From Eubacteriales bacterium (GTDB taxonomy: Bacteria > Bacillota > Clostridia > Saccharofermentanales > UBA5734), in assembly GCA_028685755.1 (NCBI GenBank), contig JAQUDJ010000011.1, forward strand, positions 1-42,716: a stretch of DNA of 42,716 nucleotides, in the 5' to 3' direction. This document shows, in pieces, positions 1-42,716 of this stretch; the stretch's first letter is position 1, and each line of letters begins with the position of its first letter. Made by a program: the position numbers and the translations under genes. Below the pieces are notes generated by a model. That model did no database searches, had not been told where the DNA came from, and saw nothing but the letters and a program-made list of their open reading frames with translations.

Positions 1-171
1 TCAAAATACTATGGTCATAATCTGGATAGAAGATCTGTGGATTGCTCATGGACGAAACCTCCAAGTGGGATTAATCTAATTATATCGAAATGAATCCGGC
101 AGAACTATTCAAATGATAACGTCTTCTAGCATGACTCAGAAAAAATAACAATCCGATCGAAAGGTCTAGGT

Positions 172-2028
172 GTGACAATGACGGGGACGCAGTTTTCGGA
201 AATCACGAGCAAACAAGACCAACTGAAATCACTTTATTACAGCATTTATCGGCAAGATTCAAGTGACTCGTTTGAGCGGTTGCTCAAAGTCATGGCTACA
301 GCTACCCAAGCCCGCCCCGCAGCTCTACAAATGGTCGACCAAGGTGACCCCCATTGGTATATGTCGAACAAGCTCGTTGGCATGATGCTTTACACGGATC
401 TATTTGCCGGCAACCTCGAGCAAGTCGCCGCCAAGATACCCTACTTTAAAGAACTCGGCATTACCTATATCCATTTTATGCCACTCCTAAAAGCCCGTGA
501 AGGTGAAAATGATGGCGGTTACGCGGTTGCTGATTACCGCCAGATTGACCCGCGCTTTGGATCAATGGAACAGTTTCGGCTGCTGGTCGATCAGTTGCGC
601 GCCGAGGGAATTTATGTGTGCCTCGATTACGTCGTTAATCATACTGCCAAAGACCATGAATGGGCCAAACGCGCACTTGCTGGCGAAAAAGACTTCCAAA
701 ATTTATATTTGATGTATGACACGGATGAAACACCGCGGCATTTTGAAGCAACCGTTCCCGAAGTCTTCCCTAAAGTTGCCCCCGGCAATTTTACTTATTA
801 TAAGCAAATCAAAAAGTGGGTCTTTACCTCGTTTTATGAATTCCAATGGGATCTCAATTACCACAATCCTGCCGTTTTTGAATACATGACCGATGTGCTC
901 TTATATCTTGCAAACACGGGTGTTCAAGTGATCCGTCTCGACGCAATCCCGTTTATGTGGAAGGAACTCGGCACGAGTTGCCGCAATTTGCCCCAGGTTC
1001 ATGTTTTGCTCAAGATGTTTCACCTGATCATCGAAATGGTCTGCCCGAGCGTCGTTTTACTAGGCGAAGCGATCGTTGAGCCGCATCAAATTGTCAAATA
1101 TTTTGGCAACGATGACGAGCAAGAATGTCAAATACTCTACAATGCCGCACATATGGTCAATATTTGGAACTCGCTGGCCACACGCGACGCGCGTCTGATG
1201 GCCAAAAGCGTCAAGTATGGCTTTCACATCCCTAAAAGCGGGTGCTGGATTACATATGCCCGCTGTCATGACGATATTGGCTGGGGACTTAATGAAAACA
1301 TCATCAAAGCCTTAGGCTTCGACCCCTCCGCGCACAAGCAATTTTTGATCAGCTTTTTTAAAGGTGATCATCCGTTCAGTTTCTCTCGTGGCGAGTTATA
1401 TGAGTTTAACCCCGAGACCCTCGACGCCCGGAACAGTGGCTCAATGGCGAGCTTGGCAGGATTGGAAGCTGCGATTGCGACCAAAGACATGTATCAACGC
1501 GAATTAGCCATCAAGCGAATTCTGTTGATCAATGCGCTTTTGCTTGCTGAAGCTGGACTGCCACTTATTTACAGTGGTGATGAAATCGCGACACTTAATG
1601 ATTACACCTATAAAGATGATCCCAAAAAAGCGCATGATAGTCGTTGGCTCCATCGCCCCTTCTTTGACTGGGCACGCGCCGAAAATCGCCACATCCTTGG
1701 CACCGCTGAAGGCCAAGTTTTCTCGGCTATGCAGCAATTGATCAAAATCCGAGGGGAGCACGACATTTTTCGATCCGATATCCCGTCTAAAGTTATCGAA
1801 TGTTATGAGCCGGCGGTCTATTGTTTCGCCAAATATCTGGCTGACGAGTCGTTGATTATCCTTTGCAACTTTAGCGACGATCGCCAACTGATCGATACCC
1901 ATGCATTGCACAGTGTCGGAATATTCGGCTCAAAAACCGATTTGATTACCGGCAAAACAGTGGATTTCACGAACGACCGCATTTTACTTGGACCATATGA
2001 ATACGTCTGGCTCGAGGGCCGTTCTTAA
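172..2028 (+). CDS. Amylosucrase-like GH13 glucosyltransferase
   Basis: Cytoplasmic GH13 enzyme of the amylosucrase group, which transfers glucose from sucrose to an alpha-1,4-glucan and releases fructose. The 618-residue protein has no signal peptide. The (beta/alpha)8 barrel shows DGGYAV (114-119), LDYVVNHT (151-158), the nucleophile in RLDA (Asp257), the acid/base in GEAIV (Glu299) and CHDDIGW (His366, Asp367). SRWLHRP (Arg491) fits the arginine that amylosucrases use at the closed -1 pocket. The motif around ENDGGYAVADYR and the GTSCRNLPQ segment are more like amylosucrase than sucrose phosphorylase or alpha-amylase. Start: GTG at 172 lies 7 nt after AAAGG; ATG at 178 is an alternative. 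It stands alone, with no sucrose transporter or glycogen gene beside it. Exact specificity (sucrose hydrolase versus polymerase) cannot be read from sequence. Confidence 0.87.
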   Translation: MTMTGTQFSEITSKQDQLKSLYYSIYRQDSSDSFERLLKVMATATQARPAALQMVDQGDPHWYMSNKLVGMMLYTDLFAGNLEQVAAKIPYFKELGITYIHFMPLLKAREGENDGGYAVADYRQIDPRFGSMEQFRLLVDQLRAEGIYVCLDYVVNHTAKDHEWAKRALAGEKDFQNLYLMYDTDETPRHFEATVPEVFPKVAPGNFTYYKQIKKWVFTSFYEFQWDLNYHNPAVFEYMTDVLLYLANTGVQVIRLDAIPFMWKELGTSCRNLPQVHVLLKMFHLIIEMVCPSVVLLGEAIVEPHQIVKYFGNDDEQECQILYNAAHMVNIWNSLATRDARLMAKSVKYGFHIPKSGCWITYARCHDDIGWGLNENIIKALGFDPSAHKQFLISFFKGDHPFSFSRGELYEFNPETLDARNSGSMASLAGLEAAIATKDMYQRELAIKRILLINALLLAEAGLPLIYSGDEIATLNDYTYKDDPKKAHDSRWLHRPFFDWARAENRHILGTAEGQVFSAMQQLIKIRGEHDIFRSDIPSKVIECYEPAVYCFAKYLADESLIILCNFSDDRQLIDTHALHSVGIFGSKTDLITGKTVDFTNDRILLGPYEYVWLEGRS

Positions 2029-2061
2029 CGTTCATTGGTACCTAGCATCTTTTTCGTGTTA

Positions 2062-2898
2062 TTAATGGCAGCCTCCGGAGCAGCCTGAGCAGCTTCCACT
2101 GCTACAGCCGAATTCATCGTCATCCGGATCACCATAAAGCAGGTCGAGCAACTGATCGTCGTGCTCGCCGTTATCTATTCCCCCATAAACACGGGCACTA
2201 CCCGCGGTCTTTTCTGATCGATGGTCATGTTCTGCCGATGCCAAACGAGCTGGGCGCAGTGACCAAAATTCTGCGACAGATTTTGATTGTGCAAAGCGCT
2301 TTTCTAATTGTTCATCGGGCTCGGCATAGAGGATCGGCAAATTATCTTCGCCACGAGCCGGGTCAACGGCGAATACGAGGGCTTCTGAATCAACGGATGC
2401 AAAATCAGCCATATTTTTATCGAGGGCTGAATGTTCGGTAGCTTCCGGACTATACGATGCATCGAGGCGCAACCAGCCACCGAGCGATTCTAGATAAACC
2501 GCATTCAATGCATGGAGCACGAGCTGATCGCCTTCCTTGTGGTATTGATACGCAAACCCCGTCGGAATGCCATTGCGACGCAGCAAGCCAGCCATTAGAT
2601 TCGCCTTGGCAAAATCTGTACCCTCTTTTTCGTTAAGCACTTCTGATGCTTTCCACGTCAACTTCGCACTTGTCGCAGGATTTGAATTTTTGATCTTATC
2701 GCGAACATATTCATAGGTTAGCTTGACGACAACGGTTTCCGGATCAGTCCAAAATTCAGGGTCAGCGCTTTCCAAAAAGCTTGCTGCTTTGCCCATTAAA
2801 TGTTCAGCCACAAAACTGACGCGCGATTCATCGCGATTGACCGGGCCTTTGGCTTGTAAATAGTCTTCGTAAGGTCTGTTTTCTCGAATGAGTTGCAT
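2062..2898 (-). CDS. Transglutaminase-like protein lacking the catalytic cysteine, Cys-rich tail
   Basis: A 278-residue transglutaminase-like fold protein. Relatives carry a G-x-C-x-A-K helix followed by LLR.NGIP, then His and Asp of a Cys-His-Asp triad. Here the helix reads GTDFAKANLMAGLLRRNGIP, so Asp95 stands where Cys is expected, while His129 (LHALNAVYL) and Asp146 (WLRLDASY) are kept. Active thiol chemistry at this site is therefore unlikely. The C-terminus is a Gly/Ser/Cys tail with Cys265, Cys270, Cys273 and Cys277 ending in His278, a possible metal site. No signal peptide. RBS GGAGA precedes the ATG. It is the second gene after a small membrane-anchored protein (2922-3251) with a 23-nt gap, so the two are probably cotranscribed. 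Function unknown. Confidence 0.8.
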   Translation of the reverse strand: MQLIRENRPYEDYLQAKGPVNRDESRVSFVAEHLMGKAASFLESADPEFWTDPETVVVKLTYEYVRDKIKNSNPATSAKLTWKASEVLNEKEGTDFAKANLMAGLLRRNGIPTGFAYQYHKEGDQLVLHALNAVYLESLGGWLRLDASYSPEATEHSALDKNMADFASVDSEALVFAVDPARGEDNLPILYAEPDEQLEKRFAQSKSVAEFWSLRPARLASAEHDHRSEKTAGSARVYGGIDNGEHDDQLLDLLYGDPDDDEFGCSSGSCSGCSGGCH

Positions 2899-2921
2899 GG
2901 TGTGTATCTCCAGTCATACGC

Positions 2922-3251
2922 TTATTCTAAGCCGAGATAGTGCTCGCTTTTCTCAACGTTAAAATATGTTTTGCGAAACGGATCAACATCAAGATTGATC
3001 GAGCCGATGCCGTCTTGCGCTTCGGTTTGGAAGACGAAATGGATCGTCAGGCGGCGATTTTCAAATCTAATTGCAAAATCTGGCTCGTCTGCGTTAATAA
3101 TCGATGGATCATTGCCAGTCGCTTCAAGTGCGAGTTCGAGATAGCGATCCGCGTCGAGAAAGTGGCGAAAAAAATAACTGTAGCCAGCCAAGCTTAAAAC
3201 TGTGACTAGAACTGCCACCATCATGATCTTGCGTCCAATTCGTCTCATCAT
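2922..3251 (-). CDS. Small membrane-anchored hypothetical protein
   Basis: A 109-residue protein I do not recognise. Residues about 8-28 form one hydrophobic segment after a basic start (MMRRIGRK), typical of an N-terminal signal anchor with the remaining ~80 residues outside the cytoplasm. The exported part is acidic and has beta-like segments (RRLTIHFVFQT, IGSINLDVDPF). No lipobox, Cys or catalytic motif is visible. It lies 23 nt upstream of the transglutaminase-like gene on the same strand and probably heads that transcript. The RBS is weak. The divergent gene at 3381 shares its upstream region. Confidence 0.65.
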   Translation of the reverse strand: MMRRIGRKIMMVAVLVTVLSLAGYSYFFRHFLDADRYLELALEATGNDPSIINADEPDFAIRFENRRLTIHFVFQTEAQDGIGSINLDVDPFRKTYFNVEKSEHYLGLE

Positions 3252-3282
3252 TCCATTTTATTTCCAACCCCCAAAAAATCAA

Positions 3283-3354
3283 GTCACACAGGTGACACTC
3301 TCGATTAGAACAGTGATTATGTGACCGAAATCACCGCTTTTACTGTGCTATAAT
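3283..3354 (+). promoter_or_regulatory. Extended -10 promoter for the DUF3783 gene, with small inverted repeats
   Basis: TGCTATAAT at 3346-3354 is a perfect extended -10, 27 nt before the ATG at 3381; no good -35 is visible, as is usual for extended -10 promoters. Just upstream are GTCAC-acag-GTGAC (3283-3296) and GTGA-ccgaaa-TCAC (3321-3334), small inverted repeats that might be operator half-sites for this or the divergent gene. Confidence 0.5.
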
Positions 3355-3380
3355 CCGATCAACATAGAGGAGATTGCACC

Positions 3381-3995
3381 ATGACCAAAGATGAACTTGT
3401 CTTGCTTTACCAAATTGACCCACGTTCCGAAAAGGGACTTCTTGTACGTGAGATTTTGTCGCGACTCAACATTCGTGTCAAATCGATTGACCCAAGCATG
3501 CTTCACCAGACAATCGGTCACTTGGCCGGTCTACCGGGGCACACCGAAATCGATCTCATTTATAACGGTGATCATATTCCTGACGAAGTCATGTTGATGA
3601 AAGATTTGTCTGACTCGCGGATTGACCGTATTTTAACAGAATTCCGTGAAAAGGGTGTCAGTCGCATCGCTTTAAAGGCTGTTGTCACGGCCCATAATCA
3701 AAAATGGCCGTTGCTTGATCTGATAACCGAATTACGCAGTGAACATCAGATCATGGAGCGCTACAGTTTACTCAATCGCGCCGTTCAACAAAGCGACAAA
3801 TTGCTCACAGACGGCGGTCAACAAAACGCGATGTCCATCGCGTTATCGGCGACCGGTCAGGCGCTGACTGCCGCAATAGCTACTGCGCGGGCGATACTCA
3901 AGGCTAAAGAAGCACCCGAAATGTCAATAATTGATGCTGCCCTGAATCAGCTCAATCAAGCTCTGGCCGATTTTCAAGGCGAATCACAAAGCTAA
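3381..3995 (+). CDS. DUF3783 domain protein
   Basis: A 204-residue soluble protein. Residues ~5-115 match the DUF3783 pattern: a start like VLLYQID, a KGLLVREILSRLNIRVK segment, a conserved QTIGHLAGLPG loop, then an ELR repeat region. The C-terminal half (about 130-204) is helical and Ala/Gln rich, with no motif I recognise. DUF3783 has no assigned function. RBS GAGGAG lies 8 nt before the ATG. It is followed after 25 nt by a thioredoxin-like gene on the same strand, so the two are likely an operon. Confidence 0.72.
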   Translation: MTKDELVLLYQIDPRSEKGLLVREILSRLNIRVKSIDPSMLHQTIGHLAGLPGHTEIDLIYNGDHIPDEVMLMKDLSDSRIDRILTEFREKGVSRIALKAVVTAHNQKWPLLDLITELRSEHQIMERYSLLNRAVQQSDKLLTDGGQQNAMSIALSATGQALTAAIATARAILKAKEAPEMSIIDAALNQLNQALADFQGESQS

Positions 3996-4020
3996 ATTTT
4001 TATCACATAGAAGGAGTCCT

Positions 4021-4347
4021 ATGTCAATCCAAGCCGTTAATCTTGACCAACCCGCCGAACTTATCGAAGCTGAAATTTCAGCCTTGCCAAAACTTCTGAT
4101 CCACTTCAGTGCGCCTTCCTGTAATGTTTGTACAGCGGTTGGCCCGCGTGTCGAAGCATTAGCCGAGGAACACGGTTGGCCGATTGTCGATATCAACGTC
4201 GAAACCCACATGGAAGTCGCCGCCCAGCGCCTCGTTTTCACTGTCCCGACCATTCTTGTGCTGGCAGAGGGCAAGGAAATGCTCCGCGAAAGTCGCTTTA
4301 TTGCCTATGATAAAATTGATCGTATAATGGGTCTAATGGCTGATTAA
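4021..4347 (+). CDS. Thioredoxin-like protein (CNVC)
   Basis: A 108-residue cytoplasmic thioredoxin-fold protein. The active-site motif is Cys34-Asn-Val-Cys37 at the start of helix 1 (SAPSCNVC), and the cis-proline loop is TVPT. Classical thioredoxins have WCGPC; lack of Trp and the different dipeptide suggest a specialised disulfide reductase or monothiol partner rather than housekeeping TrxA. RBS AAGGAG sits 5 nt before the ATG. It is 25 nt downstream of the DUF3783 gene, so that is its probable operon partner. The stop overlaps the stop of the convergent gene 4344-5579 by 4 bp. Confidence 0.82.
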   Translation: MSIQAVNLDQPAELIEAEISALPKLLIHFSAPSCNVCTAVGPRVEALAEEHGWPIVDINVETHMEVAAQRLVFTVPTILVLAEGKEMLRESRFIAYDKIDRIMGLMAD

Positions 4348-5579
4348 GTCCAATCCAAAAGCCGTTGTTCGCCCGTTAATTCCATAATATCCGTGATATC
4401 CTGACTAACTTCAAGGACACCGAGATAGGTGTCCTTTTCGTCGCGCACAGCAAAATATTCGATCAGGACTTTGCGTCCCTGGAGATTGATCCAAAAGCGC
4501 GCATGATCCCGTTCGCCGGATCGAAATGTTTCGATAATTTGTCTTACAACATGGACGCTTGACGGGGGATGACAACGATCAACATCGCGACCAATGACGG
4601 CCGGCGAGCGCGGGAAAATTCGGTCTTTCGGTCGCGTGAAATATTGCACCTTGTCTGTCGCATCGACAAATGATAAATCAACTGGCAACGCATTGAAAAT
4701 CCCAATCGCCTGAGCAGCAGTGAGTTGCCCTGTCGGTGTTTTGAGAAACGCTTCTTGTAAATCACCAAGCATACGTGGCATAACAGCCACACCGGGCGCG
4801 CTTTGCAGTAAATCGTGATAGGTTTCAGCGGTTAAAAAAGCGCCACCGTATTCATGACATTGGCCTAACATGTCCAGCTGATCGCTGTGTCCAAGCTGTT
4901 CACGAACAATCGGAAAGAGAAGCCAATTTTCTTTGTTAACCAACCCTTTGAGCATAAAAAAGAGTTGCCCGATCAGAAGATTAAGGCGCTTGGCACTAAT
5001 TCCCGGAGCGCTTAATTCTTGGGAAGCTTGCTTTAAAAGTTGCCGCGCGCGATCATGCAAAGCCCACATAATGGTAAGACCTGCAAATCGTGGATGCTTC
5101 CTTTCTAACAGTGGAAATAGAATGTTTTCTTTTTTGAGGTAATGTTGGTTGATTTCACTGAGCTCGGTCACGATGTGCTGAAAATCACCAACGAACGCGG
5201 TGAAATTCGAATGCTGTTCTTGGAATGAAGGATTGGCTACGCTCAAAAGTCGCGTGCGAATCCATTCGAGACGCACTTCTAAGCCTTCATTTTCGCGAGC
5301 AAGAAGATACAGAAACGGATCGGATTCAGCCGTTATTGGCTCTGTTATTCCGTCTTTTAGCGCGTGCGCAAAAACATTAATCGCCTTGTCGAGATATCCC
5401 AATATATCATCTGCCGAGACGCCTGCGAGTAGCTGGCGATTGAAAAGTTCCATGATTTCTAGCGGCGTGACGCGCTCCAAATCATGTTGATGTGCTAAAT
5501 AGTTGGCACGACCGTCCGAAGGCGAACCAATAAGGCTATTGAGATAGTCATTTAGACGATCAAGACGCGCGGTGTCCAT
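4344..5579 (-). CDS. DUF438 / hemerythrin HHE / PAS protein
   Basis: A 411-residue cytoplasmic protein with three parts: an N-terminal DUF438-type helical domain (about 1-75), a hemerythrin-like HHE region (about 120-240, with FQHIV, INQHYLKKENILFPLLE and WALHDRARQLL giving His/Glu metal ligands for a di-iron site), and a C-terminal PAS-like sensor (about 300-405, with FVDATDKVQYF and VLEVSQDITDI). This order is typical of DUF438 proteins in anaerobes, thought to respond to oxygen, NO or redox. The gene starts 2 nt after the stop of the flavin oxidoreductase upstream, so the pair is translationally linked, fitting a joint role in oxidative or electrophile stress. Confidence 0.85.
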   Translation of the reverse strand: MDTARLDRLNDYLNSLIGSPSDGRANYLAHQHDLERVTPLEIMELFNRQLLAGVSADDILGYLDKAINVFAHALKDGITEPITAESDPFLYLLARENEGLEVRLEWIRTRLLSVANPSFQEQHSNFTAFVGDFQHIVTELSEINQHYLKKENILFPLLERKHPRFAGLTIMWALHDRARQLLKQASQELSAPGISAKRLNLLIGQLFFMLKGLVNKENWLLFPIVREQLGHSDQLDMLGQCHEYGGAFLTAETYHDLLQSAPGVAVMPRMLGDLQEAFLKTPTGQLTAAQAIGIFNALPVDLSFVDATDKVQYFTRPKDRIFPRSPAVIGRDVDRCHPPSSVHVVRQIIETFRSGERDHARFWINLQGRKVLIEYFAVRDEKDTYLGVLEVSQDITDIMELTGEQRLLDWT

Positions 5580-5581
5580 GA

Positions 5582-6601
5582 TTACGCCCGTCCGCGTTCG
5601 TATGGTTTGGGGTAGGGTAGGTCAGCTTTGCGGATGCGACCATCTTGATTGATTACCCAATACGGGTTGCGTAATAATTCACGTCCTAATGCGACCAGGT
5701 CTGATCGACCATTGCCGAGAATTTCCTCGACCTGTTCCAAGCGTGTGATCAAGCCGACAGCAATCGTCGGTAGCCCACTGTGTTTGCGAATCATGTCAGC
5801 ATAACTGACTTGATAGCCTGGATAAGCGTTAATCGGTGTTTCGACAAGTCCACCTGTGCTGACATGAATGAGGTCAGCATGGTCTTTAACCAAATCGACA
5901 ATTTTCAGAGATTCATCAAGGTTGAGGCCGCCTTCAGCAAAATCAGAGGCGGAAATTCGCAAAAGCAGCGCTTTTTCTGCCGGCCAGACTGATTTGACAG
6001 CGATAAGCACTTCACGCAATAATCGGGTACGATTTTCAGTTGTGCCACCGTAGGCATCTGTGCGCTGATTGGTCAGTGGCGATAGAAATTCATGGAGTAA
6101 ATAGCCATGTGCGGCATGAATCTCAACGGTGTCAAAACCGGCCTGGTCCGCGCGGATAGCGGCGGATTTGAAGGCCTCGATGATGTCCGCGATTTCACTG
6201 ATTTCCAAGGCATGCGGGATGCGCGATTCAAGATTAAAGGCAATCGCACTCGGTGCGACAATTTGCGGATCAGCAGAGGTGCATTTGCGGCCTGCATGGG
6301 CTAATTGAATCCCAATCTGAGCACCGTAAAGATGTACAGCTTCAACGATTTGCTTGAGTCCATCTACTTGTGAATCATTCCAGATCCCTAAATCGTTGCC
6401 TGAAATACGGCCATTGGCAGCCACAGCAGTTGCTTCAACAATGATTAAGCCAACGCCACCGAGCGAACGTGTTGAATAATGCAAAATGTGAAAGGGTTTA
6501 ACCAGGCCTGTTTCGTCGCTCGAGAACATGCACATGGGTGGCATGACGATCCGATTTTGCAGGTGAAGATTTTTTAAATTGAAGGGTGAGTAGGTCAGCA
6601 T
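5582..6601 (-). CDS. Old yellow enzyme family NADPH:flavin oxidoreductase (YqjM/NamA type)
   Basis: FMN-dependent ene-reductase of the YqjM/NamA class, which reduces activated C=C bonds of enals, enones or nitro compounds with NAD(P)H. TIM-barrel motifs are clear: MPPMCMFS with the redox-tuning Cys24, QLAHAGRK, and the substrate/FMN segment HAAHGYLLHEFLSPLTNQR followed by DAYGG. About 339 residues, the usual size for this short-chain class. Start: GGAGG at 6607-6611 lies 5 nt before the ATG at 6601; an in-frame TTG at 6613 lies upstream of this RBS and is less likely. First gene of a pair with the DUF438 protein. Divergent from the kinase-like gene at 6763. Confidence 0.92.
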   Translation of the reverse strand: MLTYSPFNLKNLHLQNRIVMPPMCMFSSDETGLVKPFHILHYSTRSLGGVGLIIVEATAVAANGRISGNDLGIWNDSQVDGLKQIVEAVHLYGAQIGIQLAHAGRKCTSADPQIVAPSAIAFNLESRIPHALEISEIADIIEAFKSAAIRADQAGFDTVEIHAAHGYLLHEFLSPLTNQRTDAYGGTTENRTRLLREVLIAVKSVWPAEKALLLRISASDFAEGGLNLDESLKIVDLVKDHADLIHVSTGGLVETPINAYPGYQVSYADMIRKHSGLPTIAVGLITRLEQVEEILGNGRSDLVALGRELLRNPYWVINQDGRIRKADLPYPKPYERGRA

Positions 6602-6725
6602 ATTTTCCTCCAAGTCTTGTGCCTTTTTAATTGATCTTGTTTAAACGTTTGATTTACCTATTCATCTTACATCAGAATTCCAAGGTTGCCTGCGCTCATG
6701 TTACATCAGGCTGCACATTCGCCTG

Positions 6726-6734
6726 TGCTATAAT
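6726..6734 (+). promoter_or_regulatory. Extended -10 promoter for the kinase-like gene
   Basis: TGCTATAAT (6726-6734) is identical to the element before the DUF3783 gene. It lies 28 nt before the GTG start at 6763, with GGAGG (6750-6754) between. No convincing -35 is seen. Confidence 0.55.
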
Positions 6735-6762
6735 TAATTCAATCTATATGGAGGCCGTCGCA

Positions 6763-7686
6763 GTGCCAATCATCACGATTTCTCGACAAATAGGCAGCCT
6801 TGGCGACGAAATTGCGCAAGCACTCGCTCAAGAGCTCGGTTGGGACCTCATCGATCGCAGTCAATTGATTGACCGTTTTTTCAAAGACACAACCGACGCG
6901 CGCGAACGTCATTTATTGACGGAAAGTGCACGTTTTTTTTTGAATACGGCTTCGACGGGGGTTTCATATCTTGACCAATTACAGCGCGGACTTTTTCAAT
7001 TAGCCGGAAATCATTCCCTTATTTTGCTCGGTTTTGGCTCGCAGGTCATTTTCAGTGATCATCCCCAGGCCATTCACGTAAGAATCACTGCACCACTCGA
7101 CGTGCGTTTGGCACGTGTGGCTGCTGATTGTCATGTCACCCACGAGCAAGCGGAGCAAATGCTCGAGACAGCAGACCGCCGACATCGCCGTTTTGTCCAA
7201 ACGGTCTTCGAAGTCGATAGCGCAGATGAAACACTCTACCATCAGATGTTGAATACCGGCTATTTATCAGTTCGTGAAACAGTCGACGTGATCGTGGCAT
7301 TGCTTCAGATTCGCGAGATCCATGCAGCCCCTGAAACTACACAGCCTTCAGTCAACCCTTCACCGCTAATCCCATTTAAAAATACGTCAGAAGCCGAATT
7401 CGCCAAAATACTGGACATGCATCAAATCCAATGGGCTTATGAACCAAAGACTTTTCCGGTCGAATGGGACGCGGAAGGAAATGTGACACTCGCCTTCAGC
7501 CCTGACTTCTATTTAACGCAATTCGACACGTATATTGAGCTGACGACAATGAACCAAAAATACGTAACCGAGAAAAATAAAAAACTGCGTCGTGTCCGTG
7601 AACTCTATCCGGGCACTCACATCAAAATTGTCTATAAACGTGATTTTGCTGCATTAATTGAACGATTCAGTCAATTCAGCTCTTAA
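6763..7686 (+). CDS. Cytidylate kinase-like domain fused to a PD-(D/E)XK-like domain
   Basis: A 307-residue two-domain protein. Residues 1-~190 match the cytidylate-kinase-2 family: the start PIITISRQIGSLGDEIA is a P-loop-like nucleotide-binding segment, followed by WDLIDRSQL and a basic lid with ADRRHRRF. Residues ~205-307 form a separate domain (YEPKTFPVEWD, SPDFYL, YIELTTMNQKYVTEKNKKLRR, YPGTHIKIVYKRDF). Its order resembles a PD-(D/E)XK nuclease fold: Pro247-Asp248 then Glu259, but the third position is Thr instead of Lys, so nuclease activity is doubtful. Start: GTG at 6763 has GGAGG 8 nt upstream; the upstream in-frame codons overlap the RBS and promoter. Located 45 nt before the hpt-like gene, so probably one operon tied to nucleotide metabolism. 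Confidence 0.75.
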   Translation: MPIITISRQIGSLGDEIAQALAQELGWDLIDRSQLIDRFFKDTTDARERHLLTESARFFLNTASTGVSYLDQLQRGLFQLAGNHSLILLGFGSQVIFSDHPQAIHVRITAPLDVRLARVAADCHVTHEQAEQMLETADRRHRRFVQTVFEVDSADETLYHQMLNTGYLSVRETVDVIVALLQIREIHAAPETTQPSVNPSPLIPFKNTSEAEFAKILDMHQIQWAYEPKTFPVEWDAEGNVTLAFSPDFYLTQFDTYIELTTMNQKYVTEKNKKLRRVRELYPGTHIKIVYKRDFAALIERFSQFSS

Positions 7687-7731
7687 CACGAGATTAAAAT
7701 CGAGCAATGACTCAAGGGGGTCCCGCCGTTC

Positions 7732-8286
7732 ATGACAGACTTGACTGACAGTATCCGCGTCAAGCGCACCCTGTTTTCAGCCGATGTGATTCAAGCACGG
7801 ATCCGCGAAATCGGCCAACAAATCCATGATGATTACCGGGGACAAGACTTGGTCCTTGTTGGTGTACTCAAAGGTTCGCTTTATACTATAGCCGACCTGT
7901 CGCGGGCGATTGATCTGCCACTTAGGCTTGATTTCATGACGATCGGGACCATTCCGAATACAACGCATCAGACGGGTGTCGTGCGCATCACGAAAGATTT
8001 AGACGTTGATGTTACTGGTAAACACGTGCTTTTGATCGAAGATATTGTTCGTACCGGATTGACTACTGCTTACCTCGTACAGAACTTACTTGCACGTCAA
8101 GCTGCAAGTGTTAAAGTCTGTTCTTTACTCGTCAATCCCGACCAACAGTTGATTAATGTCCCCATCGCTTATTTTGGTTTTGAAATTTCCCAAGCATGGC
8201 TCATCGGGTATGGGATGGATGTCAATGAACAGGGACGCAATCTGCCGTATATTGCCGAAATCGAAAAGTTGACCTTAAGAAACTAA
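7732..8286 (+). CDS. hpt: Hypoxanthine phosphoribosyltransferase-like protein with altered PRPP loop
   Basis: A 184-residue type I phosphoribosyltransferase of the HPRT family, which would salvage hypoxanthine/guanine with PRPP. Visible: the cis-peptide loop LVGVLKGS, the flexible region after RLDFMTI, the PRPP motif VLLIEDIVRTGLT, and the C-terminal DVNEQGRNLPYI. In classical HPRTs the PRPP motif is EDIIDTG, and the Asp before TG is the proposed catalytic base near purine N7; here it is Arg. The acidic pair Glu-Asp is kept. The enzyme may still bind PRPP, but base specificity or activity could differ. RBS AGGGGG upstream of the ATG. Probably cotranscribed with the kinase-like gene. A hairpin follows the stop at once. 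Confidence 0.82.
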   Translation: MTDLTDSIRVKRTLFSADVIQARIREIGQQIHDDYRGQDLVLVGVLKGSLYTIADLSRAIDLPLRLDFMTIGTIPNTTHQTGVVRITKDLDVDVTGKHVLLIEDIVRTGLTTAYLVQNLLARQAASVKVCSLLVNPDQQLINVPIAYFGFEISQAWLIGYGMDVNEQGRNLPYIAEIEKLTLRN

Positions 8287-8320
8287 AAAAGAGAATTCGT
8301 CTTTTTGCAACGAACTCTCT
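8285..8320 (-). terminator. Intrinsic terminator of the minus-strand ncRNA (partly bidirectional)
   Basis: Inverted arms 8290-8300 and 8310-8320 (AGAGAATTCGT / ACGAACTCTCT, one mismatch) with a 9-nt loop. Read on the minus strand it is followed by six T (8290-8285), a good terminator for the RNA at 8285-8595. On the plus strand the trailing sequence is TTTCT, so it may also end the hpt transcript less efficiently. Confidence 0.75.
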
Positions 8321-8595
8321 TTCTGGAATAGAAGCGCTCCAGCGAACCTGTTAGATTTTCTCTACTCGTGTACCCTTTAACTGCTACTTGGATCGGATTG
8401 TCAGAAGCGATGGGTTAGATTTACTCGGTTAGACTTTCATCCAGACTTTTCTGATCGGGCCGGTTCGTCATCTGTGCAACTGATTGTGACTTGTGAATAC
8501 TTTCGCACTCCGTCAATCACTTTTCACTTTCCCAACCTATAAGGTCAGGCGGTACTCATCGGGTAAATGAATTTCTTTGGAATTCCCTGGAGCGT
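8285..8595 (-). ncRNA. Structured non-coding RNA candidate, about 310 nt, class unassigned
   Basis: This region has no gene but has a promoter, nested helices and a terminator. Closing helix P1: 8587-8594 (CGCUCCAG in the RNA) with 8335-8342 (CUGGAGCG), perfect 8 bp, starting right at the predicted 5' end. Inside: hairpin 8543-8549/8531-8537 (7 pairs including G-U, UUAUA loop); hairpin 8505-8510/8495-8500 capped by a GAAA tetraloop; GUACC 8551-8555 with GGUAC 8370-8374; possible UGAUUG 8514-8519 with CAAUCA 8481-8486; and CGAACC (8461-8466) with GGUUCG (8343-8348), perhaps a pseudoknot or alternative. UCUAAC occurs three times in the 3' half. I found no hallmark of tmRNA, RNase P, SRP RNA or 6S RNA. 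Could belong to a Clostridia large-RNA class I cannot recall precisely. Confidence 0.62.
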
Positions 8596-8601
8596 AATTT
8601 A

Positions 8602-8629
8602 AGTTTACTACGTTCTGCACAAGTGTCAA
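8602..8629 (-). promoter_or_regulatory. Promoter of the minus-strand ncRNA
   Basis: Consensus -35 TTGACA (8629-8624), 16-bp spacer, -10 TAAACT (8607-8602) read leftward. The predicted start near 8595 coincides with the first base of closing helix P1 (from 8594), which supports both calls. The stretch 8630-8727 downstream of proB shows nothing else I can name. Confidence 0.6.
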
Positions 8630-8727
8630 GGCTTTTTAATCCAAATCATTTGTGCACATTGCACTGATTTTATCATCCGCTTGAAACAGGTGTGCCTCTA
8701 AGGCCACATGTACTTCCTGTCCCAAAA

Positions 8728-9552
8728 TCAGTCCTGATAAGCCGCAAAAAGCGTCCCTATGGCCTTTTTCTCCAGAATTTTATCAATTGTATGGGCCTTT
8801 GAGCCATTTGCAATGATCGTATCAATACCTGCGACTGTCGAAATTCGAGCCGCAATAATCTTGCTGCGCATGCCTCCGGTGCCGCGGTTGGTGCCCGCAC
8901 CACCCGCCAGTTGCTCAATCGCGTCCGTGATTTGGTCAACATGATCGATCAATGTGGCCTGATCGTTACTCCGCGGATCGCTGTCATACAGCCCCTCGAT
9001 GTCTGAAAGTATGACTAATAAATCAGCGTTTGTCAGCACGGCAACCATGGCAGACAATGTATCGTTGTCACCGAATGTCCCATTGTGATAAATTTCGCGA
9101 GTCGAAACCGTGTCGTTTTCGTTAACGATCGGCAAAATTTGCTTCTCGAGCACTGATTCAAACGTGTTGCTAACATTAGCCCGCGATTGTGCTTCATCGA
9201 TATCGTCTTTGGTCAAAAGGATTTGGGCAACAATGTGGTTGTAATCATTCAAAATGCGACTGTACATGTTCATCAGTTCGCTTTGACCAACTGCAGCGAT
9301 CGCCTGCTTGTCGCGAATGGTCTGAGGTTTTTCTGATAAGCGGAGTTTGCCGACACCAACACCGATTGCCCCAGAGGAAACTAGGATCACTTCTTTGCCT
9401 TGATTCATCAAGTTGGCGATAGATCGGCAGAGATTTTCCATGTTTGTCAGATTAAACCGCCCATTATCATGGGTGATTGTTGACGTCCCGACCTTAATGA
9501 CAATTCGTTTGGCCGCTGCGATGCGTTCGCGACGGGGATCAATCGGCTGCAT
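8728..9552 (-). CDS. proB: Glutamate 5-kinase (short form, no PUA domain)
   Basis: First step of proline synthesis: ATP-dependent phosphorylation of glutamate to glutamyl-5-phosphate. A 274-residue amino-acid-kinase fold with IVIKVGTSTI (17-26), SSGAIGVG (59-66), INDY/TKDDID-like middle and NENDTVS, plus GGMRSKI near the ATP site. E. coli ProB carries a C-terminal PUA domain (~367 aa); this one ends after the kinase domain like several short bacterial forms. No proA lies next to it, which is unusual. Starts 22 nt after the stop of lon on the same strand, so probably read through from lon. Confidence 0.92.
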   Translation of the reverse strand: MQPIDPRRERIAAAKRIVIKVGTSTITHDNGRFNLTNMENLCRSIANLMNQGKEVILVSSGAIGVGVGKLRLSEKPQTIRDKQAIAAVGQSELMNMYSRILNDYNHIVAQILLTKDDIDEAQSRANVSNTFESVLEKQILPIVNENDTVSTREIYHNGTFGDNDTLSAMVAVLTNADLLVILSDIEGLYDSDPRSNDQATLIDHVDQITDAIEQLAGGAGTNRGTGGMRSKIIAARISTVAGIDTIIANGSKAHTIDKILEKKAIGTLFAAYQD

Positions 9553-9574
9553 GGGTTTTACCTGCTTTCATGCT

Positions 9575-12115
9575 TTACTTATTCTTGACGAGCGCTTGTT
9601 CAAACACCTCATCCATGGAGCGCACAAAAATCATTTTGACTTTCTCCTGAACGGTGGCGGGAATTTCAACAGCATCGCGTTGATTTTCTACCGGAATCAG
9701 CACGGTGTCAATCCCAGCGCGATGCGCAGCTATCACTTTTTCTTTTAACCCACCGATCGGCAGGATCCGGCCGCGCAGGGTGATTTCACCTGTCATTGCA
9801 ACGTTGCGTCGTACTGGGCGACCACTGAGTGCAGACGCAAGGGCTGTCGCGAGTGTAATCCCAGCCGAAGGTCCATCCTTTGGTGTCGCCCCCGCGGGAA
9901 CATGAATATGGATGTCAGATTTATTGCCAAAATCCTCAGGGATTCCGAGGCTTGCTGCCCGCGTCCGAATATACGTTAAGGCCGCCCGCGCGGATTCTTT
10001 CATAACATCGCCGAGTTGCCCGGTCAGTTCGAGGTGACCATTGCCAGGCATGATATTGACCTCAATCATCAGCGTATCTCCGCCGGCGTAGGTCCATGCA
10101 AGACCGGTTGCGACGCCAATTTGATCTTTTTCGGACGCTTTTTCAAAGCGGAATTTGATTTTGCCAATCAGATCCTCAAGGGAATTGGGTACCACTTTTA
10201 TTTTCGTCGCTTTTTCTTCGGTAATCTGGATGGCCACCCGGCGACAAACGTGGGCTAGTTCCCGTTCAAGTTGACGGACACCTGCTTCACGCGTGTAGCC
10301 AGAAATCAGGCTGCGCAAGCCTTCCCGACTAATCGAAAGCTGAGATTTCTTGAGTGCATTTTGTTTGAGTTGATGGGGCAATAAATGGCGTGTGGCGATT
10401 TCGATTTTTTCTTCTTCGGTATAGCCCGATAAATAGACGACTTCCATTCGGTCAAGAAGCGCTTGGGGAATCGTTTCCGTCGTATTAGCAGTCGTGATAA
10501 AAAGCACATGCGATAGGTCGTATGGAATTTCTAAATAATGGTCGCGAAAGCTGTTGTTTTGTTCTGGATCAAGTACTTCCAAAAGCGCTGACGAAGGGTC
10601 GCCACGGTAATCACTGCCGAGTTTGTCGATTTCATCGAGTAGCATCAGCGGATTGTCCTTGCCTGATTGCCGAATCGCATTAATAATTCGCCCGGGCATC
10701 GCGCCGATATAGGTCCGACGATGGCCGCGAATTTCGGCTTCGTCATGTACGCCGCCGAGTGACATCCGGACGTATTTGCGCCCAAGTGCTTCAGCAACCG
10801 AACGAGCGATCGATGTCTTACCGACACCTGGTGGCCCAACGAGACAGAGAATTGGCCCTTTATTCGATGCGACACCAGCATCCATGCGCAATTTGCGCAC
10901 GGCAAGATATTCCAAAATCCGATCTTTTACTTTTTCTAAGCCATAATGGTCTTTGTTTAAGACCGCGCGGGCATTTGGTATGTCGAGGTTTTCAGGATCA
11001 ACTTTTCCCCAAGGCATTTCGAAAAGAAGATCTAAGTAGGTCCGTAGCACGCCACCTTCAGGGTTGCCTGATTGCATACGCGACAAGCGGCCAATCTCCT
11101 TTGTGATCTTGGCTTGATACTCGGCTGGAATTGATGAATTGGATAAAAGTACTAAATAGCGGTCTTGCTCTTCCTGTGACCCTTCATTATCGCCGAGTTC
11201 ACCTTGGATGACCTTAATTTGCTCACGAAGATAGTATTCCTTTTGGTTTTTCTCAATGGTTGAACGCACTTTTTCGCCGATTTCCTTTTCGAGCTCAGCA
11301 ATTGATTGTTCGCGGGTAAGTACATCAATCAAAAAATTGACGCGTTGCGGAATATCGATTATTTCTAAAAATTGCTGTTTTTCAGCGAGTTGAATATTGA
11401 GATAAGAGATGATGGTATCAGCGGTTAACGACACATCGGTGATACTGTTAAGGGCCATTATCGCTTCTGATGAAATTCGCGAACTTATGGCCGAATATTT
11501 TTCAAAGTGGCGCATCAATTGGCGTCGATAGGCTTCAAATGTCAGGTCTCCTTGGGCCACATTCGGCACTAGATAACTTGCACATTCGACAATATAGTAT
11601 GGGTCATCACTAATAACATCCACACGTCGGGCACGATGAACACCTTCGACGAGTAATTTAATACTTTCGGTATTGTTTGCTTCAAAGACTTGGCGGATCC
11701 GTGCGACGCAACCTGACTTGTAAATGTCCTCAACGACCGGCCAATCCGTATTTAGATGCACTTGTGCAGCGAGAAAGATCAATTGATCATCCGCCATGGC
11801 CGCTCGGACTGCAGCTCGCGAACGATCGCGGGCAACATCGAATGTTAACGAAAGTCCTGGATAAACGACAAGGCCTCGCAACGGGATCATCGGCATCGTC
11901 TCATGTTCGAGTGTTGATATCTCGTGAGATGCCGGCAATCGAAGCTGTGTTCTAGGTTGTTTTGGTGTTTTGGAGGTTTTCGGTGTTTTGGGGGAGATGG
12001 TTGATTTTGATGAATTGGGAGATTTAACTGATTTAGTTAATTTAATCCCTTGAGTTGTTTTAGTTGTTTTGGTTGCTTTAGTTGTTTTAGTTGTTTTGGG
12101 TTTGATTTTATCCAT
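9575..12115 (-). CDS. lon: ATP-dependent Lon protease with Lys/Thr-rich N-terminal extension
   Basis: AAA+ serine protease degrading misfolded and regulatory proteins in the cytoplasm. The N-domain starts at about residue 74 ([14 protein letters not shown]), the Walker A is GPPGVGKT (427-434), Walker B LLDEID (492-497), and the protease dyad is Ser750 (PKDGPSAG) and Lys793 (GGLKEK). 846 residues; most LonA are ~770-820. The extra ~60 residues at the front are low-complexity: repeats of Lys, Thr, Ser and Pro ([14 protein letters not shown] and similar), basic and surely disordered. The extension looks real: a GGTG-type RBS precedes its ATG at 12115, and there is no RBS before Met74. Upstream of proB in a likely operon. 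Confidence 0.95.
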
Positions 12116-12145
12116 GGAGCACCTGGCTTTTCAGTCATTTTTTTT

Positions 12146-12173
12146 ATTATACCATTGCATGTGGGACGGTAAA
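12146..12173 (-). promoter_or_regulatory. Promoter of lon
   Basis: Leftward -35 TTTACC (12173-12168), 16-bp spacer, -10 TATAAT (12151-12146), which also has TG one base upstream (extended -10). It is about 31 nt before the lon ATG. No CIRCE or CtsR-type operator is visible. Confidence 0.65.
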
Positions 12174-12223
12174 AATAGCGTACGGTACAGGGATCATTTG
12201 ATTTTTGCTATCCTGAATCCCGC

Positions 12224-12256
12224 AAAAAGAGCCCCGGACGTTGTCCGAGGCTCTTT
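12224..12256 (-). terminator. Terminator of the str operon (after tuf)
   Basis: Arms 12226-12239 and 12243-12256, 14 bp with one G-U, three-base loop, followed on the minus strand by five T. Very strong intrinsic terminator 25 nt after the tuf stop. Confidence 0.93.
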
Positions 12257-12280
12257 GCAAAATCATTTTGTGGGTCGGAC

Positions 12281-13480
12281 TTATTCGATGATGGTCGAAA
12301 CAGTACCGGATCCGACGGTTTTGCCACCTTCACGGATAGCGAACTTTAGACCGGGTTCCATAGCGATGGAAGTGATCAGTTCGACCGAGATGGTGATGTG
12401 ATCGCCAGGCATGCACATTTCGGTGCCTTCTGGCAGGTGAGCGATACCGGTAACGTCAGTTGTACGGAAGTAGAACTGCGGACGATAACCGTCGAAGAAA
12501 GGCTTGTGACGGCCGCCTTCTGCTTGGGTCAGAACGTAGACCTGACCGGTGAATTTGGTGTGTGGTTTGATTGAGCCGGGTTTGGCGATAACCTGTCCAC
12601 GTTCGACGTCTTTACGGGTAACACCGCGGAGCAGAGCACCGACGTTGTCGCCAGCTTCAGCCTGGTCGAGGAGTTTGCGGAACATTTCAACACCGGTAAC
12701 AACGGTCGGGCGGGGTGCTTCGGAAAGACCGACGATTTCAACAGCGTCGCCGACTTTAACGATACCACGTTCGACACGGCCAGTTGCAACGGTACCACGA
12801 CCAGTGATCGTGAAGACGTCTTCAACAGGCATGGCGAAAGGTTTGTCGATCGGACGAGCTGGGGTCGGGATAAAGCTATCGACAGCTGCCATCAATTCGA
12901 TGATGCAGGCATACTTCGGATCGCTCTTATCGGTGCTGGTGCATTCGAGAACGTCGAGTGCTGAACCTTTGATAACCGGCGTATCATCGCCTGGGAATTC
13001 GTAGGTGTTGAGGAGTTCACGAACTTCCATCTCGGTCAGTTCGATCAGTTCCGGGTCAGCCATGTCGCATTTGTTGAGGAAAACGACGATGGACGGAACG
13101 CCAACCTGACGAGCGAGCAGGATGTGTTCGCGAGTCTGGGGCATCGGGCCGTCAGCAGCAGAAACGACCAGGATCGCGCCGTCCATTTGGGCAGCACCGG
13201 TGATCATGTTCTTGATGTAGTCGGCATGTCCAGGGCAGTCAACGTGCGCATAATGGCGAGCGTCAGTCTGGTATTCGACGTGAGCGGTGTTGATTGTGAT
13301 ACCACGAGCTCTTTCTTCAGGAGCTTTATCAATGTTGTCATAAGAGGTGTAGCTGGCCTGGCCACCCATCGCGAGGACCTTGGTGATCGCAGCGGTCAGA
13401 GAGGTTTTGCCGTGATCGACGTGGCCGATCGTGCCGACATTAACGTGGGGCTTGTTTCTTTCAAATTTTGCCTTTCCCAT
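12281..13480 (-). CDS. tuf: Elongation factor Tu
   Basis: GTPase that delivers aminoacyl-tRNA to the ribosome. 399 residues with G1 GHVDHGKT (19-26), G3 DCPGHADY, G4 NKCD and the usual domains II and III, ending ...[10 protein letters not shown]. Last gene of the rpsL-rpsG-fusA-tuf cluster, 168 nt after fusA, with its own promoter in that gap and a perfect AAAGGAGG RBS 9 nt before the ATG. A strong terminator follows. Nothing unusual in the sequence. Confidence 0.98.
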
Positions 13481-13557
13481 TGTGGGAATCCTCCTTTTTG
13501 CAGCACCACTTTTGGGTGCCGTTGAACTTCTTCTGCCGATTTCAGGTCGTCTTCTCT

Positions 13558-13585
13558 ATTTTACACAAAAAGACTGTTTTGGCAA
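13558..13585 (-). promoter_or_regulatory. Internal promoter of tuf
   Basis: In the fusA-tuf gap, leftward -35 TTGCCA (13585-13580), 16-bp spacer, -10 TAAAAT (13563-13558). Expected start near 13551, leaving a ~70-nt leader that contains a small hairpin (GCACC...GGTGC around 13502-13518). It allows extra tuf expression over the operon. Confidence 0.65.
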
Positions 13586-13648
13586 TCAGTTGCGCGGTTT
13601 CGAGGTTTTTGACGGGACTAAAATACGGTGATTATGAGCGGTTAGTTC

Positions 13649-15715
13649 TTATTTTTTGAGCAGGCCTTCCTGGATGCTCTTCGGAACTTCTTCGAAATGG
13701 CTAATTTGCATCACGAAGGTTCCACGACCTTGCGTTCTGGAACGCAGAGCGGTCGCATAACCGAACATTTGGGAGAGCGGGACTTTGGCGGTGATGGTTT
13801 GGGCACCTGAGCGGGCTTCCATACCTTCGATACGGCCACGACGTGAGCTGACATCGCCCATGACATCGCCCATGTAATCTTCTGGAACCGTAATATCGAC
13901 CCGCATGATCGGTTCGAGAAGAACCGGGTCAGCTTTGCGACAACCATCTTTGAAGCCCATCGAGCCGGCGATTTTGAACGCCATTTCGGATGAGTCGACA
14001 TCATGGTAGGAACCATCGACGACGGTGACGCGGATGTCAACAACTGGGTATCCGCCAAGAACACCACTATTCATGGCCTCTTGAATACCAGCGTCGATCG
14101 GAGCAATGTATTCCTTCGGAATGGTACCACCGACGACTTTGTTGACGAATTCATAGCCTTCGCCAGGTTGACGTGGCTCGATTTCGAGCACGCAATGACC
14201 ATACTGACCGCGACCACCAGACTGACGGACGAATTTGCCATCAACCTTGACATGCTTGCGGATGGTTTCCTTGTAGGCAACCTGCGGGGCGCCGACATTT
14301 GCTTCGACCTTAAATTCTCTGAAGAGACGGTCGACGATGATGTCGAGGTGCAGTTCGCCCATGCCGGAAATTAAAGTTTGGCCTGTTTCTTGATCTGTGT
14401 AGGTGCGGAAAGTCGGATCTTCTTCAGCAAGCTTCTGAAGTGCAGTCATCATTTTGTCTTGGCTTGCTTTGGATTTTGGTTCGATCGCGACGCTGATAAC
14501 CGGTTCCGGAAATTCCATGGATTCAAGAATAACCGGGGCGGATTCGATGCAAAGCGTGTCACCAGTCGTTGTGTCTTTGAGGCCTACAGCCGCTGCGATA
14601 TCGCCGGAGTAAACGCGGTCGATTTCTTCACGGTGGTTGGCATGCATCTGAACAATACGGCTGATGCGTTCGCGCTTGTGTTTACCGGCGTTGAGAACAT
14701 AGGAACCCGATTCGAGCTCACCGGAGTAGACGCGGAAGAAGCAGAGCTTGCCGACAAAGGGGTCGGTCATGATCTTGAAGGCGAGGGCGGCGAAAGGGGC
14801 ACTGTCGTCAGCCGGTCGTTCTTCTACTTCATCCGTATCAGGGTTAATACCCTTGATCGCGGGGATATCGAGTGGGGATGGCAGGTAGGCGATGACAGCG
14901 TCCAGCATCATCTGGACACCTTTGTTTTTGTAGGACGATCCGCAGATAACCGGTGTGACTTTGCAAGCGATAGTCGCATGACGCAGAGCCAGTTTGATTT
15001 CTTCTTCGGAGATCGCTTCGCCTTCGAGGAACTTCATGGTGAGCTCTTCGTCGGTTTCAGCAATACGTTCGACCATGTTTTCACGCCATTCCTTGGCCAA
15101 ATCCAACATGTCAGCCGGAATGTCAGTTTCTTGGATCTGTTTGCCAAGGTCGTCGCCGTAGACTTCAGCCTTCATGCGTACGAGATCAATGATCCCGACG
15201 AAGGTGTCTTCTTTGCCGATTGGCAATTGGATCGGGATTGCGTTGGTGCGCAGACGGTCTTTCATCATGCTGACACAACGGAAGAAGTCAGCGCCAAGGA
15301 TGTCCATTTTGTTGACATACGCAAGACGCGGAACACCGTAGTGGTCAGCTTGACGCCAGACTGTTTCGGTCTGGGGCTCAACGCCGCCTTTTGCGCAGAA
15401 CAGGGTTACGGCACCGTCGAGAACACGCAGGGAACGTTCAACTTCAACAGTGAAGTCAACGTGACCAGGTGTGTCGATGATGTTAATGCGGTGTTCTTTC
15501 CACTCGGCAGTGGTGGCTGCGGACGTGATCGTGATCCCACGTTCCTGTTCCTGTTCCATCCAGTCCATGGTGGCAGCGCCTTCATGAACTTCGCCGATTT
15601 TGTGAACTTTACCTGTGTAAAACAGGACGCGTTCAGTTGTGGTTGTCTTACCCGCATCAATATGGGCCATGATGCCGATATTCCGCGTTTTATCAAGCAA
15701 GAATTTTCTGGGCAC
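13649..15715 (-). CDS. fusA: Elongation factor G
   Basis: Ribosomal translocase GTPase, 688 residues, normal for bacteria. G1 is AHIDAGKT (17-24), DTPGHVDF and NKMD follow, and domains II-V are complete through [15 protein letters not shown]. Starts with GTG at 15715, preceded by AAAGGAG; 24 nt after rpsG. The opposite strand has a 512-codon open frame, which is only a shadow of this highly biased gene. Confidence 0.98.
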
Positions 15716-15739
15716 AGTAAGCTCCTTTACCTGATCCGG

Positions 15740-16210
15740 TTACCATCTGTAATGAGCAAACGCGCGGTTCGCGTCGGCCATACGATGCATGTCTTCTTTT
15801 TTCTTGTAAGCTCCGCCGGTGCTGTTGAACGCGTCAACAATTTCGTTGGCGAGACGTTCATGCATGGTGCGTTCGCTGCGATTTCTTGCAAACGAAACAA
15901 GCCAGCGCAGACCTAAGGTCTGGCGACGTTCCGGACGAACTTCGATCGGCACCTGATAGTTGGCACCGCCGACGCGCCGGGCTTTGACTTCCAGCATGGG
16001 CATGACGTTTTCCAGCGCTTTATTGAAGACCTCTAAAGCGTCCTGGCTAGTGCGTTCTTTGACAATGTCAAAAGCACTGTAACAAATTTTCTGGGCGACT
16101 CCCTTTTTACCGTCTAACATGATGTTGTTGATCAGTTTAGCGACCTTCACATCGAGATAGATCGGATCAGGAAGCACTTCTCTTGTTGGGACATGGCCTT
16201 TTCTTGGCAC
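15740..16210 (-). CDS. rpsG: 30S ribosomal protein S7
   Basis: Head-assembly protein of the 30S subunit, 156 residues, the standard length. Sequence starts [20 protein letters not shown] and ends [16 protein letters not shown]. Start: GTG at 16210 has GAGGAGGG 7 nt upstream; longer frames reaching 16267 run into the RBS and a hairpin and are not used. Lies between rpsL and fusA in the str operon. Confidence 0.97.
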
Positions 16211-16238
16211 GTGTCTTCCCTCCTCTTTCATGATAATG

Positions 16239-16260
16239 CGGGTTTTAAGATTAAAACCCG
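16239..16260 (-). repeat. Hairpin in the rpsL-rpsG leader
   Basis: Perfect inverted repeat CGGGTTTT (16239-16246) / AAAACCCG (16253-16260) with a 6-nt loop, 29 nt upstream of the rpsG start, inside a 175-nt rpsL-rpsG gap. No T-run follows, so it is not a terminator. In E. coli the S12-S7 spacer holds the S7 autoregulatory site; a similar job here is possible but unproven. Confidence 0.5.
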
Positions 16261-16385
16261 ATACCACAGGTACTCACGATAATGGACCGTGTTACGTACT
16301 TCGGGCCATAGTCTACGTCAATTAAAAAGCGTATCTATAGTCTGATGTACTGAAAACTGTTAGTCCAACCGATGGCAGCTTGTGG

Positions 16386-16814
16386 TTAGCGTTTGACCTT
16401 GGCTGCCTTGGGTCTCTTGGCACCGTACTTGGAACGACTCTGCAAGCGATTTGCAACACCAGCAGTATCGAGCGTACCGCGCACGATGTGATAGCGAACA
16501 CCTGGTAAATCTTTGACACGACCACCGCGGATAAGCACAACGGAGTGCTCCTGCAGGTTATGTCCGATACCCGGAATGTAAGCGGTCACTTCGGTCTGGT
16601 TGGTCAGGCGAACCCTGGCAACCTTACGCAGAGCAGAGTTTGGTTTTTTCGGCGTCGTGGTCTTAACCACGGTGCAGACTCCGCGCTTCTGCGGCGATGA
16701 CAGATCGGTTGAACGCTTTTTGAGGGTGTTCATTCCGGTCTGAAGTGCCGGCGAAGACGACTTGTAGCTCTTGGACTGGCGTCCTGCATTGACCAATTGG
16801 TTGAACGTAGGCAT
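16386..16814 (-). CDS. rpsL: 30S ribosomal protein S12
   Basis: Decoding-site protein of the 30S subunit, 142 residues. Shows PTFNQLV, the streptomycin-linked loop [19 protein letters not shown] and [30 protein letters not shown]. Start: ATG at 16814 with GGAGG 7 nt upstream. First gene of the str operon; it is not preceded by rpoC, so the operon is detached from rpoBC here. Confidence 0.98.
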
Positions 16815-16905
16815 CAATACACCTCCTTCTTTAATTAATAGCCCCTTTTTAAGGTTTGTTCTTTAGTTGACTGGTCTATCACACCAATAACCGTCAAACA
16901 CACAT

Positions 16906-16965
16906 AAAAAGCCCCCTTTCGGGGTAATGGCAATTCATAGTATCACCGAAACAGTGATTTGTAAA
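16906..16965 (-). promoter_or_regulatory. str operon promoter followed at once by a CCCC-GAAA-GGGG hairpin
   Basis: Leftward -35 TTTACA (16965-16960), 17-bp spacer, -10 TACTAT (16942-16937); start expected near 16930. The first transcribed bases form CCCC (16924-16921), GAAA tetraloop, GGGG (16916-16913), then GC and five T (16910-16906), shaped like a small terminator directly at the 5' end, about 92 nt before rpsL. It may be a 5' stabilising hairpin or an attenuator. This is part of the 352-bp gene-free stretch 16815-17166. Confidence 0.6.
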
Positions 16966-17032
16966 CACAACAAGGCTCAAAAAGCAAGCGAAAAATCAGT
17001 GGTTGTTGGTTTTTTGAATGAGTGCTTGACGA

Positions 17033-17105
17033 TATAATTCATCAAAAGTCACTTTTTCCTATGCACCATGATCACGCTTTAAGCGCTGCATTTCTGTGCT
17101 ATCAT
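17033..17105 (+). promoter_or_regulatory. Candidate promoters for the hydrogenase operon
   Basis: Two -10-like elements precede the GTG at 17167: TATAAT at 17033-17038 and an extended TGCTATCAT at 17097-17105. Neither has a clear -35. The second is closer and resembles the extended -10 elements at 3346 and 6726. Nothing else was identified between 16966 and 17166. Confidence 0.4.
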
Positions 17106-17166
17106 AAAACCAACTCAAACGCATGCGGCAAATCGGTTGCGAGTCGCTTATAACCGAGGAGGAATC

Positions 17167-17469
17167 GTGGGAAAACTCAAAGTACAAGTTTGTGCCGGCA
17201 CATATTGCACGATGATGGGATCGATGGATATCGTGGCAGCAATCGAGAGTTTGGTTGATCTGAAAGAATCGATCGGATTTACCTGTGATATCGATCTTCA
17301 AGTTGTGCCCTGTACAGAACAACTCTGTCAGAAAGGCGCGATGGCTCCGGTTGTTCGCATCAATGAAGAGATTTTCTTAAGTGCCGAAACCGAAACCATC
17401 ATGTCACGTCTGCTTGAACTTGCTAAGAATTGTCAGGGGGAATCTGGCGCGGGGGCATCCGAAAAATGA
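17167..17469 (+). CDS. Small thioredoxin-like [2Fe-2S] protein (NuoE/HydC-like)
   Basis: A 100-residue protein with the pattern of a thioredoxin-like 2Fe-2S domain: VCAGTYC (Cys-x4-Cys) near the start and VPCTEQLCQKG (Cys-x4-Cys) in the middle. The usual second pair in this family is spaced Cys-x3-Cys, so the spacing is slightly atypical. It likely passes electrons to or from the hydrogenase that follows. Start: GTG at 17167 just after AGGAGG (4-nt spacing); the upstream in-frame codons overlap the RBS. Its stop overlaps the hydrogenase ATG (ATGA, 17466-17469), so the two are translationally coupled. Confidence 0.78.
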   Translation: MGKLKVQVCAGTYCTMMGSMDIVAAIESLVDLKESIGFTCDIDLQVVPCTEQLCQKGAMAPVVRINEEIFLSAETETIMSRLLELAKNCQGESGAGASEK

Positions 17470-18980
17470 GCACACGCGGGCTTTTTACTCCCATCACCAA
17501 AGTCCGCCGCCAGGTTTTTACCGAGGTCGCAACCCATGCTTATGAGCGGGACCTGGCCACTCCGGATTACAGTTACTTTTATGAATCATCCTATCGCATC
17601 ATACCGGGCGAGGTCGCCCATTACCGCGATAGTGTTTTTAAAGAACGAGCGATCATCCGCGAACGCATCCGGTTGGCGATGAGCTTGCCACTCCGTCCCG
17701 CAGATACGCACAAAAGTTTCACCGAGGGGATGTCCGACGTTGCCGTCGCCGAAAAGTGCCTCGACACACCGCTTGTCAACGTGATTCCCTTTGCCTGCGA
17801 AGCCTGTCCGACTGACCATTTCAAAGTCACAGACAATTGCCGTAAATGTTTAGCTCACCCCTGTACATCCGTTTGTCCGGTCAAAGCAGTCTCAATCGGC
17901 AAAACACGCGCGATCATCGATCAGGACAAGTGCATCAAGTGCGGGCGCTGCGAACAAGCATGCCCATACCATGCAATCGTTCGAACCGGCCGGCCATGCG
18001 CTGAATCTTGTGGAGCTGCCGCGATCGATAGTGATGAACTCGGCCGTGCAAAAATTAATCAAGACAAATGCGTCGCTTGTGGCATGTGTATTGTTAGTTG
18101 CCCTTTTGCCGCCATTACCGACAAATCTGAAATTTATCAAGTCGTCACCGCGATTCGTCTCGGTTATAAAGTCCATGCTGCACTAGCGCCAGCTTTTGTT
18201 GGTCAATTCGGACCACTCGCCACCCCAGGTAAAATTATTGCCGGCCTCAAAGCACTCGGGTTTAGCGACGTCATCGAAGTTGGCGTCGGTGCCGATATTG
18301 GCACAGTGATGGAAGCCGAAGAATATCTCGAAAAAGTTCCTCGTGAACATGATTTCCTTGGGACAAGTTGTTGTCCTGCTTGGGAAAGCTTTGCCCGTCA
18401 AACCCAACCCACCTTGTCCGCCTGTATTTCGGCCTCTTCGACCCCAATGAAGGCTACCGCACATGCCTTAAAGGGCCAGGAGCCCGCATCGGTTGTCGTC
18501 TTTATTGGACCATGCATCGCTAAAAAGCTCGAAGCCTTAGAACCTGAAGTCCGCCCTTTTGTCGATTTCGTGCTAACTTTCGAAGAATTGATGGGTATGT
18601 TCAGCGCTAAAAATGTCGATTTGGCTGGTCTTGAGGAAGATCAATTCCGTGCATCAGCCTCGCGAGACGGCCGCGGTTATGCAGTTGCCGGTGGCGTTGC
18701 TAATGCTATCAAAAACTGTATCGCAGAATTAGACCCCGAGCGCGATGTGCCGATTATGAAGGCCGACAGCCTATTTGAATGTAAAAAAATGCTCTCACTT
18801 GCCAAGGCCGGCAAAACAAGTGGTTACTTACTTGAAGGTATGGCCTGTCCTGGCGGCTGCGTTGGTGGCCCAGGCACGTTGATGCCCATTCCCCGCGCAG
18901 GTGCTGCCGTCAACGCCTTTGCTAACGACTCCCAATTCAAAACATCGTTAGCCAATGAAGCTGTATTACCAGAAAGATAA
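17466..18980 (+). CDS. Monomeric [FeFe]-hydrogenase, group B type
   Basis: Cytoplasmic hydrogenase of 504 residues making or consuming H2 with ferredoxin-type donors. All three H-cluster motifs are present: L1 TSCCPAW (proton-relay Cys302, ligand Cys303), L2 FIGPCIAKKLE (Cys350) and L3 EGMACPGGCVGG (Cys461, Cys465). Two [4Fe-4S] motifs precede them: CIKCGRCEQACP (from Cys156) and CVACGMCIVSCP (from Cys202); a further Cys cluster (CEACP, CRKCLAHPCTSVCP) lies at about 111-137. The start RGLFTPITKVRRQVFTEVA and the GPCIAKK version of L2 fit group B1/B3 rather than Clostridium CpI. Start ATG at 17466 overlaps the upstream stop. Maturases HydEFG are not in the window. Confidence 0.9.
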   Translation: MSTRGLFTPITKVRRQVFTEVATHAYERDLATPDYSYFYESSYRIIPGEVAHYRDSVFKERAIIRERIRLAMSLPLRPADTHKSFTEGMSDVAVAEKCLDTPLVNVIPFACEACPTDHFKVTDNCRKCLAHPCTSVCPVKAVSIGKTRAIIDQDKCIKCGRCEQACPYHAIVRTGRPCAESCGAAAIDSDELGRAKINQDKCVACGMCIVSCPFAAITDKSEIYQVVTAIRLGYKVHAALAPAFVGQFGPLATPGKIIAGLKALGFSDVIEVGVGADIGTVMEAEEYLEKVPREHDFLGTSCCPAWESFARQTQPTLSACISASSTPMKATAHALKGQEPASVVVFIGPCIAKKLEALEPEVRPFVDFVLTFEELMGMFSAKNVDLAGLEEDQFRASASRDGRGYAVAGGVANAIKNCIAELDPERDVPIMKADSLFECKKMLSLAKAGKTSGYLLEGMACPGGCVGGPGTLMPIPRAGAAVNAFANDSQFKTSLANEAVLPER

Positions 18981-19013
18981 CGCTCAAAACAACCCTGGTT
19001 TGAGGAGTACACA

Positions 19014-19991
19014 ATGGCCGCTCACATTTCGATCTGGAAAATTGGCAGTGGTGGTTGCATCGAAATCTCACAAGCAGACCTAGCAGCAGCGCGTGCTGAA
19101 ACTGGCCATTTTGTTTGGATCGATATCACCGAAAGCCCTGATCAGCACTTTCTCGACATTTTAGAAAAGCAACTCGGCCTGCATGAGATTGCGCTCGACA
19201 ACTTGTTTGATAATTTGCGCAACCCCCGGTTATTGGAATTTGACGATCATTTATTGTTGGGCGCGCGCGTCCTCAACAAGCTCGATCATGAAATGACTAT
19301 CAGTAATCTCGGTGTTGTTTTGAGCAAGGATTTCGTCTTAACTGCCCATGATGAACCGCTATCAATACTCGATCGAACCCTACAACGGGTCAAGGCGAAT
19401 AGTAACCAGGTCCAAAGTAAAGGCTCTGATCGCCTGCTGTATTTAATTCTCGATACGCTTGTGGATGACTATTATTTCACCCTCGATCACCTCAGTGAAG
19501 CGATTGATGATATCGACGACCGCGCGACCCAATTAACGCATCATCTCGATCGCGATTTGCAGCACGACATTTTGGATACCAAGCGTCAGTTGCTCGCCAT
19601 TCACCGTGCAGTATCCCCTTTACGTGATGCCCTGCTCAACTTGCGACGGACAAATCGGGCGCTGATCCATGAGGCCTCGGAACTTTACTTGCGCGATGTT
19701 TTTGAGCATATTTTGCAGTTGCTCGATACGGTTGAAACCTATCGGGAAATTCTCTCCAGCACAACTGAGTTGATCATGACCGCCGCAAGCAACCGGATGA
19801 ATGAAATCATTACCTTCCTAACGGTGTTTTCTACCTTCTTTTTCCCGATCAATTTCATCACCAGCTATTATGGGATGAACCTTGTGATGCCTGAGGCGAA
19901 GCTCGGGATCACCTACCCCATCGTGATCGCGCTCATGGGTGTGATGATCGCCTTAATGTTTATCTGGTTTAAACGCAAAAAGTGGCTGTGA
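19014..19991 (+). CDS. corA: CorA-family magnesium/divalent cation transporter
   Basis: Inner membrane channel for Mg2+ or Co2+/Ni2+. 325 residues: a long acidic/helical cytoplasmic part, then two membrane helices (about 262-284 and 299-319) joined by the signature YGMN (286-289) and the short outer loop MPEAKLG, ending in the basic KRKKWL. Residue-level specificity cannot be told. RBS GAGGAG before the ATG. Follows the hydrogenase after 33 nt and ends with a terminator, so it may be the last gene of that operon. Confidence 0.9.
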   Translation: MAAHISIWKIGSGGCIEISQADLAAARAETGHFVWIDITESPDQHFLDILEKQLGLHEIALDNLFDNLRNPRLLEFDDHLLLGARVLNKLDHEMTISNLGVVLSKDFVLTAHDEPLSILDRTLQRVKANSNQVQSKGSDRLLYLILDTLVDDYYFTLDHLSEAIDDIDDRATQLTHHLDRDLQHDILDTKRQLLAIHRAVSPLRDALLNLRRTNRALIHEASELYLRDVFEHILQLLDTVETYREILSSTTELIMTAASNRMNEIITFLTVFSTFFFPINFITSYYGMNLVMPEAKLGITYPIVIALMGVMIALMFIWFKRKKWL

Positions 19992-20063
19992 ATATGTTTT
20001 CATAATCACTCGAAAGTTCGGCCCTGTCTTGATTTGAGAGTAAAACTTCAACATAAAGAGTGA

Positions 20064-20100
20064 GTCCCCGGTTACCGCAACTGGGGGCTTTTGCTTTTAT
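20064..20100 (+). terminator. Terminator after corA
   Basis: Arms 20064-20073 and 20079-20088, 10 bp with G-U pairs, loop ACCGC, followed by TTTTGCTTTT. A -10-like TATACT (20098-20103) overlaps its end and could serve eno. Confidence 0.85.
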
Positions 20101-20129
20101 ACTCAAAATGGAAGTGCGCTTCTAAATGA

Positions 20130-21470
<1,341 letters not shown>

Positions 21471-21475
21471 ATCGG

Positions 21476-21805
21476 TCAAATAAAGACGAGCAAAACGCGT
21501 AAAGCCTGTTCAACCAGCCACACGGCGGCAGTTGCGCCAATGGCGACGGTGAGCAGGCTTTTACCGCGCAGGCCAAGCACGATCGCAATCAGAAATCCAG
21601 CTCCAGCAGACCAAGGTGAATCCGTTGCCCCAAAAATAGCTGGGACGGTCATACTCGCCAAAACCGCATAAGGTACATAATAAAGAAACGAACGCACAAA
21701 GTGGCTTTCAATTTTGCCACGAACGAGGATCAACGGTAACGCGCGTGGGATGTATGTCACGGCGGCCATTGTTGCGATTGCCGCAAGCAAATAACCATCA
21801 GACAT
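21476..21805 (-). CDS. azlD: AzlD-type branched-chain amino acid exporter subunit
   Basis: Small membrane partner of AzlC, exporting branched-chain amino acids or analogues. 109 residues, four hydrophobic segments; the start YLLAAIATMAAVTYIPRALPL with the charged-aromatic turn is typical. Start: ATG at 21805, with AAGGGGGCGG before it; the longer frame up to 21865 has a basic, non-membrane leader and overlaps azlC coding. Its start overlaps the azlC stop by 8 bp (translational coupling). Confidence 0.87.
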   Translation of the reverse strand: MSDGYLLAAIATMAAVTYIPRALPLILVRGKIESHFVRSFLYYVPYAVLASMTVPAIFGATDSPWSAGAGFLIAIVLGLRGKSLLTVAIGATAAVWLVEQALRVLLVFI

Positions 21806-22574
21806 CCGTTCCGCCCCCTTGGTTCGATTCGCTCTGCGGCGGTTCACTGTGCTGCACCGGCGCAAGCCAAGCCCCTAAGGCAGACGCAATTAATGTTGCT
21901 AGAATAATCTGCCACCCACCGCGCAACATTTCAAAAACAGGCAACTGGGCGATTAGCGTACTGAGCACAATGGCAATCGTGATAACTAACGCCACAGGTC
22001 GTGATTTTTTAAAAGTTGGCATGATTATCGCGACGAACATCGCATAGAGTGAAATGCCTAAGGCGCTGCGTAAGCTGCCGGGTAAAATGCCTCCGGTCAG
22101 AGCTCCAGAAAGCGTTCCGCCAATCCACCCCAAAATCGGTAGCGTCATCAAAGACAACATATACCGCGTGGTCAAGTTGCGGGGTTGGCTGATTGCCACT
22201 GCGTATACTTCATCCGTGATGCCATAGCTAATTGCCAAGCGTTGAATCAATCCCGTTCCTGGGGCAATTTTTTGCGAAAGCGAGAGCGACATCAGCATAT
22301 AACGCAAGTTGATCAGTAAGGTGGTCAAGGCAATTTCAAAAAGCGGTTGATGCAGAAAAATCAATTGCACCCCGGCAAACTGGCCTGCCGATGTGAGATT
22401 GGTCAGCGAAACCAGCGTTGTTGTTAGCGGGGATAAGCCGCCTTCGACCGCAAATAGGCCAAAGGCAAAAGACACCGCAAAATAGCCCAAGCCAATCGGC
22501 AGGCCATCCATGACGCCTTGAGGTATGGGTAATGCTTTATTTTTCACACAACCGATTATAGCCACCAGACCCAT
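21798..22574 (-). CDS. azlC: AzlC-type branched-chain amino acid permease
   Basis: Main subunit of the AzlCD exporter, about six to seven membrane helices. The family start is recognisable at GVMDGLPIGLGYFAVSFAFGL, and GQFAGVQLI and YMLMSLSLSQ follow. The open frame allows 258 residues from 22574, but a good promoter (-35 TTGTCC, -10 TATAAT) overlaps the first codons, with transcription expected near 22548. The likely true start is therefore GTG at 22547 (leaderless, ~249 aa) or ATG at 22511 (after AAGG, 237 aa, close to the family norm). Followed by azlD with an 8-bp overlap. Confidence 0.86.
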   Translation of the reverse strand: MGLVAIIGCVKNKALPIPQGVMDGLPIGLGYFAVSFAFGLFAVEGGLSPLTTTLVSLTNLTSAGQFAGVQLIFLHQPLFEIALTTLLINLRYMLMSLSLSQKIAPGTGLIQRLAISYGITDEVYAVAISQPRNLTTRYMLSLMTLPILGWIGGTLSGALTGGILPGSLRSALGISLYAMFVAIIMPTFKKSRPVALVITIAIVLSTLIAQLPVFEMLRGGWQIILATLIASALGAWLAPVQHSEPPQSESNQGGGTDV

Positions 22575-22583
22575 TTAGGACAA
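22555..22583 (-). promoter_or_regulatory. Promoter of azlCD
   Basis: Leftward -35 TTGTCC (22583-22578), 17-bp spacer, -10 TATAAT (22560-22555). The start point would fall at about 22548, one base before an in-frame GTG (22547), suggesting a leaderless message. Confidence 0.65.
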
Positions 22584-22636
22584 GGTTTGACGAGCCGAAT
22601 TTGATTTCATATTTGATTTCACGCGATTGCCGATAA

Positions 22637-22666
22637 TTGCGACCACACCTGCTTCTGCGGTATCAT
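22637..22666 (+). promoter_or_regulatory. Promoter of the phosphatase-nadE-mutM operon
   Basis: -35 TTGCGA (22637-22642), 18-bp spacer, -10 TATCAT (22661-22666), 44 nt before the ATG at 22711. An 11-bp direct repeat (ATTTGATTTCA, about 22599-22621) lies just upstream. Confidence 0.5.
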
Positions 22667-22710
22667 GTCAACAGTAATCTTTCTCAAAATCTTGGACGGG
22701 AGAATCCTCC

Positions 22711-23358
22711 ATGCTGACACTTTACTTCGCCCGTCACGGCGAAACAATCTGGAATACCCAAAGCCGGATGCAAGGTCGCCTCGATACCGATTTGACTGAA
22801 AAAGGGCTTGAGCAAGCCCTTGCGCTCGGCGCTTTGTTGCGGGGGATTCCTTTCGATCAGGTCTATGTCAGTCCCACCCCGCGAGCTCAACGCACGACCC
22901 AACTCGCACTCGAAGCGGGTCAGTTTGCTGGGCTTTTGCAAGCCCAAACCGATGAACGCGTCCACGAAATGGACCTCGGCGATTGGGAAGGACTATCAGT
23001 CGATGAGGTCAAAGCCATCGCAGGTGAGAATTTGCAAAAGTTCTTCTTTTCGCCATCCGAATATGTCCCGACAGGGAGTGGCGAAACCTATGCACAAGTT
23101 AGTGCCCGAATGGCAGATTTTTTGCACGATATCGAAGAACAAGCACGCGTGGCCCTGACGCTAGGCCAACCACGTCATGTTTTGTTAATTAGCCACAATA
23201 TCACCCTCAAAGCTTTATTAGCTTTGCTGAAAAGACGCCCGCTCGAGATGCTTCGTGATGGCCCCCCACTCTTGCAAGCCTCGCTTTACCGAGCGACCTA
23301 TCAAGCTAATGGGACGTGGGAAATTGTTGAACCAGAACAGAAAGGGGCTCACCCATGA
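22711..23358 (+). CDS. Histidine phosphatase family protein (phosphoglycerate mutase-like)
   Basis: Branch 1 histidine phosphatase, 215 residues. The phospho-acceptor motif is LYFARHGETIWN (His9) with SRMQGRLDTDLTEKG, the SPTPRAQRT arginine, and the second histidine in LLISHN. Such proteins include cofactor-dependent phosphoglycerate mutases and small-molecule phosphatases (for example of the CobC/PhoE type); the lack of the longer mutase insert points to a phosphatase. RBS GGGAG before ATG. Its stop overlaps the nadE ATG (23355-23358). Confidence 0.85.
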   Translation: MLTLYFARHGETIWNTQSRMQGRLDTDLTEKGLEQALALGALLRGIPFDQVYVSPTPRAQRTTQLALEAGQFAGLLQAQTDERVHEMDLGDWEGLSVDEVKAIAGENLQKFFFSPSEYVPTGSGETYAQVSARMADFLHDIEEQARVALTLGQPRHVLLISHNITLKALLALLKRRPLEMLRDGPPLLQASLYRATYQANGTWEIVEPEQKGAHP

Positions 23359-25271
23359 TTGATGGTTTTGTTCGAGTCGCAGCCGCGACCCCCGCGATCA
23401 AAGTCGCCGATTGCTTGTACAATGCAGACCAAATTCGCCATCTAATGCTCGAGGCTCAACGCCAAAAAGTCTCGGTCCTTGTGACACCTGAGCTTTCTTT
23501 GACCGGTTATACGTGTTCGGATTTGTTTCTGAGTCGGACTTTACAGCAAGGGGCACTTGCCGCGTTGGAATCACTCATAGCCTCGAGCAAAGCTTTAGAT
23601 GTCCTAACCTTAGTTGGCATGCCTTTAGCCATCGGCTCGATGCTCTATAATGTCGCAGCAGTCATTCAAGGCGGGCGATTGCTCGGTTTGATTCCTAAAT
23701 CCAACATTCCAAATTACGCAGAATTTTATGAAGCGCGCCATTTTTCCCCTGGTCCAGCGCTTTCAACCATCACGCTTTTTGGTGAAAGCGTGCCTTTCGG
23801 GACAAATCTGCTCTTTGCGTGTGCCCAAAACCCTGATTTTGTGGTCGCGGCAGAGATATGCGAAGACTTGTGGGTCCTGGAATCACCATCACTACACCAC
23901 GCACGGGCTGGAGCTACCGTGATTGCCAATTTGTCCGCTAGTGATGAATTGATCGGCAAAGCTGATTACCGCCGTCTATTGGTTCAGAGTCATTCCGGAC
24001 GTTTAATCAGTGCCTACGTCTATGCTGACGCTGGTGAAGGTGAGTCCACCACAGATCTTGTCTTTTCTGGACATAATTTAATCTATGAAAATAGCCGCCG
24101 ATTGGCTGAATCACCGCTCTTTTCATTAGGCCTAACCACAGCAGACGTCGATGTTCAGCTCCTTAATGCTGAACGACGCCGTCAGAACACGTTTTTAGCC
24201 GGAAAGACAGGTGCCGCGGTGTATCAGACGATCGAGTTTAGCATCCGCACCCAAGCACTAGATTTGCGGCGGAGCGTCGCGGCACATCCATTTGTCCCGC
24301 AAAGCCAGCACGATTTAGCTGAGCGATGTGAAGAAATTCTCACCCTTCAAGTACAAGGTTTAAAGAAGCGTTTAGCCCATACCAAGACCCGTTCTGCCAT
24401 CATTGGCTTGTCTGGCGGCCTCGATTCAACGCTCGCCCTGATCGTCACCGCGCGCGCATTCGATTTGCTCGAGTTGCCCCGCGCGGGCATAATCGCGGTT
24501 ACGATGCCTGGATTTGGGACAACAGACCGCACCTATAGCAACGCGTTACAGCTTGCGAAAAGTCTCGAAACAACATTGCGTGAGATTCCAATCCGCGCCG
24601 CTGTCATTCAGCACTTTGCAGATATCGGTCACCCCGATGACTTGCACGATGTGACCTATGAGAATTCACAAGCACGTGAACGCACCCAGATTTTAATGGA
24701 TATTGCTAATCAAACTTCAGGACTCGTTATCGGTACCGGTGATTTATCGGAATTAGCACTAGGCTGGGCGACCTATAACGGCGACCACATGTCCATGTAT
24801 GCTGTGAACAGTTCCGTCCCTAAAACCTTAGTCCGCCATCTCGTGCGTCATGCTGCCGGTCAAGCTCAAGGGGTTGCGGATATAAGCCTTAATCAAGTTT
24901 TGCTCGATATCCTGGACACACCTGTAAGTCCTGAATTACTCCCGCCAAAGGATGGCCAAATTGCTCAGCAAACTGAGCAAATCGTCGGTCCGTATGAACT
25001 CCACGATTTTTACCTTTATTATTTAGTCCGTTTTGGCTTTTCGCCTAAAAAGATTCTCCGACTAGCGCGTCTAGCTTTTGCCGGGCAATATGACGAAACG
25101 ACCTTACACAATTGGCTCGTCATCTTCGTGCGGCGTTTCTTCTCACAACAATTTAAGCGTTCCTGTTTGCCTGATGGACCGAAAGTCGGTTCCGTCACCC
25201 TCTCGCCGCGAGGTGATTGGCGCATGCCGAGCGATGCCGAGGCGACGCTTTGGTTAGCCGAATTGACTTAA
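23355..25271 (+). CDS. nadE: Glutamine-dependent NAD+ synthetase
   Basis: Last step of NAD synthesis, using ammonia channelled from glutamine. 638 residues, the standard length for the two-domain form. N-terminal nitrilase-type glutaminase with triad Glu46 (VTPELSLTGY), Lys115 (IPKSNIPNY) and Cys169 (AAEICEDLW); C-terminal synthetase with the PP-loop SGGLDST (353-359) and GTGDLSELALGW. Overlaps the preceding phosphatase by 4 bp and is followed by mutM after 58 nt. Confidence 0.97.
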   Translation: MIDGFVRVAAATPAIKVADCLYNADQIRHLMLEAQRQKVSVLVTPELSLTGYTCSDLFLSRTLQQGALAALESLIASSKALDVLTLVGMPLAIGSMLYNVAAVIQGGRLLGLIPKSNIPNYAEFYEARHFSPGPALSTITLFGESVPFGTNLLFACAQNPDFVVAAEICEDLWVLESPSLHHARAGATVIANLSASDELIGKADYRRLLVQSHSGRLISAYVYADAGEGESTTDLVFSGHNLIYENSRRLAESPLFSLGLTTADVDVQLLNAERRRQNTFLAGKTGAAVYQTIEFSIRTQALDLRRSVAAHPFVPQSQHDLAERCEEILTLQVQGLKKRLAHTKTRSAIIGLSGGLDSTLALIVTARAFDLLELPRAGIIAVTMPGFGTTDRTYSNALQLAKSLETTLREIPIRAAVIQHFADIGHPDDLHDVTYENSQARERTQILMDIANQTSGLVIGTGDLSELALGWATYNGDHMSMYAVNSSVPKTLVRHLVRHAAGQAQGVADISLNQVLLDILDTPVSPELLPPKDGQIAQQTEQIVGPYELHDFYLYYLVRFGFSPKKILRLARLAFAGQYDETTLHNWLVIFVRRFFSQQFKRSCLPDGPKVGSVTLSPRGDWRMPSDAEATLWLAELT

Positions 25272-25329
25272 GGCAGATTGCACGTAGCTGCACGATTCTA
25301 GGCGAAAATGAAACGCAAAAGGATTTTAG

Positions 25330-26202
25330 ATGCCTGAATTACCGGAAGTTGAAACCGTTCGCCTCAGCCTTGAACCATTAATTGTGGGTACAAGGATCAG
25401 CGAACTAAAAGCCCTCCATGCAAGTGTGCTGATTGACTGGACGAATGAAAATTTCCCCGGCTTAACAGCTGAAGGTTTGCAAATCACGGCCATCCGAAGA
25501 AGGGGCAAGTATTTACTCTTTGACCTCGAAAATGACCTGATGCTCGTTGCCCATCTCCGGATGACGGGCCAATTTAAGTACCAACAGCCGCCCCAAGCCC
25601 TCGTCAAACATGATCACGTCGCTTTTCGATTAGTGAGCGCTGATGCAGTAGAGTCAATTCAATTAATTTTTCATGATACTCGCCGCTTTGGCCGCATTTG
25701 GCTATTACATCGATCGCAACAAGACCGTATCGCTGGATTAAAGACTCTTGGTCCTGAACCACACGATCCCCTGCTGACAGGCGCAATTTTACACAAGCGA
25801 CTACAACGTCGCGCGCAGTCCAACCTCAAAGCTGTCCTGCTTGATCAGACCGTTATTGCCGGATTGGGGAATATTTACGTTGACGAGTCTTTGTTTTTAA
25901 GTCAAATCAATCCAACCCGGATAGCAGGGTCATTAACCCTCGCAGAATGCGATCGCTTACTCAACAACATTCGAGAGATTTTAACGCGAGCTGTTCATGC
26001 GCATGGAACTTCGATTAAGGACTATGTCGATGCGCTCAATGTTCGCGGCACTTTTCAGTATCAGTTGCAAGTCTATGGTCGCGGCAATCAGGCGTGTAAC
26101 GTCTGTGGTCAGGCTTTAATAAAAACACAACTTGCTGGGCGAACGACCGTTTATTGTCCACATTGTCAGCCGCTTAAGCCTCTGCAATCGAAATCGCGTT
26201 GA
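25330..26202 (+). CDS. mutM: Formamidopyrimidine-DNA glycosylase
   Basis: Base-excision repair enzyme removing 8-oxoguanine and FapyG, with AP-lyase activity. 290 residues. Catalytic Pro2 and Glu3 (MPELPEVETV), Lys60 (RRRGKY), the helix-two-turn-helix GLGNIYVDE and a C-terminal zinc finger with Cys256, Cys259, Cys276 and Cys279. RBS AAAAGGA before the ATG. Its last 29 bp overlap the end of the convergent ferredoxin gene. Confidence 0.97.
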   Translation: MPELPEVETVRLSLEPLIVGTRISELKALHASVLIDWTNENFPGLTAEGLQITAIRRRGKYLLFDLENDLMLVAHLRMTGQFKYQQPPQALVKHDHVAFRLVSADAVESIQLIFHDTRRFGRIWLLHRSQQDRIAGLKTLGPEPHDPLLTGAILHKRLQRRAQSNLKAVLLDQTVIAGLGNIYVDESLFLSQINPTRIAGSLTLAECDRLLNNIREILTRAVHAHGTSIKDYVDALNVRGTFQYQLQVYGRGNQACNVCGQALIKTQLAGRTTVYCPHCQPLKPLQSKSR

Positions 26203-26368
26203 CGGGACAATATTCAAGGATCGCCTCTAAACGCTCCTTAAGATCATCATCTGAAGCATCGCCAATGACCTTTGCAATCATGGTTGATTCAATCACAAAG
26301 AGATCTGGACTGATTTGAGCGCAAAGTCCGCAACCGATGCATCGGGATTCATCTATGATCGGCTTCAT
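26174..26368 (-). CDS. Small 4Fe-4S ferredoxin
   Basis: A 64-residue soluble electron carrier. The motif CIGCGLC followed by AQISPDLF and, near the end, YCPVNAI gives the four cysteines of a single [4Fe-4S] cluster (Cys-x2-Cys-x2-Cys...Cys-Pro). Start: ATG at 26368 with GGAGG just upstream (GGAGGACTTATG); the longer frame to 26488 has no RBS. The 3' end overlaps mutM coding by 29 bp on the other strand. A possible partner for the hydrogenase elsewhere in the window. Confidence 0.9.
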   Translation of the reverse strand: MKPIIDESRCIGCGLCAQISPDLFVIESTMIAKVIGDASDDDLKERLEAILEYCPVNAISIAEA

Positions 26369-26476
26369 AAGTCCTCCGAAACGAAGATAGTCTGCAACCG
26401 ATTTTATCAGAAGGCCTTTACATCTGATATAGTGATTATGAAACCGATAACAAATGATTAGAAAGTGAGGTTTTCT

Positions 26477-27268
26477 GTGACTTCGCAACCAGCTCTCGTT
26501 TTTTTTGATTTAGATGGAACTTTACTCGACAAGCAACATCGCCCAGTGCCTTCAGCCGTCGCTGCGATCAGGCAATTGCGTGCAAACGGCCATTTAACAT
26601 ACATCAATACTGGCCGCTGTATGGCCATGATCAATCAGGAAATCATTGACGTTGGGTTTGATGGCATCATTGCCGGCTGTGGTACCCATGTTATTTTCAA
26701 TGGCCATACGATTCATAATCTGCTCATGCCAACAGATCTGCTCAATGAAGCGCTCCGTCTGATGGTTGAAAATCACGTCGATTTTTGGCTTGAAGGCCCT
26801 GAATGTGTTTACCTAGACACGCTCACATCAGGGAACTTCCATAATGAGTTTATCGAGTTCTTTCATAACTGGCTTATACAATTTAACGATTTTCGCCAAG
26901 GCAATCTCAGGGTCAATAAATTTAGCTATGAATGTAATGCACGCAGTAATTTTGCTCCTGTTGAAGCCTTTATTCGAAAGCATTTTGACTTAATTTTACA
27001 TCGCCCGGAGCATGGCGAGGTTTTGTCAATCGGCTATTCAAAGGCTACCGGCATGGCTTTAATTAAGGACCTCTTGCGTCGACCCGATGCTTTAACGTAT
27101 GCTTTTGGTGATAGCCTCAATGATCTTGATATGCTTAAGGCTGCGGATGTCGGGGTTGCGATGGGTGGTAGTATGCCACACCTAATCGAGCATTCGGATC
27201 ACTTGACGGATGCACCCGATGATCATGGTATTGAAAAGGCCTTGCGACATTATCAACTTATTGAATAG
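26477..27268 (+). CDS. HAD-superfamily hydrolase, Cof type
   Basis: A 263-residue phosphatase-like protein. Motif I is FFDLDGTLLD, motif II lies in YINTGR, the motif III lysine in SIGYSKATGMALIKD, and motif IV is FGDSLNDLDML. The large C2B-type cap marks the Cof/YwpJ group, which dephosphorylates sugar phosphates or flavin-type substrates; the substrate is not predictable. Start: GTG at 26477 has AGTGAGG 6 nt upstream; GTG at 26465 is inside that RBS. Confidence 0.88.
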   Translation: MTSQPALVFFDLDGTLLDKQHRPVPSAVAAIRQLRANGHLTYINTGRCMAMINQEIIDVGFDGIIAGCGTHVIFNGHTIHNLLMPTDLLNEALRLMVENHVDFWLEGPECVYLDTLTSGNFHNEFIEFFHNWLIQFNDFRQGNLRVNKFSYECNARSNFAPVEAFIRKHFDLILHRPEHGEVLSIGYSKATGMALIKDLLRRPDALTYAFGDSLNDLDMLKAADVGVAMGGSMPHLIEHSDHLTDAPDDHGIEKALRHYQLIE

Positions 27269-27432
27269 GTACGGGCCATTATTGCAACATATTGTCGAAA
27301 TTGTGCCTGTTCATTGTGATTGTACACAAGATGCCTTGACAAATTCTGTGCGATATAACAAGATGGAGTTGTCCTTTAAACGTTTCCAAAGCCTAATCGT
27401 AGGCAAAAATAAAAGAAAGCAGGAATTACCCC

Positions 27433-27681
27433 ATGAAAGTTTTCAATGTTGATGTCGATTCATTCGCCAAGCTGATTCAGTCCTGCAAAGGTACCGTCGT
27501 TATTGTTACTGAAGATGGTGACCGCATTGTGACCAACAGCATGCTCTCCGCACTGATCGGTTTTGCTAAAGTCCTTGAAGTTGCTTCCCTCAAGGAAATT
27601 GAATTTGAGTGCGAAAACCCGGAAGACCGCGTTCGCGTTGTTGAATTCATGATGAAGTATCGCGCACCAGAAGCAAAATAA
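27433..27681 (+). CDS. Small HPr-like protein without histidine
   Basis: An 82-residue protein whose pattern resembles the HPr fold: a DVDSFAKLIQSC helix, beta strand TVVIVTEDGDRIV, the NSMLSALIGFAKV segment (placed like the Ser46 region of HPr), and a final helix EDRVRVVEFMMKY. There is no histidine anywhere, so the phosphotransfer His15 of PTS HPr is absent. It could be a regulatory HPr relative (Crh-like logic) or an unrelated small protein; I hold the fold assignment loosely. Short AGGA RBS. Upstream 27269-27432 has a TTGACA at 27336 but no properly spaced -10. Confidence 0.6.
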   Translation: MKVFNVDVDSFAKLIQSCKGTVVIVTEDGDRIVTNSMLSALIGFAKVLEVASLKEIEFECENPEDRVRVVEFMMKYRAPEAK

Positions 27682-27704
27682 AAGATTCCGCCCTTGCCTC
27701 CCTT

Positions 27705-27752
27705 AAAATTATCCTTCATCTAAATCATCCTTCATCTAAATTATCCTTCATG
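27705..27752. repeat. Three tandem 16-bp repeats
   Basis: Three near-identical copies of the unit TAAATTATCCTTCATC (27705-27720, 27721-27736, 27737-27752), differing at one or two positions, between the HPr-like gene and its terminator. Non-coding; origin probably slippage. Confidence 0.8.
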
Positions 27753-27760
27753 CCGATCAA

Positions 27761-27792
27761 CCCTCACGGTCTCATGACCGTGAGGGTTTTTT
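27761..27792 (+). terminator. Terminator after the HPr-like gene
   Basis: Perfect 11-bp stem (27761-27771 / 27776-27786), TCAT loop, then TTTTTT. It separates the HPr-like gene from the sigma factor promoter 23 bp downstream. Confidence 0.93.
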
Positions 27793-27814
27793 ATTACATT
27801 TTAGCGCTGCTTTA

Positions 27815-27842
27815 TTGGCATGCATTCACAGTAATCTATAAT
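27815..27842 (+). promoter_or_regulatory. Sigma factor gene promoter, leaderless
   Basis: -35 TTGGCA (27815-27820), 16-bp spacer, -10 TATAAT (27837-27842). The ATG of the sigma gene (27849) is 6 nt after the -10, where transcription should begin, and no Shine-Dalgarno sequence is present. The message is probably leaderless. Confidence 0.7.
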
Positions 27843-27848
27843 GGACTT

Positions 27849-28364
27849 ATGAATGCCCAATCGCCTGAAGGTTACTTTGAATCGATCTACCACGAAACAT
27901 TCAAGCGGCTTAGCCAGTATGTTTATTTTAAATCGCCCAGTTACAGTGAAGCGGAGGATGTTGTCGCTGCTGTCTACACCGATTTTTACCGCTATATTGT
28001 TAAAAAGGATAAGCGGCCACTAAACGTCACAGCGTATTTGATCCGGATGGCTAATCATGAGCTCAGTCGTCTCTATTCCGCCAAAAAGCAAGAACTATCC
28101 CTTGATGATGAAGATACCGGCTTAGCACACACCTTGCCAGCCGATGATAAGGATTTACTACAAGTCTTTGATCAGTTTGAAAAAGATGAGCTGTGGCAAG
28201 CGGTGATGCGCCTGTCGCAGGCCGAACAAGACGTGATCATCGCCAAAGTACGATTTGAAATGAATTTCCGGGAAATTGCCGTTCAGCTGCGCCAAGGTGA
28301 AAGTGCTGTCAAACTACGCTATTATCGAGCACTCAAAAAGCTCGCTGACGATCTCGGTAAATGA
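27849..28364 (+). CDS. Sigma-70 family (ECF-like) RNA polymerase sigma factor
   Basis: A 171-residue alternative sigma factor. Region 2 spans about 5-75 (FKRLSQYVYFKSPSYSEAEDVVAAVYTDFYRYI) and region 4 about 115-168, with helix-turn-helix LSQAEQDVIIAKVRFEMNFREIAVQLRQGESAVKLRYYRALKKL. Region 3 is missing, as in ECF factors. Start: ATG at 27849 lies at the expected transcription start; longer frames back to 27750 run through a terminator and promoter. It is followed after 120 nt by an RsgI-like membrane anti-sigma protein, so the pair should form a signal-transducing module. Confidence 0.87.
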   Translation: MNAQSPEGYFESIYHETFKRLSQYVYFKSPSYSEAEDVVAAVYTDFYRYIVKKDKRPLNVTAYLIRMANHELSRLYSAKKQELSLDDEDTGLAHTLPADDKDLLQVFDQFEKDELWQAVMRLSQAEQDVIIAKVRFEMNFREIAVQLRQGESAVKLRYYRALKKLADDLGK

Positions 28365-28365
28365 T

Positions 28366-28433
28366 TTTTCTCGAATATTTTCTCGACGGTTTTCTCAACG
28401 GTTTTCTTAGATCATTTTGTAAAAATTTTCTCG
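28366..28433. repeat. Phased 12-bp repeats between sigma and anti-sigma genes
   Basis: TTTTCTCGA-type units begin at 28366, 28378, 28390, 28402 and 28426, exactly in 12-bp register (the 28414 position is degenerate). The best unit is TTTTCTCGACGG. They lie just upstream of the predicted anti-sigma promoter and could be binding sites. Confidence 0.65.
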
Positions 28434-28448
28434 GAGCAAGCCTCTTCA

Positions 28449-28472
28449 TGTAACCATTGGCGACAGATCGTC
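28449..28472 (+). promoter_or_regulatory. Candidate ECF-type promoter of the anti-sigma gene
   Basis: TGTAAC (28449-28454) and CGTC (28469-28472) resemble the AAC / CGTC pair of ECF promoters (Bacillus SigX/SigM style), but the 14-nt spacer is about two short. An alternative housekeeping reading is TTGGCG (28457-28462) with TAGTAT (28481-28486). Autoregulation by the adjacent sigma factor is plausible. Confidence 0.35.
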
Positions 28473-28484
28473 CTCTTAACTAGT

Positions 28485-29468
28485 ATGCAAGGACAGAAAG
28501 GACGGCGAAACGATATGCCACAATTAAAACGGAGCTTAGAAGACCATGTCTTCAATCAACAGACAATGGCTGATCGTATACGTGTCGCCAATCTGCAGCA
28601 TGAAGTTGAGAGGAGTGCCCCGATGAATAAAAAATGGTTCTGGACCGCGGGTGTTGCCGCTGCTTTGGTTGTGGCTTTGACCGCGAGTTTGACTTTAATG
28701 GCCCCACCTGTTTTGAATAAATCCGCCGAGAGCGTCCCAGCTGCAACCAATCTCGCCGTTGACGCTGAGGCCACGGCCTACGCCATGATCAGTGTCGACA
28801 TCAATCCGAGTTTTGAAGTGTATGTCGATGAGCACGGCATTGTCATCAAAAGCAAAGCTAAAAATGACGATGCGAAAACGCTTGATGTTCAGGATTTGTT
28901 AGGAAAAACCCAAGAAGATGCTTTAAAAGCGATTATAGAACGTGCAACTGAGGCTAAGTTTATTGATGCTTCAGATGATTTAGACGATTATGTCATCGTC
29001 TCTACGGTCATTTTGAAAAAAGACGATCCAGATGCTGAAGCTAATCAAGAATCAATGGGGGCAAAAATCAAGGCGGCATTAGCTGAAGAAGGCGCCTTGG
29101 ATGACACGACAAAAGTTGCGGTCATCAAGTCGACCTTGCGCGATAAATTCGCAGCTGATGAAAAAGCCATTCCGCTTGGTCTATATATCATTAAAGGAAT
29201 GCTCCAGGTTGATTCTGATGGTAATCCTGTTGAGGACGACGGAACTTGGATCAAAGTTGCTGATTTTGTTCGCAACCCGGATGCCTTAGCTAAACTAAAA
29301 GAACGGGCTGAAATTGTTGAATCCAATAATGAAATCAACAAAGAAGCTCAAGCAGATCGCCAAGCCGAGCGTGAGCAGACAAAAGACGCTGCTGCTGCCG
29401 CACGAGATGCCGCAAAGGAAGCCCGAAAGACAGAACCTATCGGCCCCACCGAAGCAACTAATCCTTAA
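28485..29468 (+). CDS. RsgI-like membrane anti-sigma factor with Asn-Pro autocleavage site
   Basis: A single-pass membrane protein of up to 327 residues. The cytoplasmic N-terminus (~46 aa) would hold the sigma factor; a membrane helix spans about 52-74 (FWTAGVAAALVVALTASLTLMA); outside is the RsgI middle-domain signature ISVDINPSFEVYV (101-113), with the Asn107-Pro108 bond that RsgI proteins cleave themselves before regulated proteolysis. A charged helical tail (EREQTKDAAAAARDAAKEAR) ends the protein. Start uncertain: ATG 28485 has no RBS, ATG 28515 has AAAGGA 12 nt upstream, and ATG 28623 has a perfect GAGGAG but would remove the cytoplasmic part. No carbohydrate-binding domain is present. 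Confidence 0.8.
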   Translation: MQGQKGRRNDMPQLKRSLEDHVFNQQTMADRIRVANLQHEVERSAPMNKKWFWTAGVAAALVVALTASLTLMAPPVLNKSAESVPAATNLAVDAEATAYAMISVDINPSFEVYVDEHGIVIKSKAKNDDAKTLDVQDLLGKTQEDALKAIIERATEAKFIDASDDLDDYVIVSTVILKKDDPDAEANQESMGAKIKAALAEEGALDDTTKVAVIKSTLRDKFAADEKAIPLGLYIIKGMLQVDSDGNPVEDDGTWIKVADFVRNPDALAKLKERAEIVESNNEINKEAQADRQAEREQTKDAAAAARDAAKEARKTEPIGPTEATNP

Positions 29469-29501
29469 GCGGCTAATTAGAACACCCAAATTAGAACATA
29501 C

Positions 29502-29541
29502 AAAAGCAGGTTCGCGCAAAATGGTGCGGACCTGCTTTTTT
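29502..29541. terminator. Bidirectional terminator between anti-sigma and URO-D-like genes
   Basis: 14-bp stem (29502-29515 / 29526-29539) with one G-U and a 10-nt loop, followed by T's on the plus strand. Flanking TTAGAACA (29491-29498) and TGTTCTAA (29543-29550) extend the symmetry. It serves the converging anti-sigma and URO-D-like transcripts. Confidence 0.85.
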
Positions 29542-29577
29542 GTGTTCTAAATAGTAAGTCTTCGGATCCTCGTCGAA

Positions 29578-30879
29578 TCAGTAAAGCTTGTTTATTTCCT
29601 CACGGGCGATTTGGGTCCAGCGAATGATGTTTTGTGGATTTTTTCCGAGCGTGTGATTGTCTTTCATGATGATTTCGACGTTGTTATTGCGGGTCAGATT
29701 TAAGCCCTCACGCAATTCGGCGCGAACTAGGGCTTCATCCATCTGTGTCGACGCTAGCGGTGTTGGGCTAGGCTTCATGGAGTACACATAGTCAGCACCT
29801 AACTTTTCAGACATGACAGCTTTGTTTGCCCAGGTTGAAACTGAGACGCGGCGCAGGTTTTTGGCTGATTTAACAATGTCAATTCGATCATCCATCGGTT
29901 CGCAGCAGCCATATGAAAGCAGGCCAAAGCGGTCGGCAATGCGCTTTTGGTAGGGCCAAATAAACTCAGCAAACATATCCGGCGAGACCCCGACGGTGAT
30001 CTGGCTTTCGGATAGGAGCCACATATCTTGAGTCCGCGTATACCCTTTGAAGCGTTCAGCCGGTAGCTGAGACGTCCAGCCTATGCCACCAGATCCGACA
30101 TATGTCGAATCATTGTTCAAATGAAATAAGCCTTGATTTTCCAGGTAATCGACTTTCGCCAAAAGCCCTTCGGTCAAAATATTCATAACCTTGTGGACAT
30201 TATCTGGTTCGTCATAAAAGTCATAGAGCATGTTTTCCATGCCGCGCAAAAAAGCGTATTCATCTGTTAACCCAAGTGACCAATACCAAACCGAATGTTG
30301 CCTTACTTTTAACACACCGTCAAAGATTTCACGGGCGATGTTATACAAATATCTGCTTTTATCAAAATCGATTGTTAGTACCGGTCGTGTGATCAAATCA
30401 ATTTGAGCATAGTCTTCAAGGACGGGGTCGATGTGATAGGCGCCGCCTGATTCTTGAACGTCTTTTGCGGTCGCGTGTTTGGCGCTTCCAGCCACACCCC
30501 ATGGCGTTTCGCTAAATACATGTGGCAGATCAAAAATTGCTTCTACGATAAAATCATCGTCAAGGTGGTTGCCCCAGAAGATCAACTTGCGCAAATAAAA
30601 TTCCCAATATTGGGCAATCGAATTCGTACAAGAAATCTGATCCGGTGTGATGATTTCATTCCATCCATTTTCAGGATCGGCGAGAATCAAGGGGCGCGTT
30701 TTTTCAAGGTCATTGTGTTTGCGCCACAGCTCTTTGCGTTCGGCCATAATTGGACGAGCAGCGATCTCTGCGACTACTTCGCCCAATTCACGCAGGATCG
30801 CGCGATCTTTTGCTGAGAAGTTCAGATCGTCATAACGAGCTTTGCCATAATCCATGCGAAAATTGGACTGAAAATACAT
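29578..30879 (-). CDS. Uroporphyrinogen decarboxylase-like superfamily protein
   Basis: A 433-residue cytoplasmic protein of the URO-D/methyltransferase (MtaA/CmuA) TIM-barrel superfamily, judged from its layout and the late YGCCEPMDDR motif, which resembles the His/Cys zinc or substrate site of these methyltransferases. It is far longer than true HemE and lacks its N-terminal signature, and there is no haem or methylamine gene nearby. Many anaerobes keep such proteins in sugar or one-carbon clusters with unknown substrate. RBS AAGGAG before the ATG. It follows larA after 9 nt, so the two are one operon. Confidence 0.6.
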   Translation of the reverse strand: MYFQSNFRMDYGKARYDDLNFSAKDRAILRELGEVVAEIAARPIMAERKELWRKHNDLEKTRPLILADPENGWNEIITPDQISCTNSIAQYWEFYLRKLIFWGNHLDDDFIVEAIFDLPHVFSETPWGVAGSAKHATAKDVQESGGAYHIDPVLEDYAQIDLITRPVLTIDFDKSRYLYNIAREIFDGVLKVRQHSVWYWSLGLTDEYAFLRGMENMLYDFYDEPDNVHKVMNILTEGLLAKVDYLENQGLFHLNNDSTYVGSGGIGWTSQLPAERFKGYTRTQDMWLLSESQITVGVSPDMFAEFIWPYQKRIADRFGLLSYGCCEPMDDRIDIVKSAKNLRRVSVSTWANKAVMSEKLGADYVYSMKPSPTPLASTQMDEALVRAELREGLNLTRNNNVEIIMKDNHTLGKNPQNIIRWTQIAREEINKLY

Positions 30880-30888
30880 AAGAACTCC

Positions 30889-32136
30889 TTAGCTTTTGAC
30901 AAACGGCAGGGTCGAACCACCATATGGCATGACAATCACTGATGCATTTTTCCCGAGGATTGTGAGTGCTTCATTTAGTGCAGGTTGTGCGTCTGCAAAG
31001 GGTTCTAAATTAACGGCTTTAACAAATTCCGCATCTAGATCACTGACGAGGAAGATTCTCGCGTTCTGTAAAACCATCGCGATTGCTGCAGCCTTGTGTC
31101 CACCTAATTCAAAGTTACGGGCGATTTCTTCGACCATAAACGCCGGTTTGTACTCGGTCATCCAGCGCTCAAAACAGGGTTCGCCGAGGCCTTCTTTAGC
31201 TGATGCTACCCACAAGATGATGCCCCCTTTGCGAACCGCATGGCGCGCATTGTCGAGTGCCTTTTGGGCTTGGTACATGTTGATATCCTTAGGATAACCA
31301 CCCGGTGAGACGACAACGAGATCGGCCTGTTTGGGTATTTCGCATTTGTAGAGGGTATCGAGGAAGGCGCAACCAACGCGGTGAGCAGTAATTGGATGAC
31401 CGGCCACGGCGTTGACAATTTGTTTCTTCTCATCAAGCACGACATTGACAATAAAGTCGATCGATATGAGATTGAGGACATCGTCGATATCCTGTCGAAC
31501 GGGATTGTCATCAATCGCGCCCGCACGCGCTTCAGGTTTGACCATTTGGCTATGATTCTGCTGAATCGCATCATGGGTACAAACACCTGGCATGATCGCT
31601 TTGGCGCCACCGCTATAACCGGCGAAATAATGAAACTCAATATTGCCTAAGCAGATGCGGCGATCGGCCTCGACAACCGGACGAAAGACATCGACACGCG
31701 TGCCAAACCGGGTGTGGCCAATCGGTACACAATTATGTGTATCGAGATCAATGCAGCTGACTGTTTCAAAAACAGCATCGCCAACAAGGTAGCGCATTTC
31801 TGCTTCGGTATGGGGCCGATGGCTACCTAAGCCAAAGACGATGACAATATCTTCGCGGCGAATGCCGGCTGCATACAATTCATCCAAAAGTGGCGGTAAA
31901 ACAGTTTTGCTCGGCAATGGCCGCGTGATATCACTCGTGATAATTGCGATTTTTTCATTAGCTTTGACAATTTGACCGACGCGTGGGGAGTCGATTGGAT
32001 TTTCGAGAGCCCTTTTGACTTCAGCGGCACCTGTTAAACCAAATTGAACTTCATTAGGCTTTAACACTTGCGTCGGATTGTTTGCCGGAATATCCAGCAT
32101 GAGGGTGGTTTTTCCGAATCCTATTTCGACTTGCAT
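30889..32136 (-). CDS. larA: LarA-family nickel-pincer 2-hydroxyacid racemase (candidate malate racemase)
   Basis: A 415-residue LarA homologue. LarA racemises lactate with the nickel-pincer nucleotide; homologues act on other 2-hydroxyacids including malate. Residues for cofactor and substrate are kept: SDITRP (Asp69, Arg72), GSHRPHT (His106), FHYFAGYSGGAK (His169, Lys179 carrying the cofactor) and the nickel-ligand His195 (NHSQM). No larB, larC or larE is in the window. Start: ATG at 32136 after AAAGGGAG; the longer frame to 32214 crosses the promoter. First gene of a pair with the URO-D-like gene, divergent from a DeoR-type regulator. Next to the inositol/transketolase/malic enzyme operon, malate is an attractive substrate. 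Function inferred. Confidence 0.85.
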   Translation of the reverse strand: MQVEIGFGKTTLMLDIPANNPTQVLKPNEVQFGLTGAAEVKRALENPIDSPRVGQIVKANEKIAIITSDITRPLPSKTVLPPLLDELYAAGIRREDIVIVFGLGSHRPHTEAEMRYLVGDAVFETVSCIDLDTHNCVPIGHTRFGTRVDVFRPVVEADRRICLGNIEFHYFAGYSGGAKAIMPGVCTHDAIQQNHSQMVKPEARAGAIDDNPVRQDIDDVLNLISIDFIVNVVLDEKKQIVNAVAGHPITAHRVGCAFLDTLYKCEIPKQADLVVVSPGGYPKDINMYQAQKALDNARHAVRKGGIILWVASAKEGLGEPCFERWMTEYKPAFMVEEIARNFELGGHKAAAIAMVLQNARIFLVSDLDAEFVKAVNLEPFADAQPALNEALTILGKNASVIVMPYGGSTLPFVKS

Positions 32137-32170
32137 AACAATGCTCCCTTTACGATCTATACTTAACCAT

Positions 32171-32199
32171 AATATAACAAGGAATTGCTCATTTCGCAA
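32171..32199 (-). promoter_or_regulatory. larA promoter overlapped by an operator-like box
   Basis: Leftward -35 TTGCGA (32199-32194), 17-bp spacer, -10 TATATT (32176-32171). The box ATTTCGCAAC (32191-32200) covers the -35; a binding protein would block polymerase. Confidence 0.6.
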
Positions 32200-32301
32200 C
32201 CCAAACAAACACACTCATCGGATGAGTATATGCGTGGTAACGCTCTGCCATTATTGTCATATTCGTCGAGATTTATGCATGAAACGAGCCATTTCGCAGC
32301 C
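32190..32301. promoter_or_regulatory. Operator-like boxes and palindrome between larA and deoR-type gene
   Basis: CATTTCGCAACC (32190-32201) and CATTTCGCAGCC (32290-32301) are direct repeats exactly 100 bp apart. Between them is a perfect palindrome ACTCATC-G-GATGAGT (32213-32227). One box covers the larA -35; the other touches the -35 of the regulator gene. DeoR-family repressors often use spaced repeats and looping. ATTTCGCAAC occurs again at 35176-35185 in the PGK-transketolase gap. Confidence 0.55.
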
Positions 32302-32302
32302 T

Positions 32303-32330
32303 TTTATATTGAGTATTTTTATGGTATATT
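32303..32330 (+). promoter_or_regulatory. Promoter of the DeoR-type regulator
   Basis: -35 TTTATA (32303-32308), 16-bp spacer, -10 TATATT (32325-32330), giving a ~75-nt leader before the ATG at 32412. The second CATTTCGCA box ends just upstream of the -35. Confidence 0.5.
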
Positions 32331-32411
32331 TGAGATTAGATTTAAATTTTCAACTGATTAACTTCTCTCCGCTCAAGTAGATCTATTAAATTGATTTTCG
32401 GAGGAGACCCG

Positions 32412-33164
32412 ATGCGCACCGACCGTTTACGCGAACTTGAAGAATATATGCAGCAAAAGCGCTCTGCGACAATTCCTGAATTATGTGCCTTTTTTAATGT
32501 TTCACTCAACACCATCCGCCGTGATATAAAAGAACTAGTCAAAAGTGGCTCCGTTTCTAAGGTGTATGGTGGCATTCTTTGGAATCAAGAAGATAATATT
32601 GTGCCGTTCAACGCTCGGAGTTCCGTCGCGATTGATGAAAAGCGCCATATTGGTAGTTTAGCTGCCAGTCTTGTCGAAGATGGCGAAACCATTTACATCG
32701 ACTCAGGGACCACAGCGGTGCATCTTTTGCCATTTATTGCCCAACGCAAAAATGTCACGGTCGTCAGCAATAGTTTGATTGTTTTTAATGAAATTCAAAA
32801 ATACCCCGAGCTGAACTTGTTAACTGCCGGCGGCATTTTTAACCAGAAAACGAAATCATTTGTTGGTCTTTCTGCTGTAACGGGCCTCAATGATATCCGA
32901 ATTCGTAAAGCCTTTATGAGTTCGACCGGGGTCAGTATCGAGGCAGGTGCGACCAACAATTCCCTCCACGAAGCTGAAGTTAAACGCGCCGTTATCAATC
33001 GTGCCCAGAAAGTTGTCCTGATGGTCGATCATTCAAAGCTCGACAAATCTGCTGCAATTTGCTTCTGTGGCCTCGAGCAACTTGCCTGCTTTATTACCGA
33101 TCGTCGTCCGCCAGAAAAATATATGAAGTTCTTTGAGCTAAATCGTATTATGGTGAAGTTCTAG
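32412..33164 (+). CDS. DeoR-family transcriptional regulator
   Basis: A 250-residue sugar-phosphate-responsive regulator. N-terminal helix-turn-helix RLRELEEYMQQKRSATIPELCAFFNVSLNTIRRDIKELV (about 4-43) with the KVYGGI hinge, then the DeoR sensor domain with EDGETIYIDSGTT (phosphate-binding loop), VVSNSL, LLTAGG and the late DHSKL. Start: ATG at 32412 with GGAGGAG 7 nt upstream; an in-frame start at 32391 overlaps that RBS. Divergent from larA and facing the transketolase operon; probably controls one or both. IolR of Bacillus is also DeoR-type, which fits an inositol role. Confidence 0.9.
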   Translation: MRTDRLRELEEYMQQKRSATIPELCAFFNVSLNTIRRDIKELVKSGSVSKVYGGILWNQEDNIVPFNARSSVAIDEKRHIGSLAASLVEDGETIYIDSGTTAVHLLPFIAQRKNVTVVSNSLIVFNEIQKYPELNLLTAGGIFNQKTKSFVGLSAVTGLNDIRIRKAFMSSTGVSIEAGATNNSLHEAEVKRAVINRAQKVVLMVDHSKLDKSAAICFCGLEQLACFITDRRPPEKYMKFFELNRIMVKF

Positions 33165-33183
33165 AGTCGGATAGTTCTAATAG

Positions 33184-33268
33184 ATAAGGGGCCGATCTGT
33201 TCGCTCAGACAACGAAACGGCTAAAGCCGTTTCGAACTCGCTCGGCAGATAGGCCCCTTATTTTTTTA
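33184..33268 (+). terminator. Large composite terminator after the DeoR-type gene
   Basis: Outer stem 33184-33199 / 33246-33261 (16 bp, one mismatch), followed by a T-rich run. The 46-nt loop holds another perfect hairpin CGAAACGGC-TAAA-GCCGTTTCG (33213-33234). Ends the regulator transcript, but is far larger than needed. Confidence 0.75.
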
Positions 33269-33291
33269 CTTAATCGACGTGGCGAACTACC

Positions 33292-33325
33292 AAAAAAAAG
33301 CCCGGCATTTTGTGCCGAGCTTTTT
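33292..33325 (-). terminator. Terminator of the inositol/transketolase operon
   Basis: Arms 33295-33307 and 33313-33325 (13 bp, one G-U on the minus strand), followed leftward by a run of eight T in total (33299-33292). It sits 18 nt after the transketolase C-subunit stop. Confidence 0.88.
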
Positions 33326-33343
33326 AAATCTGTAAATTGTTGT

Positions 33344-34306
33344 TTACTTGCGAGCGATTACTGCTTTGACTTTTTCGACGATGACTTCGGAGGTCAAGCC
33401 ATAGAAATTCTGGAGGAAGTCTTGTGGACCAACCTGACCAAATTCATCTTGGACGCCGACCATTTCCATCGGAACGGGTGTGTTCTTGACAAGAACATCT
33501 GCCACAGCGCTGCCGAGACCACCAATGACGTTATGGTTTTCAGCGGTCACAATCGCGCCAGTTTTCTTGGCAGCAGCGATGACTGCTTCAGCATCAATCG
33601 GTTTGACAGTGAACATGTCGAGCACGAGGGCTTTGATGCCTTCTGCTTCAAGAACTGCCGCCGCTTTTAAGGCTTCGGCAACCATGATGCCACAGGCAAT
33701 GATCGCCACGTCAGAACCATCTTTGACGAGGGCAGCTTTACCGACTTCAAAGTCTGCACCGGCTTCATAGACGCCGAGCACTTCTTTGCGGCCGAGACGG
33801 ACATATTTGAGGCCTTTCATGTCGAGCAGTTTCGGCAGGACATTCTCAAGCATCGCGGAGTCCGTGACGTCGATAACGGTTGCGTGTGGAATTGCACGAT
33901 AGAGCGCCATGTCTTCGAACGGCATATGGGTGCCACCGTTGTAGGCAGCTGTGACACCAGCATCCGAACCGATCATGATTACATCATTTTTGGTGTAACC
34001 AATCGACAGGTAGACCTGGTCGTAGCAGCGACGGGATGCGAACGGTCCAAAGGTGTGGGCTAAGGGCTTCAAGCCTGAAGATGCGAGTCCAGCAGCCATG
34101 CCGGCGAGGTTCGCTTCGGAAACACCGACATTGTAAGCCTGAGTCGGATGGGCATCAGCCCATTTTTTGGTGCCGATGGAGCTCATCAGATCAGCATCGA
34201 GATAGACAAACTTCGGATCTTCGCCCATTTTGGCGACGGTTGCGCCGAAGACATCTTTCATCGCGCGTTTTTCTTTTTCGTTTGTGAAATTAACTTTGTA
34301 ATTCAT
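33344..34306 (-). CDS. Split transketolase, C-terminal subunit, altered donor site
   Basis: Second half of a two-gene transketolase, 320 residues: pyrimidine-binding domain plus C-terminal domain. The catalytic Glu is Glu64 (GVSEANLAGMAAG); TFGPFASRRCYDQV and YNGGTHMPFEDMALYRAIP follow. Compared with E. coli TktA, phosphate-binding His461 corresponds to Asp115 (IGSDAG) and Asp469 to Asn123 (YNGGTH), while His473 is kept as His127. Ordinary split transketolases read SHAG...GEDGATH here. I therefore suspect a donor without phosphate, perhaps 2-deoxy-5-keto-gluconate. Located 10 nt after the N-subunit; last gene of the operon. Confidence 0.92.
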   Translation of the reverse strand: MNYKVNFTNEKEKRAMKDVFGATVAKMGEDPKFVYLDADLMSSIGTKKWADAHPTQAYNVGVSEANLAGMAAGLASSGLKPLAHTFGPFASRRCYDQVYLSIGYTKNDVIMIGSDAGVTAAYNGGTHMPFEDMALYRAIPHATVIDVTDSAMLENVLPKLLDMKGLKYVRLGRKEVLGVYEAGADFEVGKAALVKDGSDVAIIACGIMVAEALKAAAVLEAEGIKALVLDMFTVKPIDAEAVIAAAKKTGAIVTAENHNVIGGLGSAVADVLVKNTPVPMEMVGVQDEFGQVGPQDFLQNFYGLTSEVIVEKVKAVIARK

Positions 34307-34316
34307 ATTCTATCCC

Positions 34317-35159
34317 TCAACCTTTCTGTTCAGCCCAAAGCTTTTCGAGATCAGCAAGTGCTTGATCGGCCAGCTCGGCAGAAACCACGATGTGGTGGTT
34401 GGCGGACATTTCTTCGACGGCTTTGACGCCGGCGCCTTTGATCGTGTTGAGAACAATCATGTGCGGTTTGCCTGGTGTAGCTTTTGCTTTGATGATCGCT
34501 TCGTAGACAGCGTCCGCGTCGTTACCATTGATATCTTGGGTATCCCAGCCAAAGGCTGCGAATTTTGCGCCAATATCGCGCTGATCAAGAATGTCAGCGG
34601 TGTAACCATCGAGCTGCTTTTTGTTGTAGTCGCAGAAGGCGATCAGGTGATCCATCTTGTGATGGCCAGCAAATTGCGCGCCTTCCCAGACTTGACCTTC
34701 GTTGAGTTCGCCATCGCCGACGATCAAGTAGGTATAGCAATCGCGACCTTGAATCGTGTCACCGAGGCAAAGGCCGATCGATGTCGAAACGCCTTGGCCT
34801 AATGAGCCGGTGGTCATGTCAATACCGGGTGTTTGGTTCTTGTCGCAATGGGAGGGCAAATGTGTACCCGGAATGTTCAAGGTGTTTAGCCAGTCCATTG
34901 GGAAGAAGCCTTTGAGGGCGAGGATCGAATAGAGGGTCGGGCCTGCATGGCCTTTGGAGCAGACCAGCTTGTCGCGGCCTTCCCAATTTGGATTTTTGGG
35001 GTCGTATTTCATGACGGCTTCATAAAGTACTGCCAAGGTGTCGGCAATCGATAGGGCACCGCCAACATGTCCAAAGCCGCGAACCTTGAATTCCTTCATG
35101 GTTTCGATACGGACCTGGGTGGCAAAGGTTTTGATTTGTTTAGATAACTTGGGATCCAT
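34317..35159 (-). CDS. Split transketolase, N-terminal (TPP-binding) subunit
   Basis: First half of the transketolase, 280 residues. It has GHVGGALSIADTLAVLY (usual GHPGG; Pro replaced by Val), SKGHAGPTLY, TGSLGQG, and the TPP/metal motif GDGELNEGQVWEGAQFAGHHKMDHL...N. Start: ATG at 35159, 6 nt after AAGGAG; the upstream frame to 35225 crosses a hairpin and the RBS. Cotranscribed with the C-subunit and separated from the PGK gene by 119 nt holding a hairpin and a possible -10. In this context the likely job is ketol transfer from an inositol-derived ketose acid to an aldose phosphate. Confidence 0.92.
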   Translation of the reverse strand: MDPKLSKQIKTFATQVRIETMKEFKVRGFGHVGGALSIADTLAVLYEAVMKYDPKNPNWEGRDKLVCSKGHAGPTLYSILALKGFFPMDWLNTLNIPGTHLPSHCDKNQTPGIDMTTGSLGQGVSTSIGLCLGDTIQGRDCYTYLIVGDGELNEGQVWEGAQFAGHHKMDHLIAFCDYNKKQLDGYTADILDQRDIGAKFAAFGWDTQDINGNDADAVYEAIIKAKATPGKPHMIVLNTIKGAGVKAVEEMSANHHIVVSAELADQALADLEKLWAEQKG

Positions 35160-35175
35160 TGACATCTCCTTCCTG

Positions 35176-35233
35176 ATTTCGCAACAATTGCAGGCTACCA
35201 CTTCGATGAGGAAGCGTGCCTGCAATCATTATA
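35176..35233 (-). promoter_or_regulatory. PGK-transketolase gap: hairpin, box and -10-like element
   Basis: Leftward: TATAAT (35233-35228), then a hairpin with perfect 9-bp arms (35218-35226 / 35187-35195), then the box ATTTCGCAAC (35176-35185) shared with the larA promoter, then the RBS. No good -35. May be a secondary promoter or mRNA processing site for the transketolase pair. Confidence 0.4.
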
Positions 35234-35278
35234 AGGATAATTTTTCGATTACTGTTTGCAATTTGTCTGATTTTCCTG

Positions 35279-36526
35279 TTATTTCTTGCCGTCTCGCTCA
35301 AAGGCTGCTTCCATGGCTTCGATCAGTGGCAATTTCTTGCCAGAGAGGAAACGAACCATTGCGCCACCCGCGGTACAGACATAATTAATTTTTTTGAGAT
35401 CGATATAACGACCGGCTGCACTAACGGTGTCGCCGCCACCAATGACCGAATAACCCGGTGCATCAGCAATCGACTGCCACAGTGACTGTGTACCTTTTTC
35501 GAACAGCGGATTTTCGTAGACGCCCGCTGGTCCGTTGACAAAGATTGTTCCAGCAGTTTTGATGACAGCATCAAAGCGTGCGATGGTATCGTCGCCGATA
35601 TCGAGGAACATTTTGTCATCCATCGGCAACTTGTCGAGTCCCGTATTGATGCGCTGTCCGTCGACTTCATAAGCTAGATCCGAAGGAACTTCGATGCGGC
35701 CTGGAAAGTCACGGAGCATTTCGCGGGCGGGTTCAACAAAGACCAGTAAATCTTTATCTTTGAGGAATTGCTCGTATTTGGCGCCAATTTTAAGGCCTTG
35801 TGCAAGCAACATGATGACGCCTGTGACGCCACTCGCGAGAATTTTGTCCGCGGTGCCATTCTGCAAGACGGTTTTCATCATGCCAAAAGCATCAGAAATT
35901 TTCGCACCACCCAGTACAAAGACTGCTGGTTTGACAGCACCGTTCAAAACTTTGTACAAGGCTTCATATTCGTCATAAAGCAAGCGACCACCGGCTGTCG
36001 GCAGTAATTCCTGAAATGCAACCATGCTTGGGCAATTACGATGTGCCGCTGCAAAGGCATCATTGACATAAATATCAAAGAGCGGTGCCATGGTGCGCAC
36101 CAGCCAGGTGTCGAGCATTTCTTTGGCGTTCAGCTTGACTTCTTTTTCAAAGCCAGAGACTTCTTCCGTTAAGTAACGCAGATTGCCAAGGAAAACGATT
36201 TCACCGGATTTCAATGCTTTAACGGCGTTGACTGCTGTCGGGCCGCAAACATCTTCGATGTATTGAATCGGTTTGCCAAGATAAAAAGCGAGCTTTTCGG
36301 CGTGTTCTTGCATCGACATCAAGTTCTGATAATCAAGGGTGTCGCCCTGATGTGCAACAATTGCCAGCTTTGCCCCATTTTCGATGAGGTACTTGATTGT
36401 TGGGATGCTTTTCTTGATGCGATTTTCACTGACGATTTTACGGGTCTGAGGATCGATCGGCGAATTGACGTCGACCCTCAGAAGTACCGTTTTACCGTTG
36501 TAATTGAACCGCTCAAGCGGATTCAT
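35279..36526 (-). CDS. Archaeal-type phosphoglycerate kinase homologue with changed substrate patch
   Basis: A 415-residue PGK of the archaeal type: LLRVDVNSPIDPQTRKI, NRIKKSIPTIKYL, the insert after the first strands, NDAFAAAHR and the nucleotide-binding GGGDTVSAAGRY. Classical PGKs bind the 3-phosphate with a basic patch that includes His-x-x-Arg (SHLGRP or archaeal HQSRPG); here the motif is HQGD (His59, Asp62), so one Arg is Asp, while Arg36 and the AHR arginine remain. It may phosphorylate/dephosphorylate a carboxylate analogue (malyl-phosphate) instead of, or besides, phosphoglycerate. Start: ATG at 36526, 2 nt after the GAPDH stop, with GGAAG inside the GAPDH end; tight coupling with GAPDH. 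Confidence 0.85.
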   Translation of the reverse strand: MNPLERFNYNGKTVLLRVDVNSPIDPQTRKIVSENRIKKSIPTIKYLIENGAKLAIVAHQGDTLDYQNLMSMQEHAEKLAFYLGKPIQYIEDVCGPTAVNAVKALKSGEIVFLGNLRYLTEEVSGFEKEVKLNAKEMLDTWLVRTMAPLFDIYVNDAFAAAHRNCPSMVAFQELLPTAGGRLLYDEYEALYKVLNGAVKPAVFVLGGAKISDAFGMMKTVLQNGTADKILASGVTGVIMLLAQGLKIGAKYEQFLKDKDLLVFVEPAREMLRDFPGRIEVPSDLAYEVDGQRINTGLDKLPMDDKMFLDIGDDTIARFDAVIKTAGTIFVNGPAGVYENPLFEKGTQSLWQSIADAPGYSVIGGGDTVSAAGRYIDLKKINYVCTAGGAMVRFLSGKKLPLIEAMEAAFERDGKK

Positions 36527-36528
36527 TT

Positions 36529-37551
36529 TTACTTCCATTTGCCCAGCCCCAGATATTTGTTGGTTGCAGCCGTACCTGATGCACGGTCTTTCTGCATACC
36601 GCAAGCGGCACGAATTGCATCCATTGTTTCTGGAATGGTGACAGATTCTTGTGGAATGTTGATGGCATACATGATGTTGTCGCCGGATTCGACGATCGCA
36701 TCTTCCCAGAGGCCGATTTCGTACATATCGCCACGTGGGTTGCCGAGGTCACGCGCATAACGGAAGAAGGAGGCGTTGCCTTGGAATCCTTCGTCGATTG
36801 TGACAACGCGAATACGGTCATGTTCTTTGAAGGCTTCGAGAGCCATGGCTTTTGTGATTTTCTGTTTGCCATGGGCAACAACCGTGATGATGTGTCCATG
36901 CGTAACTGGGGTGTGAACGAGGATACCGGTTGCGTCAATGTGCGGCATGATGGTCATCAGGTCAAGTGCTTGATGACTCGGTGCCTTGTCCATTTGCAGC
37001 GCATTAGTCAAACCACGATGATAGTCACCCGGGTCCGCCACGCGGCGAATGATCGTGATCGCAACGCGGTCAATGCCGTATTTGCGGTCGAGGCAATCGA
37101 CAGAACGGATTAAACCGGTAGTATTACATGATGTCAATTTAAGGTAATCGGCGCCGATGCCATTTTCAAAATTGGCATAGCCATGGAAAAAGACATCTGC
37201 AACACTGTTCTTTTCGCCACCTTGGAAGACGGCCTTTTTGCCGAGGCGAGCATAAATTTCTTTGTTCTTGACGCCGACACCACCAGGGGAGGAATCGAGC
37301 ATAATGTCAACTTTGCTCACGAGATCTTCGAATGAGCCAGCAACTGGGATGTTCAGCGCATCGAATTTCGATTTGTCTGCACCTTCGACCAGATATAGGT
37401 CATAAGGCATGCCTTTTTCTTTGAGCGCACGAATCGAGAGTGTTGGCGCGAGATCGGCAACACCGACTAACTCCATATCACCCTGTAAGGCGACGCCATC
37501 AGCCAAACGTTGACCGATAACACCATAACCAGCTACACCAACTTTGATCAT
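36529..37551 (-). CDS. Type II (archaeal-type) glyceraldehyde-3-phosphate dehydrogenase homologue
   Basis: A 340-residue dehydrogenase of the archaeal GAPDH type, unrelated in sequence to ordinary bacterial GapA. Rossmann start VGVAGYGVIGQRLADGVALQGDMELVGVAD; catalytic Cys142 in TSCNTTGL; RRVADP keeps the arginine pair. The loop that reads GPINA...PSHHGPDV in archaeal enzymes is GLTNA...PSHQALDL here (His193 kept, next His to Gln, Gly-Pro to Ala-Leu), and SAEDG is TIDEG. This suggests a different aldehyde, such as malate semialdehyde, oxidised with phosphate to an acyl phosphate. RBS GAGGAGG. Directly coupled to the PGK gene. Confidence 0.85.
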   Translation of the reverse strand: MIKVGVAGYGVIGQRLADGVALQGDMELVGVADLAPTLSIRALKEKGMPYDLYLVEGADKSKFDALNIPVAGSFEDLVSKVDIMLDSSPGGVGVKNKEIYARLGKKAVFQGGEKNSVADVFFHGYANFENGIGADYLKLTSCNTTGLIRSVDCLDRKYGIDRVAITIIRRVADPGDYHRGLTNALQMDKAPSHQALDLMTIMPHIDATGILVHTPVTHGHIITVVAHGKQKITKAMALEAFKEHDRIRVVTIDEGFQGNASFFRYARDLGNPRGDMYEIGLWEDAIVESGDNIMYAINIPQESVTIPETMDAIRAACGMQKDRASGTAATNKYLGLGKWK

Positions 37552-37577
37552 TTTTCGAGTTCCTCCTCTTATTTATG

Positions 37578-37611
37578 CCTGCCGGAGCAGTAAATCAGCC
37601 ACTCCGGCAGG
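37578..37611 (-). repeat. Intercistronic hairpin between malic enzyme and GAPDH genes
   Basis: Perfect 10-bp arms CCTGCCGGAG (37578-37587) and CTCCGGCAGG (37602-37611) with a 14-nt loop, no T-run. Probably an mRNA processing or stabilising hairpin that sets different levels for the upstream and downstream halves of the operon. Confidence 0.75.
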
Positions 37612-37621
37612 ACTTGATTAA

Positions 37622-38797
37622 TTAGATTCTATTGACGCCGGTTTTGATGGCGGCTGCAGAAACTGCAGCGGCGACGGCCGGGCCGACACGTCTGTCAAAG
37701 GCTTTCGGGATGATGTATTCAGCAGTCAGCTCTTCAGCTGTGACCAATCCAGCAATTGCTTCGGCGGCAGCGATTTTCATTTCATCGTTGATGTCCGATG
37801 CGCGGACATCAAGGGTGCCACGGAAGAGACCCGGGAAGGCCAGAACGTTGTTGATTTGGTTCGGGAAGTCAGAACGGCCGGTGCCGATGACTGCTGCGCC
37901 TGCTGCTTTAGCTAGTTCAGGCATGATTTCTGGAGTTGGGTTACTCATCGCAAAGACCATCGAATTCGGAGCCATGGTTCTAACCATGTCTTCGGTCAAG
38001 ATGCCAGGGCCAGAAACGCCGATGAAGACGTCTGCGCCGACCATGATGTCAGCCAATGAGCCTTTTTTCATGAGGCGATTGGAAATTTTAGCCATTTCAG
38101 CTTTTTCAGTGTTCAAATTGTCGCGACCTTCGTAGATTGCACCTTGACGATCGGCGAGAATAACACTTTTAAGACCCATTTTCATGAGCAATTTAGTGAT
38201 CGCGATGCCAGCAGCACCAGCGCCGCAGGTAACAACTTCGAGATCAGACAAGGCGCGGCCAGTCAGCTTGCAAGCATTCATCATGGCTGCAAGAGTGACG
38301 ATAGCCGTACCATGTTGGTCATCGTGGAAAATCGGGATATCGCAGGATGCTTTGAGGCGACGTTCGATTTCAAAACAACGGGGAGCTGAAATGTCTTCGA
38401 GGTTGATGCCACCAAAGCTGCCGGCGAGCAGTTCGACTGTTTTGACGATATCGTCGACGCTTTTCGAGCGAATGCAAAGCGGAAAAGCGTCAACATCACC
38501 AAAGGTTTTGAAAAGAACGCATTTGCCTTCCATTACTGGCATGCCAGCTTCTGGGCCAATATCGCCGAGACCAAGAACAGCAGTACCATCGGTGACGACA
38601 GCTACGAGATTCCAGCGGCGGGTTAGCGCGTACGATTGATCAACATCTTTTTCGATCGCTAGGCAGGGTTCAGCAACGCCCGGGGTGTAGGCAAGCGACA
38701 GATCGTCAACGGTGTTGACCGGGCAGGTGGCGATAACTTCAATTTTGCCTCTGAGATCGGCGTGAAGTTTCATCGCTCTTTCTTTAATTGAGCTCAT
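37622..38797 (-). CDS. NAD(P)-dependent malic enzyme
   Basis: Oxidative decarboxylation of L-malate to pyruvate and CO2. 391 residues, the short bacterial form without a phosphotransacetylase domain. Seen: AYTPGVAEPC (36-45), GDIGPEAGMPVMEGK (catalytic Lys in this block), DVDAFPLCI, EDISAPRCFEIE and HDDQHGTA metal ligands, and the Rossmann GAGAAGIA. Here it probably drains malate produced by the neighbouring enzymes. RBS AAGGAGG 7 nt before the ATG. A cre-like site lies 26 nt upstream. Confidence 0.93.
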   Translation of the reverse strand: MSSIKERAMKLHADLRGKIEVIATCPVNTVDDLSLAYTPGVAEPCLAIEKDVDQSYALTRRWNLVAVVTDGTAVLGLGDIGPEAGMPVMEGKCVLFKTFGDVDAFPLCIRSKSVDDIVKTVELLAGSFGGINLEDISAPRCFEIERRLKASCDIPIFHDDQHGTAIVTLAAMMNACKLTGRALSDLEVVTCGAGAAGIAITKLLMKMGLKSVILADRQGAIYEGRDNLNTEKAEMAKISNRLMKKGSLADIMVGADVFIGVSGPGILTEDMVRTMAPNSMVFAMSNPTPEIMPELAKAAGAAVIGTGRSDFPNQINNVLAFPGLFRGTLDVRASDINDEMKIAAAEAIAGLVTAEELTAEYIIPKAFDRRVGPAVAAAVSAAAIKTGVNRI

Positions 38798-38822
38798 GGG
38801 AATTTCCTCCTTATTTTAGGAC

Positions 38823-38836
38823 TGTAATCGTTTACA
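38823..38836. promoter_or_regulatory. cre-like (CcpA/LacI-type) operator
   Basis: TGTAATCGTTTACA matches the 14-bp cre consensus TGWAANCGNTNWCA at every position, on both strands. It lies in the 58-nt iolE-malic enzyme gap, inside the operon. It could act as a roadblock for catabolite repression of the distal genes. TTGGCT and TAAAAT flank it at promoter spacing, but the start would cut off the RBS. Confidence 0.65.
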
Positions 38837-38855
38837 GCCAATCCTTCTTATAATC

Positions 38856-39758
38856 TTATAATCCGGTCACTTCTGCAATATACTGACGAGCTTTTTTCGC
38901 ATATTCGAATGGATTAGCTTTAGCCGGGTCTTGTTCGGCTTCGACAACAACCCAGCCTTCATAGCCGGCATCTTCGAGCACTTTAACTAACGGCTTGAAG
39001 TCGACGTCGCCATCGCCAGGCACCGTAAAGACGCCTGCTCGAACGGCATCAAGGAAACACATATCCTGAGCTTTGACGATAGCGTGCACAGACAAGCGCA
39101 TATCTTTGAGGTGAACGTGTTTGATGCGTTTGATGTGTTTTTGAAGAACGGGTAAGTAATCCACATCAGCAAAAGTTAAATGCCCCGTATCAAACAGGAG
39201 GAAGACGAGATTCGGATCGGTGTTGTCCATCAGATAATCAATCTCTTCGACGGTCTGGACACCAGTACCCATATGATGGTGATACGTGAAAGCCATGCCC
39301 ATATCTTTGGCAATCTGGCCCATTTCATTGAAACCTTTGATGACGGTTAGCCACTGGTCTGCACTGTAAACGGGTTTGTTTTTGAGGATCGGCAGATCCA
39401 AGCGGCCTTGGATGGAGTTGCCCTGTTCAGACACACCGATCACTCGAGCGCCTAAAAAGTAGAGGCGTTCTGCATGTTCACGGAAAGCCTTGATCGTATC
39501 AGCATATGGCACCGTGTCCGATGTAAGCATCGAAGAGAACCACGCGTTGCAAATCGTTAAACCGCGCAAATCGAGGTGATGTTTGAGTTCATTCTTATCT
39601 TGCGGAAATTTGCAACCGATTTCGCAACCTGTGAAACCTGCTAATGCCATTTCACTGACGGTTTGTTGAAAGGTGTTTTCATCACCTAGTTCTGGCATGT
39701 CATCATTGGTCCAACCGATCGGGGCAATACCTAACTTTACTTTTTTCGGATCGAGCAT
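38856..39758 (-). CDS. iolE: 2-keto-myo-inositol (inosose) dehydratase
   Basis: Dehydrates 2-keto-myo-inositol to 3D-(3,5/4)-trihydroxycyclohexane-1,2-dione. 300 residues, the normal size for IolE, a metal-dependent xylose-isomerase-like TIM barrel. The N-terminal signature KLGIAPIGWTNDDMPELG is specific for the family; TYHHHMGTGVQ, LLFDTGHL, HVHLKDM and VVEAEQD give the metal and active-site residues. RBS AGAGGA. Third gene of the operon, 68 nt after iolD. No iolG dehydrogenase is in the window. Confidence 0.95.
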   Translation of the reverse strand: MLDPKKVKLGIAPIGWTNDDMPELGDENTFQQTVSEMALAGFTGCEIGCKFPQDKNELKHHLDLRGLTICNAWFSSMLTSDTVPYADTIKAFREHAERLYFLGARVIGVSEQGNSIQGRLDLPILKNKPVYSADQWLTVIKGFNEMGQIAKDMGMAFTYHHHMGTGVQTVEEIDYLMDNTDPNLVFLLFDTGHLTFADVDYLPVLQKHIKRIKHVHLKDMRLSVHAIVKAQDMCFLDAVRAGVFTVPGDGDVDFKPLVKVLEDAGYEGWVVVEAEQDPAKANPFEYAKKARQYIAEVTGL

Positions 39759-39826
39759 GGTGGAAATCCTCTTTTCTGCTTCAAATTTAGTTTTTGGTGC
39801 CTTGCACGCTGACTGGACTGGTCAGA

Positions 39827-41698
39827 TTAATATGCGCGGACCGTTTTTAATTCTTCTACATGATCGGCATATGCTTTTTGGACTGACGGACGAGTGGATA
39901 CTTCAGCCACACCAACACGCCACCAGCCACCGTATCCATCTGTCATTGTGCCAGGCGCAACTTTGACATCAAAGACACAAGGACGGTTTTCTTTTTTAGA
40001 ATCCTCAAGCGCAGCCATCAGCTCTGCTTCAGTCGAAATGTTGTAGCCTTTAGCGCCGTAGCTTTCGCCATTCTTGGCAAAGTCGATGACGACATTTGGA
40101 CCATCAAGTTGACCTGTTGCCTGGTTTCTCGCTTTAAACACAGTCCCGAAGGTCGGTGTGCCATTATGATTCTGCAAGTTTTCGATGCAACCCCAACCGC
40201 TATTGTCGAGAACCAAAATGTTGATTTTGAGACCTTCTTGAACTGCTGTGTAGAGCTCGGAATGCATCATGACATAGCTACCATCGCCAACAACCACGTA
40301 GATTTCACGATCGGCACCAACGGCCATTTTCGCACCGACAGCACCACACACTTCATAACCCATGCAGGAGAAGCCATATTCAACATGATAGGTGCCGGGG
40401 TTGCCAGAACGCCAAACACGCTGTAAATCAGAAGGCAGCGAACCACCGGCTGTGAGGATCACATCCTGTGGGCGGAGGTGTTTGTTTAGGATCCCAAGCA
40501 CATGCGGTGTGGCTAAGCGGCCATCTTCACGTGTCTGAGCATAAAGGCGATCGCATTCTGCAGTCCATTCTGCAGCTGTATCAGCCAATTCGGTTTTGCC
40601 ATAGGCTGATTTGTATCCGGCTTTTTGGAGCTCAGCACCAATTGCGTTCAGGGCGACTTTTGCATCAGCGATGACCGGAATTGCGTCCATTTTATAAGCA
40701 TCCATTGAACCAACGTTAATCGAAATATATTGAACATTTGCGTCTTGGAACAGCCATTTAGAGCAAGTGGTGAAGTCCATGAATTTGGTGCCAACGCCAA
40801 TCACGAGATCGGCTTCTTTAGCCAGTTTGTTAGCAGCAGATGTACCCGTCAGGCCAATTCCGCCCATGTTGCAGGGGTGATCCCATTTGATCACGCCTTT
40901 ACCGGATTGTGTTTCACCCATCGGAATATTGAAAGCAGCAGTAAACGCTTCGAGTTCTTTCCAGGCTTCTGAATATTTGACGCCACCGCCACAAATGACG
41001 AGCGGGCGTTTAGCATTTTTGATGGCTTCAACTGCACGGTTCAGGGCTGTATCCGTAATCGGACGGCGATCTAAGTACCATACACGCTTGGCAAAGAAGT
41101 AATCCGGGTAATCATAAGCCTCGCCTTCAACATCCTGCGGCATCGCGATGCAAACCGCACCAGTGTCAGCCCAATCTGTTAAAACCCGGAAAGCGTTGAT
41201 GCAGGCAGACATGAGCTGTTCTGGGCGTTGAATGCGATCCCAATATTTGCAGACTGCTTTGAATGCGTCATTGGCGGTAATCGCCATGGAATTCGGGAAT
41301 TCGATTTGCTGAAGAACTGGGTCGGGTTGTCGCGTAGCAAAGGTGTCCCCAGGGAGAAGAAGCAGCGGAATACGGTTCGCTGTTGCTGTGCCAGCTGCTG
41401 GGATGAGATTTAGCGCACCCGGGCCGACTGATGTGGTTACAGGGATAATTTTGCGACGATTGTGCTCTTTCGCATAACCAATCGCAGAGTGAGCCATACC
41501 TTGTTCGTTTTTGCCCTGATAAAACGTGAGATTGTGATCACCCTGTTCGAGGGCTTGACCAATCCCGACGACGCAACCATGTCCGAAAATGCCGTAGACG
41601 CCTTCAACGAACTTGTCTTCCTGACCATCGAAACTGACATACTGATTGTCCATGAATTTGAGTAGTGCCTGAGTCATTGTCAACCGAATTGTTGCCAT
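39827..41698 (-). CDS. iolD: 3D-(3,5/4)-trihydroxycyclohexane-1,2-dione hydrolase
   Basis: TPP-dependent ring opening to 5-deoxy-D-glucuronate. 623 residues, standard for IolD. Shows MTQALLKFMDNQYVSFDG, the conserved FGHGCVVGIGQAL and the TPP motif GDGSYVMMHSELYTAVQEG with LDNSGWG, plus the late TDGYGGWWRVGVAEVS. Start: ATG at 41698 after GGGGGGAAG; the 5-codon longer frame overlaps this RBS. Second gene of the operon; the iolB-iolD gap (41699-41775) has an inverted repeat. Confidence 0.96.
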   Translation of the reverse strand: MATIRLTMTQALLKFMDNQYVSFDGQEDKFVEGVYGIFGHGCVVGIGQALEQGDHNLTFYQGKNEQGMAHSAIGYAKEHNRRKIIPVTTSVGPGALNLIPAAGTATANRIPLLLLPGDTFATRQPDPVLQQIEFPNSMAITANDAFKAVCKYWDRIQRPEQLMSACINAFRVLTDWADTGAVCIAMPQDVEGEAYDYPDYFFAKRVWYLDRRPITDTALNRAVEAIKNAKRPLVICGGGVKYSEAWKELEAFTAAFNIPMGETQSGKGVIKWDHPCNMGGIGLTGTSAANKLAKEADLVIGVGTKFMDFTTCSKWLFQDANVQYISINVGSMDAYKMDAIPVIADAKVALNAIGAELQKAGYKSAYGKTELADTAAEWTAECDRLYAQTREDGRLATPHVLGILNKHLRPQDVILTAGGSLPSDLQRVWRSGNPGTYHVEYGFSCMGYEVCGAVGAKMAVGADREIYVVVGDGSYVMMHSELYTAVQEGLKINILVLDNSGWGCIENLQNHNGTPTFGTVFKARNQATGQLDGPNVVIDFAKNGESYGAKGYNISTEAELMAALEDSKKENRPCVFDVKVAPGTMTDGYGGWWRVGVAEVSTRPSVQKAYADHVEELKTVRAY

Positions 41699-41720
41699 CT
41701 TGCTTCCCCCCAAAATAAGT

Positions 41721-41769
41721 GATCTATTTGATGTCTGATAACTGGACCGCTTCTTTCAAATAATAGATC
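41721..41769. repeat. Inverted repeat in the iolB-iolD gap
   Basis: GATCTATT (41721-41728) and AATAGATC (41762-41769), perfect 8-bp arms around a 33-nt loop. No T-run; a stem in the mRNA or a binding site. Confidence 0.5.
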
Positions 41770-41775
41770 TTGCTT

Positions 41776-42570
41776 TTAACGTTTGTCTGGCCAAATAACC
41801 GCGTCGGGCTTTTGTGTCCAAAGATGTTCTGGTTCAAAACTTGGTTTGAGATATGGATCATTATCAACGTGGCGAATGGCCCAGAGATACCACATGGCGT
41901 AACCAGGTGCGGCCACTTGCGGATGGGTGATATGATCTGTCATCAATGTTGTCGAATTCTGTTTAACCTTGCAAACTTCGTCACCAAGTCCGCTGTAGCC
42001 AAAGCCGTTTTCCGGTAAAAACTTATAAAAATAAATTTCCGGCTGCGAATGATGATGTGGCGGATAGCTCGACCATTTGCCAGGGAAGGTAATCACTTCA
42101 CCGAGGGCTAGATTCGAATTCGGCGCTATTGTTTTGTCAAAGACCGTCCGAACGATGCGTGTTGCGGTTTCATTCATTGTGCCCTGTCCGCGTTGTTCAC
42201 TCTGACAATCTGCCGGGTTAAATAAGCGGGCACCGAACACCTCTGTATTCGGAGTGGCCAAATAGCTCAGTTCACTATCAGGTGCAATTCCCGTAATACG
42301 AACGGGGAAGCCGGCTGGAACATGTAAAACATACGGGCTTTCATCGAAGCAATTCGTGCGGGCAATCGTTGTAGTCTGTCCAGCCCAATCGAGTTGGACT
42401 TCACCATAGACTAAAAGGAACGCTCGCTCGAGATCCTCATCGCTCTCAAAGGCTTGACGATACCCTATTCGCAAGGCTCCAAAATCCATCAAAGCGTTTG
42501 AATACGGTCCGTTTTGATGGATAATCTTCGTCATTCCATTGGGAAACGACGGAGCAGAGCGGATATGCAT
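41776..42570 (-). CDS. iolB: 5-deoxy-glucuronate isomerase
   Basis: Converts 5-deoxy-D-glucuronate to 2-deoxy-5-keto-D-gluconate (DKG). 264 residues, bicupin KduI/IolB family; the metal site is SSYPPHHHSQPEIYFYKF (His cluster and Glu), and GFGYSGLGDEVCKVKQNSTTLMTDHITHPQVAAPGYAMWYLW is the typical C-terminal half. Start: ATG at 42570 with AAGGAGG 10 nt upstream; the frame extends to an ATG at 42618 without an RBS. First gene of the operon. Confidence 0.94.
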   Translation of the reverse strand: MHIRSAPSFPNGMTKIIHQNGPYSNALMDFGALRIGYRQAFESDEDLERAFLLVYGEVQLDWAGQTTTIARTNCFDESPYVLHVPAGFPVRITGIAPDSELSYLATPNTEVFGARLFNPADCQSEQRGQGTMNETATRIVRTVFDKTIAPNSNLALGEVITFPGKWSSYPPHHHSQPEIYFYKFLPENGFGYSGLGDEVCKVKQNSTTLMTDHITHPQVAAPGYAMWYLWAIRHVDNDPYLKPSFEPEHLWTQKPDAVIWPDKR

Positions 42571-42630
42571 CGAGGGAATATCCTCCTTGTGAGCACTTGT
42601 TGGGTATCTCTTGAGCATTTGTGTGGCTCA

Positions 42631-42676
42631 ATAATATCACCCTTGAGTAAGTAAGGCAAGCATTAAATCCTTACTT
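42631..42676 (-). promoter_or_regulatory. Operon promoter upstream of iolB with overlapping inverted repeat
   Basis: Leftward -35 TTGCCT (42659-42654), 17-bp spacer, -10 TATTAT (42636-42631); start near 42624, ~54-nt leader. A perfect inverted repeat AAGTAAGG (42649-42656) / CCTTACTT (42669-42676) overlaps the -35 and may be the operator. It shows iolB is the first gene of the operon, so iolC/iolJ/iolG are not hidden just upstream in the same transcript. Confidence 0.65.
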
Positions 42677-42716
42677 GTCAAAATGAGTGCCCGCGCTCGT
42701 GATCGAAATTAGTTCA

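Follow-up and report, generated by a model that had tools for sequence, protein, structure and literature searches.

Our results suggest that the DNA analysed here, a stretch of 42,716 nucleotides (the window), encodes a member of a new family of structured RNAs. Positions 8336 to 8593 of the minus strand are very probably an RNA gene. We think it likely that this RNA is a stand-alone molecule that acts in trans, probably as part of a ribonucleoprotein (RNP), a function that we infer from sequence. The original prediction had described a structured RNA of about 310 nt with its own promoter and terminator, and it named no strand. All of the listed elements could be located, and the coding strand of the RNA is the minus strand. 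The features of the locus are as follows.

8602–8629, minus strand: sigma-70 type promoter, TTGACA, 16-nt spacer, TAAACT (from the sequence; position relative to P1 kept in homologues)
8587–8594, minus strand: P1, 5' strand (CGCUCCAG), pairs with 8335–8342 (window fold; compensatory variants in L105/L106/L119, L187, L191 and L184/L185/L188)
8336–8593, minus strand: structured RNA, 258 nt counted between the outermost bases of P1 (folding and homologues)
8551–8555, minus strand: P2, 5' strand (GUACC), pairs with 8370–8374 (unconstrained MFE fold; permutation covariation)
8532–8549, minus strand: P3, G-U-rich hairpin (covariation; window fold)
8524–8529, minus strand: P6, 5' strand (AAGUGA), pairs with 8405–8410 (permutation covariation)
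8486–8520, minus strand: P4 stem (GUGAUU/AGUCAC) bearing the GAAA-capped hairpin P5 at 8495–8510 (covariation; window fold)
8405–8410, minus strand: P6, 3' strand (UCGCUU), pairs with 8524–8529 (permutation covariation)
8370–8374, minus strand: P2, 3' strand (GGUAC), pairs with 8551–8555 (permutation covariation; window fold)
8335–8342, minus strand: P1, 3' strand (CUGGAGCG), pairs with 8587–8594 (window fold)
8286–8324, minus strand: intrinsic terminator, 16 pairs and a T run, abutting the 3' end of hpt
7732–8286, plus strand: hypoxanthine phosphoribosyltransferase gene (hpt), a convergent neighbour kept across families and in another class
6631–7686 (start may be 6751), plus strand: gene for a cytidylate-kinase-like (PF13189) protein with a conserved C-terminal domain, upstream of hpt and in the same orientation

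Including the terminator, the predicted transcript runs from about 8595 to 8285 on the minus strand. As originally claimed, a TTGACA promoter lies at the base of a perfect 8-bp closing helix (P1, CGCUCCAG/CUGGAGCG), which bounds the RNA at 8593/8594 and 8335/8336, and a strong terminator, with its 16-pair stem and T run, ends it. The interior holds no open reading frame of more than 31 amino acids on the minus strand, as expected from the claimed lack of coding potential. The window promoter has 10 of 12 consensus matches over both boxes, with a weak -10 box. Among 54 copies, the best TATAAT-like hexamer is at -14 relative to P1 in 34, and both boxes have at least four of six matches in 38. 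Because the promoter is kept at a fixed distance from P1 among copies, transcription would start at P1 throughout the family. At the other end, a T run follows immediately after P1 in most copies. Some copies (L006, L031 and L032, for example) carry GGGUUC-GCUG-GAGCCC immediately before the T run, a potential small terminator hairpin that could rival the 3' strand of P1.

The minus strand of the window copy folds with an energy of -89.7 kcal/mol versus -72.7 +/- 5.1 kcal/mol for shuffled sequences (z -3.3), and none of 100 shuffles is as low. The plus strand folds less stably relative to its shuffles (z -1.8). The helices are nested: P1 encloses P2, P2 encloses the P3 hairpin and P6, and P6 encloses P4/P5 and a variable domain. 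P1 to P5 all appear in the unconstrained fold of the window; P6 is missing from it and is weaker in this copy than in many relatives. The GAAA-capped hairpin and the G-U-rich hairpin of the original prediction correspond to P5 and P3. Two other predicted elements fared less well. The three UCUAAC repeats are present in the window copy and are not kept in homologues, while the possible pseudoknot (UCAGG/CCUGA) is genus-specific and found no support as a family feature. We dropped both because they are missing from other genera.

Covariation in homologues, one of the checks named in the original prediction, is strong. For P3, P4 and P5 together (36 sequences), 90.7% of 643 cells are paired versus 66.5% in shuffles, and there are 147 double-sided changes versus 41.3, although kinship among the sequences makes such counts less than independent. 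None of 500 shuffles is as good, and the signal collapses once the partners are shifted by one column. An 11-sequence seed alignment, which is free of model fitting, gives 92.4% paired cells and 36 double-sided changes versus 13.4; alignments A4 and A5, having been fitted to the structure, are biased towards it. Long-range helices were tested by comparing how each copy's 5' strand pairs with the 3' region of that copy and with those of other copies. For P2 and P6 none of 10,000 permutations is as good, and the same holds with 20 representatives; for P7 the number is 53 of 10,000. Two control segments are not significant in the same test. P1 itself occurs in at least four compensatory forms (GUUCCAG/CUGGAAC, ACUCCAG/CUGGAGU, GCUCUAG/CUAGAGC and GCUCCAA/UUGGAGC). 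Its ends read GCUCCAGGGAAU ... UUCGCUGGAGC and differences from these are compensatory. P2, P3, P4/P5 and P6 all covary.

How widespread is the RNA? BLAST finds it in all four sister genomes and in one further genome of the family, and in a few others as short matches. The 3' end pattern, UUCGCUGGAGC followed by a T, retrieves the RNA across the order, and a covariance model built on the 5' core detects it in 65 of 188 genomes of the order, with broad presence in genus g30 and family f1. With a broader model, families f4, f10 and f65 of the class gain members as well; homologues in other families of the class are those in G199, G285, G354 and G341. The same model matches one genome of another class, G806. 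Model E-values are rough, and P1, the promoter and the gene context provide independent support: in G806 the P1 strands read GCUCCAA/UUGGAGC, the promoter contains TTGACA and a convergent hpt comes immediately after the RNA. The counts are lower bounds, because both models missed G023 and G026 in the genome searches, two genomes in which the RNA lies beside hpt. Since such genomes turned up through gene context, the family is probably wider than the present count. MAG contigs bearing homologues are labelled Eubacteriales, Clostridiales or Clostridiaceae. Some matches were set aside: G463 (L149, E 4e-4) has neither closing helix nor promoter and is an apparent chance match. In an overly strict pattern scan of named genomes (GCCGCC), 11 of 16 matches had titles from unrelated phyla and were taken as chance; the other five are real.

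Homologues share the ends and helices of the RNA and range from 244 to about 600 nt in length. In family f1 and several others they measure 244 to 345 nt, in family f2 mostly 396 to about 600 nt, and some of the f2 forms have an insert in P3. Five f2 copies (L021, L022, L025, L029 and L030) are 583–588 nt long, with domains additional to the 258-nt window copy. G006 and G013 each contain three matches to the model. Tandem copies occur at L101 (5941 and 6485), L189 (1965 and 2660) and L190 (3408–3810 and 4000–4310), in G013, G030 and G028. Each tandem copy has its own promoter-like sequence, and both G013 copies have their own promoter. At L150 (G030) the second tandem copy continues into a long array of GATCAAAA units.

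Could the RNA be a diverged member of a known large family, such as raiA/ModT, OLE, ROOL, GOLLD, 6S, RNase P, SRP or tmRNA? Its size and its layout (stand-alone, sigma-70 promoter, closing stem, terminator) are similar to theirs. The Rfam check proposed by the original prediction, however, matched no known class. At gathering scores, Rfam 15 has no match in the window, and at E up to 10 the RNA stretch yields only sub-threshold matches at chance level (OrzO-P, FMN and others). The 18 homologue loci, searched at E up to 0.5, give a single unrelated sub-threshold match. The claim that the RNA is not tmRNA, RNase P, SRP or 6S also stands. This genome has its RNase P RNA (RF00010) at G000:C13:58040-58385, its 6S RNA (RF00013) at G000:C9:6866-7054 and its bacterial large SRP RNA (RF01854) at G000:C35:186046-186253, and none of these three models matches the RNA stretch. 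Neither ARAGORN nor Rfam finds a tmRNA in the window; the genome's own tmRNA was not located.

Among the large families, raiA/ModT is the obvious comparison. It is a stand-alone structured RNA of little over 200 nt with a sigA-type promoter, is found in Clostridia and acts in trans in C. difficile (PMC11706538). Our RNA is likewise stand-alone, has a sigma-70-type promoter and occurs in Clostridia, but its conserved motifs are different. The raiA model (RF03072) does not reach its gathering score and is absent among the matches in the window (E up to 10) and in the 18 homologue loci (E up to 0.5). raiA is present in 25 of 148 class genomes, with a clearly different conserved sequence, and in none of 20 relatives of this genome. 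Covariance models of OLE, ROOL, GOLLD, HEARO and other large Rfam RNAs match neither the window nor the 18 homologue loci. OLE RNA (RF01071) is described as large, ornate, found mainly in Bacillota and working as an RNP (PMC12054373); it is about 600 nt long versus 258 nt for the window RNA. ROOL and GOLLD (RF03087, RF01998) are large structured bacterial RNAs whose function is unsettled (PMC12286853); a viral scan for the window RNA's pattern was empty. 6S RNA is also stand-alone and in a comparable size range, but it forms one long hairpin whereas the window RNA is branched. A literature search, which did not extend to bioRxiv, found no paper describing the RNA. Hidden membership in a known family is very improbable in our view. 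As judged from sequence and covariance models, the RNA family is unrelated to any described family that could be tested.

The most frequent neighbour of the RNA is an operon of the kinase-like gene and hpt. In the window, the terminator of the RNA (8324–8286, minus strand) abuts the last base of hpt in opposite orientation. The gene pair adjoins the RNA in 26 of 48 fetched loci, on either side of the operon; this count includes L102, which showed the kinase gene only, and among the remaining 22 loci, some are cut off too near the RNA to judge. Of 211 class genomes, 9 have the long form of the kinase, and in 7 of the 9 the RNA lies beside it; two of these 7 were found only by looking beside the long kinase gene. 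The N-terminal part of the protein is kinase-like by its modelled fold. The C-terminal extension has invariant PDF.L and Y.E.T.M motifs of the PD-(D/E)XK type, and the order of strands and helices predicted for it in the full model agrees with PD-(D/E)XK. The protein also has weak PADLOC and DUF790 matches. Folded alone, the C-terminal part gives a poor model (pLDDT 43), so that the tentative assignment to PD-(D/E)XK draws on the motif, these weak matches and the topology predicted for the whole protein. The linkage between RNA and operon may also reflect inherited position instead of shared function, because the RNA lies away from the operon in many loci and the operon occurs without a detected RNA in G034 and G338.

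One could argue that the RNA controls hpt expression as a cis element of the operon, either as a long antisense RNA overlapping the 3' end or as a bidirectional terminator. Indeed, the RNA and hpt converge in the window (8324–8286 versus the hpt end at 8286) and in most hpt-linked loci. However, only the terminator tail contacts hpt, and antisense action needs no conserved internal helices. In L111, L187 and L191 the RNA lies at the opposite end of the operon, next to the kinase-like gene, and the two diverge. The sister species of the same genus (G001 to G004) have both the RNA and its promoter, next to other genes; neither hpt nor the kinase gene is nearby (flanks of about 6 kb were covered, 2.5 kb on one side in G004). 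We consider control of hpt in cis quite unlikely. Even smaller is the chance that the RNA is a leader or riboswitch of a downstream gene, which would be extremely improbable. The next downstream open reading frame is on the same strand in 15 of 40 judgeable loci, but it is convergent in the other 25 (picks are crude in G+C-rich loci), and the T run straight after P1 in most copies does not suit a leader. A leader role, or an effect on hpt that is purely local, is thus unlikely, because G001 to G004 keep the RNA with no such operon nearby, G013 and G006 have several model matches, G013, G028 and G030 carry tandem copies, and 25 of 40 copies face a convergent gene.

Alternatively, the RNA could be the noncoding part of a mobile element or phage, or it could belong with the kinase-like protein to a defence system. 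The possible nuclease-like domain of the neighbour, to which the PADLOC and DUF790 matches point, would fit such an origin, as would the copies that are in tandem or at other sites in some genomes. Yet the 3' end pattern has no match in IMG/VR, the position beside hpt is kept across families and in another class, and presence in family f1 and genus g30 is broad. We see only a slim chance for a phage, mobile or defence RNA.

A trans-acting, stand-alone RNA hence is our preferred reading. Such an RNA would be transcribed from the sigma-70-type promoter at the base of P1 and ended by a terminator, and within an RNP it would have a housekeeping-type role in trans, as scaffold or regulator. raiA/ModT and OLE RNAs are thought to act similarly. 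The original prediction considered such size and complexity typical of catalytic or scaffold RNAs; a scaffold or regulatory role is the likelier one, and the catalytic role found no support. The first candidate for a protein partner would be the product of the neighbouring operon, the nucleotide-kinase-like protein with its added C-terminal domain that is encoded with hpt. It is conceivable, if rather unlikely, that the new RNA family forms an RNP with this unstudied protein, in which a nucleotide kinase is joined to a PD-(D/E)XK-like domain, and that hpt links the RNP to purine salvage. If true, Clostridia would keep a nuclease or nucleotide-processing complex that is guided or regulated by RNA.

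By kind, the RNA belongs with the large orphan RNAs; by family, it is new. Few large bacterial RNAs are both conserved and structured without being leaders, and several of them (raiA/ModT, OLE, ROOL and GOLLD) have served as leads to new RNA biology. The family described here is not confined to one order: at least three further families of the class have it, as does a single genome from another class. It offers helices backed by covariation, a promoter that is conserved and a gene pair that often lies beside the RNA, and therefore a partner that is testable at once.
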